The notes beneath the pieces are model-generated. The model saw nothing but the letters and a program-made list of their open reading frames with translations, ran no database searches and was not told the DNA's origin. From Natronococcus sp. A-GB1 (GTDB lineage Archaea; Halobacteriota; Halobacteria; Halobacteriales; Natrialbaceae), in NCBI RefSeq assembly GCF_029688845.1, contig NZ_JARUKW010000007.1, forward strand, positions 1 to 64,000: a stretch of DNA of 64,000 nt, in the 5' to 3' direction. Within the stretch, counting starts at the first letter, position 1, and each line of letters opens with the position of its first letter. Below, in pieces: positions 1 to 64,000 of the stretch. The position numbers and the translations under genes were made by a program.

Positions 1-90
1 GCTGTTGTGGGCCCCCCCCGCTCCCGGCCACAGTTGTATCCTCGTCTCGGGACGCAAACCCCAAGTCGCGGCCGCGAGAGCATTCCGAGT

Positions 91-795
91 ATGTACGAGG
101 CCGTCCGCGCCCATCCCGAGGGACAGAGCACGGTCGCCAGGCTCGCGAAACGGGCGGCCGACTACGGCTACGAGGGCGTGGTCGTTCGCAACCACTCCGG
201 AACTCGAGCCGACTACGACGCCGACGCGATCGCCGACGAGTACGGGATCGACGTCGTCGACGGCGTCGAGATCCGAGCCGACGACCCCGAGCAGGCGAGC
301 GGCTCTGTCGGTAACTTCCGTCCCTCGAATACGATCCTCGCGCTCGAGGGCGGGACCGACGCCCTGAACCGGTTTGCCGTCGAGCAGGCGAAGATCGACG
401 TGCTGGCGGGCCCGATGGCCGGCGACGGCGACGTCAACCACGTGCTGGCGAAGGCGGCCGCCGAGAACGGCGTCCGCATCGAGTTCGACCTCTCGGGCGT
501 GCTCCGGGCCAGCGGCGGCCGGAGAGTGCGGGCGATCCAGTCACTGCGGAAGCTCGAGGAGATCGTCGACTACTACGACGCCCCCTACGTCGCCAGCGCA
601 GACCCGGCGTCGCACCTCGAGCTGCGCGCACCCCGCGAACTGCGGGCGGTAGGCGAGGAGATCGGCCTCTCGAGCGAGTTCGTCGAGGACGGCCTCGCCG
701 AGTGGGGGCGACTGGCGGAGCGCAATCGTCACGTCCACTCCGAGTCGTTCATTGAGCCGGGGGTCGAACGGGGGAGGTATGAAGAAGAGTCCTGA
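91..795 (+). CDS. rnp3: Ribonuclease P protein component 3 (Rpp30 family)
   Basis: Protein subunit of archaeal RNase P, the ribonucleoprotein that removes 5' leaders from pre-tRNAs. The 234-residue product has the PHP/TIM-barrel-like look of Rpp30: YGYEGVVVRNHS near the N-terminus, then DVVDGVEIRAD and a DVLAGPM segment around residue 105. I chose the ATG at 91 because the protein then begins MYEAVRAHPEG and the upstream in-frame residues are proline/arginine-rich and unlike the family. Its end overlaps the methyltransferase start by 17 bases, so the two are probably co-transcribed and coupled. A second RNase P subunit lies two genes downstream. Confidence 0.88.
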   Translation: MYEAVRAHPEGQSTVARLAKRAADYGYEGVVVRNHSGTRADYDADAIADEYGIDVVDGVEIRADDPEQASGSVGNFRPSNTILALEGGTDALNRFAVEQAKIDVLAGPMAGDGDVNHVLAKAAAENGVRIEFDLSGVLRASGGRRVRAIQSLRKLEEIVDYYDAPYVASADPASHLELRAPRELRAVGEEIGLSSEFVEDGLAEWGRLAERNRHVHSESFIEPGVERGRYEEES

Positions 796-1411
796 GGAAC
801 ACGCCGCCCGCTTCGACGAGAAAGCCAGCGAGTACGACGAGTCGAAATCCGACGAGTACCGGGCCTGTGCGAACCTGGTGATCGAACACGCCGCTCCCGA
901 CGCCGAGGACGTCGTCCTCGATCTGGGGACCGGAACGGGTGCCATCGCGCTCGCGCTCGCGCCCGACGCCGAGCGGGTCGTCGGTCGTGACATCAGCGAG
1001 GGGATGATGGACGAGGCGAGAACGAAGGCCCAGGATGAGGGTCTCGAGAACGTGGAACTCGACCGCGGTACCTTCCGCGAGCCCGAGTACGACGGCCCCG
1101 TCGACATCGTCACGTCGAACTTCGCCATGCACCACCTCTCGGACGAGGAGAAACGGGAGGCGATCGACGTAATCGCCGGCCTCGAGCCCCGAAAGTTCGT
1201 CCTCGGCGACGTGATGTTCTTCGGCGAGCCCGATCCCGAGGCGCCGTTTTACTCGCCCGACGTCGACGACCCGGCGACGGTCGGTACGCTCGCGGACGCG
1301 TTCACGAGCGCAGGCTTCTCGCTGACGGCCGTCGAGCGGGTCCACGACCAGGTCGGCGTGCTGGTCGCCGAGCGGAGTCCGGTCGCCGAGGCCGAGGCTC
1401 CCGACGAATGA
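779..1411 (+). CDS. Class I SAM-dependent methyltransferase
   Basis: A 210-residue Rossmann-fold methyltransferase. The SAM-binding loop DLGTGTG lies at residues 48-54, and an acidic strand end (GRDIS) follows about 20 residues later. The ATG at 779 is preceded by GGGGAGG, a good ribosome-binding site inside the end of rnp3. It sits between the two RNase P subunit genes and overlaps the downstream one by four bases (ATGA). The substrate cannot be read from sequence; tRNA or ribosome modification is a guess from the neighbours only. Confidence 0.85.
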   Translation: MKKSPEEHAARFDEKASEYDESKSDEYRACANLVIEHAAPDAEDVVLDLGTGTGAIALALAPDAERVVGRDISEGMMDEARTKAQDEGLENVELDRGTFREPEYDGPVDIVTSNFAMHHLSDEEKREAIDVIAGLEPRKFVLGDVMFFGEPDPEAPFYSPDVDDPATVGTLADAFTSAGFSLTAVERVHDQVGVLVAERSPVAEAEAPDE

Positions 1412-1893
1412 AACACCTCCCGAAACACCTCCAGCCCCGGTGGCGCTACCTCGCCCTCGAACTCGAGGGCTGGCCCGACGCCGAGATCGGCCGGCGGGCG
1501 TTCCAACGGGAGTGTTGGTACGCGGGCCAGAACCTGCTCGGCGATCCGGGCAGCGCCGCGGCCGATCTGACGGTCGTTCGTTTCGAGTTCGAAGACGGAA
1601 CCGGTTCCGCGATCGTTCGGGTCCGCCGCGGCGAGACCGAACCTGCCAGGGCGGCGATCGCCTGTATCGACGAGGTCGACGGCGCTGCGGTCGGGATTCG
1701 GGTCCGCGGTATCAGTGGCACGATCCGTGCCGGTGAAGAAAACTATTTAGGACGCCGCCGGCAAGAATCGAAGGAGAGAAACGTCGTGTTCCGGAACGAG
1801 GAGCGAGTCGCCGTCGTGCGCGACGGGTCTGCAGACGTGCGACTCGATGACGCGTTCGTGGGAGCGACAGACCTCGATTGCAGTTTCGCGTGA
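1408..1893 (+). CDS. rnp2: Ribonuclease P protein component 2 (Pop5/Rpp14 family)
   Basis: Partner of Rpp30 in the archaeal RNase P catalytic-domain protein complex. The 161-residue protein starts MKHLPKHLQPRWRYLA, a typical Pop5 opening, and carries the alpha-beta core with TVVRFEFEDGTGSAIVRVRR and a GISGTIRAGEENYL segment near residue 105. The tail after about residue 120 is acidic. The start codon overlaps the preceding stop (ATGA), and the proteasome alpha gene begins only four bases after its stop, so this is one transcription unit. Confidence 0.9.
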   Translation: MKHLPKHLQPRWRYLALELEGWPDAEIGRRAFQRECWYAGQNLLGDPGSAAADLTVVRFEFEDGTGSAIVRVRRGETEPARAAIACIDEVDGAAVGIRVRGISGTIRAGEENYLGRRRQESKERNVVFRNEERVAVVRDGSADVRLDDAFVGATDLDCSFA

Positions 1894-1897
1894 TACT

Positions 1898-2656
1898 ATG
1901 CAGGGACAACAACAACAGCAGGCGTACGACCGCGGCATCACGATCTTCTCGCCCGACGGCCGACTGTACCAGGTCGAGTACGCTCGCGAGGCGGTCAAGC
2001 GAGGCACAGCAAGCATCGGCGTGCGAACCAGCGACGGCGTCGTCCTCGCCGTCGACAAGCGAGTCCCCTCCCCGCTGCTAGAGGACTCGAGCGTCGAGAA
2101 GATTCACAAGGCCGACGACCACGTCGGCATCGCGAGCGCCGGCCACGTGGCCGACGCCCGCCAGCTGATCGACTTCGCCCGTCGGCAGGCGCAGGTCAAC
2201 CACCTCCGCTACGGCGAACCGATCGGCGTCGAGACGCTGACGAAGGAGGTCACCGACCACATCCAGCAGTACACCCAGGTCGGTGGGGCGCGGCCGTTCG
2301 GCGTCGCCCTGATCGTCGGCGGTATCGACAACGGCGAGCCGAGACTGTTCGAGACCGACCCCTCGGGGACGCCCTACGAGTGGAAGGCTCTGGCGGTCGG
2401 CTCGGACCGCGGCGAACTCCAGGAGTACCTGGAGGAGAACTACGACGACGAAGCCGACCTCGACGGCGGCATCGCCCTCGCGCTCGACGCGCTCGCGTCG
2501 GTCAACGACGGTTCCTTGCTGCCCAGCGAGGTCGGACTCGCCACGATCGACGTCGAGAGCGAGTCCTTCGAGCAGTTCGACCACGACAAGATCGAGACCC
2601 ACCTCGAGGAGAACGACCTGCTCGACGACGGCGAGGACGACGACGCCGACGAGTAA
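1898..2656 (+). CDS. psmA: Proteasome subunit alpha
   Basis: Outer-ring subunit of the 20S proteasome. The 252-residue protein has the alpha-subunit N-terminal motif AYDRGITIFSPDGRLYQVEY at residues 8-27, which gates the chamber, and lacks the processed N-terminal threonine of beta subunits. I start it at the ATG at 1898 (MQGQQQQQAYDRG), the first Met before that motif. The C-terminal tail is strongly acidic. It follows the RNase P genes without a gap; the beta subunit is 52 kb away in this window, so the two rings are not co-transcribed. Confidence 0.96.
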   Translation: MQGQQQQQAYDRGITIFSPDGRLYQVEYAREAVKRGTASIGVRTSDGVVLAVDKRVPSPLLEDSSVEKIHKADDHVGIASAGHVADARQLIDFARRQAQVNHLRYGEPIGVETLTKEVTDHIQQYTQVGGARPFGVALIVGGIDNGEPRLFETDPSGTPYEWKALAVGSDRGELQEYLEENYDDEADLDGGIALALDALASVNDGSLLPSEVGLATIDVESESFEQFDHDKIETHLEENDLLDDGEDDDADE

Positions 2657-2711
2657 TCGCCGAAACGCCGGCAGGAAAAGCTCTTTTACCCGGCCGGAGG
2701 TATGCTCCGGT

Positions 2712-3437
2712 ATGATATCGCTCGACGAGGCGGTGACTGCGCGACTCGAGTCACACGGGGCGCGTTTCGAAGTGCTTGTCGACCCGGACGCAGCGCTGGC
2801 GATCAAACGCGGCGATTTCGAGGACGATCTCGAGGACGTCATCGCCGCCGAGGACGTCTTCGAGAACGCCTCTCGCGGGGACCGCCCCGCCGAGGACGAT
2901 CTCGAGAAGGTGTTCGGCACGACCGATCCGATGGAGATCATCCCCGAGGTCATCAGGGAGGGTGAGATCCAGATTACGGCCGACCAGCGCCGCGAGATGC
3001 AGGAGCGAAAGCGCAAGCAGCTGATCGACACGATCACGCGCAACGCGGTCAACCCGCAGATGGACAACGCCCCCCACCCTCCCGAACGGATCGACAACGC
3101 CCTCGAGGAGGCCGGTTTCACCGTCGATCCGATGGAACCCGCCCAGCAGCAGGTCGACGACGCGCTCGACGATCTGCGGCCCGTGATTCCGATCCGGTTC
3201 GAGGAGGTGACGATGGCAGTCCAGATCCCCGCCGAGCACGCCGGCAGCGCGCAGTCGAAGATCCGCGAGTTCGGCGACCTCGAGCGTGAGGAGTGGCAGG
3301 CCGACGGCTCCTGGATCGGCGTGCTCACCTTCCCCGCGGGGCTACAGAACGAGTTTTACGACACCGTCAACGAACACTCGAGCGGCGAGGCCGAGACGGA
3401 ACTTATCAAGGACAAGGACGACCTCAACACGCGGTAG
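2712..3437 (+). CDS. SBDS family ribosome maturation protein
   Basis: Archaeal orthologue of the Shwachman-Bodian-Diamond syndrome protein/Sdo1, which acts with EF-2-type GTPases in late 60S/50S subunit maturation. The 241-residue length and order of parts fit the three-domain family: an N-terminal FYSH domain (LVDPDAALAIKRGD, then AAEDVFENASRGDRP), a helical middle (ITADQRREMQERKRKQLID) and a ferredoxin-like C-terminal domain (VIPIRFEEVTMAVQIP onwards). It lies 55 bases after psmA in the conserved archaeal gene neighbourhood that in other archaea also contains exosome genes, which are absent here. Confidence 0.93.
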   Translation: MISLDEAVTARLESHGARFEVLVDPDAALAIKRGDFEDDLEDVIAAEDVFENASRGDRPAEDDLEKVFGTTDPMEIIPEVIREGEIQITADQRREMQERKRKQLIDTITRNAVNPQMDNAPHPPERIDNALEEAGFTVDPMEPAQQQVDDALDDLRPVIPIRFEEVTMAVQIPAEHAGSAQSKIREFGDLEREEWQADGSWIGVLTFPAGLQNEFYDTVNEHSSGEAETELIKDKDDLNTR

Positions 3438-3694
3438 GCCGCGTCCTCGTTCCTTCCTCGGAGGCCGGCTCCGTCGACGGTTCTCGGTCGTGCACTGGAT
3501 TCAAGACGATCCGCCGCGTACGCAGGGGTATGCTCCGCGACCGTTCAACGGAGGTGTTCGACCGCCATCAGTAGCGTCTCCGGACGCGCGCGTCGTCGCT
3601 CGAGCGACGGCCCCGGGACGACTGCGGTCGACCGCACCGACGCCGAGCGAGCCGCCTCGAGCGACCACCGACCGACCTACACACGAGTATCTGC

Positions 3695-4996
<1,302 letters not shown>

Positions 4997-5056
4997 CTCG
5001 TTTTCCGAGCCCGTTACGCCGAGAAAACACTTATTCTCGCGGGGAGGACGAACCGT

Positions 5057-6310
5057 ATGAACAAGCGAACGAGACGCGGGTGGCTCGCGACGGTCGGTGC
5101 GATCGGCGTCGCGGGGTGTTCGTCGGCGAGCAACGGCTCTGAATCGGACGACGACGAGTCGACGATCGACACGACGTCTCCGGACGGGTGGCCGGCGGCC
5201 GGTCACAACGTAACGAACACGAGACACTCACCGGCCGACGGACCGAAAAGCGGCGTCGAACCGCGGTGGACGTTCGACGGCGTGTCGCTCGAATTCGACG
5301 ATCCGTCACTCGCCGTGGCCGACGGAACCGTCTACGTCGGAACCGAGGACGGCCGGGTCCGAGAGCTGGATTCCGAGACCGGCGACGGGTCGACGCTCGC
5401 GGATCTGGACGACAGCGAGCACCGATCCGACGACGTTCCGGTCCGGGCGGTGACGGTAGCCGGCGATCGGCTGTACCTCGTCAGCGACGGCGTGTACGCG
5501 GTGGACGCAGCAACGGGCGAGGAGCTGTGGACGTTCGAGGAAACGGCGCTCGAGTCCGGATCCGGGATCGAGACGCCGGCGGTGGTCGCCGAGGGGACGG
5601 TGTACGCCGGCGGCTACGGGCTCTACGCGATCGACGCCGAAAGCGGGGAGGAGCGGTGGCACTTCGAGACCAAGACGCTTCCCGAAACGGCCGACGGGTT
5701 CGACGGCTCCGTCGGCTGGCTGGTCTCGAGTGCGCCGGCGGTCGCTCGAGGGACGGTCGTCTGCAATACGGCGCTGCCAATCCTTTATGCGGTCGACGTC
5801 GAAACTGGCGAGGAGGCATGGTCCCTCGAGGGAACGGATCGGCTCCGTGGAACTCCGGCCGCCGACGACGACGTCATCTATCAGGCCGAAGACGGCGGCG
5901 TCGCCGCGATCGACCTCGAAACCGGTGAGACGCGCTGGCAGGCCGAGACGTCGGAGCTGTCCGTCCAGGGGTCACCGGCGGTCGCCGACGATACCGTCTA
6001 CCTCGCCGGCGGGCCGCTGGTCGGGTTCGACGCCGAAACCGGCGATGAGCGCTGGCGCGTCGACCTCGACTCGGAGTACGAGCGAACGGTGACCGTCGGT
6101 CGAACGAGTCCGATCGCGACCGACGAGACCGTATACGTCGCCGAGGACGATCGGAGCGCGGTGTTTGCGGTATCGATTGCTGACGAGACCATCCGCTGGA
6201 GTACCGAGCCGACCGACAGGATCGGAACGCACGGCGGGCTGGCGCTCGCGGACGGTCTCGTCTACGCGCTCCGTGCCGACGGCACCCTGGTCGCACTCGA
6301 GGGGGAGTAA
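5057..6310 (+). CDS. PQQ-like beta-propeller lipoprotein, exported
   Basis: A 417-residue exported protein. The N-terminus has two arginines (TRRGWL, residues 5-10), a hydrophobic stretch and the lipobox VAGC with Cys21, so a Tat-exported lipoprotein is likely. A Ser/Asp/Glu-rich linker leads into repeated blades of the form (A/G)DGTVYVG...DAETGEERW, recognisable at least six times, typical of PQQ/WD-like propellers such as BamB relatives. No catalytic function can be assigned. A GGGGAGG ribosome-binding site lies 11 bases before the start, and a short inverted repeat (CGAGAA...TTCTCG, 5020-5039) sits just upstream. Confidence 0.85.
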   Translation: MNKRTRRGWLATVGAIGVAGCSSASNGSESDDDESTIDTTSPDGWPAAGHNVTNTRHSPADGPKSGVEPRWTFDGVSLEFDDPSLAVADGTVYVGTEDGRVRELDSETGDGSTLADLDDSEHRSDDVPVRAVTVAGDRLYLVSDGVYAVDAATGEELWTFEETALESGSGIETPAVVAEGTVYAGGYGLYAIDAESGEERWHFETKTLPETADGFDGSVGWLVSSAPAVARGTVVCNTALPILYAVDVETGEEAWSLEGTDRLRGTPAADDDVIYQAEDGGVAAIDLETGETRWQAETSELSVQGSPAVADDTVYLAGGPLVGFDAETGDERWRVDLDSEYERTVTVGRTSPIATDETVYVAEDDRSAVFAVSIADETIRWSTEPTDRIGTHGGLALADGLVYALRADGTLVALEGE

Positions 6311-6372
6311 GTCGACGGCAAACGCCTACTCGAAGCCACCGACGGCCGACGAACGCTGCCGCAATCCCTCCA

Positions 6373-6380
6373 ATATAAAT
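6373..6380 (+). promoter_or_regulatory. TATA-like box of the thiolase-fold gene
   Basis: The element ATATAAAT is centred about 27 bases before the ATG at 6404, the usual distance to the transcription start in haloarchaea. The transcript would therefore be leaderless or nearly so. Confidence 0.6.
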
Positions 6381-6403
6381 CATTGACTTGAGTCGGGTAG
6401 GGT

Positions 6404-7561
6404 ATGGAACGCGTTGCAATCATCGGTGCCTCGATGACCAAGTTCGGGCAACGCGAGGAGTGGGTTCAGGAGCTCCTCGCCGAGGCCGGGCTCGAGTGTC
6501 TCGAGGACGCAGGCGTCGACGCCGAAACGGTCAAACACCTGTACGTCTCGAACATGGCCAGCGGCGAGTTCGAGGGACAGACCGGCGTGATGAACGGGCT
6601 GGCCCACGACATCGGTGCGGTCCCGGCCTACACCCAGCGCATCGATCAGACCAGCTCGAGTGGCGGGGCGGGAATCTACGCCGCCTGGCAGTCGGTGGCA
6701 AGCGGGGCCAGCGAGATGACGCTGCTCGTCGGCGGTGAGAAGATGACCCACCGGACGACCGGCGAGGCCACCGACGTCATCGCCTCGCTCACCCACCCTG
6801 TCGAGTACAAGACCGGCGTGACGCTACCCTCCTTTGCCGGGATGACCGCGCGTCACTACCTCGAGCGCTTCGATGCGCCTCGAGAAAGTTTGGCGAAGGT
6901 CGCCTCGAAGAACCACAAAAACGGCGTCGACAACCCCCACGCGCAGTTCCAGAAGGAGGTCGACGTCGACACCGTCCTCGAGTCGCCGATCGTAGCGGAC
7001 CCGCTGCGGCTGTACGACTTCTGTCCGATCACCGACGGCTCGGCCGCGCTGATGTTGTGTCCCGAGTCGGTCGCCCAGGAGTACACGGACGAGTACGTCG
7101 TCATCTCGGGGATCGACGGCGCCACCGATACACACGTCGTCCACGAACGCGAGGACCCGACGGTGATGGGTGGCGTCGTCGAGAGCGGCGAGGGCGCCTA
7201 CGAGATGAGCGGGCGCGACCCCGACGATATCGACGTCGCCGAGCTCCACGACATGTTCACCATCCTCGAGTTCCTGCAAATGGAGGGGCTGGGATTCGCC
7301 GAGCAGGGCGAGGCCTGGGAGTTGGTCGAGGAGGGGTACACCGAACGGGATACGGGCGAACTCCCGGTCAACACCTCCGGCGGGCTCAAATCGAAGGGCC
7401 ATCCACTCGGTGCGAGCGGCGTCGCCCAGGGCGTCGAGATCTACGAACAGCTGATGGGCGAAGCCGGCGACCGCCAGGTCGATGCGGAGGTCGGGCTCTG
7501 TTGTAACGTCGGCGGGTTCGGCAACTGTGTGATTACGACAATTATGGAGGCAGCACGATGA
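6404..7561 (+). CDS. Thiolase-fold acyl-CoA enzyme with Ser at the nucleophile position
   Basis: A 385-residue member of the thiolase/SCP2-thiolase superfamily. The fold is clear: GVMNGLAHDIG, then the active-site loop, LLVGGEKMTH, and the C-terminal GHPLGASGVAQGVEIYEQ and CCNVGGFGNC motifs. The loop that normally reads N-A-C-A-S-G-G reads Q-T-S-S-S-G-G here, so the nucleophilic Cys is Ser84. Classical thiolysis or Claisen condensation is therefore doubtful. The stop overlaps the DUF35 gene start (ATGA), so the two proteins are probably made together as a complex. Carbon-carbon lyase activity like the SCP2-thiolase/DUF35 aldolases is one possibility. Confidence 0.85.
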   Translation: MERVAIIGASMTKFGQREEWVQELLAEAGLECLEDAGVDAETVKHLYVSNMASGEFEGQTGVMNGLAHDIGAVPAYTQRIDQTSSSGGAGIYAAWQSVASGASEMTLLVGGEKMTHRTTGEATDVIASLTHPVEYKTGVTLPSFAGMTARHYLERFDAPRESLAKVASKNHKNGVDNPHAQFQKEVDVDTVLESPIVADPLRLYDFCPITDGSAALMLCPESVAQEYTDEYVVISGIDGATDTHVVHEREDPTVMGGVVESGEGAYEMSGRDPDDIDVAELHDMFTILEFLQMEGLGFAEQGEAWELVEEGYTERDTGELPVNTSGGLKSKGHPLGASGVAQGVEIYEQLMGEAGDRQVDAEVGLCCNVGGFGNCVITTIMEAAR

Positions 7562-7968
7562 CGATGGAAGCGACCCGATACGACGACGGCACGATCAGCT
7601 ACCCCGGTCACCCGCGCAGCCGGAACGGCGCGGAACCGGTCGAGACGATCGATCTCAGCGAGTACACCGCCGAGGTCGTAACGTGGACGACCAGCACCGC
7701 GACGCCGCCGGGGGTCCGGGAACCCAACCATCTCGCGATCGTCGAGTTCGATGTCGGCGAGGTCGCCGAGACCTCGGAAGGCGACGCGGTCGACGACGGG
7801 GAGGACGTCGAGACGTCGGTTCGAGCACTCGTCCAGCTCACGGACGACGAGGCAGAAACCGGCGACGAGGTCGAACCGGTTTACACCGAGGAGCTCCGCG
7901 AGCCCGGCGCCGGCATCAGAGAACCCGACAGCCAGGACTGGGACGGCTACCGGTTCGAACCGGTCTGA
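7558..7968 (+). CDS. DUF35-like OB-fold partner of the thiolase-fold protein, no Zn ribbon
   Basis: A 136-residue acidic protein translationally coupled to the thiolase-fold gene by a four-base overlap. Its position, its opening (DGTISYPGHPRSRNG, then TAEVVTWTTSTATPP) and the later HLAIVEFDVGE strand resemble DUF35 proteins, the OB-fold scaffolds that bind thiolases. Those normally carry four Zn-binding cysteines near the N-terminus; this protein has none. It probably stabilises the thiolase-fold subunit or supplies part of its substrate pocket (inference). Family assignment is moderate because the sequence is divergent. Confidence 0.7.
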   Translation: MTMEATRYDDGTISYPGHPRSRNGAEPVETIDLSEYTAEVVTWTTSTATPPGVREPNHLAIVEFDVGEVAETSEGDAVDDGEDVETSVRALVQLTDDEAETGDEVEPVYTEELREPGAGIREPDSQDWDGYRFEPV

Positions 7969-8675
7969 GGATCGTCGTCTCCAGAGTCCTCGGGTTCTTC
8001 TTCGCTGGTTTCGTTGCGGCCTTCGTCGTCGTTGCTCTCGGGTTCCTCCGAATACCGATCCTTGAGCGTCTCGAGCTCCGCGTCCACGTCGACGCTCGAG
8101 TCGGGGTCGTTGCCGTCCTCGTCCGTCTCCGTCGTTTCGTCGGGCTGCTCGATGTCGATTCGGATCGGGCCGTCCTCGTCGGCTTTCTCACGGCCTTCGA
8201 CGGCGCGTCGCAGCCGTCCGTCGACCTCGTCGCGGAGTTCGCGGGCCTCGACGAGCAGCTCTCGAGCGTCCTCGTCGGCAGGTAACGTCCCCTCGGAGGC
8301 CGCCCGCTGGAGCTCTGCGAGGACGGTGTCGAGCTGCGAGAGCGTCGTTTGGCGCACCTCGCTCGCGCGCGTTCCGACGCGGTCGGTGCTCTCGTCGACG
8401 CGGTCGCGGACCTCCCGCTCGGTGCGGACGATTTCGAGGCCGCGCTGGAGGGCCTCGAGGGTTCGAACGCTCGACTCGAGCGTCGCCAGTAGCGCCGGGA
8501 TCGCGACCTCGTCGGCCACTCGGAGCAGCTCCCGGGGCGTCGGCGGACGAGGCGCGGGAAACCGAGGACGAGGGCGGCGAGCGGGGTCCTCGAGTTCGGT
8601 TCGGAGCTCCTCGATCGTCGTAGTGAGCTCGCGGATCGCGTCCGCGACCTCGTCGTCGGGATCAGGATCGGCCAT
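7947..8675 (-). CDS. Haloarchaeal acidic coiled-coil protein (DUF7547-like)
   Basis: A 242-residue protein starting MADPDPDDEVADAIRE. After a short acidic N-terminus there is a Pro/Arg-rich hinge (residues about 30-50), a predicted helical region ending near residue 165 with long heptad-like stretches (REVRDRVDESTDRVG, LDTVLAELQRAASEG), and a disordered Asp/Glu-rich tail. The start at 8675 is the Met after which the strongly acidic, family-like sequence begins; upstream in-frame sequence is low in acidic content. It converges on the DUF35 gene with a 22-base overlap. No function is known to me; the family name is from memory. Confidence 0.75.
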   Translation of the reverse strand: MADPDPDDEVADAIRELTTTIEELRTELEDPARRPRPRFPAPRPPTPRELLRVADEVAIPALLATLESSVRTLEALQRGLEIVRTEREVRDRVDESTDRVGTRASEVRQTTLSQLDTVLAELQRAASEGTLPADEDARELLVEARELRDEVDGRLRRAVEGREKADEDGPIRIDIEQPDETTETDEDGNDPDSSVDVDAELETLKDRYSEEPESNDDEGRNETSEEEPEDSGDDDPQTGSNR

Positions 8676-8789
8676 ACCCCGCTCTACACGGGCCGGGACC
8701 AAAAGCCGGGCGTTCGTATCAGTCGGAAAACCGACCGGTCGCTCGCGCGGAACCAAGCGTTTTTGGCCGACTGGCTCCCCTACACTGGT

Positions 8790-9542
8790 GTGCGAATCGA
8801 GAACAGCTTCATCCCGGTTCGTGGCGTCGGAGAGACCACCGAGCGCCGGCTCTGGGAGAACGGGGTTACCCACTGGGAGGAGTTCGACGGCAGCGTGGTC
8901 GGCGACACGCTCGCCGACCGAATCGAGACGTTCATCGACGAGGGGTGGGACCACCTCGAGCGTGGCGACGTCTCGACGTTCGCCGAGGCGCTGCCGGCCG
9001 CGAGCCGGTGGCGACTCTACGAGAACGTCCGGGAGGAGACCGCTTTTCTGGACATCGAGACGACCGGCCTGAGTGCCGATCGCAACGACGTGACGACGGT
9101 ATCGATCCACCGCGGTGACGAGACGAAGACGTTCGTCCAGGGTCGGGACCTGACCGCCCGGCGCCTCGAGGCCGAACTCGAGGAGTCGGCGCTGCTGGTG
9201 ACGTTCAACGGGCAACGCTTCGACGTTCCGTTCCTCGAGACGTGCTACGACATCGACGTGACGGTTCCTCACGTCGACCTCATGTATCCCTGCAAGAAGG
9301 TAGGACTCGACGGTGGACTGAAGGCGATCGAACGCGAGGTGGGAATCGGTCGCGACATGCCCGACCTCAGCGGTCGGGACGCGGTTCGGCTCTGGCACGA
9401 ATACGAGAGCGGCGACGACGCCGCTCTCGAGCGCCTCGTCGAGTACAACCGCGCCGACACCGAGAACATGAAACCGCTGCTAGAGACGGTCGCCGGCCGA
9501 CTCCACGAGTCGGTGTTCGAGACCGCCTGTCGGGACGCGTAA
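8790..9542 (+). CDS. RNase H-like domain protein (RecB-associated exonuclease-like)
   Basis: A 250-residue protein read from the GTG at 8790 (VRIENSFIPVRGVGETTERRLW). The N-terminal 50 residues look like a helix-hairpin-helix DNA-binding element. Next come DEDD-type exonuclease features: FLDIETTGL (first acidic pair), TFNGQRFDVPFLE, and EYNRADTENMKPL with the late Asp. This is the arrangement of YprB/COG3359-type predicted exonucleases. A TTG start at 8763 would add nine residues, but the shorter form begins exactly where the conserved opening does. The substrate is unknown; a role in DNA repair is an inference from the fold. Confidence 0.82.
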   Translation: MRIENSFIPVRGVGETTERRLWENGVTHWEEFDGSVVGDTLADRIETFIDEGWDHLERGDVSTFAEALPAASRWRLYENVREETAFLDIETTGLSADRNDVTTVSIHRGDETKTFVQGRDLTARRLEAELEESALLVTFNGQRFDVPFLETCYDIDVTVPHVDLMYPCKKVGLDGGLKAIEREVGIGRDMPDLSGRDAVRLWHEYESGDDAALERLVEYNRADTENMKPLLETVAGRLHESVFETACRDA

Positions 9543-9604
9543 CCGTCGCTCGTCGTCAACCGACGGCGGGGCGAAAACAGTCGTCTCGGTTCGAACGGTT
9601 CGGT

Positions 9605-9910
9605 CTACTCGAGTTCCCTGACGTCGACGTCGCCCTCGCTAGTTACGACGACGTGGTAGCCACAGTAGTCGAACTCGATCCGTCCGCTGGCCCGGTGCAT
9701 CCCGTTCTCTCGAGGGGCAAACAGCGAGTCGAGCGCCTCGGGGTTGATGACCTCGTAGAGTGCGTCGTACTTCGGCGGTTCGATGTCAGTCGGCTCGACA
9801 CCCTCTCGGTCGGCGACAGCGGCGACGACTTCGTAACTTAACGACGCGGCAGAGGCTGTGTCGGAACGGTCGACTGAGAGTAGCATTAGCCGGAGTCTTT
9901 CCGTCGCCAT
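9605..9910 (-). CDS. HalOD1-type output domain protein
   Basis: A 101-residue soluble protein matching the haloarchaeal HalOD1 pattern: SLSYEVVAAVADREGVEPTD, then PPKYDALYEVINPEALDSLF and a two-strand end, GRIEFDYCGYHVVVTSEG. These domains usually occur alone or fused to sensor proteins and are thought to be signalling outputs; the biochemical role is not established. An AT-rich TTTATATAT lies directly before the ATG, too close to be a normal TATA box. It stands alone between convergent neighbours. Confidence 0.8.
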   Translation of the reverse strand: MATERLRLMLLSVDRSDTASAASLSYEVVAAVADREGVEPTDIEPPKYDALYEVINPEALDSLFAPRENGMHRASGRIEFDYCGYHVVVTSEGDVDVRELE

Positions 9911-10172
9911 ATATAAACCCTCTGTCCTCTACTCGCCCTGGAAGTACAACAAAGAACATCATACGACAAATACGCCCATCAGAGACTATATTCGAACATC
10001 AGACAAGGATCGAATTTGAGACGCTTTTTTTTCCGAGAATACCTCTCAGAGAAACACCGTACGCTATCGCAGACGACCCGTACGGTCCGGACGCTGACGA
10101 CGTCAGGAGCCGAACAAAAGAACGAACCACCCTTCGATCGATATCGGTTCTCGATCCCTTCCCTAGCTCGAG

Positions 10173-11672
10173 TTATCGACGGTCGTCGACGCCGTCGGAG
10201 AACTCGTTGCCCGACATGGAGACCGAGCCCGAGCCGTTTTGGATGCGCACCGAGCTGCTGCCGTCTGCGGCCTCTGCGGTGGTGTTTTCGATGGTGACGT
10301 CGCTCGCATTGTGGACGGTGAGCGGAACGTGACTCGTCTCGAACTCGCTGTCCGCGATGAGGTAGTCGCTACCGCGAACTTCGAGTCCGCGTCGGCGACC
10401 GTCGCCGAGTTGTTCGACCGAGAGTCCTTCGAACTGGCAGTTGTTTCGCTCACAGAAGATCGCCGGCTGGATCGGGGATCCGCTGGCGCTGCCGAGGATA
10501 TTGACGTCCTCGAGAGAGACGGCACCGGGACTGTTACCGAGGATGCGGAAGGCGTAGGAGCTGCCGTTGATTTCGACTTCGGAGTTCACGAAGTCGACCT
10601 CGCCGGCACCGCTGTCGACGCGGACGGCCGCACTCTGGCCCTCGACGGAAACTCGAGTGTTGGAGATCGTGGTCGACTCGGCGCCTTGCATAATGCGGAT
10701 CGCTTCGCCGTTCTGCTGTGGAATGTCGACGGTGACGTTCGAGACGGTGAACTGATTGGCCTGGTCGAGGCGAATCGCGTGCTGTCCCTCCGCCTGAACG
10801 CTGTTCTCGTCGACGGCGATGATCGCGTCCTCGATCGAACCCTCGTTTCCGCTGAGGCGGATCGAGGCGGTGGCGCTGTTCTCGTACCAGCCACCCTCGA
10901 CGTCGATTCGACCGTTGTCGCCGGACGCGTACAGACCGTTATCGGGGAATCCGCCGAGTATGCAGTCCTTGAACCGGATATCTCCCTGGTGGTTGTCGTT
11001 GAGGATAATCCCCGTTGCGCCGCGCCATCGACCGCCGTTCGGCGTATCGTCGACGTGTACCGCGCCGTCGAACGCGTGGAAGCAGTCGACGATACCGGTG
11101 CCGTCGGGATCCGTGATGTTGAACAGCGCGGGACCCCAGGTACCGCTATCGTGGACGCCGTGGACGAAAATGTCACGGACGACGAGTTCGTCCGTGACTT
11201 CGGCGCTGATCACGCGGATACCGGTGTCCGATGCGGTCTGGTCGACCTCGAAGCCCTCGAACCAGACCGAGCCACCGGGGATATCGCTCGTCCCGAGTCG
11301 GAACAGTCGGGCCTGCGAGCTCCCGAACGTGTGGTAGTCCGCCGGAACCAGCGTTGCACCCTCCCCGACGAGCCCGACGTTGTTGAATCCGGTGAACCGC
11401 ACCTGATCGTCCATGTAGTACTCCCCTTCGGGGAACTTCAGGAGCGTGTCCTCTGCGATGTTTTCCTGAATAACGGGGGTGACCGACTCGTTGCCGTTCG
11501 GATCGGCGCCCGCTTCAACCATGTCGACTACGTTGCTGTAGTCGCTTTCGCTCGCACTCGCGTCCGTGGATGCGGACGCCATTCCGGCTACGGAAAGCGT
11601 TCCGAGTCCCGCAAGACATCCCTTCAGATACGTTCGTCGACCTGTCAGCCAGTTACCAGAGTCGTTCGACAT
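10173..11672 (-). CDS. Tat-exported right-handed beta-helix repeat protein
   Basis: A 499-residue secreted protein. The N-terminus carries a twin-arginine signal (GRRTYLKGC, Arg12-Arg13, then LAGLGTLSVAGMASA) without a lipobox, so it is likely released or surface-bound. Residues about 45-95 resemble the pectate-lyase-like entry strand (NVVDMVEAGADPNGNESVTP, LLKFPEGEYYMDD). The rest is short repeated beta-coils with Asn/Ser/Gly ladders (VSNVTVDIPQQNGEAI, VDFVNSEVEINGSSYAF). It could be a polysaccharide lyase, an adhesin or a cell-wall protein; no catalytic set is recognisable. TATA-like GGTTATAC lies 29 bases upstream, on the minus strand. Confidence 0.85.
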   Translation of the reverse strand: MSNDSGNWLTGRRTYLKGCLAGLGTLSVAGMASASTDASASESDYSNVVDMVEAGADPNGNESVTPVIQENIAEDTLLKFPEGEYYMDDQVRFTGFNNVGLVGEGATLVPADYHTFGSSQARLFRLGTSDIPGGSVWFEGFEVDQTASDTGIRVISAEVTDELVVRDIFVHGVHDSGTWGPALFNITDPDGTGIVDCFHAFDGAVHVDDTPNGGRWRGATGIILNDNHQGDIRFKDCILGGFPDNGLYASGDNGRIDVEGGWYENSATASIRLSGNEGSIEDAIIAVDENSVQAEGQHAIRLDQANQFTVSNVTVDIPQQNGEAIRIMQGAESTTISNTRVSVEGQSAAVRVDSGAGEVDFVNSEVEINGSSYAFRILGNSPGAVSLEDVNILGSASGSPIQPAIFCERNNCQFEGLSVEQLGDGRRRGLEVRGSDYLIADSEFETSHVPLTVHNASDVTIENTTAEAADGSSSVRIQNGSGSVSMSGNEFSDGVDDRR

Positions 11673-11696
11673 TACGACTTTCCGTACAAACGGGTC

Positions 11697-11704
11697 GGTT
11701 ATAC
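11697..11704 (-). promoter_or_regulatory. TATA-like box of the beta-helix protein gene
   Basis: On the minus strand this reads GTATAACC, about 29 bases before the ATG at 11672, suggesting a nearly leaderless transcript. Confidence 0.5.
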
Positions 11705-12195
11705 ATATACTCGAAGTAATTTGACTTGAAAGTATCTCAGCTCGCGAACGACCCCGCTCAACAGTTTCAAGCCCGACGGAGCGGGTCGAGACGTTCCCAG
11801 CGAGTGGAACGAGAAATCCGAGGTTATCGCGGAAATAAGCGCGTCAGACCGTGTGAATCGCGGCGAAGAACAGTTTCGTGAGAGATCGGGCCGAGTACTT
11901 ATACGGACTAAGAAGTTGTGCGTATTGAAACAGTCCTCCTACGGGTTTTTCACCCGGTTCAGCGGATCGATTGCGGAACTATATCCGACCGACCCCGAAT
12001 TAGTCCGCCATGAATCGGAACGGGTGGGGCTCATACGCGCGTTCGAAACGACTCGGCCATTGACTAACGACTGAACAACTCGAAGAAAATGAAAGTCGAC
12101 TCGAGCGGTACGGGATCTCGAGGCGGACGGACGTGTCCGTCGAATAACCAAAGCCGAGCCGATCGGTGAGAGTTCGATTCGCGCTCGCGACGTCA
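11705..12195. other. Intergenic region without a supported gene
   Basis: This 491-base stretch separates the beta-helix gene from tRNA-Thr. It is more AT-rich than its surroundings and holds a TATA-like CTTATACGG near 11897-11905. One open frame (11853-12074, 73 codons) shows no family features. I see no convincing protein or RNA gene; a small RNA transcribed from the TATA-like element cannot be excluded. Confidence 0.5.
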
Positions 12196-12269
12196 AGCCA
12201 GGGGTGGGATTTGAACCCACGAAGTCTCGATTACAAGTCGAGTGCATGAACCGCCCATGCTCCCCTGGC
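12196..12269 (-). tRNA. tRNA-Thr (anticodon TGT)
   Basis: The minus strand folds as a full 74-base tRNA. It has a seven-pair acceptor stem (GCCAGGG with CCCTGGC), a D stem GCAT/ATGC with a GGGCGGTTC loop, anticodon arm CTCGA-CTTGTAA-TCGAG, a five-base variable loop and a T arm GTGGG-TTCAAAT-CCCAC. Anticodon TGT reads ACA threonine codons, and the U discriminator suits archaeal tRNA-Thr. CCA is not encoded and there is no intron. The acetyltransferase gene lies 11 bases upstream on the same strand. Confidence 0.95.
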
Positions 12270-12280
12270 GCAGCAGTGAG

Positions 12281-12790
12281 TTACCGTTCCTCCTTTGAGT
12301 GTGTATCGTTTTCCGATCGGTCCTCGAGCGACCGTCGCATCGACACTCTGTAGGGTTCGTACGCGCGGTCCTCGTAGAACCGTCTCGCGGTCTCGTTGTC
12401 CGACAGCACCTCGAGGATCACGACCTCGGCACCACGGTCGGCGAGTGCGTCCTCGGCGGCCTCGAGCAGCGCTGTTCCGACCCCGCGGTCACGGTAGGCG
12501 GCTGCGACGTAGATGTTCGAGAGCAGCCCCCGGGTCGCGTCCAGCTCGAGGGACCCTCGCTCGAGCGAGTAGGTGACGAAGCCGACGATCGACTCCCCGT
12601 CGCGTGCGACGAGGAGCCCGTCGGTGTGAAGGTGTCCGGCGAGCGTCTCCCGCATTGTCTCCCGGTTTTCCTCGTCGCGAACGAACGAGCCGTGGTCGCG
12701 CTGATCACGAGCCAGCCGCACCCACAGCTCGGTGATCGCCGGCAGATCCCCCTGTGTTGCGGGCTCGACGACCGGTGAGTCCGGAGTCAT
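12281..12790 (-). CDS. GNAT family N-acetyltransferase
   Basis: A 169-residue acetyl-CoA-dependent acyltransferase. The acetyl-CoA loop YRDRGVGTALLEAAEDAL lies near residue 100, preceded by LLSNIYVAAAY (motif A strand) and followed by ILEVLSDNETARRFYED (motif B, with the family NxxAxxFYE). I start at the ATG at 12790 because GGAGG lies six bases upstream; a GTG/ATG nine codons earlier lacks such a site. The acceptor substrate cannot be predicted. Confidence 0.87.
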   Translation of the reverse strand: MTPDSPVVEPATQGDLPAITELWVRLARDQRDHGSFVRDEENRETMRETLAGHLHTDGLLVARDGESIVGFVTYSLERGSLELDATRGLLSNIYVAAAYRDRGVGTALLEAAEDALADRGAEVVILEVLSDNETARRFYEDRAYEPYRVSMRRSLEDRSENDTHSKEER

Positions 12791-12870
12791 TGTCCTCCGG
12801 TCGATAGCTGCGTTCAAAAGATCTTCTTATCTCTCGCCGTCACGGCCGGAACGGGCTTTCGGCGGTGAGC

Positions 12871-13485
12871 TCACACCGACCGACAGTCCGAACAGACCAG
12901 CCGACCGTTGGCGTCCCACAGCGAGTCGGCGAGCGACCCGCAGGCCTCGCAGACGCCCTGTGTGGAGAACTCGTCGCCGCCGTTTGGCAACAGTTCGGTC
13001 TCGAGCTCGTCGCCGGGACGCGAGGATCGGGACTGCTCGAGGGGGCGTTCCGACTCGAGGGAGTTGTCGGGGCTGCTGCTCGCCGCCCCCTGGAAGGAGC
13101 CGGCGGCGGTGATGACGTCCCGCTGGGTGAGCACGCCGACGACCTCGTCGTCGTTCTCGACGACCAGGTTCCGGATGTTCTGTCGGCTCATCGTCGTCGC
13201 GGCGTCGGCCAGCGACCAGCCCGCGTTGATCGAGATTACCGGGCTGGTCATGACCTCCCCGACGGTCGTTTCGGCCGGATCGTCCTCTTCGGCGACGAGG
13301 CCGAGCACGTCCCACTCGGTCACGATTCCGACCGGCTCCGAGCCGCGAACCACGAGGGCACAGCCCGCCCGTTCTTCGCGCATCAGTCGAACGGTACCCA
13401 AGACGGGATCCGACTCGCTGACACCGACGTATTCGGTCGTCAGGACCTCCCTGACGGACAGTTCCGGTTCCATATGTGTACACAT
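12871..13485 (-). CDS. Tandem CBS-domain protein with C-terminal zinc ribbon
   Basis: A 204-residue protein. Two CBS modules span roughly residues 10-125 (VREVLTTEYVGVSESDPVLG and VGEVMTSPVISINAG, each ending in a VxGIVTExD or VVGVLTQRDV strand) and would bind adenosine nucleotides. A Ser/Glu-rich linker follows, then a small zinc ribbon, C-E-A-C...C-S-D-C, at the very end. It may sense energy status and contact a partner through the ribbon. The start could be ATG 13485 or ATG 13473; a TATA-like TTTTTAG about 20 bases upstream of 13485 allows a leaderless message at either. Confidence 0.82.
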   Translation of the reverse strand: MCTHMEPELSVREVLTTEYVGVSESDPVLGTVRLMREERAGCALVVRGSEPVGIVTEWDVLGLVAEEDDPAETTVGEVMTSPVISINAGWSLADAATTMSRQNIRNLVVENDDEVVGVLTQRDVITAAGSFQGAASSSPDNSLESERPLEQSRSSRPGDELETELLPNGGDEFSTQGVCEACGSLADSLWDANGRLVCSDCRSV

Positions 13486-13605
13486 CCCACGGACTGGCTA
13501 AAAACTATCTCCGGCACGGTTAAGTGAGCGCGTGACAAACGTATGAGGTTCGACAGTGCCTGCGAAGATTCGCAAGAACGGGCGCGAGTGTGACCGCGAG
13601 CCACC

Positions 13606-14367
13606 TCACCAGCCCAGTTCGATTCTGGTTCCGTCGGCACGGCAGTCCTCGAGGGCGTGTTTGGCGGCGATGCCCGCCTCGTGGGCGCTTCTCCCTCGGC
13701 CGGCGCCGACCTGAAGCTCGACGTCGACGTCCTCCTGGACGTGATAGATCGCCTCCTCGTACTGGGCTTCGTCGAGGTCCGGACAGACGACGATGACGTT
13801 GTCGCCGCCGACGAAGAAGGCAAGGCTCTCGTGGGCCCGCCGCATGTGACGCATAAGCGAGGCGTACCCCTGCTCGATCTCGATGAACGTATCGAAGGCG
13901 TTGAGCTCGTCGGTGTACTCGCCCGTCGCGTCGATAACGTCGAAGTGTGCGATCTGGACGTCCGCGCCGGTGCGGTGGGCGTCGTCGATGGTTCGGCCCT
14001 CGAGACACTCGCGTCGGTTCTTGTCCTGTGCGCTGCCGGCCTCCTGGATCAGCGCGGTCGCGTCCGAAAGCGCCTGTACTGGGGTTGTCCCGGTCGCGAC
14101 GCCGAGGCTGACCGTCACCGGGTACCGGTTGCCGACGGACTCCTGGAGGAGCGCGTGGTCCTCGCGTGAGAGTCCGTTCGTGACGGCGATCATGTTGTCG
14201 AAGCGGGTGAAAAAGACGTAGCCGTCGCGGTTACCGACGAACTGGGAGACGTCGGCGTACAGCCGCGACTGGAGCGTCTGGAGATCGGCTTCCCGGCGCG
14301 GTTCGGGCGTTACGGTCCAGGGACCGTAGTTGTCGATCTGGAGGAGCGTAACCTGCGTGTTCGTCAC
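13606..14367 (-). CDS. gch3: GTP cyclohydrolase III (GTP cyclohydrolase IIa)
   Basis: A 253-residue archaeal enzyme that converts GTP to 2-amino-5-formylamino-6-ribofuranosylaminopyrimidinone phosphate, the entry to archaeal riboflavin and F420 synthesis. The sequence has the two nucleotidyl-cyclase-like halves of the family, with QIDNYGPWTVTPEPRREADL at the start, FTRFDNMIAVTNGLS in the first half and FFVGGDNVIVVCPD in the second, holding the metal-binding acidic residues. The start is the GTG at 14367; a TATA-like CATATAAG about 29 bases upstream suggests a leaderless transcript. Confidence 0.93.
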   Translation of the reverse strand: MTNTQVTLLQIDNYGPWTVTPEPRREADLQTLQSRLYADVSQFVGNRDGYVFFTRFDNMIAVTNGLSREDHALLQESVGNRYPVTVSLGVATGTTPVQALSDATALIQEAGSAQDKNRRECLEGRTIDDAHRTGADVQIAHFDVIDATGEYTDELNAFDTFIEIEQGYASLMRHMRRAHESLAFFVGGDNVIVVCPDLDEAQYEEAIYHVQEDVDVELQVGAGRGRSAHEAGIAAKHALEDCRADGTRIELGW

Positions 14368-14392
14368 GGTATCCGAAGGTTTCGATCGGCGT

Positions 14393-14400
14393 CATATAAG
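14393..14400 (-). promoter_or_regulatory. TATA-like box of the GTP cyclohydrolase III gene
   Basis: On the minus strand CTTATATG lies about 29 bases before the GTG start at 14367. The spacing fits a leaderless promoter. Confidence 0.5.
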
Positions 14401-14427
14401 TGGTACGTAATCCAGATCCGTGACGGC

Positions 14428-14748
14428 TCAGGCGGGCTTTTTCTCCGGGTCGCTCCCCTTCGGGTGGTACTCCCAGAAGTCGCCGGCCCGCATCGCCGCA
14501 CCGACGGCCTTGTGCATGTCGAGTATCGTCTCGAACTCCTCGACCTCGACGTACTCGAAGATCTCGCGCATCGGGACGACACGCTGGTAGTTGATCCGGA
14601 TCGGATCGTCGCCGTGCTCGGCGACGAACTCGTCGCGGTTCATCGGGAAGTCCTCTTCCTCGTCGACCTTGTCGGCGATGATCCGCATGTCGAACTTCCG
14701 CATTCCCTCGCTGCCCTGTTCCCCGTCGGGGTCGAATGGCCAGTCCAT
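14428..14748 (-). CDS. Haloarchaeal DUF5785-like protein
   Basis: A 106-residue acidic protein beginning MDWPFDPDGEQGSEGMRKFD. The first half has a winged-helix-like look (IIADKVDEEEDFPMNRDEFV), and the second is ILDMHKAVGAAMRAGDFWEY. I recognise it as a conserved haloarchaeal family, which I recall as DUF5785, without known function. The start at 14748 is the Met where this conserved opening begins. It lies between the GTP cyclohydrolase III and CoA-transferase genes on the same strand, with gaps of 60-90 bases. Confidence 0.8.
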   Translation of the reverse strand: MDWPFDPDGEQGSEGMRKFDMRIIADKVDEEEDFPMNRDEFVAEHGDDPIRINYQRVVPMREIFEYVEVEEFETILDMHKAVGAAMRAGDFWEYHPKGSDPEKKPA

Positions 14749-14841
14749 ACTCCGAGGTGTGTGTGGGGACCGCAAAAGGATTACCCTCCGATCCGAGCGC
14801 CTCGAGGGGGCTCCACGGGGAGCTGTCCCCCTCGTCACCGA

Positions 14842-16032
14842 TCAGTCGTCCGCAGCCGTTTCGGCGTCGGTTCGCTCGAGTTCGCCGTCCTCGAGCAGTT
14901 CCTCGCGGTGTTCGTCGAGCAGTGGCGCCCGTCCACCGGGTTCGGGCGGGGTCTCGGTCATCTTGATCGGCGAGCCCGCGATCTCGACGGTTTCGTCGGA
15001 ACCGGGCTGTTCGACCGGCACGAGCATCTCCCGATCGCGGACGTGGGGATCCTCGAAGATCTCGTCGGTGCTCTGGACCGGCGCGACCGGAACCCGCCCC
15101 TCGAGGGTCTCGACGAGGTCGGCGGTTGCGAGACCGGCCGCCCAGTCGGCGATCTCCTCGCGAAGTTCCTCGCGGTGCTCGAGGCGGTCCGCGGCGGTGG
15201 GGTACTCCGCGGCGAGATCCTTCCGCCCCATCGCCTCGCAGACCTCGTTCCAGTGGTTCGTGCCGAAGGCAGCGATCACGGCGTGGCCGTCGCGAGTCTC
15301 GAAGGCGTCGTAGGGGAACAGCGTCGGGTGGGAGTTGCCACGCCTCGAGGGCGCCTCGCCGGTGTAGGAGTGCTGGTAGACTGCTCGCTCGGTCATGCTG
15401 AGCATCGCGTCGTACATCGCGGTGTCGACGTACTGGCCCTCGCCGGTCCGGTGGCGGTGGTTGACTGCGGCGAGGATGCCGATGCAGTTCAGCGTCGCGG
15501 TAAAGAGGTCGCCGATGCCGGGCCCGACCTTCGTCGGCGGACCCTCCTCCTGTCCGGTGATCTCCATGACCCCGCCCAGCGCCTGCGCGATGAGGTCGAA
15601 GGAGGGCTGACCCTGTCGGTGGGTCTCGCCCGTACGCGGATCGCCGAAACCTCTGATCGAGGAGTAGATCAGCTCCGGGTTGCGCTCTTTGAGCGTTTCG
15701 TACCCGAGGTCGTACTTCTCCATCGTCCCCGAGCGGTAGTTCTCGACGACGACGTCGGCCTCCTCGACCAACGAGAGGAAGTCCTCGCGATCGTCGGGGT
15801 CGTTGAAATCGAGCTCGAGGCTGCGCTTGCCGCGGTTGACGCTCTGGAAGTAACCGCCGTAGGCTTCCGCTTCCGCATCGTCGACGAACGGCGGGTTCGA
15901 TCTGATCAGGTCGCCGCCCGGGCGCTCGATCTTTACGACGTCGGCGCCCATATCCGCGAGCAACATCGTACAGTACGGGCCGGCCAGCACCTGCGTCAGA
16001 TCAATCACGCGCAGATTCGACAGTGCGCCCAT
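14842..16032 (-). CDS. mct: Family III CoA transferase, probable succinyl-CoA:mesaconate CoA-transferase
   Basis: A 396-residue CaiB/BaiF-type CoA transferase. It opens MGALSNLRVIDLTQVLAGPY, contains MGADVVKIERPGGD and VNRGKRSLELDFN, and has the catalytic aspartate region GPGIGDLFTATLN (Asp attacks the thioester). In the methylaspartate cycle such an enzyme moves CoA onto mesaconate before hydration. It is divergent from the glutamate mutase genes, with a shared 152-base promoter region, which supports this substrate. Family membership is certain; the substrate is inferred from the neighbours. The Met at 16032 is chosen because the conserved opening starts there. Confidence 0.88.
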   Translation of the reverse strand: MGALSNLRVIDLTQVLAGPYCTMLLADMGADVVKIERPGGDLIRSNPPFVDDAEAEAYGGYFQSVNRGKRSLELDFNDPDDREDFLSLVEEADVVVENYRSGTMEKYDLGYETLKERNPELIYSSIRGFGDPRTGETHRQGQPSFDLIAQALGGVMEITGQEEGPPTKVGPGIGDLFTATLNCIGILAAVNHRHRTGEGQYVDTAMYDAMLSMTERAVYQHSYTGEAPSRRGNSHPTLFPYDAFETRDGHAVIAAFGTNHWNEVCEAMGRKDLAAEYPTAADRLEHREELREEIADWAAGLATADLVETLEGRVPVAPVQSTDEIFEDPHVRDREMLVPVEQPGSDETVEIAGSPIKMTETPPEPGGRAPLLDEHREELLEDGELERTDAETAADD

Positions 16033-16152
16033 GAGAGCGAGTGACTGGGGACAGGCGCAAAAACCTTTGCAATAGATCATGAAGGTGTGGTTGTCTCTCA
16101 AGGGGGTGATGCTAGGCTGTATAAGGAGTATTATCATGATCAACCATTAACT

Positions 16153-16158
16153 TTATAC
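16153..16158 (+). promoter_or_regulatory. TATA-like box of the glutamate mutase operon
   Basis: TTATAC, within CTTTATACGG, lies about 28 bases before the ATG at 16185. This supports 16185, rather than the upstream in-frame ATG at 16170, as the start of a leaderless operon. Confidence 0.6.
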
Positions 16159-16184
16159 GGGTATTCCTCATGGTTCTGCACACG

Positions 16185-16625
16185 ATGTCCCGAACGGTCG
16201 TCCTCGGCGTGATCGGCTCCGACGCCCACGTCGTTGGCATCACGATCCTAGAGCAGGCCCTGAGTGCAGCTGGCTTCGACGTCGTCAACCTCGGCGTCCA
16301 GACCTCCCAAGAGGACTTTGCGGAGGCAGCGGTAGCCCACTCGGCGGAGGCGGTACTCGTCTCCTCGCTCTACGGTCACGCCGAGCAGGACTGCCAGGGG
16401 TTCCACGAGGTCCTCGCGGAGGCCGACGTCGACGCCCTCACCTACATCGGCGGCAACCTCGCCGTCGGGCAGGACGACTTCGATCAGACCCGCGCGACCT
16501 TTGAAGAGCTCGGGTTCGATCGGGTCTTCGACTCCGAGACCGACCCCGAGGAGGCCATCGCCGCCCTCGAGCGGGACCTCAACGTTACGACCACCGAGTC
16601 CGATCAGGTTACGGTCACCTCATAG
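16185..16625 (+). CDS. glmS: Methylaspartate mutase (glutamate mutase) S subunit
   Basis: The B12-binding small subunit of glutamate mutase, which interconverts L-glutamate and threo-3-methylaspartate. The 146-residue protein is one B12-binding Rossmann domain: base-off motif DxHxxG as D13-A-H15-V-V-G18, then SSLYGHAEQDC (the SxL element) and YIGGNLAVG (the GG element). It is the first gene of the cluster behind a TATA-like box; the catalytic E subunit follows 10 bases after the stop. Confidence 0.95.
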   Translation: MSRTVVLGVIGSDAHVVGITILEQALSAAGFDVVNLGVQTSQEDFAEAAVAHSAEAVLVSSLYGHAEQDCQGFHEVLAEADVDALTYIGGNLAVGQDDFDQTRATFEELGFDRVFDSETDPEEAIAALERDLNVTTTESDQVTVTS

Positions 16626-16635
16626 CCCGCCCTCG

Positions 16636-18087
16636 ATGATACGAGACGAACGCATTCCATCCGACGAGCTACGGCGCATCGACGACGAGATCCGGTCCGG
16701 CTGGTCCACTGGCGAGGACGTCGACTTCGAGGAGGCAATTGCCTACCACGAGTCGCTGCCGGCGAGCAAACGCTTCGCCGACGTCCTCGAGTCGGCCGAC
16801 GACCCCCTCCTGCAACCGCGCGCGGGAGTCCCGCGACTCGGCGATCAGATCGAGCTGCTCGAGTACCTCCATGGGGAGGGGAAAGCAGACCTCTTGCCGA
16901 CGACGATCGACTCCTACACGCGTGACAACGAGTACGGGAAGGCCCAGGAGGGTCTCGAGAAGGCCCGCGAGACCGGCGAGGACACCCTCAACGGCTTCCC
17001 CGCGGTCAACCACGGGATCGAGGGCTGTCGCGAGCTGATCGAGGCGATCGACGCCCCGATCGAGGTCCGCCACGGCACCCCCGACGCCCGTCTGCTGGCA
17101 GCGATCACCTTCGCCGGCGGCTTCCAGAGCTTCGAGGGGGGTCCGATCTCGTACAACATCCCCTATACCAAGCGCCACGGGCTCGAGGAGACCATCGAGA
17201 AGTGGCAGTTCGTGGATCGACTCGCGGGCGCGTACACCGAACGGGGCGTGCGGATCAACCGCGAGCCGTTCGGCCCACTGACGGGGACGCTCGTGCCTCC
17301 GTCGATCGCGATCGCGATCATGATCGTCGAGGGCCAGCTCGCCGCCACGCAGGGCGTGCGCTCGATCACGCTGGGCTACGGCCAGGTCGGTAACGTCGTC
17401 CAGGACGTCGCCGCCCTGAACGCCTTACAGAAGCTCGGCGACGAGTACCTCCCCGACGAGGTGTGCGTGACGACGGTCTTCCACGAGTGGATGGGCGGCT
17501 TCCCGCCCGACGAGGCCCGTGCCAACGGCGTCATCAGCCTCGGCGCGATGACCGCCGCCATCGCCCAGCCGGACAAGGTCATCACGAAGTCCCCCCAGGA
17601 GTTCCAGGGCGTCCCGACGAAGGAGGCAAACGCTTCCGGGCTCCGCACGACGCGACAGGTCATCGACATGGCGATCGAGCAGAACATCGATATCGACGGC
17701 ATCGCGGAGGAACAGGAGTTGATCGAGCGCGAGACCCGGTGTCTCATGGACACGATCTTCAGCCACGGCGACGGCGACGTCGTTCAGGGAACGATCAAGG
17801 CGTTCGACTCGGGAGCACTCGACGTCCCCTTCGCCCCGAGTGACAGCGCGAAGGGCGCGGTGTTGCCCGCACGCGACGACGACGGGCGGGTTCGGATCTT
17901 CGAGTGGGCCGACCTCGAGATGGACGACGACATCAAGGAGATCCACAAGGCCCGGCTCTCCCAGCGGGCCACCACCGAGGGTCGCGAGGAGTCGTTCCGT
18001 ATGGTCGCCGACGACGTCGACGCGATCAGCGACGGAAAGCTCATCGGCCGCCCCCAGGACAAGGGAGGTGTCGGCAGTGCGGATTGA
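16636..18087 (+). CDS. glmE: Methylaspartate mutase (glutamate mutase) E subunit
   Basis: The catalytic TIM-barrel subunit that binds glutamate and, with the S subunit and adenosylcobalamin, performs the carbon-skeleton rearrangement. The 483-residue protein shows conserved family stretches: RAGVPRLGDQIELL, GFPAVNHGIEGCRELI, IEVRHGTPDARLLA, SFEGGPISYNIPYTKR and QGVRSITLGYGQVGN. The start ATG at 16636 gives MIRDERIPSDELRRID. The end overlaps the ammonia-lyase start by 11 bases. Confidence 0.95.
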   Translation: MIRDERIPSDELRRIDDEIRSGWSTGEDVDFEEAIAYHESLPASKRFADVLESADDPLLQPRAGVPRLGDQIELLEYLHGEGKADLLPTTIDSYTRDNEYGKAQEGLEKARETGEDTLNGFPAVNHGIEGCRELIEAIDAPIEVRHGTPDARLLAAITFAGGFQSFEGGPISYNIPYTKRHGLEETIEKWQFVDRLAGAYTERGVRINREPFGPLTGTLVPPSIAIAIMIVEGQLAATQGVRSITLGYGQVGNVVQDVAALNALQKLGDEYLPDEVCVTTVFHEWMGGFPPDEARANGVISLGAMTAAIAQPDKVITKSPQEFQGVPTKEANASGLRTTRQVIDMAIEQNIDIDGIAEEQELIERETRCLMDTIFSHGDGDVVQGTIKAFDSGALDVPFAPSDSAKGAVLPARDDDGRVRIFEWADLEMDDDIKEIHKARLSQRATTEGREESFRMVADDVDAISDGKLIGRPQDKGGVGSAD

Positions 18088-19354
18088 GGCGATCCACGCC
18101 ACACCGGGCTACAGCGGGTTCTTCTTCGACGACCAGCGCGCGATCAAGGAGGGTGCTGTCCAGGAGGGGTTCACCTACGACGGCGACCCCGTCACCGACG
18201 GCTTCGACGAGATCCGCCAGGCCGGGGAGACACTGATCGTCGACGTCGAGCTCGCAGACGGCAGCGTCCACCGTGGCGACTGCGCGGCGGTCCAGTACTC
18301 CGGCGCGGGCGGGCGCGATCCGCTTTTTCGGGCCGCCGAGTATGCCCCGATCGTCGAGGGTCCCGTCGCCGAGGAACTCGTCGGTCGAGAGGCAAGCGAG
18401 TTCCTCGAGAACGCCGACCTGCTCGAGGACGGCGAGTTCGACGGGGATCGGCTCCACACGGCGATCCGCTACGGCGTCTCCCAGGCATTGCTGGCGGCGG
18501 CAGCCCACGACGCCGGAACCACGCGAACCGACGTCCTCGCCGATGAACTCGACACGGAGCCGGCGACCGAGCCCGTCCCCGTGTTCGGTCAGTCCGGCGA
18601 CGACCGGTACGTCAACACCGAGAAGATGTTCGTCAAAGGTGTCCCGGTTCTGCCACACGGTCTCATCAACAGCGTCGAGAAGATCGGCGAGGACGGCGAG
18701 ACCTTACTCGAGTACATCGAGTGGCTCGCCGAGCGCTCACAGGAACTCGGGCCAGAGGGGTACGATCCCCGGTTCCACATCGACGTTTACGGGATGATCG
18801 GGGAAATCTTCGGCCCCCCTTACGACCGCGACGAAGTCGTCGACTACTTCGGGGCGCTCGAGAACGCCGCGGCCCCGTACCCGATCCAGATCGAGGGACC
18901 GATGGACGTCGGCGACCGCGAAGCACAGATCGAGGCGATGGTCGAGCTCCGCGAGGGGCTCGCCGACGCCGGCGTCGGCGTCGACATCGTCGCCGACGAG
19001 TGGTGTAACACCTTCGAGGACGTGCGGGCGTTCGTCGATCGGGGCGCGGCCGACGTCGTCCAGATTAAAACCCCCGACCTCGGCGGGATCCACCGCAGCG
19101 GGCAGGCGGTCAGGTACTGCGAGGGGACCGACACCCGCGCCTACCTGGGCGGCACCTGCAACGAGACGGAAACGTCCGCGCGCGCCTGTGCACACGTCGC
19201 GCTCGCAACAGACGCCGCGCAGGTGCTCGCGAAACCCGGGATGGGGTTTGACGAGGGATACATGATCGTCGAGAACGAGATGCGTCGAACCGTCGCTAGG
19301 CGAACACGGGAACAGCGGCCGACGAGCGCAGACGAGGTGACTGCAGATGACTGA
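18077..19354 (+). CDS. mal: Methylaspartate ammonia-lyase
   Basis: An enolase-superfamily lyase that removes ammonia from 3-methylaspartate to give mesaconate. The 425-residue protein has all known catalytic positions in near-identical register to the clostridial enzyme: His194 (VLPHGLIN), metal ligands Asp236 (HIDVYGM), Glu273 (IQIEGPMD) and Asp307 (IVADEWC), and the catalytic Lys331 (QIKTPDLGG). The start is the GTG at 18077, preceded by GGGAGG, inside the end of glmE. The next gene overlaps its stop by eight bases. Confidence 0.95.
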   Translation: MRIEAIHATPGYSGFFFDDQRAIKEGAVQEGFTYDGDPVTDGFDEIRQAGETLIVDVELADGSVHRGDCAAVQYSGAGGRDPLFRAAEYAPIVEGPVAEELVGREASEFLENADLLEDGEFDGDRLHTAIRYGVSQALLAAAAHDAGTTRTDVLADELDTEPATEPVPVFGQSGDDRYVNTEKMFVKGVPVLPHGLINSVEKIGEDGETLLEYIEWLAERSQELGPEGYDPRFHIDVYGMIGEIFGPPYDRDEVVDYFGALENAAAPYPIQIEGPMDVGDREAQIEAMVELREGLADAGVGVDIVADEWCNTFEDVRAFVDRGAADVVQIKTPDLGGIHRSGQAVRYCEGTDTRAYLGGTCNETETSARACAHVALATDAAQVLAKPGMGFDEGYMIVENEMRRTVARRTREQRPTSADEVTADD

Positions 19355-20429
19355 TGAGATGACCGAGATCGATTGGACCGATGCAGAGACGTTCTCGCGC
19401 GCGCTCGAGCGCGCCGACACCCGCGAGAAGGGGAACTTCTTCGAGGCGTTCGCGGAGGGCGACCTGATCGAGCACGATCCCGGACTCACGCTCACGCGGT
19501 GGGGCAACGAGGCCTGGATGAGCCAGACGCTGAACCACGATCCCGCCTACTGGCGGACCGACGCCGCCCGGGATCGAGGGTTCGACGAGCCACCGATCCA
19601 CCCCGACTACCTCACCGCCGCGACGCTGGGGATCACCGTCGAAGACCTGAGCGAGAAGGGGGGCTACTTCCTCGGGCGCACCGACGTCCGGTTCCCCGGA
19701 ACCCCCGTCTACGCCGACACCGAACTGCGCGTCGAGAGCGAGGTCGTCTCGACGGCGACCTCGAGTTCCCGACCCGAGTACGGGATCGTCACCTGGCGTA
19801 CTCGAGGGATGGACGCAGCGACCGACGACGTGCTGTGTTCCTACGAGCGGACGAACATGATCCCGCGACGTGAGCCGGTGGCGACCGACGGCAGCGGCGG
19901 AAGCGCTGCGGCGGCCGAAGAACCCGACGAGCCCGTACTTCCGAGCGAGTTCGTTACTCCCGACAGCGGCGCCTTCGAGGATTTCCGCGAGGCCCTTGAG
20001 CGCGCCGACGACCGGGACGCCGCGGTCGCCTACCGCCACGAACGGGGTCGCACGCAGGACGACACGACCGTCGCCGGGCTGCCGCTGGCGACGCTGAACA
20101 CCGCCAAACAGCACCACAACGCCGACGTCATGGCCGACTCGCCGTCGGGCGACATCGTCACCTACGGCGACGTCACCCGATCGACGGCGCTGGGTCACGC
20201 CCGCTCCGACGAGGACACCTACCGAGAGGTCGGGTTCGACGACGAACAGTTCCACACGTTCGTCACGCCCGGCGATACCGTCTACGCGTTCACCCGCGTC
20301 CTCGAGGCCGAAGAGACGAGCTGCGACGAAGCGGGCACCGTCCGCTTCGAACACATCGCGTTCAACCAGGACGAGACACCGGTTTACTCCGGCACTCGTA
20401 CCGCGGAGATCCGCAAGCGCTCGAGCTGA
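19347..20429 (+). CDS. mch: Mesaconyl-CoA hydratase (MaoC-like)
   Basis: A 360-residue double hot-dog protein. The N-terminal half carries HDPGLTLTRWGNEAWMSQTL and FPGTPVYADTELRVES; the C-terminal half carries YGDVTRSTALGHARSDEDT and VRFEHIAFNQDETPVYSG. In the methylaspartate cycle this enzyme hydrates mesaconyl-CoA to beta-methylmalyl-CoA. Overlap with mal (the ATG lies before its TGA) shows coupling. A second Met four codons in is a possible alternative start. Substrate identity rests on the complete cluster. Confidence 0.92.
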   Translation: MTDEMTEIDWTDAETFSRALERADTREKGNFFEAFAEGDLIEHDPGLTLTRWGNEAWMSQTLNHDPAYWRTDAARDRGFDEPPIHPDYLTAATLGITVEDLSEKGGYFLGRTDVRFPGTPVYADTELRVESEVVSTATSSSRPEYGIVTWRTRGMDAATDDVLCSYERTNMIPRREPVATDGSGGSAAAAEEPDEPVLPSEFVTPDSGAFEDFREALERADDRDAAVAYRHERGRTQDDTTVAGLPLATLNTAKQHHNADVMADSPSGDIVTYGDVTRSTALGHARSDEDTYREVGFDDEQFHTFVTPGDTVYAFTRVLEAEETSCDEAGTVRFEHIAFNQDETPVYSGTRTAEIRKRSS

Positions 20430-20478
20430 ACCGCCCGCCGACCGCCCGTTTCCGACCACACCAGACACATCCACACGT

Positions 20479-21528
20479 ATGACCGACGATACCGAGATCC
20501 GACTCTGCCGCACGTTCCAGACCGCACCCGCCGCCGTCCCCAAGGAGGAGACGGCGAAGTACCTCGTCTCGGCGCTCGAGGCCGAGGGGTTCCAAGCGCC
20601 CGACTGGCTCGTCCCCGACCTCGAGGACGGCACCGCGCCCGACATGAAAGCCGAGGGGCTCGAGAACACGATCGATCGCGTCCCGGAGTACGAGTTCCCC
20701 GGCGAGATCCACCCACGTGTCGAGTGGGCCTACGACGACGACCGGTTCCGGGAGAAAGGTCGCGACCAGATCGACCGCCTGGTCGCCGAGATCGGCGACG
20801 AGATCGACGGCGTGGTCGTCCCGAAGGTCGGCCGCGTGGCGGACGTCGAGCGAGCTGCTGCCGCCGTTGCAGAGGCCGAGCGCGAGCACGGTTACCCCGA
20901 CGGCTCGATCGATCTTTCGATCATCATCGAATCGGGGCGGGCCCGCTCGGACCTCCGTGAGATCGCGACGTTCGGCGAGGATTCGCGACTCACCGCCTTG
21001 ATCTTCGGACCGGTCGACTACGCCGCCGAGCTGGGCGGTCGCGACCTCGGGGAGGGCATGCCCCGCTGGGACGGCCTGCTCGAGGCGCTGTCGAATGAGG
21101 CCAGCGCGGGCGGGCTGCTCGCGATCGGCGGGCCGTTCGACGACCTGTTCAAAGAGCGGGCGGGGCTGACCTACTACAACGCCGACGCGTACGCCGACCA
21201 GGTCGAACGCGAGGCCCAGGTCGGTCTCGACGGCTCCTGGTCGCTGTACCCCAAGCAGACGATCCAGGCGAACACGATCCACATGCCCACCCCCGAGGAG
21301 CTCGAGCGCGACGTCCACAAGATCGAGCGCTTCAACGAGGCCAAACGCGAGGGCACCGGCGCCGTGACGATCGACGGCCAGATGGTCGACGAAGCGACGT
21401 TCAAGAACTTCCGCAACACCGTTCGGACGGTCCGCGCGATCCACGACCGCAGACCCGACCAGACCGACAAGCGCTATGACGACGAGCTGTTGGGGCGGGC
21501 GCTCGAGCTCGAACTCTCCTATCGGTAG
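20479..21528 (+). CDS. CitE/HpcH-type lyase, probable beta-methylmalyl-CoA lyase
   Basis: A 349-residue TIM-barrel lyase of the HpcH/HpaI and citrate-lyase beta family. Metal- and CoA-binding motifs are visible: VPDLEDGTAPDMKAEG, VVVPKVGRVADVE, IIIESGRARSDL, LIFGPVDYAAELGG and WSLYPKQTIQAN. In the methylaspartate cycle it would split beta-methylmalyl-CoA into glyoxylate and propionyl-CoA, and it may also condense acetyl-CoA with glyoxylate. It follows mch by 49 bases on the same strand and ends the cluster. The exact substrate is inferred from context. Confidence 0.92.
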   Translation: MTDDTEIRLCRTFQTAPAAVPKEETAKYLVSALEAEGFQAPDWLVPDLEDGTAPDMKAEGLENTIDRVPEYEFPGEIHPRVEWAYDDDRFREKGRDQIDRLVAEIGDEIDGVVVPKVGRVADVERAAAAVAEAEREHGYPDGSIDLSIIIESGRARSDLREIATFGEDSRLTALIFGPVDYAAELGGRDLGEGMPRWDGLLEALSNEASAGGLLAIGGPFDDLFKERAGLTYYNADAYADQVEREAQVGLDGSWSLYPKQTIQANTIHMPTPEELERDVHKIERFNEAKREGTGAVTIDGQMVDEATFKNFRNTVRTVRAIHDRRPDQTDKRYDDELLGRALELELSYR

Positions 21529-21602
21529 TCGCTGAGTCGTCGTCCCGATTTTCGTTCGATCTCGGCTCGAGCCGAGCGAATCTAGCGGGTAGCGCACTCG
21601 AG

Positions 21603-21620
21603 GAACGCTATTTAGCGTTC
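21603..21620. terminator. Perfect 18-base inverted repeat after the methylaspartate cluster
   Basis: GAACGCTA and TAGCGTTC flank a two-base centre, 75 bases after the lyase stop. It could end the operon transcript or be an operator. Archaeal terminators are usually T-rich tracts, so the terminator label is tentative. Confidence 0.35.
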
Positions 21621-21800
21621 GATACCGCAGTCCGTTCTCGGGGCCGTCCTCCTACCCAGTCTCGAGCGGGCTCGATCACCCACAAAACACACATACATTC
21701 AGTTATTCTCACTATTCTATGTCGCGGCCGTGATAAATAGCGACACCATGTACAGCCCGATCGATTTCCGTTCCGTCCACCTCCCTCGAGACGGGTTGGC

Positions 21801-22022
21801 ATGACGGACTCGAGACTGCCGGCGGGCAACATCCGGTGGGGGTGGCGGTGTCCGCGGTGCGATACGGACGTCACGGTTGCGCGGAACCCGCAGACGGGGA
21901 CGTTCAGCTGGGGGTGCGAGAAGCCGGACTGCCTCGCGGTCGGATTCGGGTTCCGCTCGCGGCGCCGTGCCCGGCTCGGCGTGCTCGAGTACCGCAAGCG
22001 TTATGCGAACGTCTACCGCTAA
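21801..22022 (+). CDS. Small zinc-finger protein (paired-cysteine type)
   Basis: A 73-residue basic protein. CPRC (residues 16-19) and CEKPDC (residues 39-44) give two pairs of cysteines that can hold one zinc ion, and the C-terminal third is Arg-rich (RSRRRARLGVLEYRKRYANV). Small haloarchaeal zinc-finger proteins of this size are often regulators or nucleic-acid binders; nothing more specific can be said. TATA-like GATAAATA lies about 65 bases upstream. Confidence 0.72.
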   Translation: MTDSRLPAGNIRWGWRCPRCDTDVTVARNPQTGTFSWGCEKPDCLAVGFGFRSRRRARLGVLEYRKRYANVYR

Positions 22023-22103
22023 TCACACCGCGCTTCGGTCGGATTGCGGGCCGCTACGCGGCGGCCCAAAGACACTTGTCGTTCTGTCTAAAATCCGGAA
22101 CCA

Positions 22104-22292
22104 ATGACCGCCGAGGACGTCCTTCTTCGGCTGAACGTTATCATCGGACTCCTGGTCATCCTCCTCGCGATTCAGCTGTCTGCTATCTTCCCGTTTGGAG
22201 TCCTGTCGTTCGTGATCGCGCTGACGATCCTGTTCGCACCGGGGCTGTTCTTGCTGTTGCGCCACTCCGAATCGGCGTCCTCGGTGCGGTGA
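22104..22292 (+). CDS. Small two-helix membrane protein
   Basis: A 62-residue hydrophobic protein. Two membrane segments are obvious (about residues 9-30, LNVIIGLLVILLAIQLSAIF, and 33-53, VLSFVIALTILFAPGLFLLL), joined by a short turn, with a polar C-terminus. There is no recognised family. The start ATG at 22104 follows a TCTAAAATC stretch that may be part of a promoter. It could be a genuine small membrane gene or a remnant beside the tRNA-fragment repeats that follow. Confidence 0.6.
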   Translation: MTAEDVLLRLNVIIGLLVILLAIQLSAIFPFGVLSFVIALTILFAPGLFLLLRHSESASSVR

Positions 22293-22361
22293 GTCGGACG
22301 ACACATCCGATCCGTCCATACCGGCGTCCTCGCTTCGTTCGTCGTCGATCGCAGGGAAAGA

Positions 22362-22624
22362 CGGTGGGGATGGGATTCGAACTACGCGAGGACGGTCCCG
22401 CTCGCTCACTCCGTTCGCTGTGCGGGCTGCGTCTTCTCTCGTTCCAACCCATCGTCCACGCTTTGCTCCTCACGTATTGTTCGTCGTAAAAGCGGTGGGG
22501 ATGGGATTTGAACCACGGTCGTTCCGCTCGCCGTGCTCGCTCCACTCCCTGATTCAAATCCCACCGTTTCGTTTTTCGGCTCACGTGCTCCTCGCGAGGC
22601 TCGTCGCAGTTGTTCGCCGAAAAA
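22362..22624. repeat. Two degenerate tandem copies of the tRNA-Ser 3' end
   Basis: The sequence CGGTGGGGATGGGATTTGAAC, which is the discriminator, acceptor 3' strand and T-arm of the tRNA-Ser gene at 22625, occurs at 22362 (one mismatch) and 22493 before the intact gene, at spacings of 131 and 132 bases. Each copy is followed by unrelated CGCTCGCT-type sequence rather than the rest of a tRNA. The second copy is also met by an inverted TTCAAATCCCACCG at 22553-22566, making a potential stem with 11-base arms. Such 3'-end copies can be left by integration of elements at tRNA genes. Confidence 0.75.
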
Positions 22625-22708
22625 CGGTGGGGATGGGATTTGAACCCATGAGGCTTGACAGCCACCTGCTCTCAAGGCAGGCGCGTTAGGCCGCTCTGCC
22701 ACCCCACC
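22625..22708 (-). tRNA. tRNA-Ser (anticodon TGA)
   Basis: The minus strand forms an 84-base tRNA with acceptor stem GGTGGGG/CCCCACC, D arm beginning GCAGAG, anticodon arm CCTGC-CTTGAGA-GCAGG, a long variable arm (GGCT-GTCA-AGCC) typical of serine tRNAs, T arm ATGGG-TTCAAAT-CCCAT and G discriminator. Anticodon TGA reads UCA codons. CCA is not encoded. Its 3' end is duplicated twice immediately beyond it. Confidence 0.95.
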
Positions 22709-22749
22709 TCACCTCTACGTTCTCCACCCGTTCAAAAAGGGTTATCGGT

Positions 22750-23487
22750 CTACTCGCGCTCGAGGGACTCACCTTCCCCGACTCCCACTCCGATCTCGTC
22801 GGCGATCGCCGTCGTCGTCGCTCCCTGGGAGCGGTCGGCAACCGCTCGAGCCCGGCCGCCCGCGATCGTCGCACAGAGGCCGGATTCGGTCGCGATCGTC
22901 GGCAGCATCGGGGCGAACCCGACGCCGAGTCCGGCGTCGTCGGCCCGCTCGGCGAGCGTCGCCAGTTCGGGTACTGCGTCGGCATCTGTGAAGTCGATCG
23001 GCTCGCCGAATCCGGCGAAGTACGTTCGCCCGCCCGAGGAGGGACCGAGGACGACGTCGTGGCGCCGCAGCGACATCGCCGCGCCGTCGATCTCGGTGCG
23101 GCCGATCAGCGGCGCCGTCGGCTCGAGGACGCCGACGCTGGTGGCGTCTTCCTGCTCGAGCAGGTGGGTCACCGTGTTCCCGATCCGCGCCGAGCGGGTC
23201 GAGCCGACCTGGCGTTCGAACCGGACGTCCTCGAGGTCGCCCAGCGCAGCGGTAGCAAGCTCTCGGATCTCCGCCTTCGGCTCTCCCGAGAACGAGTCGG
23301 GGAGGGTCTCCTCGTCGCGGTAGTTCACGAGCAGGTCGCCGCCGCTCGCCGCGACCGAGCGGAGGACGTCGACGACGGAAGCCTCGTAGAGCTCGACGGC
23401 CTCTGCCTCGGTCAGCACCGTTCGGTCGGCGAGCGACGACAGCACGAGTCCCTCGCGGGACGGGGAGACGGGGACGACGACGATCAT
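22750..23487 (-). CDS. GT-A-fold nucleotidyl/glycosyltransferase-like protein (DUF2064-like)
   Basis: A 245-residue protein. The start MIVVVPVSPSREGLVLSSLA and the segment VVLGPSSGGRTYFAGFGEP (residues about 145-165) resemble the nucleotide-sugar-transferase-like fold of DUF2064/CofC relatives, in which the second motif normally reads VLGPxxDGG; here the Asp is missing, so activity may be altered. A helical region with DVLRSVAASGGDLLVNY follows the first strand. The C-terminal 60 residues are acidic. Family placement is by motif only. It ends 42 bases from tRNA-Ser. Confidence 0.65.
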   Translation of the reverse strand: MIVVVPVSPSREGLVLSSLADRTVLTEAEAVELYEASVVDVLRSVAASGGDLLVNYRDEETLPDSFSGEPKAEIRELATAALGDLEDVRFERQVGSTRSARIGNTVTHLLEQEDATSVGVLEPTAPLIGRTEIDGAAMSLRRHDVVLGPSSGGRTYFAGFGEPIDFTDADAVPELATLAERADDAGLGVGFAPMLPTIATESGLCATIAGGRARAVADRSQGATTTAIADEIGVGVGEGESLERE

Positions 23488-23578
23488 ACCCGGTCTCGGG
23501 CGTGGCGGGCCTTGAACGCGACGGCTCCGGACGCCGTCGGCGACGTAGAGTTATGTGGGTGGCGACCACTCGTCCGGT

Positions 23579-23797
23579 ATGGACGCGCGCTCGAGCACTG
23601 GACTGGTCGGAACGCTCGCGATCGCCCTGTTGGTCGGAATCGGCGTCGGCGGCTTCCTCGCCGGCTACGTCATCGACTCGCCCGGCGAGTGGCTCGCGCC
23701 GACGGTCGGCTCGCTGGCCGTCGCTGCCGTCGTCGTCGGCGCACTGATCGCGCTCGGATCGGGATCGACACGGCGACTGGAGAACCCGTACTGGTAG
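23579..23797 (+). CDS. Small two-helix membrane protein
   Basis: A 72-residue protein with two membrane segments (about residues 11-32, VGTLAIALLVGIGVGGFLAG, and 43-63, VGSLAVAAVVVGALIALGSG) and a short charged tail ending NPYW. The ATG at 23579 begins MDARSSTGLVG; an upstream in-frame ATG is eight codons earlier. There is no recognised family. It is divergent from the DUF2064-like gene and convergent with the glycosylase gene. Confidence 0.65.
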   Translation: MDARSSTGLVGTLAIALLVGIGVGGFLAGYVIDSPGEWLAPTVGSLAVAAVVVGALIALGSGSTRRLENPYW

Positions 23798-23808
23798 CCC
23801 AACTGCCG

Positions 23809-24459
23809 CTAGCGTTCCTGTCGCCCCTTCGTCTGCCTGTAATCCGAAGCCATCAGCTCGACGAAGCGCTCGAGCCAGGCCTGGGTCTGCTCGTCGGTCT
23901 GCTCGCGGGGCTCGATCATCGGAACGAGTTCGAACCCACGACCGCGGACGGTCGTCGCGTGATCGGCCTCGAGGTCGAGCTCCTCGACGGGCGTCGTCGT
24001 GTACTCGACGCCGATCTCCGAGAGCGCGCGCTCGCCGACGGGGACGATAATTTCGGGGTTGATCATCCGGATCTCGGCGTTGAGGTAGGGTTCGCAGTTG
24101 CCGATCTCCTCGTCGGTCGGCTTCCGATCGGGATCGCGACACCGGGTGAGGTTCGTCAGGTAGACGTTCTCGAGTTCGGGTCGGTCGTCGGGCGAGGTCG
24201 AATCACAGAGCGCCAGCCGCTCGAGGAGTCGGCGCAGGGAGGTTCCCTCGTCCTCATCTTCCGACTCACCTTCGGCGAGAAACGGCACCCCGACCTCGTC
24301 GGCCCTGGCGGTCGGCCGCTCGCCGACGAACAGGAAGTCGGCTCCCACGTCACCGTAGCCGTGGACGACCTGGGTGCGGGTCTCACAGAGCGCCGGACAG
24401 TTCCGGCAGTCCTCGTCCATGCCGTACGGGTTCACGCGGGTTCGCTGATTCGCGTCCAC
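23809..24459 (-). CDS. Uracil-DNA glycosylase, Fe-S cluster type (family 4/5)
   Basis: A 216-residue DNA-repair enzyme that excises uracil from DNA. Four cysteines for a [4Fe-4S] cluster are in place: C-x2-C-x3-C in DEDCRNCPALC and a C-x14-C pair in RCRDPDRKPTDEEIGNC. The first catalytic motif is GERPTARADEVGVPF and the last is around PMIEPRE. An acidic insertion after residue 60 is common in halophiles. The motif variants leave the exact family (4 or 5) open. Confidence 0.88.
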   Translation of the reverse strand: MDANQRTRVNPYGMDEDCRNCPALCETRTQVVHGYGDVGADFLFVGERPTARADEVGVPFLAEGESEDEDEGTSLRRLLERLALCDSTSPDDRPELENVYLTNLTRCRDPDRKPTDEEIGNCEPYLNAEIRMINPEIIVPVGERALSEIGVEYTTTPVEELDLEADHATTVRGRGFELVPMIEPREQTDEQTQAWLERFVELMASDYRQTKGRQER

Positions 24460-24516
24460 AGTTGGGTCTCGGTGCAGGGAACCAAAAGCGACGCGCCCAA
24501 CGCCGGCGAGAGCGGG

Positions 24517-24747
24517 CTACCGATCGAGCCCGCCACGCTCGGTGACCTCGAGGATGAACTTCACGTTACGGACGATCTCCTCGGGCGAGGTGTCCTCGTG
24601 CTCGTCGTAGAGGTCGCTGGTCCGGTAGAGGATATTCGCGAGCTGTTTGCGCTCGCTCGAGTCGCCGCGGATCTCGTCGGCGGTCTCTCGGAGCGCGGCG
24701 ACCCGTTCGGGGTCGGGCTCGAACTCGGTATCGTCGGGGTCGGTCAT
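24517..24747 (-). CDS. Small acidic protein coupled to the Mrp-type ATPase
   Basis: A 76-residue acidic, probably helical protein (RVAALRETADEIRGDSSERK, then LYRTSDLYDEHEDTSPEEIV). Its ATG overlaps the stop of the upstream ATPase gene by four bases, which implies co-translation. I know it only as a conserved haloarchaeal companion of apbC-like genes; the function is unknown. A helper in iron-sulfur delivery is an inference from the pairing. Confidence 0.72.
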   Translation of the reverse strand: MTDPDDTEFEPDPERVAALRETADEIRGDSSERKQLANILYRTSDLYDEHEDTSPEEIVRNVKFILEVTERGGLDR

Positions 24748-25817
24748 TGCTCCGAGACGCGGGTTCCCGTCCCGCTCGGCTGCGAGGCGCCGCGTCGGTG
24801 AACGATCCCCGTGTTGTTCGCGACGTTTTCGGTGATCGTTCGGAACGCGTCTCCGGTTTCACCGTCGTCGGAGACGACGGTCGGCTTTCCGCCGTCGCCG
24901 CCCTCTCGGACGGTCGGATCGAGCGGGATCGAACCCAAAAAGGGCATGCTGTGGGTCTCGGCGAACTCCTCGCCCCCGCCCGAGCCGAAGATGTCGTGCT
25001 CGCCGCCGCAGTCGGGGCAGGCGAACGTCGACATGTTCTCGACGATGCCGAGAACGACGGTGTCGTGTTTGGCGAACATCTCGAGGCCCTTCCGGGCGTC
25101 GTCGAGCGCGACGTCCTGTGGGGTCGTGACGATCACGGCGCCCGTGACGGGCATCGTCTGAAGCATCGTCAGCTGCGTGTCGCCGGTGCCTGGCGGCAGG
25201 TCGATGATCAGGTAATCCAGGTTCCCCCACTCGACGTCCTCGGTGAGCTGGGTGATGACCTTGTGGACCATCGGCCCCCGCCAGATGACGGGGTCGTCCT
25301 CGCCGGTGAGAAAGGCCATGCTCATCAGCTTCACGCCGTACTTCTCGGGCGGGACGAGGGTCTCGTCCTCGGTGGCCATCGGGGGCTCGTCGGCGTCGAA
25401 CATTCGCGGGACGTTCGGTCCGTAGACGTCGGCGTCGAACAGTCCGACCTGGGCACCCAGCTGGGAGAGTCCGGCCGCGAGGTTCGTCGCGACGGTCGAC
25501 TTCCCGACCCCACCTTTTCCGGAGGCGACGGCGATGACGTTTTTCACTCCCGGAAGTACCTGTTCGTCGCCTCCGCTATCTCGGTCGGGAATGCTCGCCG
25601 AGAGGTTCGGTTCCAGCCCCTCCTCGAGGAGGAGCTCCCGGATCTCGCCGGCGATGTCGGTCTCGGTCGGGGAGTAGGGTGCCCCGAGCGCGAGATCGAT
25701 GTCGACCTCGTCACCCTCGACCGAGAGCTCGTTGACGAGCCCGAGCGAGACGATATCCTCGCCCAGTTCCGGATCCTCGACCGTCCGAAGGCGGTCGCGA
25801 ACGGCGTCTTCGTTCAT
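24744..25817 (-). CDS. apbC: Mrp/NBP35-type iron-sulfur carrier ATPase
   Basis: A 357-residue P-loop ATPase of the Mrp/ApbC family, which assembles and hands over Fe-S clusters. Residues 1-90 are a DUF59/MIP18-like domain (VRDRLRTVEDPELGEDIVSL). The ATPase has the deviant Walker A GKGGVGKST, DADVYGPNVPRM and DYLIIDLPPGTGD. The bridging Cys pair is CPDCGG near residue 265. It leads a two-gene unit with the small acidic protein. The uracil glycosylase nearby is itself an Fe-S enzyme. Confidence 0.93.
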   Translation of the reverse strand: MNEDAVRDRLRTVEDPELGEDIVSLGLVNELSVEGDEVDIDLALGAPYSPTETDIAGEIRELLLEEGLEPNLSASIPDRDSGGDEQVLPGVKNVIAVASGKGGVGKSTVATNLAAGLSQLGAQVGLFDADVYGPNVPRMFDADEPPMATEDETLVPPEKYGVKLMSMAFLTGEDDPVIWRGPMVHKVITQLTEDVEWGNLDYLIIDLPPGTGDTQLTMLQTMPVTGAVIVTTPQDVALDDARKGLEMFAKHDTVVLGIVENMSTFACPDCGGEHDIFGSGGGEEFAETHSMPFLGSIPLDPTVREGGDGGKPTVVSDDGETGDAFRTITENVANNTGIVHRRGASQPSGTGTRVSEQ

Positions 25818-25892
25818 GCTCGAAGGGTGTGGCCCGCCGTCGAAAAGGGTTGTGTTCGGGTACCGATCCTCGAGGGAAGCGGTGAGCTCGGG

Positions 25893-26549
25893 CTACCTCC
25901 CGACCGATTCCAGCCGCTGTGCTGTCGGGAGACTCCAGTCGTAGGTCACTGCGACCAGCCGAGTTACAAGCGTCACTCCCGCACACGCCGCGGCAGCGGT
26001 TCCCGCGGTCCCCCCGAGGGTTCCGACGAGCCAGTAGGCGCATCCGCCCAGAACCGCACAGCTCGCGTAGAAGTCCTCGAGAAGGATGAACGGCGATCGA
26101 TCGAGGAGGATATCGGCGACCGCACCACCCCCTGCCGCGTTGATCGTCGCGATCGCGACGACGCCGAACGCCGAGACGCCGGTCTCCGTCGCGACGATCG
26201 CTCCGGTCGTGGCGAAGGCCGCGAGTCCGATCGCGTCCGAGACGAGCGTGATCGGATGATCGTCCGGCGAGCGCAACACGACGCTCAGGCCGATCGCCAG
26301 ACTCACACCGAGCAGTCCGAGCGCGATCTCGACCGGCGACTGCAGCGCCAACGGGACGCGGGCCACGAAGATATCCCGCGTCACGCCGCCGGCAAAGGCC
26401 ATCGCCAGTCCGACGACGGCGATCCCGAACAGGTCGAACCGCTCCCGGATCGCCTTGCTCGACCCGACGAGTGCGAACGCGACCAGCCCGATCGTGTTCA
26501 TGACGGCGAACGGGTCGCCGAACAACACCGCAACGAGATCCTGCGTCAC
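25893..26549 (-). CDS. Trimeric intracellular cation (TRIC) channel family membrane protein
   Basis: A 218-residue integral membrane protein (UPF0126/YadS family). It is a tandem repeat of three-helix units plus a final helix, with the glycine-rich channel motif AFAGGVTRDIFVAR at about residues 51-64 and its second-half copy INAAGGGAVADILLDRSP near residue 135. Family members form trimeric K+-selective channels. It is a single gene, convergent with nothing obvious; 75 bases separate it from apbC. Confidence 0.88.
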   Translation of the reverse strand: MTQDLVAVLFGDPFAVMNTIGLVAFALVGSSKAIRERFDLFGIAVVGLAMAFAGGVTRDIFVARVPLALQSPVEIALGLLGVSLAIGLSVVLRSPDDHPITLVSDAIGLAAFATTGAIVATETGVSAFGVVAIATINAAGGGAVADILLDRSPFILLEDFYASCAVLGGCAYWLVGTLGGTAGTAAAACAGVTLVTRLVAVTYDWSLPTAQRLESVGR

Positions 26550-26768
26550 TGCCCGCGGCTACGAGCAAAGGCGCCTTGAACGCTACGTATACGAGAATTG
26601 TTGCGGTTTCGCTCGGGGACTCGAACGTGGTTACCGGCGATCGGCTCGACTCTCGCGGTGTCCGTGTTGCAGGGAGATGCCTACGTACCGCTTTTCGCCT
26701 CGGAATTTCTCACTGCGTTCGGACCGCGGGACGTGAGGCTTAACCGCCGTCCGCGACTACCGATTCGT

Positions 26769-27215
26769 ATGTCGACCGTTACGCTCATCGGCTCCCGCCT
26801 GGCCGAGCCGGGGACCGAGTTCGTCTACCACGGCGAGGCCGACGGCTGTGCGGGCTGTCCGTACCGCAGCCAGTGTCTCAACCTCTCGCCAGACACGAAG
26901 TACCGCGTCACCTCGGTCCGCGAGAACGCCCAGACCCTCGAGTGTGCCATGCACGACGGCGGCGTTCGCGCAGTCGAGGTCGAACCGGTCCCCGTGCGGG
27001 CGAACATTCCCACGAAGGGCGCCTTCGCCGGCAGCAAGGCGAGCCTCCAGGGTCCCTGTCCGTACGTCGAGTGTCCGAGCCACGAGTACTGCGAGCCCGA
27101 CGGCGTCGAGTTCGACGAGGAGTACCGCATCCGGAAGATCATCGGCGATCCGCCACACGACGTCTGTCATCTGGATCGTTCGCTCCAGCTGGTCGAACTC
27201 GAAGCGAACGACTGA
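26769..27215 (+). CDS. UPF0179 family cysteine-rich protein
   Basis: A 148-residue archaeal protein with many cysteines: CAGCPYRSQC at residues 25-34, then C-A-M near residue 62, CPYVECPSHEYC around 98-109, and a late C-H-L. The pattern suggests zinc or Fe-S binding. Conserved segments include VTLIGSRLAEPGTEFVYHG and RIRKIIGDPPHDVCHLDRS. The start ATG at 26769 follows a TATA-like GGCTTAACC at about -30. The family is conserved in archaea with unknown function. Confidence 0.88.
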   Translation: MSTVTLIGSRLAEPGTEFVYHGEADGCAGCPYRSQCLNLSPDTKYRVTSVRENAQTLECAMHDGGVRAVEVEPVPVRANIPTKGAFAGSKASLQGPCPYVECPSHEYCEPDGVEFDEEYRIRKIIGDPPHDVCHLDRSLQLVELEAND

Positions 27216-27451
27216 GCGCTGGGTCCGGGTCGGTGCGCTGATAGGACAGACACCCGAACGGTTCTTCGAAGACGGTGACGACGAACTCGAGACGCATCCG
27301 GCGGGCGTAGACGGGTCGTCGAACGACGAGTGGAACGTGGCCGTCGAACTGGCCTGGCTGTACTACCGGGAGGCGGCGGCGTTCGCCGACGCGACCCGGC
27401 GACGCTGGCGCTCGTGACGGAGTGGTCGCCGCCGGAGAATCGGTCCCGTCG

Positions 27452-27811
27452 CTATCCGTCGACCTCGAGCGCCTCACTCTCGAGCCAGCTGTCGGCCCAG
27501 CAGGCGATCTCCTCGAAGACCGGTTCGAGGGACTCCCCCTTCTCGGTGAGGCTGTAGTAGGTCGCGATCGGGGCGTCCTCCTCGAGACGGCGCTCAACGA
27601 ATCCCATCTCCCCGAGATCGTCGAGCACCCGCGAGAGGGTGCGGGCGTTGGCGCCCGTCTCTCGTTTGAGCTCGTTGAATCGGTGTTCTCCCTCGAGCAG
27701 CGTGTGAAGGACAGCGAGTCGCCACTGGGAGCCGATCTGTTCGATCGATTCGACGACCGGACAGGCCTCCTCCTGGCGCTCGGCGGAGTCCTGCGATTGC
27801 GGGGTTGCCAT
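27452..27811 (-). CDS. HxlR-type winged-helix transcriptional regulator
   Basis: A 119-residue DNA-binding protein. It carries the MarR/HxlR pattern: CPVVESIEQIGSQWRLAVLH, then RFNELKRETGANARTLSRVL (recognition helix) and LGEMGFVERRL with the wing TYYSLTEKGESL. The start ATG at 27811 (MATPQSQDSAERQ) lies 27 bases downstream of a TATA-like element, so a leaderless message is likely. Targets are unknown; the adjacent SRPBCC gene on the same strand is a candidate. Confidence 0.88.
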   Translation of the reverse strand: MATPQSQDSAERQEEACPVVESIEQIGSQWRLAVLHTLLEGEHRFNELKRETGANARTLSRVLDDLGEMGFVERRLEEDAPIATYYSLTEKGESLEPVFEEIACWADSWLESEALEVDG

Positions 27812-27834
27812 TATCCGGCTGTAGGACAGCCCGC

Positions 27835-27842
27835 CGTATAGC
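27835..27842 (-). promoter_or_regulatory. TATA-like box of the HxlR-type regulator gene
   Basis: On the minus strand GCTATACG lies about 27 bases before the ATG at 27811. Confidence 0.5.
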
Positions 27843-27887
27843 AGTTCGGATCCGAACCAGCTAACCAAAAGACACCTCGACACGACG

Positions 27888-28307
27888 CTACGGCGTCCCG
27901 ACGCCGTCCTCGAGCAGTGACTCGATGCGCTCGAGGGCGCGCAGACAGACCGGTGCGTAGCCCGCCCCGCCCAGCGGGAGTTCGAAGACGACCCGACAGC
28001 GGTCCGCGGCGAGTTCGTCGACTCGGTGGCCGGTCGCGGAGATTCGAGCCACGCGCCACGTCCATCGCCGGTCCGCGCAGTCGACTACTTTGAACGGCAG
28101 CCAGACACCGGGGAGCCGTACCCGCCCCGTCGTTCCCGCTCGAACGCGGGCGTCGGTCGCGTCGACCCCGCTGATCAGCGGCGACCACTCCGGCCACCGC
28201 CTGGTGTCGACGAGCAGTTCCCAGGCCGTCGCCGGCGGGACCGCGAGGACGTGAGAGGCCTCGAGCCGACGGCCGTCCGGCGTCGACGCAAACTGGAGCC
28301 GTGTCAT
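27888..28307 (-). CDS. SRPBCC (START-like) family protein
   Basis: A 139-residue protein of the polyketide-cyclase/START-like fold. After the start MTRLQFASTPDGRRLEASHV come VPPATAWELLVDTRRWPEW at residues about 25-43 (the family helix and W-P-E/D-W turn), paired beta strands (TTGRVRLPGVWLPFKVVD) and the long C-terminal helix with VCLRALERIESLLEDG. It may bind a hydrophobic ligand. The start at 28307 is the Met where this pattern begins; upstream in-frame sequence is arginine-rich and unlike the family. Confidence 0.8.
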   Translation of the reverse strand: MTRLQFASTPDGRRLEASHVLAVPPATAWELLVDTRRWPEWSPLISGVDATDARVRAGTTGRVRLPGVWLPFKVVDCADRRWTWRVARISATGHRVDELAADRCRVVFELPLGGAGYAPVCLRALERIESLLEDGVGTP

Positions 28308-28413
28308 ACTCGGACGACGCGAGCCAGCGACAAGGACGTTCTGCCCGAGGAACCGTTCGCGGTCCGATTCGGCGACCCGTCGGCGGTGCCGTCGGGTTTC
28401 GACGCTGACAGTT

Positions 28414-30858
28414 ATGACGATAGCGCCGAATCGTAAGCCAGTGCCATCCTCCACCACGCGCCGCGGTCTCCTCGCCGGCGCCCTCGCCGCTGGCGTCGGC
28501 GGACTCACGCTGACCGGCGCTCGAGAGCTGCTCGACCAGTTCGCGCCACTCTCGGGAACCGTCTGGGATGCGGCCGACAGGTCGCTCTCCGAGCGCGTTG
28601 CGAGCCCCTACGGCGAGGCGACCGTTCGCTACGACGAGTACGGAGTGCCGAGCATCGAGGCCGACGAGGAGCCCGCAGCCTACTTCGCCGTCGGCTACGT
28701 CCAGGCGTTCGACCGACTCGCCCAGCTCGACCTGCAGCGACGGGTCATGCGGGGACAGGTGTCGGAGCTGGCAGGCGAGGGGACCCTCGCAGACGACGAG
28801 TTCCACGTCGCGATGGACTTCGCCGGCACGGCCGAGGCGACCTGGGAGTACGTCGCCGAGACCCCCGCAGGCCCGCTCGTGGAGGCCTACGCCGACGGCG
28901 TCAACGCCACCATCGAAGGCGAACAGCTGCCGCTCGAGTTCGAGCTCCTGGGGTACGAACCCGAGCCCTGGACGCCGGTCGACTCGATGCTGATGGAAAA
29001 ACAGATCTCGTGGGATCTGACCGGGAACTTCGGTGAGCTCCGCCGCGCGCTGATCGCCGACCGACTCGGCGAGGACGTCCTCGAGGCGCTGTTCCCCGAG
29101 CGGCTGGACCACGACGTGCCGATACTGCGGGAGTCGGTCGACGCCGAAACGCTCGAGGAGACCGAGGATGTCGGCTCGGTTTCGGGCGAGAACGCCATCG
29201 ATCCGGCACTGACCGACTGGCTCTCGAGGTTCGAGTCCCCCACCGGCGTCGGCTCGAACAGCTGGGTCGTTTCCGGCGAGCACACCGAGAGCGGCCGACC
29301 GATCGTCGCCTACGACCCTCATCTCGCGCTGATGACGCCGCCGCTGTGGTACGAACAGCACGTCGAGACCCCCGGGACCTCCGTTCGGGGCGCGACCTTT
29401 CCGGGGGTACCGTTCGTCATCGCCGGCGCGAACGATCGGGGAACGTGGTCGTTCACGAACGTCGGCGCGGACGTCCTCGACTGTTACACCTACGAGATCG
29501 ACGACGATGGCGAGCGCTACCGCTACGACGGAGAGTGGCGCGAGTTCGACCGCGAGAAGCGAGAGATCGCCGTCGCGGGCGGCGAGGATCGGACCCTCGA
29601 GGTCAGGAAAACGGTCCACGGGCCCGTCCTCGAGCGCGAGGGACGAACCGTCGGTGTCGCCTGGACCGGCCACACGGCGACGCGGACGACCGAGGCAATC
29701 TACGAGTACGAGCGCAGCGACGGCCTCGAGGACCTGCTCGAAGCCACCCGGAAGTTCGATCTGCCGACCCAGAACCTCGTCTACGCCGACGCGGACGGGC
29801 GAACGCTGTACTACGCCACCGGAAAACTGCCGATTCGGGAGGTCGACGGCGAGACGGTCTCGGGCAACCGGCTCTTCGACGGCTCCGCGGGCGAGGGCGA
29901 GTGGGAGGGGTTCGAGCCGTTCGGCGAGTCGTCCTGGGAGGGGTTCGTCCCCTTCGAGGAGAAACCCCACGCGATCGACCCGGACGTGCTCGCGACGGCC
30001 AACCAGCGGGTCGTCGACGATTCCGAGCACTACATCGGGGTCGACTACGCCACTCCCTACCGGGGCGCCCGGATCTACGACCGCCTCGACGACGCCGTCG
30101 AGTCCGGCGAGCCGACCGACCTCGAGTTCCACCGGGAGCTACAGAACGACGTCTACGACGGCCGGGCCGAACAGCTGGTGCCGGAGCTGCTCGAGGCGCT
30201 CGAGGAGCGAATCGAGAACGAGGACGAACCCGAAAGCGGGAGCGAGCTCGAGGACGCCCGCGAGACCCTCGCCGACTGGAACTACCGGATGGACGCCGAC
30301 TCTCGCGGCGCGCTCCTTTTCGCCCGCTGGATGGACCGCTTTCGGCGACTGGTCGTCGAACCGAAGTTCGAGGAGGTCGACCTCGACCAGTCGTACTACC
30401 CCGACGACTGGGTGATCGCGACGCTTCCCGCCGACAGCCAGTTTTTCGAGGAGCGCTCGCGGGACGAGACGATGGTCGCCGCGCTCGAGGACGCCCTCGA
30501 CGAGATCGACGACGCCGGATGGGTGCGCTACGGCGACTGGAACTCGACGCGGGTCATCGAACACCCCTTCGGCGCGGAGGCGCCGTTTCTGAACTATCCG
30601 GAACTGCCCGCGGACGGATCGCGGGCGACGGTGAAAAACTACCGCGTCGACTCGGCGGTCGGCGCGAGCTGGCGAATGGTCGTCGAGCCCGGGGGTGCGG
30701 CGACGGCGGTTCTGCCGGGCGGGAACTCGGGCGACTACTTCTCGGATCACTACGGCGACCAGCTCGAGGGCTGGCTCGCCAACGACCAGACGCCGATGGA
30801 TCGAACGCTCGACGACGATGCCGAGCCCGACGTCGTCTTCGAGGAGGGATCGTCGTGA
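28414..30858 (+). CDS. Penicillin acylase-type Ntn hydrolase, Tat-exported
   Basis: An 814-residue Ntn-hydrolase precursor of the penicillin/acyl-homoserine-lactone acylase family. A twin-arginine signal (TTRRGLLAGALAAGVGG) begins near residue 14. The alpha part runs to Gly280; self-cleavage before Ser281 (GVG-SNSWVVSG) would free the catalytic N-terminal serine. Beta-subunit landmarks are GANDRGTWSFTNVGADVLD, NLVYADADGRTLYYATGKLP and the late NPGGxSG-like VLPGGNSGDYFSDHY. It could cleave N-acyl amides such as acyl-homoserine lactones, but the substrate is not readable. The stop overlaps a membrane-protein gene (GTGA). Confidence 0.9.
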   Translation: MTIAPNRKPVPSSTTRRGLLAGALAAGVGGLTLTGARELLDQFAPLSGTVWDAADRSLSERVASPYGEATVRYDEYGVPSIEADEEPAAYFAVGYVQAFDRLAQLDLQRRVMRGQVSELAGEGTLADDEFHVAMDFAGTAEATWEYVAETPAGPLVEAYADGVNATIEGEQLPLEFELLGYEPEPWTPVDSMLMEKQISWDLTGNFGELRRALIADRLGEDVLEALFPERLDHDVPILRESVDAETLEETEDVGSVSGENAIDPALTDWLSRFESPTGVGSNSWVVSGEHTESGRPIVAYDPHLALMTPPLWYEQHVETPGTSVRGATFPGVPFVIAGANDRGTWSFTNVGADVLDCYTYEIDDDGERYRYDGEWREFDREKREIAVAGGEDRTLEVRKTVHGPVLEREGRTVGVAWTGHTATRTTEAIYEYERSDGLEDLLEATRKFDLPTQNLVYADADGRTLYYATGKLPIREVDGETVSGNRLFDGSAGEGEWEGFEPFGESSWEGFVPFEEKPHAIDPDVLATANQRVVDDSEHYIGVDYATPYRGARIYDRLDDAVESGEPTDLEFHRELQNDVYDGRAEQLVPELLEALEERIENEDEPESGSELEDARETLADWNYRMDADSRGALLFARWMDRFRRLVVEPKFEEVDLDQSYYPDDWVIATLPADSQFFEERSRDETMVAALEDALDEIDDAGWVRYGDWNSTRVIEHPFGAEAPFLNYPELPADGSRATVKNYRVDSAVGASWRMVVEPGGAATAVLPGGNSGDYFSDHYGDQLEGWLANDQTPMDRTLDDDAEPDVVFEEGSS

Positions 30859-31235
30859 CCGCGACCGATCGGAGCGACGGAGACGCGGGCGGCGACCGCG
30901 AGCGGACTATCGACGCCGCGCTCGAGCGAGTCCGAACCGAACCCCGTGCTCACTGGCTGGCCGTCCTCGTCGTCGTCCCGATCGGCCTCTTCCTCGCGTG
31001 GCTCCACTGGCTCGGGCTCGTCGTCGCCGGGGCGCTCGTGGGGTTCATCTCGCCGACCGTGTGGCACGGACTCGCCGGCGCCCTCGGGGTCGGCGTCCTC
31101 GTCCTCGCAGCGTTCGCGATCGGGCTCGGGGATTCGGCCTGGCGCGTCCTCGAGATGACGCCCGCCGTCTACGTCACGGTCGCGAGCGCGCTCGGGCTGC
31201 CCGCGCTGGGCGCGCTGTTCCGGGGCGTCGTCTGA
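30855..31235 (+). CDS. Membrane protein coupled to the acylase gene
   Basis: A 126-residue protein read from the GTG at 30855, which overlaps the acylase stop. After a charged N-terminal 40 residues there are three membrane segments (HWLAVLVVVPIGLFLAW, LGVGVLVLAAFAIGLG and VYVTVASALGLPALGALF). Coupling to the acylase suggests that it anchors or helps the enzyme or its export; no family is recognised. Overlapping start and stop and membrane-like composition make the gene call solid; function is unknown. Confidence 0.72.
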   Translation: MTATDRSDGDAGGDRERTIDAALERVRTEPRAHWLAVLVVVPIGLFLAWLHWLGLVVAGALVGFISPTVWHGLAGALGVGVLVLAAFAIGLGDSAWRVLEMTPAVYVTVASALGLPALGALFRGVV

Positions 31236-31278
31236 CCTCGACGAGTACGAGAGCCAGCGCGGGGACACGCGTCACAGA

Positions 31279-32316
31279 TCAGGAAACGTCCCTTCGAGGT
31301 AACCGCTCGACGTGCATCTTTACGATCATCTGGTGAAGCGTTCCGAGCAACCCATAGACCGCGAGACAGGAGACGAAGGCGATCGTCCCCAGCTTCCCAC
31401 CGGACCCGCCCAGGTACGGTTCGGTGAACGCTACGACGAGCCCGACCACGATACCCGCCAGCGCCATCCATCGTTCGTCCGGAATACGAGTGGAGTCGCT
31501 CATACCCGCAAACGAAGCCGCGTACACTGCCGCTGCCAGCAGGCCGCCGACCGCGGGATACAGCCACGGGAGCGCGACGCCGCCGAGCAGACCGACGACA
31601 CCGGACGCTGATACCGGATCGAGTGGCGACCGATGATGCAGCGTGAAGGTGACCACCGCAGCGACGACGGAGAAACCCACGGCGAGGGCAACGGTATCGG
31701 AGGCCGGCAGCTGATCGCCGAGAAACGACGTCGGCGTTCCGAGGATTGTGAGGGCCGCTCCGACGAAGGCGGTAGTACCGAGTTTCCCGCCGACTCCGTG
31801 AAACACCGGTTGGGCCAGGAGGTAGACGGCGACCGCCAGTGCTGCCGCCACGAGACCCTGCCAGTAGGTCGGAAACACGATCGGCGACGTCATACCGACG
31901 AACGCCCCGCAGTAGGCCGGAACGGCGAGCGGCCGCCTCACGACGACCGCCAAGAGGCCGGTGACGCTCGCGGCAACCACCGGTGTGAGCCCACCTTCGA
32001 CGACGAGCACGAAGGTCACGAAGCCACCGATCATAATCGCGCCTGCGATCCCGATCATCTCGGTCGGGTCGATCGGTTCGATCTCGGGCGCCGCTCGAAC
32101 CGTTCGGAATTCGAACGCGATACCGCGGAGGGCGAGCAGCGCAAGCGACAGGAGAACGCTGCCGAGAGCGATGGATTCTGCCTCGAGGACGGCACCTCCC
32201 ACCGCGAGCCCTACCAGGATCATCGCCGGAACTGCAAGGAGAAACAACCCGAGAAAGGCCAACCCCCACTGCGGGCGATCGGTCGTCGAGAGCGAAGAAC
32301 GACGATTGGCTGCCAT
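31279..32316 (-). CDS. Polytopic membrane protein with internal duplication
   Basis: A 345-residue integral membrane protein with about ten hydrophobic segments. The two halves look duplicated: GGKLGTTAFVGAALTI near residue 175 and GGKLGTIAFVSCLAVYG near residue 310, each after a short Gly-rich turn, and TSPIVFPTYWQGL in the first half. The first 20 residues are basic and polar. No transporter family is recognised; a haloarchaeal conserved membrane protein is the safest label. It is convergent with the acylase operon. Confidence 0.75.
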   Translation of the reverse strand: MAANRRSSLSTTDRPQWGLAFLGLFLLAVPAMILVGLAVGGAVLEAESIALGSVLLSLALLALRGIAFEFRTVRAAPEIEPIDPTEMIGIAGAIMIGGFVTFVLVVEGGLTPVVAASVTGLLAVVVRRPLAVPAYCGAFVGMTSPIVFPTYWQGLVAAALAVAVYLLAQPVFHGVGGKLGTTAFVGAALTILGTPTSFLGDQLPASDTVALAVGFSVVAAVVTFTLHHRSPLDPVSASGVVGLLGGVALPWLYPAVGGLLAAAVYAASFAGMSDSTRIPDERWMALAGIVVGLVVAFTEPYLGGSGGKLGTIAFVSCLAVYGLLGTLHQMIVKMHVERLPRRDVS

Positions 32317-32586
32317 GCCGACCTGTTCTTTTCCTCGTTACAAAAACCCGGGTAGTGCACGATTACAGAGAGACAAAAGCGGGGCTGTACCGTCCACTGA
32401 GGCTAAGCCAATCGTTGCCCCTCACGACCGTTCCATCTCTCTCCCAGTAGCTGGCTTCGGATGGCTGGAACAGCGACGCACCTACTCTGCAGGCACATCA
32501 ACGATACCTGGAACTGACGGCGGGCCAGCACGTCGTCGCTTGCCGATCCACGTACTGTTTTGCCGTCCCGTCGAGTACGGGCCGCC

Positions 32587-33561
32587 ATGGAGTACACCAC
32601 CCTCGGCTCGACCGGGATGGAGGTCAGCCGGCTCTGTCTGGGCTGTATGAGCTTCGGCTCGAGCGACTGGCGCGAGTGGGTCCTCGAAGAGGAAGAGAGC
32701 CACGAGATCATCGACCGCGCGATCGACCTCGGGATCAACTTCTTCGATACGGCGAACCTCTACTCGAAGGGCGAGTCCGAGCGGATCCTCGGGAACGCGC
32801 TCGAGGGACGGCGCGAGGAGGCCGTGGTCGCGACGAAGGGCTACTTTCAGATGCGCGAGGACGACCCGAACTCGGGCGGGCTCTCCCGGAAGGCGATCGA
32901 ACAGGAGCTCGCGGCCAGTCGCGAGCGGCTGGGGATGGACACGATCGACCTCTACCAGATCCACCGCTGGGACGACGACACGCCGATCGAGACGACGATG
33001 CGCGCCCTCGACGACGCCGTCCGCCGGGGCCACGCTCGCTACGTCGGCGCCTCCTCGATGTGGACCCACCAGTTCGCCGACGCCCTCCACACCAGCAACC
33101 GGCTGGGACTCGAGCGCTTCGCGACGATGCAGAACCACTACAACCTCGTGTATCGGGAGGAAGAACGCGAGATGCTGCCGTTCTGCGAGCAGGAGGACGT
33201 CGGCGTGATGCCGTGGTCGCCCCTCGCCCGGGGCTACCTCACGCGTCCCCACGAGGAGATCGACGCGACGACACGCGGCGAGACGGAAGAGCACATGTAC
33301 GACCACCCCTACCGCGAGGGCGGCGGCCAGGAAATCAACGAGCGCGTCGCCGAGGTGGCGGCCGAGAAGGGCGCCACGATGGCCCAGATCGCGCTCGCGT
33401 GGCTGCTCCACAAGGAGTGGGTTGACGCGCCGATCATCGGCACCACGAGCGTCGAACACTTAGAGCAGGCCGTCGAGGCCCTCGAGATCTCGCTGTCGTC
33501 CTCGGATATCGCCTACCTCGAGGAGCCCTACGAGCCGGTGCCGGTGTCGGGACACAGTTGA
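32587..33561 (+). CDS. Aldo/keto reductase
   Basis: A 324-residue NAD(P)H-dependent (alpha/beta)8 oxidoreductase. The catalytic tetrad is visible: Asp and Tyr in FFDTANLYSKGESE, Lys in VVATKGYF and His in YQIHRWD. LGCMSFGSSDWREWVLEEEE and the late AWLLHKEWVDAPIIGTTSVE (cofactor-binding end) fit the family. The start at 32587 (MEYTTLGSTGMEVSRL) is where the conserved opening begins. The substrate is unknown. It is a single gene. Confidence 0.92.
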   Translation: MEYTTLGSTGMEVSRLCLGCMSFGSSDWREWVLEEEESHEIIDRAIDLGINFFDTANLYSKGESERILGNALEGRREEAVVATKGYFQMREDDPNSGGLSRKAIEQELAASRERLGMDTIDLYQIHRWDDDTPIETTMRALDDAVRRGHARYVGASSMWTHQFADALHTSNRLGLERFATMQNHYNLVYREEEREMLPFCEQEDVGVMPWSPLARGYLTRPHEEIDATTRGETEEHMYDHPYREGGGQEINERVAEVAAEKGATMAQIALAWLLHKEWVDAPIIGTTSVEHLEQAVEALEISLSSSDIAYLEEPYEPVPVSGHS

Positions 33562-33670
33562 GCGGGGCCGGTAGTAGCACGTTTTTCAGCCCGAGTCAAC
33601 GGTGAAACTCGCGTTCCGTACGGGTGAAGCACGTATTGTTCTGAGCGGAGGATCAGTATGGGATCTATTC

Positions 33671-34108
33671 TTACTGCGAATCGACTTCTTCGTAGTACTC
33701 GATAATCTCCTTCAAGCACCATTGGTTGAGTCCTTGTGATGCGAGTGTGAAAACCAACGTTGAGACAGGCTTGCGTTTGTACGCCGCGTAGAGGCCATAG
33801 ATCCCGATTGGGATACTTACGGTGTTTAGGATCTGTGGATAGCCGAGACCAATGAGGCGGTGCCCGTCGTTAGTCCAGCGTTCTTCAGCACGTACGACTT
33901 TGTACATCCAGTCATCCAACTCTTCACTTGGTTCACGGAATAACACCGGATTGACGAGTAAGAACAGGAGAGTGAGCCCCAATAACGTCCATTGCCGATG
34001 GTAGAGTGCGCCCACGGCCACGAACCCCGCTGCCATTCGACTCCACCCGCTCTTCGGGTTGGAGTGTCTGGCCCACATATTCTCTATCGCCGTCGACTCT
34101 TCGAGCAT
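33671..34108 (-). CDS. DUF6653-like membrane protein
   Basis: A 145-residue protein with the haloarchaeal pattern WARHSNPKSGWSRMAAGF, hydrophobic LLGLTLLFLLVNPVLF, then AEERWTNDGHRLIGLGYPQ and a hydrophobic stretch VSTLVFTLASQGLNQW, giving about four membrane segments. I recall this as DUF6653. Codon use is AT-rich compared with most of the window. TATA-like TAATATGA lies about 31 bases upstream on the minus strand. Confidence 0.78.
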   Translation of the reverse strand: MLEESTAIENMWARHSNPKSGWSRMAAGFVAVGALYHRQWTLLGLTLLFLLVNPVLFREPSEELDDWMYKVVRAEERWTNDGHRLIGLGYPQILNTVSIPIGIYGLYAAYKRKPVSTLVFTLASQGLNQWCLKEIIEYYEEVDSQ

Positions 34109-34405
34109 ATCGACTCTCTCGGAAGTGAGAGCTCCACTATCATATTAACATTCCGCCATAGCGTTCAATAAGCCCATCTACGTACCGGTTGGTTCGCTGG
34201 AATAGGAAGGAGAGCAACTCTACAAGAACGATTCTATGACACGCTCTCGTGTTGGTATCTACTACCTCCTTCCATAGGATTTCCGGCACTTGAAGGAGGA
34301 CTGTTTGGTCTAATGGCACTCAATACACCCATTATCTGAATCCGGGTTACGCGTCAAGCGCAAGAAGGGGACTTCACCTGCCTAATTCCTTTCAAGCAGA
34401 CCAGT

Positions 34406-34762
34406 TTACGATTCGTTTCCACTGTTTGTACTTGTAACATAATAGAAGAACGCAAAGACACTACCCCACCAAAGCGCTCTGGATAAGAAGTACGCCAAAG
34501 TTGCATCTCTGCCGGGAGGCGCTACTTCTAACGATAACCCAATCGCAGGTACGATGATAAGTATCCCAACTAAAATCCCGACCGACTCCAGGAACGGCTC
34601 GATCTCCAAACTGCGGTCACCTATGAGAGACACACTCGTTGTCGTAGTCGATGGTTGCCCGTCTTGTCTGTTGGGCTGCCATTGGCTGACTGCCCAACTT
34701 CGCAGGAAGAAAATTACCAGTGCTGCTAAGAGAACTACGCCTGCTGCAAACACTTCAATCAT
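34406..34762 (-). CDS. Small membrane protein in the AT-rich island
   Basis: A 118-residue protein: one N-terminal membrane helix (FAAGVVLLAALVIFFLRSW), a polar Ser/Thr-rich loop (residues 30-55), a second helix (VGILVGILIIVPAIGLSLEV) and a third near the C-terminus (FLSRALWWGSVFAFFYYVT). No known family. TTTAAATT about 21-25 bases upstream could be the TATA box. Low-GC codon choice separates it from the flanking genes. Confidence 0.62.
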   Translation of the reverse strand: MIEVFAAGVVLLAALVIFFLRSWAVSQWQPNRQDGQPSTTTTSVSLIGDRSLEIEPFLESVGILVGILIIVPAIGLSLEVAPPGRDATLAYFLSRALWWGSVFAFFYYVTSTNSGNES

Positions 34763-34861
34763 TTACTTTGGCCTTGAATTTAAAGGTAATTAGTATTAGC
34801 ACTATGTTATTATCGCTTCGTCTTTATCCGGTTTGGAAGGGACCCACACTCAACAGAGCGA

Positions 34862-35305
34862 CTATCGGAACCATTCGATAAGACTAATCGAACCGGGATA
34901 CGACCACGCTGACCCGGACGCCGCTTTCTGTGTGGCAACGACAGCAAATCCAAATGTAGCGAAAACCGCGACCACCACCGCGAGTAGCAAGGGGATGCCA
35001 ATGAAGGTAAATACTGTATCGAGGGGTGACGGTACCGCCAACAGTTCAGTCGGCTCACCGTTGATTGTTACTTCGTCGGCACCAAGGAAGCCTGTCACGA
35101 ACGCAGTAACCGCCAGGATAATAACGGTGATATGCCAATTAATCGCATTTCGGGCGTTCTCTCGCGTAAATTCGTGGTCTGAGATGGCATACATAATAGC
35201 GGGGCCGACGAAACTGGTGAAAAGCGCCAATACGTGGACGAAAATCCCACCCAAAGAACGATTCTCGGATTGATCGGAGCTAGACTGTATTGGTGTGGTG
35301 GACAT
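34862..35305 (-). CDS. DUF4870 domain membrane protein
   Basis: A 147-residue protein. The N-terminus is Ser/Gln-rich, followed by three to four membrane segments with the DUF4870 hallmarks: GGIFVHVLALFTSFVGPAIM, then FTRENARNAINWHITVIIL and IPLLLAVVVAVFATFGFAVV. In other organisms the domain is found in small membrane proteins without defined function. TATA-like AAAATACAT sits about 30 bases upstream on the minus strand. AT-rich for this genome. Confidence 0.85.
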   Translation of the reverse strand: MSTTPIQSSSDQSENRSLGGIFVHVLALFTSFVGPAIMYAISDHEFTRENARNAINWHITVIILAVTAFVTGFLGADEVTINGEPTELLAVPSPLDTVFTFIGIPLLLAVVVAVFATFGFAVVATQKAASGSAWSYPGSISLIEWFR

Positions 35306-35589
35306 TACATTTCAATAACCAGTCTCGTTCTATGTATTTTTTCTTGCTCAGTTCGCTTCTACAGGTAACGAACCGGCCAACTCAGAATCAACAGCGGACC
35401 GAACAGCGAAACCGTGTCACTGACCACTGCTACCCGCTTGAGATACCGACATCGGGGTACACCCTATAAACTGGTCCGCGATCGTAATGCGCACTCGACC
35501 GCACGACGGCTGTGCGATCGGTGTGCAAACAGTTTCAGTTGTTACTACAGCCGGTGCTCAACAAGGACCTGTGCGACGAGGATCGAGTC

Positions 35590-35643
35590 TCGAGAAAATG
35601 CCTCCCTGCTATATCTTTACCTTGTAGCCAGAACTACTTAAAG
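35590..35643. repeat. Direct repeat, copy 1 (54 bases)
   Basis: Begins TCGAGAAAA and ends ACTTAAAG, with CTTGTAGCCAGAA in the middle. It matches copy 2 at 35739-35792, exactly 149 bases later, without gaps and with only scattered substitutions. Neither copy is inside a recognised gene. Confidence 0.8.
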
Positions 35644-35738
35644 AACGAACGGTGTGGACTACGACCCGACTATTTGATCCCGAACCCTCGTCTCCGAACT
35701 CGCGAGTTGCTGGTCGGAGTACTGACGAGCACCGAAAT

Positions 35739-35792
35739 TCGAGAAAACGACTTCCTACTATATCTCTACCTTGTAGCCAGAAGCACTTAAAG
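35739..35792. repeat. Direct repeat, copy 2 (54 bases)
   Basis: Second copy of the element at 35590-35643. The shared core is CTTGTAGCCAGAA followed by CTTAAAG. In one reading frame of each copy the translation is nearly the same (LLYLYLVAR before a stop), but the two frames differ because the spacing is not a multiple of three. Confidence 0.8.
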
Positions 35793-35826
35793 GAAAATCT
35801 CAACGCCGAACGGTCTGAGAACCCGT

Positions 35827-36561
35827 TCAGCTCATGAACAGCCGGCGTCCGGCCCGTTCGTGGCGCATCCCCATGATCTCGGCCAGCGGGGCGAACGAGG
35901 TCATCGCGGCGACGTCGTCGTCGACGTGGCGCTCGCAGACGGCTTCGATCACGGGCTCGAGATCGGCGAGCACCGTCTGGATCTCCGTGTGGCCGAACCG
36001 ACCGAGGCGCTGGGCCGCCCCGAGCAACCCCGTGACGAACGAGTAGGCGTGAGTCAGACAGGCCTCGAGTCGCGGGAGGCCCCGATCGGCGGCGACGACG
36101 CCGAAGACGACCGGGTAGTGCCCCGGCGTCTCGTCGCGGTCGACGGCGTCGGCGACTGCCGTGGCGAACCCCTCGCGATCCGCGTCGGCCTCGTCGTCCG
36201 GTTCTCCTCCCTCGAGTTCGCCAGCGAGCAACACCTCACAGAGCTTCGCGCCCGCTTTCGTCGAACTCTCGCGGAACTCGCGGGGCATCGTCACGGCGTG
36301 CAGGCGTTCGTCGACGGCGAGCAGCCGATCGAGGTCGCCGGCCCGCGCCGCGGCGTGGGCGTTCGCCAGCGCGACGGTCTCGCAGGGGCCGACGACCCGC
36401 CGGAGGTAGGCCGCGAGTAGTGCTCGAAGATCGTCGCCGTCCTCGATGCGATCCTCGTTTATGTACTGCTCGAGGCCGTAGGAAGCCGTGTAGCCGCCGA
36501 CGGGGAGAAACGAGTCCCCGAGTCGCAGGGCGGTCAGGAACGCTCCTGGCTCAGTTTCCAT
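35827..36561 (-). CDS. ureF: Urease accessory protein UreF
   Basis: A 244-residue accessory protein that, with UreD and UreG, loads nickel into apo-urease. Conserved features are LRLGDSFLPVGGYTASYGLE near the N-terminus, MPREFRESSTKAGAKL, and HYPVVFGVVAADRGL with THAYSFVTGLLGAAQRLG towards the C-terminus. The start ATG at 36561 lies inside the His-rich end of ureE, an 11-base overlap. Last gene of the urease operon. Confidence 0.94.
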   Translation of the reverse strand: METEPGAFLTALRLGDSFLPVGGYTASYGLEQYINEDRIEDGDDLRALLAAYLRRVVGPCETVALANAHAAARAGDLDRLLAVDERLHAVTMPREFRESSTKAGAKLCEVLLAGELEGGEPDDEADADREGFATAVADAVDRDETPGHYPVVFGVVAADRGLPRLEACLTHAYSFVTGLLGAAQRLGRFGHTEIQTVLADLEPVIEAVCERHVDDDVAAMTSFAPLAEIMGMRHERAGRRLFMS

Positions 36562-37231
36562 GGTCGTGGTCGTGCTTGTGATCCTGCCCGTGGCTGTGGT
36601 CGTCGTGGTCGTGATCGTGCCGATGACTGTGATCGCCGTCGTGTTCGTGACTGTGACCGTGAGCGCGATCGCCGTGGGAGTGGGAAAGCTCGTGATCGTC
36701 GTGGCCGTGTTCGTGATCGCCACCGTGGCCCTCCTCGCCGTCTCGCCGATCCGTAACGAACAGATCCGCCTCGACGGTTGTTCCCTCGAGCTCGGCACCG
36801 GGGACGACGCCGTCGACGACTCGTTCGACGATGTGGCGGTCGGCCGCGAGCGGGACGTAGACCACGCCATCCTCGACGGCGAGGTCCCAGTGCTGATTGC
36901 CGACGCGGTGGCCGAGTTCGACCGCGGCCTCGAGTGCGTCGGGAGTCGCGTCGGGCAGCGAGACAGCTATCGCCTCGAGGGGTTCGAAGGCGACGACGAT
37001 CATCCGCTCCTCGTCGTCGAGCAGGACGTCGCCCGACGAGACGGCCGGTCGATCGAGGACGACCCCGACCTCGGTTCCTCGATCGGTCGTCGCCCGGAAC
37101 CGGGATCGGCGCCGATTCTCGGCTTTCAGTACAACTCGCTCGAGCGTGCCGGCAGCCTCGTGGGCCTCGAAGCGGGCGGCGAGGTCGTCGTTGGCGTGGA
37201 CGTTGCCGACGACGCCGTCGATGCGCTTCAT
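36551..37231 (-). CDS. ureE: Urease nickel metallochaperone UreE
   Basis: A 226-residue nickel-binding chaperone. The N-terminal domain (residues 1-75) precedes a metal-binding domain with LGHRVGNQHWDLAVEDGVVY (His near the conserved GNxHW). From residue 170 the protein is a long His/Asp-rich tail of HDHDHDDHSH type, expected to store several Ni ions. It starts with an ATGA overlap on ureD and overlaps ureF by 11 bases. Confidence 0.94.
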   Translation of the reverse strand: MKRIDGVVGNVHANDDLAARFEAHEAAGTLERVVLKAENRRRSRFRATTDRGTEVGVVLDRPAVSSGDVLLDDEERMIVVAFEPLEAIAVSLPDATPDALEAAVELGHRVGNQHWDLAVEDGVVYVPLAADRHIVERVVDGVVPGAELEGTTVEADLFVTDRRDGEEGHGGDHEHGHDDHELSHSHGDRAHGHSHEHDGDHSHRHDHDHDDHSHGQDHKHDHDHGN

Positions 37232-38160
37232 CAGTACCGCCGGTCGGCCGGGACGCCGACCCCCAGGGAGTGTTCTCTCACTTCGTCCCAGGCCGCGCGA
37301 ACGGCTGCCGTGACGTCGGCCTCCCGACGGCCGAGGACGCGGACGATCCCGCCGACCTCGCAGGGTAACGTCGAAACGCCCGCGTGGGTTCCCTCGGACT
37401 CCGCGAGCCGGTCGTCGATCGCCTCGACGAGGTCGGGGAGGTCATCGAGCCAGGGCACGAACGCGTACAGCGAGCCGACGACACCGTACTCGCCGACGCT
37501 GGCCGGGTCCTGCGGATCGCGCTCTGCGGGTCGCAGGTCGACGGCGTCGGCACAGACGAGTCGTCCCTCACACTCGGCCTCGACGCGAGCGTGATAGTGG
37601 TCGAACGCGAACGGCTCGTGGTCGCTCAGGCCGTCGGGGACGAGCACGTCGGCGACGACGACCGTCGCCTCCCTATCGAGTTCGATCGAGACGGTCTGGA
37701 GACAGCGCGCGTCCTCGTTGACGATCGTCGCGCCGGGGACGTACTCGAGGTGACTGCCCGCCTCGGCCCGCAGCGTCGCCTCGAGGTGGGCGTAGTTCGC
37801 CCGCATGCTGTGGACCTTCGTCGCGCTCTGGGTCGTTACGTGCGCGCGCGCTCCCGCTCGGGCCTCGGCGACCAGTCGGTGGCGGTCGCCCTGGGCGACG
37901 CCGCCGGTCGGCTCCTGGGTGACCAGCGTCGTGAGTCCGGGTGCGGGATCGGTGTCGAGCGTGCCCGTCAGGTGGTACGGCACCTTCACGCGGTCGTGGA
38001 CGAGCCGGGTCGGGTGCTCGCCCGTGCGAGCGAACGTCGCCTCGAGCAGCCCGTTCTTGCCGGGGCCGCCGGCCGGTGCCTGTGCGAGCGACTCGTCGGC
38101 GTACGCTTCGAACGCCGGCGGGATCACCACTGCTGGGTCGGTTCCGCGGGCGGCGCTCAC
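37231..38160 (-). CDS. ureD: Urease accessory protein UreD
   Basis: A 309-residue accessory protein that binds apo-urease first and provides the nickel tunnel. Recognisable stretches are [41 protein letters not shown] and [16 protein letters not shown]. The GTG start at 38160 overlaps the ureG stop (GTGA), and its own stop overlaps ureE (ATGA), so translation is coupled on both sides. Confidence 0.93.
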
Positions 38161-38777
38161 GCGAACAGCACCTCTCGGTCGACGTGGGAGATGACCTCCC
38201 CGACGCCCGAGCCGTCCTTGCAGTTGGTGAAGACGAACGGGTCGTCGCCGCGGACCTCGGTCGTATCGCGCTCGATAACGTCCAGGTCGGCGTCGACGTG
38301 CGGCGCGAGGTCGGTCTTGTTGATCACCAGTAGATCCGCCTGCGTGACGCCGGGACCTCGTTTCCGGGGGATGTCCTCGCCCTCGGCGACCGAGATGACG
38401 AACAGGAAGTAGTCCGCGAGTTCGGGGTTGAACGTCGCGGCCAGATTGTCGCCGCCGCTCTCGACGATAACGACGTCGAGATCGGGGTGGCGCTCGGTAA
38501 ACTCGTCGATCGCCGCGAGGTTCATCGAGGGGTCCTCGCGGATGCCCGTATGAGGACAGGCACCGGTTTCGACCCCCTCGACGAGATCCGCGGGAACGAG
38601 ATCGGCGAACGATTCGCGGAAGACGTCGGCGTCCTCCTGGGTCATGATGTCGTTGGCGATGACGCCGACCTCGTTGCCGTCCTCGACCAGTGCCGGGACC
38701 AGTCGACGAACCAGCGCGGTCTTTCCGGAGCCGACGGGGCCGCCGATGCCGACCTTGGCGACGTCGCGGTAGCCCAT
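38157..38777 (-). CDS. ureG: Urease accessory GTPase UreG
   Basis: A 206-residue SIMIBI-class GTPase that powers nickel delivery to urease. It has the P-loop GGPVGSGKT at residues 12-20, the nickel-binding Cys-Pro-His motif in [17 protein letters not shown], the [11 protein letters not shown] strand (VIVESGGDN) and the base-recognition [10 protein letters not shown]. It overlaps ureA by one base (TGATG). Confidence 0.96.
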
Positions 38778-39217
38778 CAGTCGTCACCCTCCGTAGGTTC
38801 CGGACCGCCACCGGTTTGATCCGTCTCAGGATCGCCGGTGTGCTCGTCGACACCCTCCAAATCGAGCGCCGCACCGGGATCCGGATCGACCGTCTCGAGC
38901 TGCTCGCGCGTATCGGCCCGGATCGGATCGTGGACGGTGACGAGCTTCGTTCCGTCGGGGAAGACCGGTTCGACCTGGATCATACCCACGAGCTCGGGGA
39001 CGCCGTCCATGACGTCGTCGCGGGTGAGCAGCTGGGTCGCCTCCGAACGGATTCGTGAGACCGATTTCCCCTCGCGGGCGGCCTCGCAACACCAATCGGA
39101 GACGTACGCCACCGTCTCAGGGTGGTTGAGTTTCACGCCGCGGTCCTTCCGCCGGCGGGCGAGTTCGGCGGCCATGAACACCGTCAGCCGCTCCATCTCC
39201 TTCGGCGAGAGCATCAT
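38777..39217 (-). CDS. ureA: Urease subunit gamma
   Basis: A 146-residue small structural subunit. The opening [20 protein letters not shown] and [21 protein letters not shown] are diagnostic, and [23 protein letters not shown] follows. It has a longer acidic tail than bacterial UreA (after residue 100, [17 protein letters not shown]), common in haloarchaea. The gene lies after ureC, separated by a 91-base gap that is spanned by a 29-codon open frame. Confidence 0.96.
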
Positions 39218-39308
39218 CGGCCGCTCACCTCGGGGACGGAGACGGGTCTGGTGTCGGGCACTCGGCTCGGCAACATTGTCGCAGTCGTGTGTAGGTGGCT
39301 CATCGGAA

Positions 39309-41015
39309 TCACAGGAGGTATCGCTGGGCGAGGGGAAGTTCGTCGGCGGGGTCGCAGGTGACGTGCTCGCCGTCGACGGCCACTTCGAAGGTCTGTGCGT
39401 CGATCTCGATATCGTCCGGACAGTGGTCGTTGTGCAGCATGTCGGACTTGCCGACCGATCGAGTGTCTCGAACCGGCCGGACCGGCGTCTTCAGGTCGTA
39501 GGCGTCGCCGACCTCGTTCTCGTAGGCAGCGTTGCTCACGAACGAGATCGTGAGACCCTGTTTTGCCCGTCCCTGTGCGCCGGCGCGCTCGCGACCGAGG
39601 ATCGGCTCGCAGGTCATCAGCGAGCCGTTGGCCTCGCCCATCTGGGACCAGACGGGGAACCCGCCCTTGATGACGGCCTTCGGCTTGACGCCGAAGAACG
39701 CGGGGTCCCACAGCGCGATATCTGCGAGCTTGCCCGGCTCGAGCGAGCCGACGTAGTCGTCGATCCCCGACGTGATCGCGGGGTTGATCGTGTACTTCGC
39801 GACGTAGCGCTCGATGCGGGCGTTGTCCGCGTCGGTTCCCTCGTCGGCCTCGAGCGGGCCGCGCTGGGCCTTCATCTTGTGGGCCGTCTGCCAGGTGCGG
39901 GAGACGAGTTCGGCCATCCGTCCCATCGCCTGCGAGTCCGTCGTCATCATCGAGATGGCGCCCGTATCGTGGAGGACGTCCTCCGCGGCGATCGTCTCCG
40001 CGCGGATGCGCGATTCGGCGAAGGCGACGTCCTCGGGGACGTCCGGGTTGAGGTGGTGACAGACCATCACCATGTCCAGGTGCTCGTCGAACGTGTTCTC
40101 CGTGTAGGGCATCGACGGGTTCGTCGACGAGGGGAGCATGTGCTCGAAGCCGATCAGCTCGAGGACGTCCGGCGCGTGGCCGCCGCCGGCGCCCTCGATG
40201 TGGAAGGTGTGGATCGTCCGGCCGTCGATGGCGTCGAACGTGTCCTCGACGAACCCCGACTCGTTCAGGGTGTCGGTGTGGATACAGACCTGCACGTCCA
40301 TCTCGTCGGCGACGTCGAGGCAGGTATCGATCGCCGCGGGCGTCGAGCCCCAGTCCTCGTGGAGCTTCATCCCGCAGGCGCCCGCTTCGATCTGCTCGCG
40401 GAGGCCCTCCGGTTCGCTGGCGTTTCCCTTCCCGTAGAAGCCGACGTTGACCGGCCAGTCTTCCGCGGCCTGGAGGAATCGCGTGATACTCTCGGGCCCA
40501 GGGGTACAGGTCGTCGCGCCGCCGCCGAAGCCGCCGCCGAGCATCGTCGTGACCCCCGCACCCAGGGCGTGATCGACCAGCTGCGGGCTGTTGAAGTGGA
40601 CGTGTGCGTCGATCGCGCCGGCCGTCGCGATCAGCCCGTCGGCGGGGATCGTGTCCGTGTTCGGGCCGATCACCATGTCGACACCGTCCATTGTGTCGGG
40701 GTTACCCGCCTTCCCGACGCCGACGATCCGCCCGTTCCGAACGCCGATATCGCCCTTACAGACGCCCAACACGGGGTCGACGATTACGACGTTCGTAAAG
40801 GCCCAGTCGAGGGCGCCTTCGGCCTGTGTCGTCCCCGACTGCATCCCCATCCCGTCGCGCATCGTCTTCCCGCCCCCGAAGACGGCTTCCTCGCCGGGCG
40901 TTCCGTAGTCGGTCTCGATCCTCGCCAGCAGGTTCGTATCGCCCAGCCGGACGCGATCGCCCTCGGTCGCGCCGAACAGGTCCGTGTACTCGCGCCGCGA
41001 GAGTTCGCGGCTCAT
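39309..41015 (-). CDS. ureC: Urease subunit alpha (catalytic)
   Basis: The 568-residue catalytic subunit that hydrolyses urea to ammonia and carbamate. All active-site residues are present: His138 and His140 (DAHVHFNSP), the lysine to be carbamylated Lys217 ([12 protein letters not shown]), His246 (CIHTDTLNE), His272 ([11 protein letters not shown]), His320 (VCHHLNPD) and Asp360 ([11 protein letters not shown]). It starts with an ATGA overlap on ureB. The order ureB-C-A-G-D-E-F is the one seen in halophilic archaea. Confidence 0.98.
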
Positions 41016-41425
41016 GGCTCGTCGTCCCCCGCCGCCGAATCCTCCGCGTCGATCCCGAGGAATCCCCGTTCCCGAGCCCGCTCGAGCGCTCGCTCCCGGA
41101 CGTCCTCGTCGTCGAGCGGGCCGTCGACCAGCCCGCTCATCCCACGGACGATCCGGTCGCCGCCGACCGCGACGAGTTCGACCTCCCGCTGTTGGCCCGG
41201 TTCGAATCGAACCGCCGTTCCGGCCGGCACGTTCAGCCGGAACCCGTACGACCGTTCCCGGTCGAACCGCAGTCGCGGGTTGACCTCGAAGAAGTGAAAG
41301 TGCGATCCGACCTGTACCGGTCGATCCCCGGTGTTCTCGGCCGTGACGGTCGTCGTCTCCTGTCCCTCATTGATTCGGACCGGGTCGTCGGCCGGCAGCA
41401 ACTCGCCCGGGACGATCCCGCTCAT
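41012..41425 (-). CDS. ureB: Urease subunit beta
   Basis: A 137-residue structural subunit and first gene of the urease operon. Diagnostic stretches are [56 protein letters not shown] and [11 protein letters not shown]. The ATG at 41425 begins MSGIVPGE, the conserved opening; an in-frame GTG 14 codons upstream gives an arginine-rich, non-family leader. A TATA-like box lies about 115 bases upstream, implying a leader of about 90 bases. Confidence 0.96.
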
Positions 41426-41745
41426 CGATCGATCACCGCGACGACGTTCGATCCGTCGACGAGACACCGTTTCATCATGTGGCGCAGTAGCGAGACGATC
41501 GAAGTAAACCTCTGCCTGTTAGCCAATATTTGCCCACATATATACCCTTCCCAGGCCTAATCGGTCGGAATTTAACAGACAATCGCATCAAGCATGAACT
41601 TTACGAGATAAGTGGGCGTCCGTTTAAAACACCTGCACAAAAAAGTGATTACAGCAACCAGAGGTGGTAAATAGCTACCAACGAAGAAGGGTTGACAAAT
41701 GAGCGCAACAAAAGCCAACGGATCCGACTATACGACCGGTGACTG
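41426..41745. other. Divergent promoter region of the urease operon and the PhoU-like gene
   Basis: A 320-base AT-rich gap between two divergent units. On the minus strand a TATA-like element (41537-41545) faces ureB. On the plus strand GTTTAAAAC near 41620 faces the PhoU-like gene, and a 15-codon leader ORF occupies 41699-41746. CACCTGCACAAAAAAGTG may hold protein-binding sites, but no clear palindrome was found. Confidence 0.6.
41537..41545 (-). promoter_or_regulatory. TATA-like box of the urease operon
   Basis: On the minus strand GTATATATG, preceded by purine-rich GGGAAGG as a possible BRE. The predicted transcript start near 41515 leaves a leader of about 90 bases before ureB. Confidence 0.55.
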
Positions 41746-41746
41746 A
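41699..41746 (+). CDS. Possible 15-codon leader peptide before the PhoU-like gene
   Basis: ATG at 41699 opens a short frame (MSATKANGSDYTTGD) whose TGA overlaps the PhoU-like ATG by one base (TGATG). The overlap would couple translation. Such a short frame can arise by chance and is not known to be made; it is listed because of the exact junction. Confidence 0.3.
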   Translation: MSATKANGSDYTTGD

Positions 41747-42804
41747 TGATGGTTACTGACGACATTCGAGTGAAACGAAAGATTCAGCAACTGGGATCGT
41801 CGACGCTGGCAGTTACGCTCCCTGCAGGGTGGGCCAGGGCGAACGACGTCGAGAAAGGAGACGAGATGATCGTCCAGAGCGACGAAAGCGGCGGCTCGCT
41901 GCTGATCATTCCGGACGCTCCGGGGACCACAGGCGATGCAGTCTCCGTTGACGCCGACGAACTCGACGTCGATGCACTCGAGCGTACGATCCTCGCACAG
42001 TACGTCCTCGGTCGTTCGCTCGTTCGAATCGAGAGCGACACCGCCCTCGACACCGACACTCTCGAGACCGTCGCGGACATCGAGCGAGGGCTGATGGGAC
42101 TCGGTATCGTCGAGCAGACGATCGATCGCGTCGAGATCCGCTGCTCGATCGCACCCGGCGACTTCGAGCTTCCCACACTGCTCGAGCGGCTCTGGCGGAC
42201 CGAGGCGACCATGCGCGAACACGCCGTCACGGCGTTGCTCGACGGCGACGCCGACGCTGCACAGCGGACGATCCACCACGAGCGCCAGCTTGAAACCCTG
42301 TTTTACCTCTTTTTGCGGCTGATATTCACCACGTACCGCAACCCACGACTGAACGAGTCGGTCGGTCTCGACACCGGTTTTCCGCTGATCGGCTATCGAT
42401 CGGTCGCACAGGACGTCGTCTTGATGGCCGAGTGCGCCCGCGAGATCGCGACGATGATCGTCGAGAGCGACTCGTCCCCACCGAACGACGAGACTACCGA
42501 TCGGTTTCTATCGGTGTCAGCCGCTCTCGAGGGAGCAGCCGACGCCACCCGATCTGCTGTTTCCGCCCCGTCTCATAGAGCCGTCACCGACGCACGGAAC
42601 GAGATGGACGAGCTCGCGACGGCCGTCGACGACGCACAGACCTACCTCGAAACCGAGCGGCCGGAGCCCCTGCTCGAACTCCAGCGCAGCCTCACCGCGC
42701 TCCGGTCGAGTGGCAACCACGCCGCAGACAGCCTCGACGTCGCCGGTCATCTCGCCGCGAGATCGGAGCCCGATGTCGTTAGTGACCCTGACGGCCGGTC
42801 GTAA
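41746..42804 (+). CDS. PhoU-like regulator with N-terminal AbrB domain
   Basis: A 352-residue protein. Residues 1-50 are a SpoVT/AbrB swapped-hairpin DNA-binding domain (KRKIQQLGSSTLAVTLPAGW, then ANDVEKGDEMIV). From about residue 80 two PhoU-type three-helix bundles follow, with VADIERGLMGLGIVEQ, ERLWRTEATMREHAVTALLDG and VAQDVVLMAECAREIATMI. In haloarchaea this fusion is normally linked to phosphate uptake, but no pst gene is nearby. Its place between urease and the ureohydrolase suggests that it controls nitrogen genes here (inference). The start could be either of two adjacent ATGs. Confidence 0.87.
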   Translation: MMVTDDIRVKRKIQQLGSSTLAVTLPAGWARANDVEKGDEMIVQSDESGGSLLIIPDAPGTTGDAVSVDADELDVDALERTILAQYVLGRSLVRIESDTALDTDTLETVADIERGLMGLGIVEQTIDRVEIRCSIAPGDFELPTLLERLWRTEATMREHAVTALLDGDADAAQRTIHHERQLETLFYLFLRLIFTTYRNPRLNESVGLDTGFPLIGYRSVAQDVVLMAECAREIATMIVESDSSPPNDETTDRFLSVSAALEGAADATRSAVSAPSHRAVTDARNEMDELATAVDDAQTYLETERPEPLLELQRSLTALRSSGNHAADSLDVAGHLAARSEPDVVSDPDGRS

Positions 42805-43050
42805 CCGACAGCGGAACTCTCTTCGAATGCCGACTATACTCCCATAGAGCCCAACATCAACAGACGCGCGTATTAGGATATATAATCAGTACGTATGTCC
42901 CTCAACCGTATGACCCCCCTCGACCGATCAGGGGGACTGTAGTACACATTCGAAGCAATCTTTTTCAACACGGTTTCACATCTACACTTGTCTCTCGAAA
43001 CAGAGGACATTCGATCAACGCTTGACGACTAAGATCCACGAACTACGACA

Positions 43051-44163
43051 ATGACAGACGAAAAATCTGGGCGCGAAATATATGGCGAATCGTACGACGA
43101 AGCGAACGAACCCATCTTTGCAGGGATACCTTCGTTTCTGAAGCTTCCGCAGGTCGACCGCGACCAACTGGCCGACGAAGACATCGACGTGGCGATCCTT
43201 GGGGCCCCGCTGGATACGGCCACTACGATCCGTCCGGGCACACGATACGGACCACGAGCCGTACGCGCTGCTTCGACGGTCCCCTCGCCACCGTACCGTC
43301 ACTTCAATATAGAAACGGGTGTCGACCCGTTCGACAGCTACAACGTCGTCGATACGGGTGACGCAACGGTTTCACCCGGCGACACCAAGCGGAGTCAAAA
43401 AAACATCGAGGCCGCGGTCGCCGAAATCGCCGAGCAAGGCGCGACGCCGATCGTCATCGGCGGCGACCACTCGATCTCGTATCCGGATATCAAGGGTTGG
43501 GCGGAGGCCAACGGGTACGAAGATGTCGGATTGATTCACTTCGACTGTCACGCTGACACCGGTGATGACGGCCTCTGTGGGTTCGAGTACGACCACGGTG
43601 CCTGGGTCAAGCGGGTGTACGACGACGATCTCGTCGCGGGCGAAAACTACACGCTCATCGGCCCACGCGGCTTCTGGCCTGGTCCCGACACGTACGAAGA
43701 GATGCGCGACGCTGGGATGAAATGGTACACCGCGATGGAGGTCGCCGAGTTCGATCTCGAGGAGATCGTCGCCGACGCAGTTCGGCGTGCGACAGATGGC
43801 ACCGACGCCGTCTGGGTCTCGTTCGACGTCGACGTAATGGAGCCGGCGTACTGTCCAGGGACCGGTGAGCCCGAACCCGGCGGACTGATCCCGCGCGAGG
43901 CCATCAAGATGGTCCGTGACACCGTCACTAGCCTCGATCCCGACCGGTTCGGCTTCGACGTCGTCGAAGTCGCTCCCCAGTATGACGTCAGCGACACCAA
44001 CTCATATAACGGCGGCATCACCTCGGGCTTTGCCAACCGCCTGATCATCGAGGTCATGGCGAGCATGGCACTCGCAGCAGAGGGAAAGACCGTTGGGGAC
44101 CCGATCAAGCCCAAGGAACCGCTTGGACCGCAGACTGACGCCGAGGCGCCGGCCGACGACTGA
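43051..44163 (+). CDS. Agmatinase-type ureohydrolase
   Basis: A 370-residue binuclear metal hydrolase of the arginase/agmatinase family, which releases urea from a guanidino compound. Ligand motifs are GGDHSISY (first His), HFDCHADTGDD (Asp-x-His-x-Asp with Cys in the usual Ala position) and SFDVDVMEPAYCPGTGEPEP (Asp-x-Asp, with Glu before the Pro where Asp is common). NRPGAR-like loop TTIRPGTRYGPRAVRAAS is present. The 40-residue N-terminal extension (GIPSFLKLP) groups it with agmatinase-like rather than arginase proteins. Agmatine, guanidinobutyrate and guanidine are all possible substrates. Urease is nearby. Confidence 0.9.
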   Translation: MTDEKSGREIYGESYDEANEPIFAGIPSFLKLPQVDRDQLADEDIDVAILGAPLDTATTIRPGTRYGPRAVRAASTVPSPPYRHFNIETGVDPFDSYNVVDTGDATVSPGDTKRSQKNIEAAVAEIAEQGATPIVIGGDHSISYPDIKGWAEANGYEDVGLIHFDCHADTGDDGLCGFEYDHGAWVKRVYDDDLVAGENYTLIGPRGFWPGPDTYEEMRDAGMKWYTAMEVAEFDLEEIVADAVRRATDGTDAVWVSFDVDVMEPAYCPGTGEPEPGGLIPREAIKMVRDTVTSLDPDRFGFDVVEVAPQYDVSDTNSYNGGITSGFANRLIIEVMASMALAAEGKTVGDPIKPKEPLGPQTDAEAPADD

Positions 44164-44638
44164 TTGCAGTTCCACACCACCTGTTTTTCCGGCTGATCGA
44201 CCCACACACCAATCATCCGATAGCCTCGGCTCGGTACCGACGGCGACACCACCGAGGGACCGCACATGACCGGCCGACCCTCGACCTGATCGATTGCTGG
44301 GCACTCACGGCGGTCTGTGTCTCCATCAGTCACTACAACATAGAGACCGATCGAGACGCTCCTCGACAGCCATCGATCTGAGACGCCCAGACCAAACCCG
44401 GACCTGCACTGATGGGAAGAACACGGAGAGCGCCGGTCCGAGCAACGGCTGCTCATGCCGAGGACGAGCGGAATCGATAACTTCGATGGCGGCAAAAACG
44501 CAACTGGCTCGAGGCCGATAAACGGTCATCACAATCCGGACAGCGTCGCAATCGAGGTCTCGACGCCGGTAGGTGCCGTGTCGGCGTTTTGGGACGCAGA
44601 AAGACGAACGTTCGATATGCGTTCTACCGTTGGGACGA
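44164..44638. other. Intergenic region, no gene seen
   Basis: This 475-base gap lies between the convergent ureohydrolase and symporter genes. No frame on either strand shows family features and no RNA structure was recognised. It may contain the ends of both transcripts. Confidence 0.5.
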
Positions 44639-46156
44639 TTAGTCGTCGCCGAAGGTGAGCGCAGGCTGGCGTCCGAGATCCTCCGACGAAGCCGAATCCT
44701 GGCTGTCTTCGGTGACGAAAGATACTACGGTGAACGTCACGAGCGCGAGCAACAGACAAATGAACGTCGGATAGCCGTCGAAGGCGGCCGTAAACACGTC
44801 GTTCGGAACGTACAGCAGCGTGTTCTCGAGTCCGTACGTCTCCGGCATGAGGACAAACAGGCCAATACGGCTGGTTGCACCGACAGCGATCGCTGCGACC
44901 GCAGCGGTAGCGTTCGCCTTCGACCAATACATCCCGAGTACGTAGGGGACGACGACGCCAGCGAGACTGATGTCGAACGCGAGCACGAGGAGGAGGCCCG
45001 TCTCGGGGAGCCGGATTGCGAAGAAGGCGCCGATGATGGCGATCGGTACGGTAAGCGTCCGCGTGACGAGGAGCAATTTGTCCATATCGGTCGCCTCGAC
45101 GTCGGACTCCTCGACACGGTAGCCGAGAACGTTGCGAGCGATCACCGACGAGGTCGCGAGGACCGCACCGTCACCGGTCGACAGCGACGCGCCGATGACG
45201 CCCGCGAGGACGAGAATCGCCAGACTGGTCGGCATCACGTCCTGCATAAGCGCGTAGAGAACGGGCGTATCACCGGGGTCGACGCCTGACTGTGCGAGGA
45301 TGTCCGGCGCAGAGAGCGCGACGATCGAGAACGGGATCCCGATGAGAAGCGTTCCGCCCGCAGCTGCAAAGCAGGCTCGCTGAGCCGTTTTTGGCGATTC
45401 AGCGGACAGGACGCGTTCGTTGAAATCAAGTGCGACCAGGTTGCCGAACGCCAGCGCAACGATCTGCGCCCAGTTGATCACCGCGCCGGACTCCGGATCG
45501 GTGAGCTGGCTCGTCGCTGTCGGACCCATCCCGCTCGGAACCGTCAACCCGTAGTTGACGAGGATGTAGCCGAGCAGCGCTAGCGACCCGACGAGGGCGA
45601 CGGCAGCCTGAATGATGTCGGTGTACGCGACCGCGAACAGCCCGCCAGTGAGCGTATACAGGAGGATAATCGCCCCGAGAATCACGATACCGGTCACGTA
45701 GCTCGTTCCAAGGAACGTCTCGAACAGAAAGCCCCCTGCGACCAGGTTGCCAGCCAGTAGGATCGTAAACGAAAGCGAGGTCACAAGCGACGCGAACAGC
45801 TCAACTGTTCGGTTGTACCGACGACGAAAGAAGTCTGGCAGTGTCAGCAGGTTCATCCGGTTGAGCGGCTTTGCAAAGAACAACCCACAAATGAGCAGAC
45901 AGGCCGCAAGACCGACCGGCAGTGCTGCGCCCGCCCAGAACCCGAACTCCGCGGAGAGATCCGTGTTCCCGAGGGTGGCGTTCGCGTCGAGTGACTGTGC
46001 CATCAGCGTCGCCGCAACGATCGGCAACACGAGGCCGCGACCCGCGACGATGTAGTTCTCGCTGTCGCCGTCGACGTTTCGGGCCATGTACAGCCCGATC
46101 GAGATACATACCCCCAGAAAGAGACCGACACCGAGAACTATCAGTACGTCGGTCAT
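44639..46156 (-). CDS. Sodium:solute symporter (SSS) family transporter
   Basis: A 505-residue protein with about 13 membrane segments. SSS features are ENYIVAGRGLVLPIVAATL near residue 33, SLDANATLGNTDLSAEFGFW, YTLTGGLFAVAYTDIIQAAV (the family signature region around residue 165-190) and VIGASLSTGDGAVLATSSVI with the Na-site serines. A purine-rich GGAGAGGTGG precedes the ATG. The substrate is not readable; its partner, the convergent ureohydrolase, suggests urea, a polyamine or a guanidino compound. Confidence 0.88.
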   Translation of the reverse strand: MTDVLIVLGVGLFLGVCISIGLYMARNVDGDSENYIVAGRGLVLPIVAATLMAQSLDANATLGNTDLSAEFGFWAGAALPVGLAACLLICGLFFAKPLNRMNLLTLPDFFRRRYNRTVELFASLVTSLSFTILLAGNLVAGGFLFETFLGTSYVTGIVILGAIILLYTLTGGLFAVAYTDIIQAAVALVGSLALLGYILVNYGLTVPSGMGPTATSQLTDPESGAVINWAQIVALAFGNLVALDFNERVLSAESPKTAQRACFAAAGGTLLIGIPFSIVALSAPDILAQSGVDPGDTPVLYALMQDVMPTSLAILVLAGVIGASLSTGDGAVLATSSVIARNVLGYRVEESDVEATDMDKLLLVTRTLTVPIAIIGAFFAIRLPETGLLLVLAFDISLAGVVVPYVLGMYWSKANATAAVAAIAVGATSRIGLFVLMPETYGLENTLLYVPNDVFTAAFDGYPTFICLLLALVTFTVVSFVTEDSQDSASSEDLGRQPALTFGDD

Positions 46157-46534
46157 CTGCCCACCTCTCCGAACTTGTTATTCGCTCGCCTGGTTCCCGT
46201 GCTGGTTGGTGCTGGGATCGCCGCCACACCCGTCGATCCGCGTTTCCGATCACGTCCTGCGAGTCGTTGGTTGGTAAGTCCCCGGTTTACGATCGAGACC
46301 ATTTTCGACACAGCACTTCAGAATCAATAACCTACAAAAAGCTTTTTCAGTGTATTGTATGGTGAATTCGGCCCTGTACAACACAAATATTGTTCGGACA
46401 TGCGCCCCTGTACCGTTCATAGACTGTGATCCTCTCCCCGTCCACACTAACACCTAATATATCCTCAAAAAGTGAATAACTGGCGGGTTAATAGCGGAAT
46501 AAATAAACAACCCCGGAGTTGCCGATGGCCGGTC
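46157..46534. other. AT-rich intergenic region, no gene seen
   Basis: This stretch of about 380 bases lies between the symporter and metal-binding lipoprotein genes. It has A/T tracts (AAAAAGCTTTTTCAG near 46335) that could end transcription, and no supportable frame. The symporter promoter must lie at its start. Confidence 0.5.
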
Positions 46535-47947
46535 TCACTCCGCACCGAGCGCTTTCTCGAACGCCGGCAGGTTGAGTTCGCGCATCTGGCCGAGGTAGTC
46601 GCCGTAGCCCGCTTCGTCCCACTCCTCGATCGTGCTCTCCATCGGCGACACCATCAGGGTGTCCTCGACGCTGTCGGCCTCCTCGGCGATCGTCTCGGCT
46701 AAGCGGTCGCCGTCGAAATAGTCCCAGAGGACGTACTCGATCCCCTCGTCCTCGAGGAAAGCAACGGTGTCGGCGATCTCCTCGCTCGAGGGTTCGGCGT
46801 CGGGCGAGAGCCCGATCGGAGTCCGAATCTCGAAGCCGTAGCGCTCGCCGAGGTACTGAAACGAGTCGTGGCCGGCGAGCACGACGGCGTCGTGTTCGCG
46901 CTCCGAGAGGCGCTCGTCGTAGGCTTCGTGAATTTCCTCGAGTTCCTCGACGTAGGCCGCCGCGTTCTCCTCGTAGATCGCCTCGTTATCGGGATCGAGA
47001 TGGGTGAGTCCGTCGCGGACGTTCTCGACGCCGCGCTGAGCGAGGACGGGGTCGGCGAAGAACTTGGCGTCGTACTCGCCGTGGCTGTGATCATGGCCGT
47101 GGCCGTCGTCGTCCGTACCATCGTGGCCGTGGTCGTCGTCCGCGTGATCGCCGTGGTCGTGGTGGTGCTCGCCGACCTCGGTCTTGAGCGCCGGCGCCTC
47201 GTAGACGACCTCGTCGTCTTCGCGCACCTCGAAGGTGAGTTCGGCGAAGCCGTCGTCGGTGCCTCGAAGGGTCATCAAATCGCTGTCGACGTCGTACTCG
47301 AGGAACGCGTCGACGTCGTCACCTTCGGCCCGAACGTCGAGGGAGTACTCGTCGCCGAGCGGGATCTCCTCGCCGTCGTCCTCCTCGACGAGTGTAGTCA
47401 GCGCCCGCCCCTCGTCGAGCGGGAGCGCCAACGGATCGTGGTGCCAGTGGCCGCCGTGGGCGTACGCGACCGTCTCGCCGTCCTCGAGCAGGGTGAACTC
47501 ACTGACGCCAAGTTCTTCGACGCGGTCGTCCTCGCCGTGACCGTGGTCGTGGCCGTGGTCGTCGTCGTACTCGAGCAGGTCGATCCCCGCGAGTGCGTCG
47601 ATCAGCGCGAGGTCGGACTCGTCCTCGAGTTCGGGGGCGGCGTCGTCGACCCAGTGCTGGAACCCCTCGGCGTCGAGGTAGACGAAGGCATCGGCTTCGG
47701 AGATTTCGGGAACGAGCGTCGACGGCGGCTCCCAGCCGTGGCCGTGTTCGCCGTCGGGGACGGCGTTCTCGACCGCCGTTTCGTCGCCGGCGACCGCGGC
47801 GGTGAACTCCGCGAGTGTAAAGAACGACGCGTACAGGTTGCTGTCCGGCGCGTCATCGTCGCCTGCCGGTTCGTCCAGACAGCCGGCGAGAGCGGCCGAA
47901 CAGCACCCACCCACCGCACCTAACACGTCGCGTCGTCCGTAGTTCAT
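46535..47947 (-). CDS. ZnuA-type metal-binding lipoprotein with His-rich loops
   Basis: A 470-residue exported protein of the cluster A-I (ZnuA/PsaA) family. Tat signal GRRDVLGAVGG and lipobox LAGC (Cys23) make it a lipoprotein. After the N-lobe (residues 35-130) come a His cluster HGHDHGHGED at 131-140, an extra acidic beta-rich insert (about 151-260), a long His/Asp stretch at 261-289 and the C-lobe (DPVLAQRGVENVRDGL, LAGHDSFQYLGERYGFEI). The usual D-P-H-x-W ligand segment reads Y-D-A-K-F-F here, so one metal ligand is lost. No permease or ATPase gene adjoins it. Zn or Ni are possible cargoes. Confidence 0.87.
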   Translation of the reverse strand: MNYGRRDVLGAVGGCCSAALAGCLDEPAGDDDAPDSNLYASFFTLAEFTAAVAGDETAVENAVPDGEHGHGWEPPSTLVPEISEADAFVYLDAEGFQHWVDDAAPELEDESDLALIDALAGIDLLEYDDDHGHDHGHGEDDRVEELGVSEFTLLEDGETVAYAHGGHWHHDPLALPLDEGRALTTLVEEDDGEEIPLGDEYSLDVRAEGDDVDAFLEYDVDSDLMTLRGTDDGFAELTFEVREDDEVVYEAPALKTEVGEHHHDHGDHADDDHGHDGTDDDGHGHDHSHGEYDAKFFADPVLAQRGVENVRDGLTHLDPDNEAIYEENAAAYVEELEEIHEAYDERLSEREHDAVVLAGHDSFQYLGERYGFEIRTPIGLSPDAEPSSEEIADTVAFLEDEGIEYVLWDYFDGDRLAETIAEEADSVEDTLMVSPMESTIEEWDEAGYGDYLGQMRELNLPAFEKALGAE

Positions 47948-48424
47948 CGATACCCTTGCTCGCCACCGGTTCCTCATAGATCCCTCGTCTCGGGTAATAC
48001 TGCTCAAAACGGCCGTTGGGCTGAGTTTCGACGGCGATAGTCGTATTCGATGTCCGTCCAGAATTCGCCGAAGCCGGCGGCTCGAACGTCGGCAGCGTTC
48101 GGTACAGAGCTTCGTCTCGTCGAGGGCTCTCCCTGCTGCTCAGAGGAACTCGACGGAGATCCTGAATCCGGACGAGCCCGCGTCCAAAATTTGAGGGGCG
48201 TAGTCTGGTTGCTATTCAAAATAACGTCTGTTCAATATTATATCATCATTACCGACGACTACCCATCGGGGGAGACGTTGTACTGTTGGCAGGGAACGTT
48301 TTTATGTCAGTAGCGGAGTCCGACGAACAGAGATGATATCTGGACAAACGTCACCCGAATTTGGCCTTTTGGTTGACGGACCAGCATATTTGGCAAGCCG
48401 AGATACGTGTTCGGAGGTGTGTTC
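47948..48424. other. Intergenic region upstream of the urea ABC operon
   Basis: This 477-base divergent gap holds the promoters of the metal-binding lipoprotein (minus) and urtA (plus). AT-rich elements AATATTATATC near 48233 and CGTTTTTATG near 48298 could be TATA boxes for urtA. No gene was supported; a 71-codon frame at 48004-48219 on the minus strand has no family features. Confidence 0.5.
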
Positions 48425-49693
48425 GTGACCGAACGGTCGCTTACCCGACGCTCGGTGCTCGCGGCCGGCTCGGCCGGTTCGCTGGCGGCCACCGCCGGCT
48501 GCGTCGGCGAGGGCGCCGTCCTCGGAATGGGAGACGGCGGCACGAACCCGACAGCGGCCGTTCTCGAGGACCGATCCGGAACGTTCGCGCTGACGGGCAC
48601 GGCGAAGTACCGGACGACGCTGCTGGCGATCGAGGAGATCAACCGCGACGGGGGGTTCCTCGGCGAGGAGCTCGAGGTCTTCGCGCCCGATCCGCAGTCG
48701 GACAACATGCGCTACCAGGATCTCGCCCGCCACGCGATCTACCAGGAGGATGCCGACGTCCTGTGGGCGGGCTACTCGAGCGCGACCCGGGAAGCGATCC
48801 GGCCGCTGATCAACGAACACGAGCAGCTGTACTTCTACACGACCCAGTACGAGGGTGGGGTCTGCGACAAGACCGTCTTCCCGCTGGGTGCGACGGCCCG
48901 CCAGCAGCTCGGCGCCGTCGTCCCCCACATGATCGAGACGTACGGCGACGAGATCTACACGGTCGCCGCGGACTACAACTTCGGCCAGCTCTCGGGGGAC
49001 TGGGTGAAGATCATCGCCGAGGAACACGGCGCCGAGGTCGTCGGCGAGGAGTACATCCCGCTCGAGGAATCTCAGTTCGGCTCGACGATCAACAACATCC
49101 AGTCGGCGGAGCCGGACTTCGTGATGTCGATGCTCGTCGGCCAGGATCACTCGGCGTTCTACGAACAGCGCCTGGCCAGCGGGCTCACCGACATCCCGGT
49201 CGGCACCTCGACGAACATGGCCCAGGAGCGCGAACACCTGCGGATCGACCCACCCGCCCTGGAGGACGTCTACGCCGGCGTCAACTACATGGAGGAGCTG
49301 CCGACCGACCGGAACGAGGTGTTCGTCGAGCGCTACTACGAGCGCTGGGACGACGCGGAGTACATCAACCAGGAAGCGCAGAACAACTACTTCTCGGTCT
49401 ACCTCTACAAGGAGGCCGTCGAGCGCGCGGGGACGTTCGAGCAGTCGGCCGTGATCGAGGCCCTCGAGTCGGGCCTCGAGGTCGAGGCCCCGGAAGGCGA
49501 GATCAGACTCGACCCCGAGACACACCACGTAGAACACACCATGCGCGTCGCACACGCCGACGAGAATCACGACATCAGCTTCGACGAACCGCGGACGATC
49601 GAGCCGGTCTTCCTCCAGGAAGCCGGCTGCGATCTGACGAGCGAAGCGGAACAGACCCAGTACGAGCCAGAAGCGTTCTACGAGGAGGCCTGA
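48425..49693 (+). CDS. urtA: Urea-type ABC transporter substrate-binding lipoprotein
   Basis: A 422-residue periplasmic-binding-like protein. A Tat signal (LTRRSVLAAG, Arg8-Arg9) and lipobox TAGC (Cys26) fix it to the membrane. The mature part has the UrtA/AmiC pattern: VLEDRSGTFALTGTAKYRTT, INRDGGFLGEELEVFAPDPQ, LWAGYSSATREAIRPLI and YFYTTQYEGGVCDKTVFPLG. The GTG at 48425 is chosen because GGAGG lies seven bases upstream. Urea is the expected cargo, supported by the complete urtABCDE set and the nearby urease; short-chain amides are an alternative. Confidence 0.92.
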   Translation: MTERSLTRRSVLAAGSAGSLAATAGCVGEGAVLGMGDGGTNPTAAVLEDRSGTFALTGTAKYRTTLLAIEEINRDGGFLGEELEVFAPDPQSDNMRYQDLARHAIYQEDADVLWAGYSSATREAIRPLINEHEQLYFYTTQYEGGVCDKTVFPLGATARQQLGAVVPHMIETYGDEIYTVAADYNFGQLSGDWVKIIAEEHGAEVVGEEYIPLEESQFGSTINNIQSAEPDFVMSMLVGQDHSAFYEQRLASGLTDIPVGTSTNMAQEREHLRIDPPALEDVYAGVNYMEELPTDRNEVFVERYYERWDDAEYINQEAQNNYFSVYLYKEAVERAGTFEQSAVIEALESGLEVEAPEGEIRLDPETHHVEHTMRVAHADENHDISFDEPRTIEPVFLQEAGCDLTSEAEQTQYEPEAFYEEA

Positions 49694-49694
49694 G

Positions 49695-50576
49695 ATGGCG
49701 GGCGCAGGTCTGCTGAACTTTGGCTTCGAGTTCGTCGAAATCTTCGCGTTCATCGTGCTGGCGACGGTCGGGCTGGCGGTGATCTTCGGCATGATGGGGA
49801 TCATCAACCTCGCCCACGGCGAGTTCATCCTCGTCGGCGCGTACGCGACGACGTTCGCGTTCGCCGCCGGCGCTCCGCTGCCGCTTGCGATGCTCACCGG
49901 CGTCGTGTTGACGGCGGTGTACGGGCTCGTCCTCGAGCGCCTGATCATCCGCCACCTCTACGGTCGACTGCTCGACTCGATGGTCGTCACCTGGGGGATC
50001 AGTCTCGTGATGATCCAGCTCACGCGGATCGTCTTCGGCAACACCGCACCGGGGATCGGGATTCCGTTCGGCCAGCTGCCGATCGTCGACGGCCCCGTCT
50101 ACTACCTCGTCCTCGCGGTCGTCGCGGTCGGGGTGCTCGGCGGGCTGTACGCGCTGTTCATGTGGACCGACTTCGGGATCCGCGCCCGCGCGACGATGCA
50201 GGACGAGGCGACCGCGCGCAGCATGGGCGTCGACACCGACCGGATGTACATGTCGACGTTCGCCGTCGGCTCCGGACTGGCGGGCCTCGCGGGGGCGCTG
50301 TACGCGCCCGTGATGACGATCACGCCCGAGTACGGCACCGGGTTCCTGATCGAGGCGTTCGTCGCGGTCGTCGTCGGCGGCGCCTCCGTCCTCGTGGGAA
50401 CGGTCCTCGCCAGCGGCCTCCTCGGCACGGTCAACGCTGCGGTGACCAACGTCGCCGGCACCTTCATGGGACAGGTCGCGATGCTGATCGCCGCGATCGT
50501 CGCCATTCGGCTGATGCCCGACGGGATCACGGGGCTGCTCGCCGACTGGCGCGAGAACCGGGGTGAGGGCCAGTGA
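49695..50576 (+). CDS. urtB: Urea-type ABC transporter permease UrtB
   Basis: A 293-residue LivH-type permease with about eight membrane segments. VIFGMMGIINLAHGEFILVG at residues 28-47 is the family opening, and IRARATMQDEATARSMGVDTD is the cytoplasmic EAA-like loop contacting the ATPases. It begins one base after the urtA stop and overlaps urtC by four bases (GTGA). Confidence 0.93.
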   Translation: MAGAGLLNFGFEFVEIFAFIVLATVGLAVIFGMMGIINLAHGEFILVGAYATTFAFAAGAPLPLAMLTGVVLTAVYGLVLERLIIRHLYGRLLDSMVVTWGISLVMIQLTRIVFGNTAPGIGIPFGQLPIVDGPVYYLVLAVVAVGVLGGLYALFMWTDFGIRARATMQDEATARSMGVDTDRMYMSTFAVGSGLAGLAGALYAPVMTITPEYGTGFLIEAFVAVVVGGASVLVGTVLASGLLGTVNAAVTNVAGTFMGQVAMLIAAIVAIRLMPDGITGLLADWRENRGEGQ

Positions 50577-51688
50577 GCGTCGACTCGAGCGACGGGCCAC
50601 TCGCCGCCGTCCGGCGACCGTTCGAGGGGCCGAACACGATGGGTAACTCACCGGCGTTCTGGCTCGGCCTCGCGGTCGCCGTCGCCGTCCTCGCGGCGAT
50701 GCCCGTTCTCTTCGGGCTCTACGCCGCGGAGGTCGGCGCGGTGTTTCTCGCCTACGCCCTGCTCGGGATGAGCCTCGCGTTCATCTGGGGGTACTGCGGC
50801 ATCCTCAGCTTCGGGCAGGTTGCCTTCTTCGGCGTCGCCGGCTACGCGTTCGGGATCGTCGCGATCAACGTCGCGACGCTGACTGGGCTGACGGTCGCTC
50901 TCATCGCTTCGATCGCCGTCTCGACGGTCTTCGCGGCGGCACTCGGTTACTTCATGTTCTACGGCGGGGTGCGGGACGTCTACGTGACGATCCTCACGCT
51001 CGTCGTCGCGCTGGTGTTGTACACGTTCATGGGTCAGACCGCGGGCGGCGAGTGGGCGGTCGGCGACGCCCGGCTGGGCGGATTCAACGGGATGAGCGGC
51101 GTTCCGGATCTCGCCGTCGGAGTTGGCTCGACCGGGGTCGAGATCGGACTGCTCGGCCACTACTACGTGACGCTGGGAGCACTCGTGGCGACCTACCTCG
51201 GGCTGCGCGCGCTCGTCAATAGCCAGTTCGGCTACGCGATGGTCGCGACCCGCGAGGACGAGGATCGGACGGCGATGTTCGGGTACGACACGACGTTCAT
51301 CAAGCTCGTCGTCTTCACGATCGGCGGGGCGATCGCCGGGCTCGGCGGCGTGTTGTTTACTACACAGAACAACTACGTCGACCCGAGCGTCTTCGGTATC
51401 ACCGCGGCCGCACTGCCGGTCGTCTGGGCCAGCGTCGGCGGCCGAACCTCGCTGCTCGGCACCGTCGGCGCCGCGCTCGCGATCCAGTTCGTCGACTACC
51501 GGCTCGCGCTCTCGGGCAGCGAGTGGGCGCTGGTGCTGATCGGCTCGCTGCTCGTGATCGTCGTCCTCCTCATGCCAGAGGGGGTCGCCCCACGGCTCCA
51601 CGAGTACGTCCTCGAGTACCGCGAGGACGCCGATCCGTCACCCGTTCCACGGGAGCCGCCCGCGGCCACCGAGGAGGTGAGCGACTGA
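50573..51688 (+). CDS. urtC: Urea-type ABC transporter permease UrtC
   Basis: A 371-residue LivM-type permease, read from the GTG at 50573. About ten membrane segments include LAFIWGYCGILSFGQVAFFG (family signature) and the coupling loop VATREDEDRTAMFGYDTTFI. The C-terminal tail (after residue 335) is acidic and proline-rich. It overlaps urtB by four bases and urtD by one (TGATG). Confidence 0.93.
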   Translation: MSVDSSDGPLAAVRRPFEGPNTMGNSPAFWLGLAVAVAVLAAMPVLFGLYAAEVGAVFLAYALLGMSLAFIWGYCGILSFGQVAFFGVAGYAFGIVAINVATLTGLTVALIASIAVSTVFAAALGYFMFYGGVRDVYVTILTLVVALVLYTFMGQTAGGEWAVGDARLGGFNGMSGVPDLAVGVGSTGVEIGLLGHYYVTLGALVATYLGLRALVNSQFGYAMVATREDEDRTAMFGYDTTFIKLVVFTIGGAIAGLGGVLFTTQNNYVDPSVFGITAAALPVVWASVGGRTSLLGTVGAALAIQFVDYRLALSGSEWALVLIGSLLVIVVLLMPEGVAPRLHEYVLEYREDADPSPVPREPPAATEEVSD

Positions 51689-52467
51689 TGGCGACGAGCG
51701 ATCCCAGCGTCAAAACCACGCCGGCGGTCGACGAAACCGGCGCGGACTCCTCGCGGATCCTCCAGACGCGCGGGCTGCGCAAGGAGTTCGGCGGGCTCAC
51801 CGCGACCGACGCCGTCGATTTCACTCTAGAGGAAGGAGAACTGCGCTGTCTCATCGGCCCCAATGGGGCCGGCAAGAGCACGTTCCTCAACCTGCTCACG
51901 GGCCAACTCGCTCCCACGGCCGGTGAGATCTACTACGACGGCGCCGACATCACGGGGTTGCCGTCCCACGAGCGGGTCGGACGCGGAATCAGCATGAAGT
52001 TCCAGGTTCCGAGCGTCTACGAGGGGCTGACCGTGGCCCAAAACCTGCGGATACCACTCCAGCAGGTCGTCGAGCCCGACGCGTTCGACGCCCGCACGCG
52101 CGAGATCCTCGAGCGCTTCGACCTGCTCGAGCAGTGGGGGACCGTCGCCGGGGAGCTCTCTCACGGCCAACAACAGCGACTCGAGATCGGGATGGCGATG
52201 GCGATGGAGCCGAAGCTCATGCTGCTCGACGAACCCGTCGCGGGGCTCTCGATCGAGGAGACCGCGGACATCGCGGAACTCCTCCGGGAGATCGCCGACG
52301 ACGACGGTGTCGCCCTGATCGTCATCGAACACGACATCGATTTCGTCGAAACGATCGCGGATCGCGTCACGGTCCTCGACGGGGGCTCGATCTTCCGGGA
52401 GGGCCCCATCGAGGAGATCAAGGCTGATCCCGAAGTGAAGCGGATCTACCTGGGGGAGGATCACTGA
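51688..52467 (+). CDS. urtD: Urea-type ABC transporter ATP-binding protein UrtD
   Basis: A 259-residue ATPase. Walker A GPNGAGKST, signature LSHGQQQRLEIG, Walker B LMLLDEPVAGLS and the switch His in VIEHDIDFVETIADRV are intact. The FQVPSVYEGLTVAQNL loop is the LivG/UrtD type. The N-terminal 25 residues are a Thr/Asp-rich extension. The start overlaps the urtC stop by one base. Confidence 0.94.
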   Translation: MATSDPSVKTTPAVDETGADSSRILQTRGLRKEFGGLTATDAVDFTLEEGELRCLIGPNGAGKSTFLNLLTGQLAPTAGEIYYDGADITGLPSHERVGRGISMKFQVPSVYEGLTVAQNLRIPLQQVVEPDAFDARTREILERFDLLEQWGTVAGELSHGQQQRLEIGMAMAMEPKLMLLDEPVAGLSIEETADIAELLREIADDDGVALIVIEHDIDFVETIADRVTVLDGGSIFREGPIEEIKADPEVKRIYLGEDH

Positions 52468-53165
52468 TGCTCGAACTTACCGACCTGCACACGTCGTACG
52501 GCAAGACACCGATCCTCCGCGGCGTCGACGTCGGCGTCGACGAGGGGGAGATCGTCGGCATCATGGGGAAAAACGGCGTCGGCAAGACGACGCTCGTCAA
52601 GGCCGTCATGGGTCTGCTCGAGGTCGACGAGGGACGCATCCGCTTCGACGGGGCCGACGTCACCGACGAGCCGGCCGACGTCCGGGCCCGTCGCGGAATC
52701 GGCTACATTCCGCAGGGCCGGGACGTCTTCCCCGAGCTGACCGTCGAGGAGAATCTGCGGATGGGTGAAACGATCAACGAGGGCGACGATCGGCTGCAGT
52801 ACGAGGCCGTCTACGACTACTTCCCCATCCTCGAGGAGCGCCGCGATCAGGAGGCGGGGACGATGAGCGGCGGCCAGCGTCAGATGCTCGCCATCGGCCG
52901 CGCGCTCGTCGGCAACCCCGAACTCCTCCTGCTCGACGAACCCTCCGAGGGCGTCCAGCCCTCGATCGTCCAGGACGTCACGCGGGACCTGAAACGGGTC
53001 AACGAGGAGCTCGGAACGACGATCCTCTTCGTCGAACAGAACCTCCACGTCGTCCAGCATCTGGCCGAACGCTGCTACGCGATCGACAAGGGGACGATCG
53101 TCGACGAACTCGAGGGCGATCGACTCGAGTCCCGGGAGGCGGTGACGGAGTACCTCGCGGTCTAA
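52467..53165 (+). CDS. urtE: Urea-type ABC transporter ATP-binding protein UrtE
   Basis: A 232-residue ATPase of the LivF/UrtE type. It has Walker A GKNGVGKTT, YIPQGRDVFPELTVEENL (the Q-loop region), signature SGGQRQMLAIGRAL and Walker B LLLLDEPSEGVQPSIV. It pairs with UrtD to drive the UrtB/UrtC permease. The start overlaps the urtD stop (TGATG). Last gene of the transporter operon. Confidence 0.94.
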   Translation: MLELTDLHTSYGKTPILRGVDVGVDEGEIVGIMGKNGVGKTTLVKAVMGLLEVDEGRIRFDGADVTDEPADVRARRGIGYIPQGRDVFPELTVEENLRMGETINEGDDRLQYEAVYDYFPILEERRDQEAGTMSGGQRQMLAIGRALVGNPELLLLDEPSEGVQPSIVQDVTRDLKRVNEELGTTILFVEQNLHVVQHLAERCYAIDKGTIVDELEGDRLESREAVTEYLAV

Positions 53166-53195
53166 GCCGCTCCGGCTCGAGTCGATCGCCCTCGG

Positions 53196-53735
53196 CTACG
53201 AAAAGCGCGCGGCGACGTCGGCCTCAGTGATGATCCCGACCGTCTCGCCGGCCTCGGTGATCATCACCGCCTTGTAGTGCTCGAGCAGGTTGCTGATCTC
53301 GTCCAACGTCGCGTCCTTCGAGACGGTCGGGAAGCTCTCGCTCATGTGCTGTTCGATCGGCTCGTCGCGGGCTTCGGAGTCGAGATGGACGAGGTCGCTC
53401 TGGCTGATCGAGCCGACCGGAATACCGTCCTGGATCACCGCGAGCTGGGAGTAAGCCTCCTCCTCCATCTTGCGGGCGGCTTCGGCGACCGCCTCGTCGG
53501 GGGCGACGCTGACGACCGCCTCGTTCATCAGATCCTCGGCGCGAACGACGTCGCTCTCGGCCGTCTCGAGGGCGTTGACGATCCGCCGAAGCGTCGAGAG
53601 GCGGGGATCGACGTCGCCGCCCTCGATCCGGGCGATCAGCGGCTGGGAGACCTCGGCGGTCTCGGCGAGTTCGCTCTGGGTCAACCCGAGTTCGGTGCGG
53701 CGCTGGCGCAGGTCCGCTGGCGTCGGCAGCTCCAT
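53196..53735 (-). CDS. XRE-type helix-turn-helix and tandem CBS regulator
   Basis: A 179-residue transcription regulator. Residues 3-60 form a lambda-repressor-like HTH (DLRQRRTELGLTQSELAETA, then VSQPLIARIEGGDVDPRLST). Two CBS motifs follow (LMNEAVVSVAPDEAVAEAAR and MSESFPTVSKDATLDEISNL), each closing on a V-G-S-I or V-G-I-I-T strand, which should bind adenylates. The ATG at 53735 is about 20-25 bases after a TATA-like GTTATAG element, so it may be leaderless. Convergent with urtE; control of the nitrogen genes is a guess. Confidence 0.9.
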   Translation of the reverse strand: MELPTPADLRQRRTELGLTQSELAETAEVSQPLIARIEGGDVDPRLSTLRRIVNALETAESDVVRAEDLMNEAVVSVAPDEAVAEAARKMEEEAYSQLAVIQDGIPVGSISQSDLVHLDSEARDEPIEQHMSESFPTVSKDATLDEISNLLEHYKAVMITEAGETVGIITEADVAARFS

Positions 53736-53751
53736 ACGACCCAATAACTAC

Positions 53752-53760
53752 GGGTTATAG
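53752..53760 (-). promoter_or_regulatory. TATA-like box of the XRE-CBS regulator gene
   Basis: On the minus strand CTATAACCC lies about 22 bases before the ATG at 53735. Confidence 0.45.
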
Positions 53761-53785
53761 AAAGGTGTTTGGGTGGTCCGGCTCG

Positions 53786-54139
53786 CTACTCGTCCTCGGC
53801 CGTCTCGACGATCTCGACGACCGACAGCGGAACGTCACGCAGGGCGCCGCCGACCTCGCTCTTTGCGATCCGGGAGGCGTGTTCCTCGCTATCGGCGTTG
53901 TACACTTCCATCTCGAGAGCCAGTCCGACGAGTGCGGTGTCGGCCGCGACGAACGCCGAGTCGAACGGTTCGCCACAGGCCGGACAGCCCGTCGCGCCGA
54001 CCTCGACCTCGACGTACTCGAGGCCCTCGCTGTTGAGCCGCTTTCCGGCTTCGCTGACCGCGACGCCGATCGCGTCGTCGATCTCGTCGACGTCACGAAC
54101 CAACCACGCTGCTTCCATCCCGACGAGGTAGTTTCCCAT
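53786..54139 (-). CDS. DUF555 (UPF0212) family protein
   Basis: A 117-residue archaeal protein. MGNYLVGMEAAWLVRDVDEI is the conserved start. A C-P-A-C pair in VEVGATGCPACGEPFD, with no later pair, suggests a half zinc site that could dimerise. A regular beta-alpha pattern continues to EVGGALRDVPLSVVEIVE. The start at 54139 is the Met at that conserved opening. Widely conserved in archaea; function unknown. Confidence 0.88.
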   Translation of the reverse strand: MGNYLVGMEAAWLVRDVDEIDDAIGVAVSEAGKRLNSEGLEYVEVEVGATGCPACGEPFDSAFVAADTALVGLALEMEVYNADSEEHASRIAKSEVGGALRDVPLSVVEIVETAEDE

Positions 54140-54373
54140 ACCGGATGGTCGGCCCGGGGGGTTTCCTGCTTTGCGATTCCGACCGCGGCGCGCACGCGAA
54201 GCCGATAATGCGCATAAGTTACGAGAATTGACCGCGTCGATTCGAACCTGGATAGCCGAATCTCGGTCGGGAGACAGGCGAAGTTGTTCGGTACACAAGC
54301 CAGCTTTAATCGCAAGACAGCGTCGACCTCGTTCTACACTACCGATCGTTACACTCTCTTCCGAGCAAGAACA

Positions 54374-54382
54374 CTTATATAC
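54374..54382 (+). promoter_or_regulatory. TATA-like box of the 57-residue membrane protein gene
   Basis: CTTATATAC lies about 33 bases before the ATG at 54412, placing the transcript start about ten bases ahead of the start codon. Confidence 0.5.
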
Positions 54383-54411
54383 TCCCTCGATCTCCCAACG
54401 CGTGAACGTCG

Positions 54412-54585
54412 ATGAAATCCCGCGTGTACCACGCGACGCTGTTCGCACTGTACCAGCTCTGCATTGTCGTCGGCATCCTCGCGATGCCGCTCGCAATGGC
54501 GACCCGACAGGTCGGCTACACCCTCCCGCTGCACCGGCTGATCGAGAACGTCGGCGAGGCGTATGACGAGGTCCGCCGGGAGTGA
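54412..54585 (+). CDS. Small membrane protein, 57 residues
   Basis: A short gene. The product, beginning MKSRVYHATLFALYQLCIVV, has one strong membrane segment (residues 8-30, ATLFALYQLCIVVGILAMPLA), then a basic Arg and an amphipathic tail (PLHRLIENVGEAYDEVRRE). A TATA-like box is correctly placed upstream. The composition and start context look real. There is no known function; it stands alone between the DUF555 and proteasome beta genes. Confidence 0.65.
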   Translation: MKSRVYHATLFALYQLCIVVGILAMPLAMATRQVGYTLPLHRLIENVGEAYDEVRRE

Positions 54586-54724
54586 ACTAAGCGATCGTTT
54601 TCCGCCCGTCCGCGACGGCCACAACCCGCTCTCGAGCCACGGTTCCCGACGGCTACAACCCGCCCTCGAGCCACGATGCCGTACGGACCGTCGGTAGCGG
54701 AAACGAGGGTTGTTACCGCCGATG

Positions 54725-54734
54725 TTTTATATGG
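54725..54734 (+). promoter_or_regulatory. TATA-like box of the proteasome beta gene
   Basis: TTTTATATGG is centred about 28 bases before the ATG at 54757; the message is probably leaderless. Confidence 0.55.
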
Positions 54735-54756
54735 TCCCGGCCGTAACCTTCGGTCA

Positions 54757-55488
54757 ATGCGTACGCCTACTCACGACTCGGACTTTTCCCGAACGAGCAG
54801 TCAGCTGTCGGCCGAAATGAACCCCTACGAACCCGAACTCGGCTCGCTGCCACAGAACGACATCTCGGCGTCCGATCTCGACAACGTCAACAAGACCGGA
54901 ACGACGACGATCGGCATCACGACCGCCGACGGCGTCGTCATCGCGACGGACATGCGCGCCAGCCTCGGCGGCCGGTTCGTCTCGAACAAGAACGTCCAGA
55001 AGGTCGAGCAGATTCACCCCACCGGCGCGCTGACGATGGTCGGCAGCGTCGGCGGCGCCCAGTCGTTCATCAAGAGCCTCCGCGCCGAGGTCAACCTCAA
55101 CGAGGCCCGTCGCGGCGAGGTCATGAGCATCGACGCGCTCGCGACGCTCGCGGGGAACTTCGCCCGCGGCGGTCCGTTTTTCGCTATCCACCCGATCCTG
55201 GGCGGCGTCGACCAGGAAGGCAGCCACGTCTACAGCATCGACCCCGCAGGCGGCGTCATGGAGGACGACTACACAGTCACCGGCTCCGGGATGCAGCTGG
55301 CCTACGGTCACCTAGAGCAGGCCTACGACGACGACATGTCCAACGACGAGGCCAAGACGGTCGCCGCCCGCGGCATCAAGTCCGCTGCAGAGCGCGACAC
55401 CGGCTCCGGGAACGGCGTCTTCCTCTGTGAGATCACCGACGAGGGCGTCGAGATCGAGGGCCACCACGACTTCGACGAAGTCATATAA
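54757..55488 (+). CDS. psmB: Proteasome subunit beta
   Basis: The catalytic inner-ring subunit, 243 residues. A 48-residue propeptide ends in NVNKTG, and autocleavage before Thr49 (TTTIGITTADGVVIATDMRA) exposes the nucleophile. Lys81, in the KNVQKVEQIHP region, is the likely active-site Lys33 equivalent, and MVGSVGGAQSFIKS follows. An upstream in-frame ATG at 54676 would only add non-family sequence; the TATA-like box places the start at 54757. Confidence 0.96.
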   Translation: MRTPTHDSDFSRTSSQLSAEMNPYEPELGSLPQNDISASDLDNVNKTGTTTIGITTADGVVIATDMRASLGGRFVSNKNVQKVEQIHPTGALTMVGSVGGAQSFIKSLRAEVNLNEARRGEVMSIDALATLAGNFARGGPFFAIHPILGGVDQEGSHVYSIDPAGGVMEDDYTVTGSGMQLAYGHLEQAYDDDMSNDEAKTVAARGIKSAAERDTGSGNGVFLCEITDEGVEIEGHHDFDEVI

Positions 55489-55840
55489 CGCGACTGCCGC
55501 TCCGTTCTTTCGTTCTTTTCGACCCGCAAGCGTCGCGTCTATCTCGTCCGTCGAACCCTCGGTCGGGACGGCCGATGCAGTTCCGGAGGCTGCGACCGTC
55601 CTCGAACCGACCGTCAGTATGGGTGGTCGCCAGGCTGACGTCGTTCCCGGCGAGACGACCGACTCCTTGAAGGGTGGAAAACGTGCCGGGACCCGCGTTG
55701 GCGAGTGATGCCCGCAGACGCGTCTCTGTGGGAGACAGTGCTCTGCGAGGAACTGCCGAAAAGGACGGCCGGAACAATCGACGTACCGACCTTCAGGACG
55801 CTACCGATCGGGCGAAAACGACGTCGCGCGGTCTACCGGT
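55489..55840. other. Intergenic region, no gene seen
   Basis: A 352-base gap between convergent genes. A pyrimidine tract CGTTCTTTCGTTCTTTTCG directly after psmB is a likely transcription end. Frames on both strands are arginine-rich and show no family features. Confidence 0.5.
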
Positions 55841-56974
55841 TCAATCCGTCTGTTGAGGCGCCTCGACCTCGGCGCCGGCCGCCTCACGCTCCGCGAGGTC
55901 GACGGTTTCGATGCGCTGTGCTCGGCCCGTCTCGCTCGAGCGGTAGATCGCGTCGATCACGCGCTGGACGGTCAGCGCCTCCTCGACCGTGTTCGTCTCG
56001 GGTTCGACGCCCGCGGCGATCGTCTCGAGGAACCGGGCGTCCTGTTCCTGGTGGCCCGTCAGCGAGGCGTCGCCGGTGAGATCGACGTCGGCGTAGTGAT
56101 CGCAGCCGGCCGTACTGGCCTCCAGAATCTCCATATCGGTCGAACCGATATCGAACTGGGCACCCGCGTCGGTGCCCCGAACCCGGAAGTCCATGCTCGG
56201 CTCGCGGTTCGTCGCCCAGGCGGCCTCGAGCGAGATCGTTCGCCCGTCCGCACAGCGGATGAAGGCGCTGACGGAGTCGTCGACCTCGTAGGTCTCGGCG
56301 GTCCCGTCCCAGGCGTCGCCGAAGCCGTCGGGGTCGGCGTAGTCGTCGTCCATGCCGAACGTCGAGCGGGCGACGCCGCTGACTTCGACGACCTCGGGGA
56401 ACTCCATCGCGTACAGCGCGAGGTCGATCGCGTGGACGCCGATGTCGAGCAGGGAGCCGCCGCCGGCCAGGTCGGGATCGGTGAACCACGAACCGGGGCC
56501 CGGAACGCCGCGCCGTCGAACGTAGTTCGCCTCGACATGGGTGAGCTCGCCGAAGCGGTCACGTTGCTCGTCGAACATCGCCATCGAGGCGGCGTGGCGG
56601 TTGTGGAAGCCGACCATGCAGATCCCGTCCGCCTCGAGCGCGACGTCGGCGATTCGTTCGGCGCTCTCGAGGGTGTGAGCGAGGGGTTTCTCGACGAGAA
56701 CGTGGTTACCGGCCTCGAGTGCGTCGACCGTGATCGGCTCGTGAAACCGGTTGGGGGTCGTCACGATAACCGCGTCGACGTTCGCGTCGACGACCAGTCC
56801 CTCGTGGGTTTCGTACGTCGTCGCCCCGAACTCGGCGGCGAACGCCTCGCGCTGGTTCTCGACGAGGTCGGCACCGGCGACGACGTCGGCGCCGAACTCC
56901 TCGACGTTGCGAGCGTGGAGCTGCCCCATCCCGCCGAGGCCGACGATACCGACGCCGATCTCGGCGTCGATCAC
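55841..56974 (-). CDS. Gfo/Idh/MocA family oxidoreductase
   Basis: A 377-residue NAD(P)-dependent dehydrogenase of sugars or inositols. The Rossmann motif GIVGLGGMGQLHARN lies at residues 9-23, the cofactor/catalytic EKPLAHTLESAERIAD contains the family Glu-Lys-Pro, and the downstream GGSLLDIGVHAIDLALYA has the catalytic Asp and His. The start is a GTG at 56974 (VIDAEIGVGIVG). Divergent from the ThuA gene, as often seen in sugar-use loci. Confidence 0.9.
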   Translation of the reverse strand: MIDAEIGVGIVGLGGMGQLHARNVEEFGADVVAGADLVENQREAFAAEFGATTYETHEGLVVDANVDAVIVTTPNRFHEPITVDALEAGNHVLVEKPLAHTLESAERIADVALEADGICMVGFHNRHAASMAMFDEQRDRFGELTHVEANYVRRRGVPGPGSWFTDPDLAGGGSLLDIGVHAIDLALYAMEFPEVVEVSGVARSTFGMDDDYADPDGFGDAWDGTAETYEVDDSVSAFIRCADGRTISLEAAWATNREPSMDFRVRGTDAGAQFDIGSTDMEILEASTAGCDHYADVDLTGDASLTGHQEQDARFLETIAAGVEPETNTVEEALTVQRVIDAIYRSSETGRAQRIETVDLAEREAAGAEVEAPQQTD

Positions 56975-57304
56975 CGGGAAACCCCCCGTTTCTCACCCGT
57001 CGATTCCGTTTCTTCCTCAAAAACCCCGAATTTCGCTGTCGTTTGCGTGCGATCCCGGTTCATATCGCAACGCGGGCAGCGATCGAGATAAGTATTGTGT
57101 CCCGAAAATGTGTACAACACGGAGTCATATACGTTTCACTACAGTATTCGGGCGTGTGACCACCGACGAATACGGAAAGAACACCGACATTACCGCCGTC
57201 GACGTCGCGATTGCGCGAAGAAACCGTCTGTTGTCACCCGCTGTCGCGGACGCAAACCGGGGCGATCGGTCCAGCTAAGGACGTCGGGACTGGAGCTTCC
57301 GCCG
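56975..57304. other. Divergent promoter region between dehydrogenase and ThuA genes
   Basis: A 330-base gap. AT-rich stretches GATAAGTATTGTG and CATATACG, around 57085-57130, could be promoters or operator. No gene seen; an in-frame upstream extension of thuA is arginine-rich. Confidence 0.5.
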
Positions 57305-58000
57305 ATGGTCGCAGTCACGATCTGGAACGAGTTCCGACACGAGCAGGAGGACGAGAACGCCGCCGCGGTCTACCCCGACGGGATCCACGAGGCCCTCGCG
57401 GGCGTCCTCGAGGACGACCACGAGGTGCGGACGGCCACCCTCGACGAGCCCGAACACGGGCTCACCGAGGACGTCCTCGAGTCGACCGACGTCCTGTTCT
57501 GGTGGGGCCACATCGCCCACGACGAGGTCGACGACGAGATTGTCGACCGCGTCCAGGAGCGCGTGCTCGAGGGGATGGGATTGATCGTCCTCCACTCCGG
57601 CCACTTCTCGAAGGTCTTCAAGCGGCTCATGGGGACGACGTGTAACCTCCAGTGGCGCGAGGACGGCGGTCGCGAGCGGCTGTGGGTCGTCGACCCCGGC
57701 CACCCGATCGCCGACGGGCTCGAGGAGTCGATCGAGCTCCCGACGACGGAGATGTACGGCGAGCCGTTCGACATCCCCAAGCCCGACCGCCTCGTCTTCA
57801 CGAGCTGGTTCGAGGGCGGCGAGGTGTTCCGCAGCGGCTGCTGTTACCGACGCGGGAACGGCCAGATCTTCTACTTCCGACCGGGCCACGAGACCTATCC
57901 GATCTACGAGAACGAGGAGATCCAGCGGGTCCTCCGGAACGCGGTCGACTGGGCGAGCCCGACGGCGGGCTCGCCGCGGACGTTCGGCGAGCGCGAGTGA
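57305..58000 (+). CDS. ThuA-like (trehalose utilization) protein
   Basis: A 231-residue protein of the ThuA-like class-I glutamine-amidotransferase-like fold. Signatures are [20 protein letters not shown] at the start, [40 protein letters not shown], and [20 protein letters not shown]. The start ATG at 57305 matches that conserved opening. In many bacteria and haloarchaea ThuA pairs with a Gfo/Idh dehydrogenase for sugar catabolism, matching the divergent neighbour. The substrate is unknown. Confidence 0.88.
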
Positions 58001-58036
58001 GGGCACCGATGCTGGATCGAATCGGCTCGAGCCCCG

Positions 58037-58888
58037 CTACAGCACCTGGCGGCCCTCGTCGGTGATCACGCTCTCGAGCAACCCGATCGGCGTCGCGTCG
58101 TAGGAGGGGTTCTCGATCGCGAACCCCTCGGCCGGCTCGGACATGACCTCGCTTCCCGGTCGGTACTCGTTCTCGAAGACGAACCCCTCCTCGACGATCT
58201 TCGAGGCCGAGCCAACGACGGTGACCGGAACATCGAGCTGGGCCGCCGTCGCGGCGATGGGAAAGGTTCCGACCCGGTTGTACAGCGTCTCGTCGACGAT
58301 ACAGTCCATCCCGACGAGCACCCGGTCGCAGTCCTCGAGGTAGAGTCCGTGGGCGCTGTCGGTGATCAGCGTCGCGTCGACGCCCTCGAGATCGGCGAGT
58401 GTCCTGGCGGTCTTCCGACCGATGTAGCGCGGGCGGGCCTCGGTGATGTAGACGTCGAACTCCTTGCCGGCCTCGACGGCCCGTTCTAGGGCCTCGAGCA
58501 CCGTCGAGGAGTAGTCGTGGGTCAACAGCGTCGCGCCGTCGGAGAGGTGGGAAACGGCGTTCTCGGCGGCCAGATCCTTGCCGGCTTCGACCTTGGAGAC
58601 GACGGCGTCGATCCGCTCCTGGGTAAGTCGCTTCGCTTCGTCGACGGTGTCGACGTCCGCTTCGGTGACGTCGCCGACGACCTCCCGGACGGCGTTCTGT
58701 AGCGAGGCGTGGGAGGGGTTCGCCCGACGAAGCACCGACCCGTTCTGCTCGAGGGCCCGTTCGTACTCCTCGAGCGTGGCGAACTCCCGCTCGAGCAGTT
58801 CCTCGAGCGCTCGCGTCGCGTTTACGGCAACCACCGAGGAGCTGTGCGTCTGCAGGTCCTTGATCTCCTCGACCGTCTCGTCGATCAT
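58037..58888 (-). CDS. eIF-2B alpha/ribose-1,5-bisphosphate isomerase-like protein
   Basis: A 283-residue protein of the eIF2B/MtnA/R15P isomerase superfamily. The segment LLTHDYSSTVLEALERA (residues 121-137) has Asp125 where the isomerases carry the catalytic Cys, resembling eIF2B-alpha (THAYS). VGMDCIVDETLYNRVGT keeps the catalytic-type Asp195. The N-terminal 100 residues are helical. R15P isomerase activity is therefore doubtful; a regulatory role or another phosphosugar is more likely. The start ATG at 58888 begins MIDETVEEIKD. Confidence 0.85.
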   Translation of the reverse strand: MIDETVEEIKDLQTHSSSVVAVNATRALEELLEREFATLEEYERALEQNGSVLRRANPSHASLQNAVREVVGDVTEADVDTVDEAKRLTQERIDAVVSKVEAGKDLAAENAVSHLSDGATLLTHDYSSTVLEALERAVEAGKEFDVYITEARPRYIGRKTARTLADLEGVDATLITDSAHGLYLEDCDRVLVGMDCIVDETLYNRVGTFPIAATAAQLDVPVTVVGSASKIVEEGFVFENEYRPGSEVMSEPAEGFAIENPSYDATPIGLLESVITDEGRQVL

Positions 58889-58965
58889 ACCTCTACGAAT
58901 TCCCGTAACCGCAAAAGGTGTTCCGGGTGTCTCGCGGGCCGACGGCGGGACGGAGTGGGCGCTCG

Positions 58966-59283
58966 TCAGTCGAACTCGAAGGTCCGAACCAGTTCGTTTG
59001 CGATGCGCTCGCGGAACTCCTCGAGGACGGCGTCGAACTGCTCGGGGTCGCCGACCGCGGCCCGAACCGTCTCGACGCGCTCCTCGGGGAGGTCGATTCG
59101 GAACTCCCCCTCGCCGAGGTAGACGGGCTCGCTCTCGCTCAGGACCTTTCGATCGATCGCGCGGAGGATCTCGGAGTCGTACTGGCCGTGGAGCTGGTTG
59201 TACGCGTTCGAGTACGCCGTCTCGAGCTCCTCGAAGTAGTGGACGTACTTCTCGTCGAACTGCTCGGGGTCGAACTCGGTCAT
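58966..59283 (-). CDS. Haloarchaeal DUF5783-like protein
   Basis: A 105-residue acidic helical protein: FDPEQFDEKYVHYFEELETA, then NAYNQLHGQYDSEILRAIDR and VYLGEGEFRIDLPEERVETV. I recall the family as DUF5783, haloarchaeal, function unknown. It follows the eIF-2B-like gene on the same strand after 77 bases; co-transcription is possible. Confidence 0.78.
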   Translation of the reverse strand: MTEFDPEQFDEKYVHYFEELETAYSNAYNQLHGQYDSEILRAIDRKVLSESEPVYLGEGEFRIDLPEERVETVRAAVGDPEQFDAVLEEFRERIANELVRTFEFD

Positions 59284-59391
59284 ATCCCCTCGTCGGGCAG
59301 CGAGTCGGTAAACGGTTCGGAAGACCGTTTTGACGGCGACCCCGCGAACCCGTCCCGTAGGCTTACGTCTTCGAACTCCCTAGAGCCGTCG

Positions 59392-59715
59392 ATGAGCGTC
59401 ACCGTCCGCTACACCTGTCCCCACTGCGACGCGGTCCACAGCCTCGAGCGCCCGCCGGATCTCGCCGACCGCTCGGTCACGAAACTCGCACAGCCGGGCT
59501 GGGAGTACACCGACCCCGACGATCCCGACCGAGAGGCCGCCGACGGGATCGCCTTCGTCTGTGGCGAGGACGGCCCGACGACGGATCTCGAGGGCGAACC
59601 GGTCGAGGGCTGTGGCCGACCGTTCTACCTCAACTTCGTTCGGTACGAACACGGGATCGAACTCGAGCCCGATCCGCCGACGTACGGCGGCCCACGGTTC
59701 GATTTTAATGCGTAA
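59392..59715 (+). CDS. Zinc-ribbon protein of unknown function
   Basis: A 107-residue protein. CPHC (residues 9-12) near the start and C...C later (FVCGEDGPTT, VEGCGRPFY) give four cysteines for one zinc. The remainder is acidic strands and loops (PGWEYTDPDDPDREAADGIA) ending GGPRFDFNA. The start ATG at 59392 begins MSVTVRYTCPHCDA. No named family is recognised; it could act in RNA or protein contacts. Divergent from the DUF5783-like gene. Confidence 0.7.
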   Translation: MSVTVRYTCPHCDAVHSLERPPDLADRSVTKLAQPGWEYTDPDDPDREAADGIAFVCGEDGPTTDLEGEPVEGCGRPFYLNFVRYEHGIELEPDPPTYGGPRFDFNA

Positions 59716-59766
59716 ACTCTCCGGCCGAACCGTTACGCACAGCGAACTTTTTTACCGGGAGCATCG

Positions 59767-59787
59767 GCTGACGCCTTTGGCGTCAGC
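59767..59787. repeat. Perfect hairpin GCTGACGCC-TTT-GGCGTCAGC
   Basis: Nine-base-pair arms with a three-base loop, 51 bases after the zinc-ribbon gene stop. It could act as a terminator, an RNA-stability element or part of a small RNA; the loop is very tight. Confidence 0.6.
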
Positions 59788-59821
59788 CTCAACCCCCGGC
59801 AAAAAACTTCGATGAAAAAAG

Positions 59822-59856
59822 GCCGCCGTCGCGGGGTTTCACCCCGCTCCGGCGGT
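59822..59856. repeat. Nested hairpin next to the first one
   Basis: Inner arms GCGGGG/CCCCGC with loop TTTCA lie inside outer arms CCGCC/GGCGG. A run of A residues precedes it. With the hairpin at 59767 it forms a structured pair in a 229-base gene gap. Confidence 0.55.
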
Positions 59857-59944
59857 GAACCGTTCCGCTTCGCTCACGGATGCTCGGCACTTCCCGCAGT
59901 GTTCCATACGCATGCTCTATGTAACGATCGCGACGGACTCTGCG

Positions 59945-60355
59945 TTACGACTCCGTCGCGTTCGATCCGGTGAGGTCGTCGAGTCGATCGAAGTACGCCT
60001 CTCGAGGGACCTGGTACAGCGCCCGGTAGTCGATCTCGCCGTCGTCGAACTGGCGGGCGAGCTCCACGGTCCGCTCGAGTCCCTCGGCGCGCGTCTCGAA
60101 CCGGTTCGTCTCGTTCAGCGAGACGTCCGGCTCGAGGTAGAAGGTGACGAACCAGTCCTGCTCGAGGGTTCGGTCGGTGGGGTTGGTTCCGGGTCTGCGC
60201 GTTCGCTTTCCGTGAGTCAGGTACAGCGTCGGCAGACAGGCCGCCGGGAACTCCTCGCCGTCGAAGACGTCGGGTCGGTACGCGAGCACGACTCGCCCGT
60301 CGTCCTCGACCGACCAGACCGACCAGGCTTCGGGAAGGGACTCGAGGTCGCTCAT
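59945..60355 (-). CDS. Haloarchaeal DUF5820-like protein
   Basis: A 136-residue acidic protein, beginning MSDLESLPEAWSVWSVEDDG. It has strands (RVVLAYRPDVFDGEEFPAAC, TLYLTHGKRTRRPG, WFVTFYLEPDVSLNE) and a helical end with DYRALYQVPREAYFDRLDDL. I recall the family as DUF5820, haloarchaeal, with no known role. The start ATG at 60355 is the first in the frame and matches the opening. Confidence 0.76.
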   Translation of the reverse strand: MSDLESLPEAWSVWSVEDDGRVVLAYRPDVFDGEEFPAACLPTLYLTHGKRTRRPGTNPTDRTLEQDWFVTFYLEPDVSLNETNRFETRAEGLERTVELARQFDDGEIDYRALYQVPREAYFDRLDDLTGSNATES

Positions 60356-60910
60356 GGTCGGTCGTAGGCGCGACCGTCCTAAATGGGCGTCGCCCGCCGA
60401 CCGTCCGCTTCGGCGACGTATTTAAGCGCTCGTCCGCCGCGCACCGGCCATCCCGTGTGCTGCAAGCAGGCCAGTTATATAACTGGACGGGAGCCCTGGT
60501 ATGTGAACTCTACCCAACCAACTATATTTCTCCGAAAGTGGTATGAAAACATGTACTGGTAAATACCTTTTGGGGCTAACTTTAAGTAGATGGATTACTC
60601 ACTCATTAAATACTATCGGTATCCGTTCGCCGGACCGATCCACTTCGCGCCCGTCCCCGGCGCACCCGTCGACCGAACCCGACACCCCGGCTCTCGGCGA
60701 CGGTAGTGGTACCCGATCACATATGGCACGACACGATGCCGCCCGCGCCGGTTCGCGCGTGCTGCAAGCGGTTCGCAGCGCACGTCGAACGTGGCGTCCG
60801 TGTCGAGTCGTCCGAAACGACGGATCGCTGACGGTCCGGCCGCGCGACGGGTCAGGCCGGTCGAGCGACGTTCCGATACGACGGGGGAGACCGAAACTGG
60901 CAATGATACC
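60356..60910. other. AT-rich upstream region of the PrkA operon
   Basis: A gap of about 555 bases between the DUF5820-like gene and prkA. It contains the 16-base palindrome at 60471-60486, TATA-like elements (TTTAAGTAG near 60590, TTAAATACT near 60605) and no supported gene. A 63-codon arginine-rich frame at 60723-60914 overlaps the prkA start but has no family features. The prkA transcript could have a leader of about 280 bases. Confidence 0.5.
60471..60486. promoter_or_regulatory. Perfect 16-base palindrome CCAGTTATATAACTGG
   Basis: A perfect inverted repeat centred on TATATA in the AT-rich region upstream of the PrkA genes. It looks like a regulator-binding site or a symmetric TATA element. 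Confidence 0.45.
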
Positions 60911-62983
60911 ATGAACGGTGACATCGAGACGCTCGAGAAACTCAGTACGGATTACAAGGAATCGATGCCCGCAGACCTGCGGGAGACCAAGTCCTTCGAC
61001 TGGTACTTAGAGGAGTGTTACGAGGACCCCAAGATCACCCGCAACGCCCACCAGCGGGTGGCGGACATGTTCGACTACTACGGCACCAGCTACGACGAGA
61101 CCGAGGGGGTCGTGGAGTACGAACTCGCCTCCGAGGACCCGCTGGGCAACGGCGAGAACACCTTCTACGGGAGGGTGATCCACCAGTCGATCCACGAGTT
61201 CGTCAACAAGGTGAAATCGGGCGCTCGCAGGCTCGGCCCCGAACGGCGGATCAAGCTCCTCCTCGGTCCGGTGGGGTCGGGGAAGTCCCACTTCGACAAG
61301 CAGGTCCGGAAGTACTTCGAGGACTACACCCTCCGCGAGGAGGGGCGGATGTACACCTTCCGGTGGACCAACCTCTGTGACGTCATCCAGGACCAGGATC
61401 CGGCCGACGATGTCGTCCGCTCGCCGATGAACCAGGATCCGCTCGTCCTCCTGCCACTGGAGCAGCGCCAGCGGGTGATCGACGACCTGAACGAGGTCCT
61501 CGATGCGCCCTACACGATCCAGAACGAGCAGGCGCTGGACCCCGAGAGCGAGTTCTACATGGACAAGCTGCTCGCCTACTACGAGGACGACCTCCAGCAG
61601 GTCCTGGAGAACCACGTCGAGATCATCCGGCTGGTCGCCGACGAGAACAAGCGCCAGGCCCTCGAGACGTTCGAACCCAAGGACAAGAAAAACCAGGACG
61701 AGACCGAACTGACCGGCGACGTCAACTACTCGAAGATCGCCATCTACGGCGAGAGCGACCCGCGCGCGTTCGACTACTCGGGGGCGTTCTGTAACGCCAA
61801 CCGCGGGGTGTTCTCCGGCGAGGAACTACTGAAGCTCCAGCGGGAGTTCCTCTACGACTTCCTGCACGCGACCCAGGAACAGACGATCAAGCCCAAGAGC
61901 AACCCGCGGATCGACATCGACCAGGTGATCGTCGGGCGGACGAACATGCCCGAGTACAAGGACAAGAAGGGCGACGAGAAGATGGAGGCCTTCAACGACC
62001 GCACCAAGCGGATCGACTTCCCGTACGTGCTGTCCTACGAGGACGAGTCGCTCATCTACGACAAGATGCTGAACAACGCCGACGTCCCCGACATCAACGT
62101 CGAACCTCACACCCTCGAGATGGCGGGACTGTTCGGCGTGCTCACGCGGATCGAGGAGCCCGACACCGAAACCGTCGACCTTCTCTCGAAGGCGAAGGCG
62201 TACAACGGCGAGATCGACGAGGGCGACGATATCGACACGAAGAAGCTCCGTGAGGAGGCCGCCGAGAAGGCCGAAATCGGCGAGGGGATGGTCGGGGTCT
62301 CGCCTCGGTTCATCGGCGACGAGATCGCAGAGGCGATCATGGACTCGAAACACCGTTCCCGGGGCTTCCTCTCGCCGCTGACGGTGTTCAACTTCTTCGA
62401 GGAGAACCTCGAACACCACGGCTCAATCCCGGAGGACAACTTCGAGAAGTACTACCGCTACCTCGAGACGGTTCGCGAGGAGTACCGCGAGCGGGCCATC
62501 GAGGACGTCCGCCACGCCTTAGCCTACGACCTCGACGAGATCCAGCGCCAGGGCGAGAAGTACATGGACCACGTGATGGCCTACATCGACGACGACACGA
62601 TCGAGGACGAACTCACGGGCCGCGAGCAGGAGCCCGACGAGACGTTCCTGCGGTCGGTCGAGGAGAAACTCGACATCCCGGAGGACCGCAAGGAGTCGTT
62701 CCGCCAGGAGGTCTCGAACTGGGTCTCCCGCCGGGCCCGCGAGGGCGAGGCGTTCAACCCCCAGGACAACGAACGGCTGCGTCGCGCGCTCGAGCGCAAG
62801 CTCTGGGAGGACAAGAAGCACAACATCAACTTCTCGGCGCTGGTGAGCGCCAACGAGTTCGACGACGACGAGCGCTCGTCGTGGATCGACGCGCTGATCG
62901 AACAGGGCTACTCCGAGGAGGGGGCCAAGGAAGTACTCGAGTTCGCCGGCGCGGAGGTCGCCAAAGCCGAGATGGAAGACTAA
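60911..62983 (+). CDS. prkA: PrkA-family serine protein kinase
   Basis: A 690-residue protein of the PrkA family: an AAA ATPase domain plus a C-terminal kinase-like domain, related to bacterial PrkA/YeaG stress kinases. Walker A is in LLLGPVGSGKSHFDKQVRKY (near residue 120); the segment FRWTNLCDVIQDQDPADDVV and the long helical C-terminus with the IEDVRHALAYDLDEIQRQGE stretch follow family order. The ATG at 60911 (MNGDIETLEKLSTDYKESMP) is the conserved start. A two-base gap separates it from the second PrkA-like gene. Confidence 0.93.
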   Translation: MNGDIETLEKLSTDYKESMPADLRETKSFDWYLEECYEDPKITRNAHQRVADMFDYYGTSYDETEGVVEYELASEDPLGNGENTFYGRVIHQSIHEFVNKVKSGARRLGPERRIKLLLGPVGSGKSHFDKQVRKYFEDYTLREEGRMYTFRWTNLCDVIQDQDPADDVVRSPMNQDPLVLLPLEQRQRVIDDLNEVLDAPYTIQNEQALDPESEFYMDKLLAYYEDDLQQVLENHVEIIRLVADENKRQALETFEPKDKKNQDETELTGDVNYSKIAIYGESDPRAFDYSGAFCNANRGVFSGEELLKLQREFLYDFLHATQEQTIKPKSNPRIDIDQVIVGRTNMPEYKDKKGDEKMEAFNDRTKRIDFPYVLSYEDESLIYDKMLNNADVPDINVEPHTLEMAGLFGVLTRIEEPDTETVDLLSKAKAYNGEIDEGDDIDTKKLREEAAEKAEIGEGMVGVSPRFIGDEIAEAIMDSKHRSRGFLSPLTVFNFFEENLEHHGSIPEDNFEKYYRYLETVREEYRERAIEDVRHALAYDLDEIQRQGEKYMDHVMAYIDDDTIEDELTGREQEPDETFLRSVEEKLDIPEDRKESFRQEVSNWVSRRAREGEAFNPQDNERLRRALERKLWEDKKHNINFSALVSANEFDDDERSSWIDALIEQGYSEEGAKEVLEFAGAEVAKAEMED

Positions 62984-62984
62984 C

Positions 62985-64000
62985 ATGACCGAACGCGACT
63001 ACGTCGACGAGGCCGACCGCACGCTCGAGGAGACGTACGAGGAGCCGATGAGCCTCGCGACCTACGTCGAGCGGGTGTTCGAGAACCCGACGATCGCCTC
63101 CCACGCCTCGAAGTACCTGCTCGAGGCGATCGAGGCCGCCGGTACCCGAACCGTCGTCGAGGAAGGTGAGGAGAAGGAGCGCTACCGCTTCTTCGACGAC
63201 CCGCACAACGACGGCGAGCACGCGATTCTGGGCAACACCGAGGTGCTCAACAGGTTCGTCGACGACCTCAGATCGATCGCCGCGGGACGGGCGAAAGACG
63301 AGAAGATCATCTGGTTCGAGGGGCCCACGGCGACGGGCAAATCCGAACTCAAGCGCTGTCTGGTCAACGGCCTGCGCGAGTACTCGAAAACGCCCGAGGG
63401 GCGCCGGTACACCGTCGAGTGGAACATCACGACGGCCGACGTCGAGGAGCGAGGGCTGAGCTACGGCGCGGATCCGGCCACCGTCGACGACACTCACTGG
63501 TACGAGAGTCCGGTTCAGGCCCACCCGCTGTCGGTGTTCCCCGACGCGGTCCGCGAGGAGCTACTCGAGGAGCTGAACGACGATCTCGAGGACCACGTCC
63601 CGGTTCGGGTCGACGCCGCACTCGACCCGTTCTCCCGGGAGGCGTACGGCTACCTCGAGGAACACTACCGCCGCGAGGGGAAGGAGGCGCTGTTCTCGGC
63701 GATCGCCGACGATCAGCACCTCCGGGTGAAGAACTACGTCGTCGACATCGGCCAGGGCGTCGGCGTCCTCCACAGCGAGGACGACGGCCGACCCAAGGAA
63801 CGCCTCGTCGGCTCCTGGATGCACGGGATGCTTCAGGAGCTGGACTCGCGAGGTCGGAAGAACCCGCAGGCGTTTAGCTACGACGGCGTGCTCTCGCAGG
63901 GCAACGGCGTGCTCTCGATCGTCGAGGACGCGGCCCAACACGCCGACCTGCTCCAGAAACTGTTGAACGTCCCCGACGAGCAGTCGGTGAAACTCGACCA
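62985..64000 (+). CDS. Second PrkA-family kinase (truncated by window end)
   Basis: The first 338 residues of another PrkA-type protein; the stop codon is beyond the window. It opens MTERDYVDEADRTLEETYEE, has LATYVERVFENPTIASHASK (PrkA N-terminal pattern) and a Walker A loop FEGPTATGKSELKRCLVNGL near residue 115, then WNITTADVEERGLSYG and VLSQGNGVLSIVEDAAQHAD. It begins one base after the prkA stop, so the two kinases form one operon and probably act together, as is usual in haloarchaea. Confidence 0.88.
   Translation, partial: MTERDYVDEADRTLEETYEEPMSLATYVERVFENPTIASHASKYLLEAIEAAGTRTVVEEGEEKERYRFFDDPHNDGEHAILGNTEVLNRFVDDLRSIAAGRAKDEKIIWFEGPTATGKSELKRCLVNGLREYSKTPEGRRYTVEWNITTADVEERGLSYGADPATVDDTHWYESPVQAHPLSVFPDAVREELLEELNDDLEDHVPVRVDAALDPFSREAYGYLEEHYRREGKEALFSAIADDQHLRVKNYVVDIGQGVGVLHSEDDGRPKERLVGSWMHGMLQELDSRGRKNPQAFSYDGVLSQGNGVLSIVEDAAQHADLLQKLLNVPDEQSVKLD

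Follow-up and report, generated by a model that had tools for sequence, protein, structure and literature searches.

Hairpin units ending in copies of the tRNA 3′ end form an array behind tRNA-Ser(UGA) in Natronococcus sp. A-GB1 and recur behind many tRNA genes of Halobacteria

The 3′ flanks of tRNA genes are the entry site of many integrative elements in archaeal genomes, and copies of a tRNA end beside its own gene are usually taken as scars of such elements. In the stretch of DNA analysed here (the window: 64,000 nucleotides, positions 1–64,000 of contig NZ_JARUKW010000007.1 of Natronococcus sp. A-GB1), the 3′ end of a tRNA-Ser gene is repeated 132 and 263 bases downstream of its place in the tRNA. 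A first-pass annotation had read this as the pattern left by repeated integration or excision at a tRNA 3′ end, with only one intact gene, one inverted partial copy and no integrase gene nearby. This raises the question of what lies between the copies and how it came to be there. Comparisons were made between Natronococcus sp. A-GB1 (G000), a relative of the same genus (G003) and a genome from another family (G060).

The copies are spaced 132 and 131 bases, as the annotation had reported; one is exact and the other carries one mismatch, and both ARAGORN and Rfam found a single intact tRNA at the locus. Each of the two steps was found to contain one inverted T-arm copy and two hairpins. The inverted copy at 22553–22563 had been noticed before, but a second, more degraded one at 22441–22453 had been overlooked. 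The parts of the array, from the tRNA outwards, are as follows (window coordinates):

22625–22708, minus strand: intact tRNA-Ser(UGA) gene (ARAGORN; Rfam RF00005, 52.3 bits)
22625–22645, minus strand: S1, the last 21 nt of tRNA-Ser(UGA), template of the copies
22571–22624, minus strand: H1 hairpin of unit 1 (fold; pairing in 14 Ser(tga) H1 sequences)
22553–22563, minus strand: S′ of unit 1, inverted copy of the T-loop and inner T-stem, TGGGATTTGAA (inverted pair)
22514–22552, minus strand: H2 hairpin of unit 1, class A, TCAGGGAGTGG...CGACCGTG
22493–22513, minus strand: S2, exact direct copy of tRNA positions 53–73
22454–22492, minus strand: H1 hairpin of unit 2, CTTTTACGACGAACAATACGTGAGGAGCAAAGC, with a short spacer (kept in G003)
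22441–22453, minus strand: S′ of unit 2, degraded inverted T-arm copy, GATGGGTTGGAAC
22383–22440, minus strand: H2 hairpin of unit 2, class C, AGAAGACGCAGC...GACCGTC
22362–22382, minus strand: S3, second direct copy, one mismatch compared to the tRNA

The H1 hairpin of unit 1 begins with a T-run directly 3′ of the discriminator base, and S′ of unit 2 reads GATGGGTTTGAAC in G003. A search of the whole 4.5-Mb genome with the 21-nt tRNA-Ser 3′ end (GTTCAAATCCCATCCCCACCG on the minus strand), allowing up to three mismatches, gave three more matches beyond the array copies, each with three mismatches and located on another contig; the backwards control of the same 21 nt gave none. The locus is flanked on one side by a 245-aa ORF without a Pfam match and on the other by a methylaspartate-pathway gene cluster. 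According to Pfam this cluster (window 14842–21528, directly upstream of the array region) contains genes for a CoA transferase III, glutamate mutase subunits, methylaspartate ammonia-lyase, mesaconyl-CoA hydratase and a citrate-lyase-like protein. Elsewhere in the window, positions 40578–40841 on the plus strand matched the Rfam family 5_ureB_sRNA (RF02514, 42.9 bits; cut-off 40), a family unexpected in a haloarchaeon.

The array behind tRNA-Ser is one case of a class-wide pattern, and the reading of it as a local scar is not right. When the last 24 nt of each tRNA gene of G000 were used as query against its own flanks, self-copies were found downstream and oriented like the tRNA, usually beginning 66–131 nt past it, and a few were inverted; upstream matches occurred only beside adjacent duplicate tRNAs and their units, and reversed-sequence controls gave no matches. 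Self-copies were then scored in all three genomes as local alignments with a score of at least 14 within 300 nt, omitting tRNAs with less than 250 nt downstream or a predicted intron (45 reduced to 44 in G000, 46 to 44 in G003 and 44 to 39 in G060). A downstream self-copy was present at 26/44 tRNAs in G000, 28/44 in G003 and 22/39 in G060, compared to one, one and no upstream self-copies, respectively. The ends of other tRNAs matched the same flanks in 84/1892, 90/1892 and 72/1482 comparisons, related tRNAs included. The copies are specific to their own tRNA, which was the best query in 25 of 26, 27 of 28 and 21 of 22 cases. Chance origin is excluded by the backwards or reversed controls and the controls with other tRNAs. 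Counting the three genomes together, units occur behind 33 different isoacceptors, and a unit is also present at the intron-containing tRNA-Trp of G000, which stands outside the 44.

Outside the class, none of 83 tRNAs from genomes of the same phylum, mostly high-scoring tRNAs picked from a listing rather than whole tRNA sets, had a self-copy unit, whereas one of three halobacterial tRNAs did in the same test. A survey of 84,980 species genomes with one junction pattern (H2 end plus T-loop) gave at least 118 stretches, of which 80 were listed. Among the stretches listed, 78/80 belong to Halobacteria by title, and a tRNA lies less than 450 nt upstream in 75 of 84 matches, of which one (L268, in a tRNA cluster of an Acidobacteriota genome) is due to chance. 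For 72 of these 75, again among the stretches listed, the upstream stretch matched the 22-nt copy with at most five mismatches. The nine other matches comprise locus or contig edges (L199, L208, L212, L218, and L252), larger distances (L223 and L262), a displaced tRNA half (L259) and a non-halobacterial match (L236). At tRNA-Ser(tga), 26 of the best 30 loci of the family hold one to three units and four hold none; these loci scored highest against a query containing units and do not represent all genomes of the family, so filled sites are favoured.

All units have the same order: the H1 hairpin, S′ (inverted T-loop and T-stem), the H2 hairpin and S (direct copy of tRNA positions 53–73). From four sources 184 units were extracted; removal of tRNA-Asp units and of units shorter than 75 or longer than 210 nt left 172, and removal of 15 without a T-loop anchor left 157 with a recognisable inverted T-loop. 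The three genomes contributed 80 raw units of 56–243 nt, 77 of them 56–205 nt long, and the three longest (237–243 nt) each span a second tRNA gene. Sixty-nine units from the three genomes were kept (75–210 nt allowed), with a range of 89–205 nt and a median of 132 nt; the direct copy is exact in 27 of them. Within these 69 units, agreement of the copy with the tRNA to the left of position 53 was no better than for random pairs. To the right of position 73, agreement was somewhat above the comparison (0.52, 0.45, and 0.41 versus 0.46, 0.33, and 0.31). S′ is specific to its own tRNA mainly over the T-stem (0.78, 0.63, and 0.49 versus 0.65, 0.39, and 0.22) and then falls to near chance. Counts for each position spoke against S′ being an inverted version of the entire tRNA end, as only the T-loop and inner T-stem are own-specific and the discriminator end is slightly above chance. 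The longest open frame in the interiors of the 69 units, which measure up to 184 nt, has 61 codons.

In five of the 69 units the direct copy is longer by a single base, which always sits at one position of the T-loop (TTCA-N-AATC), namely at Lys(ttt), Phe and Pro(tgg) in G000 and at Lys(ctt) and Arg(ccg) in G003; this base may mark a junction point. Besides ordinary units, tRNA-Pro(ggg) (L077/L134) has H2-like hairpins in which the copy is limited to the final 6–7 nt of the tRNA (GTCCCA), and G003 exceeds G000 by one such hairpin.

The H2 hairpins fall into a few classes that are common to many tRNAs. Since 80 loci were fetched with the class A pattern, class A is over-counted in the set of 157, and the unbiased counts are those of the three whole genomes: 23 of class C, 10 of class E, nine of class B, eight of class A and four of class D, with 15 of the 69 fitting none of the five. 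Genome-wide matches to the H2 patterns in the 4.5-Mb genome lay behind tRNAs in 8/8 (class A), 5/5 (class B) and 3/3 (class C) cases, all 16 of them on the same strand and no more than 400 nt downstream of the tRNA gene, and the same three patterns searched backwards gave no genome-wide match.

The H1 hairpin was studied in an alignment of 14 of 16 listed Ser(tga) H1 sequences; the long-H1 type was chosen by eye, L007 and L010 were left out for their differing H1, and other fetched Ser(tga) loci were not used. Among its 15 pairs, 95.0% of the cells are paired, and eight pairs are changed on both sides with pairing kept. Shuffled alignments reached values as high in 0/500 cases on four of five measures, the share of paired cells and the two-sided pairs among them, and in 73/500 on the fifth (further pair types), and sliding the partners by one to three columns gave at most three two-sided pairs. 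H1 is thus kept as a hairpin, through selection or through hairpin-templated repair. The units are also asymmetric between strands. The motif GCGNAGC, which we take to form an unusually stable DNA mini-hairpin, was present on the tRNA-sense strand of 41/69 units and on the other strand of 3/69, and single-stranded DNA folding was better for the sense strand in 115/157 units.

Many tRNA flanks are near-identical between G000 and G003, and there the presence or absence of a unit is precise. At Ile and Lys(ttt) a unit in G000 faces an exact empty site in G003, and at Thr(tgt) and Pro(ggg) a unit in G003 faces an exact empty site in G000. No such reading is possible at Ala(cgc), Glu(ctc), Arg(ccg) and Val(cac), where the flanks differ, at Arg(cct), which has a more complex array, or at Arg(tcg), which has a larger element. 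At three loci an extra unit occupies the position nearest the tRNA: at Val(tac), one unit is common to both genomes and G000 has a further one between it and the tRNA, and at two Ser(tga) loci (L020 and L026) the family's long-H1 unit is separated from the tRNA by a different unit. Outer units are not clearly more decayed in S2 (mean mismatches of 1.32 at rank 0, n = 130, and 1.46 at rank 1, n = 26), and age polarity rests on these three loci. Besides, H2 is exchanged. At Ser(tga) a class A hairpin in G000 corresponds to a class B hairpin in G003, the sequence to either side of it being near-identical, and Arg(tct) shows a similar class swap between the two genomes together with some change in H1.

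A different kind of breakpoint was observed at Val(gac) and Leu(tag) (L048/L115 and L078/L135), where G000 and G003 agree up to S′ and then differ in H2, S2 and the whole flank; this is perhaps a larger insertion that used S′.

As for integrases, the 214-kb contig of the window contains no match to Phage_integrase (PF00589), in line with the absence reported by the annotation, and all 13 matches in G000 are on other contigs. One of them lies about 550 nt past tRNA-Arg(tcg) (contig C57, near 187150); at 25.8 bits it needs its neighbours to pass the cut-off. What is presumably the opposite end of the element lies on contig C10 (L386 1735–2754) and encodes a 339-aa tyrosine recombinase; that the two ends belong to one element is probable from the draft assembly. 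At the C10 end the repeated part of tRNA-Arg(tcg) is limited to roughly its final 13 nt; beyond this repeat come a complete hairpin unit homologous to that of G003 at tRNA-Arg(tcg) and then the chromosomal gene found after this tRNA in G003. The repeat of about 13 nt and the complete unit outside the element indicate that integrase element and unit are independent here and have different limits. The first-pass reading stands insofar as DNA flanked by the copies at tRNA 3′ ends is either there or missing as a precise unit, as seen at other tRNAs. Repeated integration or excision of ordinary integrase elements at the tRNA-Ser locus is not supported: the Arg(tcg) element spares the hairpin unit, and self-copies are widespread in the genome and occur in relatives without a large insertion, which largely goes against that part of the reading.

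Two other origins were considered and dropped. A viral origin was rejected as 16 IMG/VR contigs with two junction patterns had neither a tRNA nor a close copy upstream and were taken as chance matches. Integron-like gene cassettes had been suggested by a two-gene stretch at L259 and were dropped when none of the best 30 of more than 30 homologues of its PemK-like gene, inspected with 1.5 kb on each side, was found in a unit. L259 (3026–4278) has a tRNA-Gly(TCC) 3′ half whose first bases lie near the anticodon loop. A unit comes next, followed by a stretch of 1141 nt that ends in S′-H2-S and contains two ORFs, one MarR-like and one PemK-like, the PemK-like match falling slightly short of the Pfam cut-off. 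L259 was not retained as a long element; the region instead holds a displaced tRNA-Gly 3′ half with its array.

Compared to known systems, the closest layout was found in E. coli, where the tRNA end behind tyrV recurs at 178, 356 and 534 nt with five mismatches of 24, the tyrT-tyrV unit contains an inverted T-stem copy (GGGGAAGGAT), and Rfam calls four RtT RNAs (RF00391; gene rttR), RtT being set free as a stable RNA when the tRNA precursor is processed. Both systems have tandem units behind a tRNA gene, each ending in its 3′ end and with an inverted T-stem copy inside. In E. coli, however, for which one locus of one genome was checked, the copy includes CCA and the unit is an annotated small RNA, whereas the archaeal units lie behind many tRNAs, differ among themselves and exchange H2. 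Window positions 22300–22760 gave no match to RF00391 (cmscan, E up to 5); the two share a layout and belong to different sequence families. Tyrosine-recombinase elements at tRNA genes (SNJ2, pNOB8, SSV and others) are similar in that a tRNA 3′ copy bounds the insert, the tRNA is restored and exact empty sites exist. The archaeal units differ from them in having no integrase, no cargo, a length of about 90–205 nt and hairpin modules, and the att limits of the one element examined, at Arg(tcg), differ as well (about 13 nt versus 21 nt). Integron attC cassettes resemble the units in that a variable hairpin tip stands between sites in inverted and direct orientation, here the T-loop sequences, and in apparent entry at one fixed end; in the units, however, there is no general gene cargo (the single two-gene stretch at L259 apart) and the site is a tRNA. 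A possible link of REP elements to tRNA genes found no confirmation in our literature searches. REP/BIME/REPIN sequences and PATEs (IS200/IS605-like) are likewise short, strand-asymmetric, non-coding hairpins that vary between relatives, but the units are not dispersed as REP/REPIN sequences are, three H2 classes lying behind tRNAs in 16/16 cases. PATEs are listed as making no target duplication (PMC3119063), whereas 21-nt direct copies flank the units. No description of these archaeal units was found in the literature within reach of the search, which left out most subscription journals.

The explanation that we favour, with confidence just short of even, is a tRNA-anchored, non-autonomous modular unit that is inserted and lost site-specifically and of which two lie behind tRNA-Ser. 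A single unit would enter at the tRNA end, the tRNA keeping an intact 3′ end and a copy being left on the far side. Older units would be displaced outward by new entries, units would also be lost, and H2 can be replaced on its own by one of the few shared classes, between its two flanking T-loop sequences. A tyrosine recombinase or an HUH-type transposase acting in trans is a candidate agent. We infer that gain occurs besides loss and that entry is driven by an enzyme; the folded tRNA-sense strand, for which strand-biased folding is what was computed, would be the substrate. Presence and absence could also reflect loss alone, by recombination between direct copies, and it counts against the unit model that neither an enzyme nor a circular form nor a transposition event was observed and that it leaves unexplained how tRNA-specific S and S′ are made jointly with shared H1 and H2. 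An unlikely reading goes to an integron-like, gene-free cassette system in Halobacteria, in which folded single-stranded units would dock at the T-loop, nearly universal in tRNA genes, enter behind whichever tRNA, restore its 3′ end and pass hairpin tips from one locus to another; if true, an integron-like hairpin-cassette process would have gone unnoticed across a whole archaeal class. The main rival to the modular unit is a functional structure of the host acting in cis, in transcription end, RNase Z processing of the 3′ trailer, insulation of the tRNA gene or as an RttR-like small RNA, with arrays that merely rearrange via their repeats. We consider this somewhat unlikely. It is consistent with the start of H1 at the discriminator and its T-run here, with pairing kept through two-sided change in 8/15 pairs, with the 26 of the best 30 Ser(tga) loci that hold units (a biased sample), with the 16/16 matches of three H2 patterns behind tRNAs, and with the like layout of the annotated E. 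coli small RNA. Yet about 40% of the tested tRNAs have no unit, the set varies between G000 and G003 and more so in G060, and the isoacceptors with a unit in one or more of these genomes number 33. The wholesale swap of H2 between close relatives also speaks against host function, and paired change can result from hairpin-templated repair as well. Moreover, T-runs end transcripts in archaea, so that the one in H1 would end them before S′.

The units could instead have been born in replication, template switching at palindromes of the T-arm and flank producing the S-S′-S series and H2 being swapped through the near-universal T-loop, with neither a mobile element nor a host function. The order S, inverted S′, S, the T-loop sequence on both sides of H2 and the GC-rich quasi-palindromes throughout agree with such a process; the abrupt ends of the copies at positions 53 and 73 in different isoacceptors, the confinement of H2 class matches to tRNA flanks and the 0/83 tRNAs in other lineages of the phylum call for more than an ordinary replication error, and we regard it as distinctly unlikely. 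Classical att scars, left by integrase-bearing elements that entered at the T-loop or 3′ end and were later deleted, appear very improbable. The T stem-loop and the 3′ end are among the known integrase target regions (PMC8371274), and the intact tRNA with copies downstream agrees with such scars, but 77/80 raw units measure only 56–205 nt, and the 69 units retained have hairpin modules in common and no open frame above 61 codons. The Arg(tcg) integrase element, the one examined, repeats about 13 nt, leaves the unit whole and has no att junction at exactly position 53 plus H2, and the 16 viral contigs with junction patterns have no tRNA or close upstream copy.

In the three halobacterial genomes, the self-copies at most tRNAs have a cause other than scars of integrative elements: they belong to a modular repeat, which one close relative may have and another lack, or have with a different hairpin tip. 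Prediction of att sites and annotation of tRNA fragments in Halobacteria should allow for this repeat. It also bears on a long-standing puzzle, that of the tyrT repeats in E. coli, and whether such units are mobile, structural or regulatory is testable in tractable haloarchaea.
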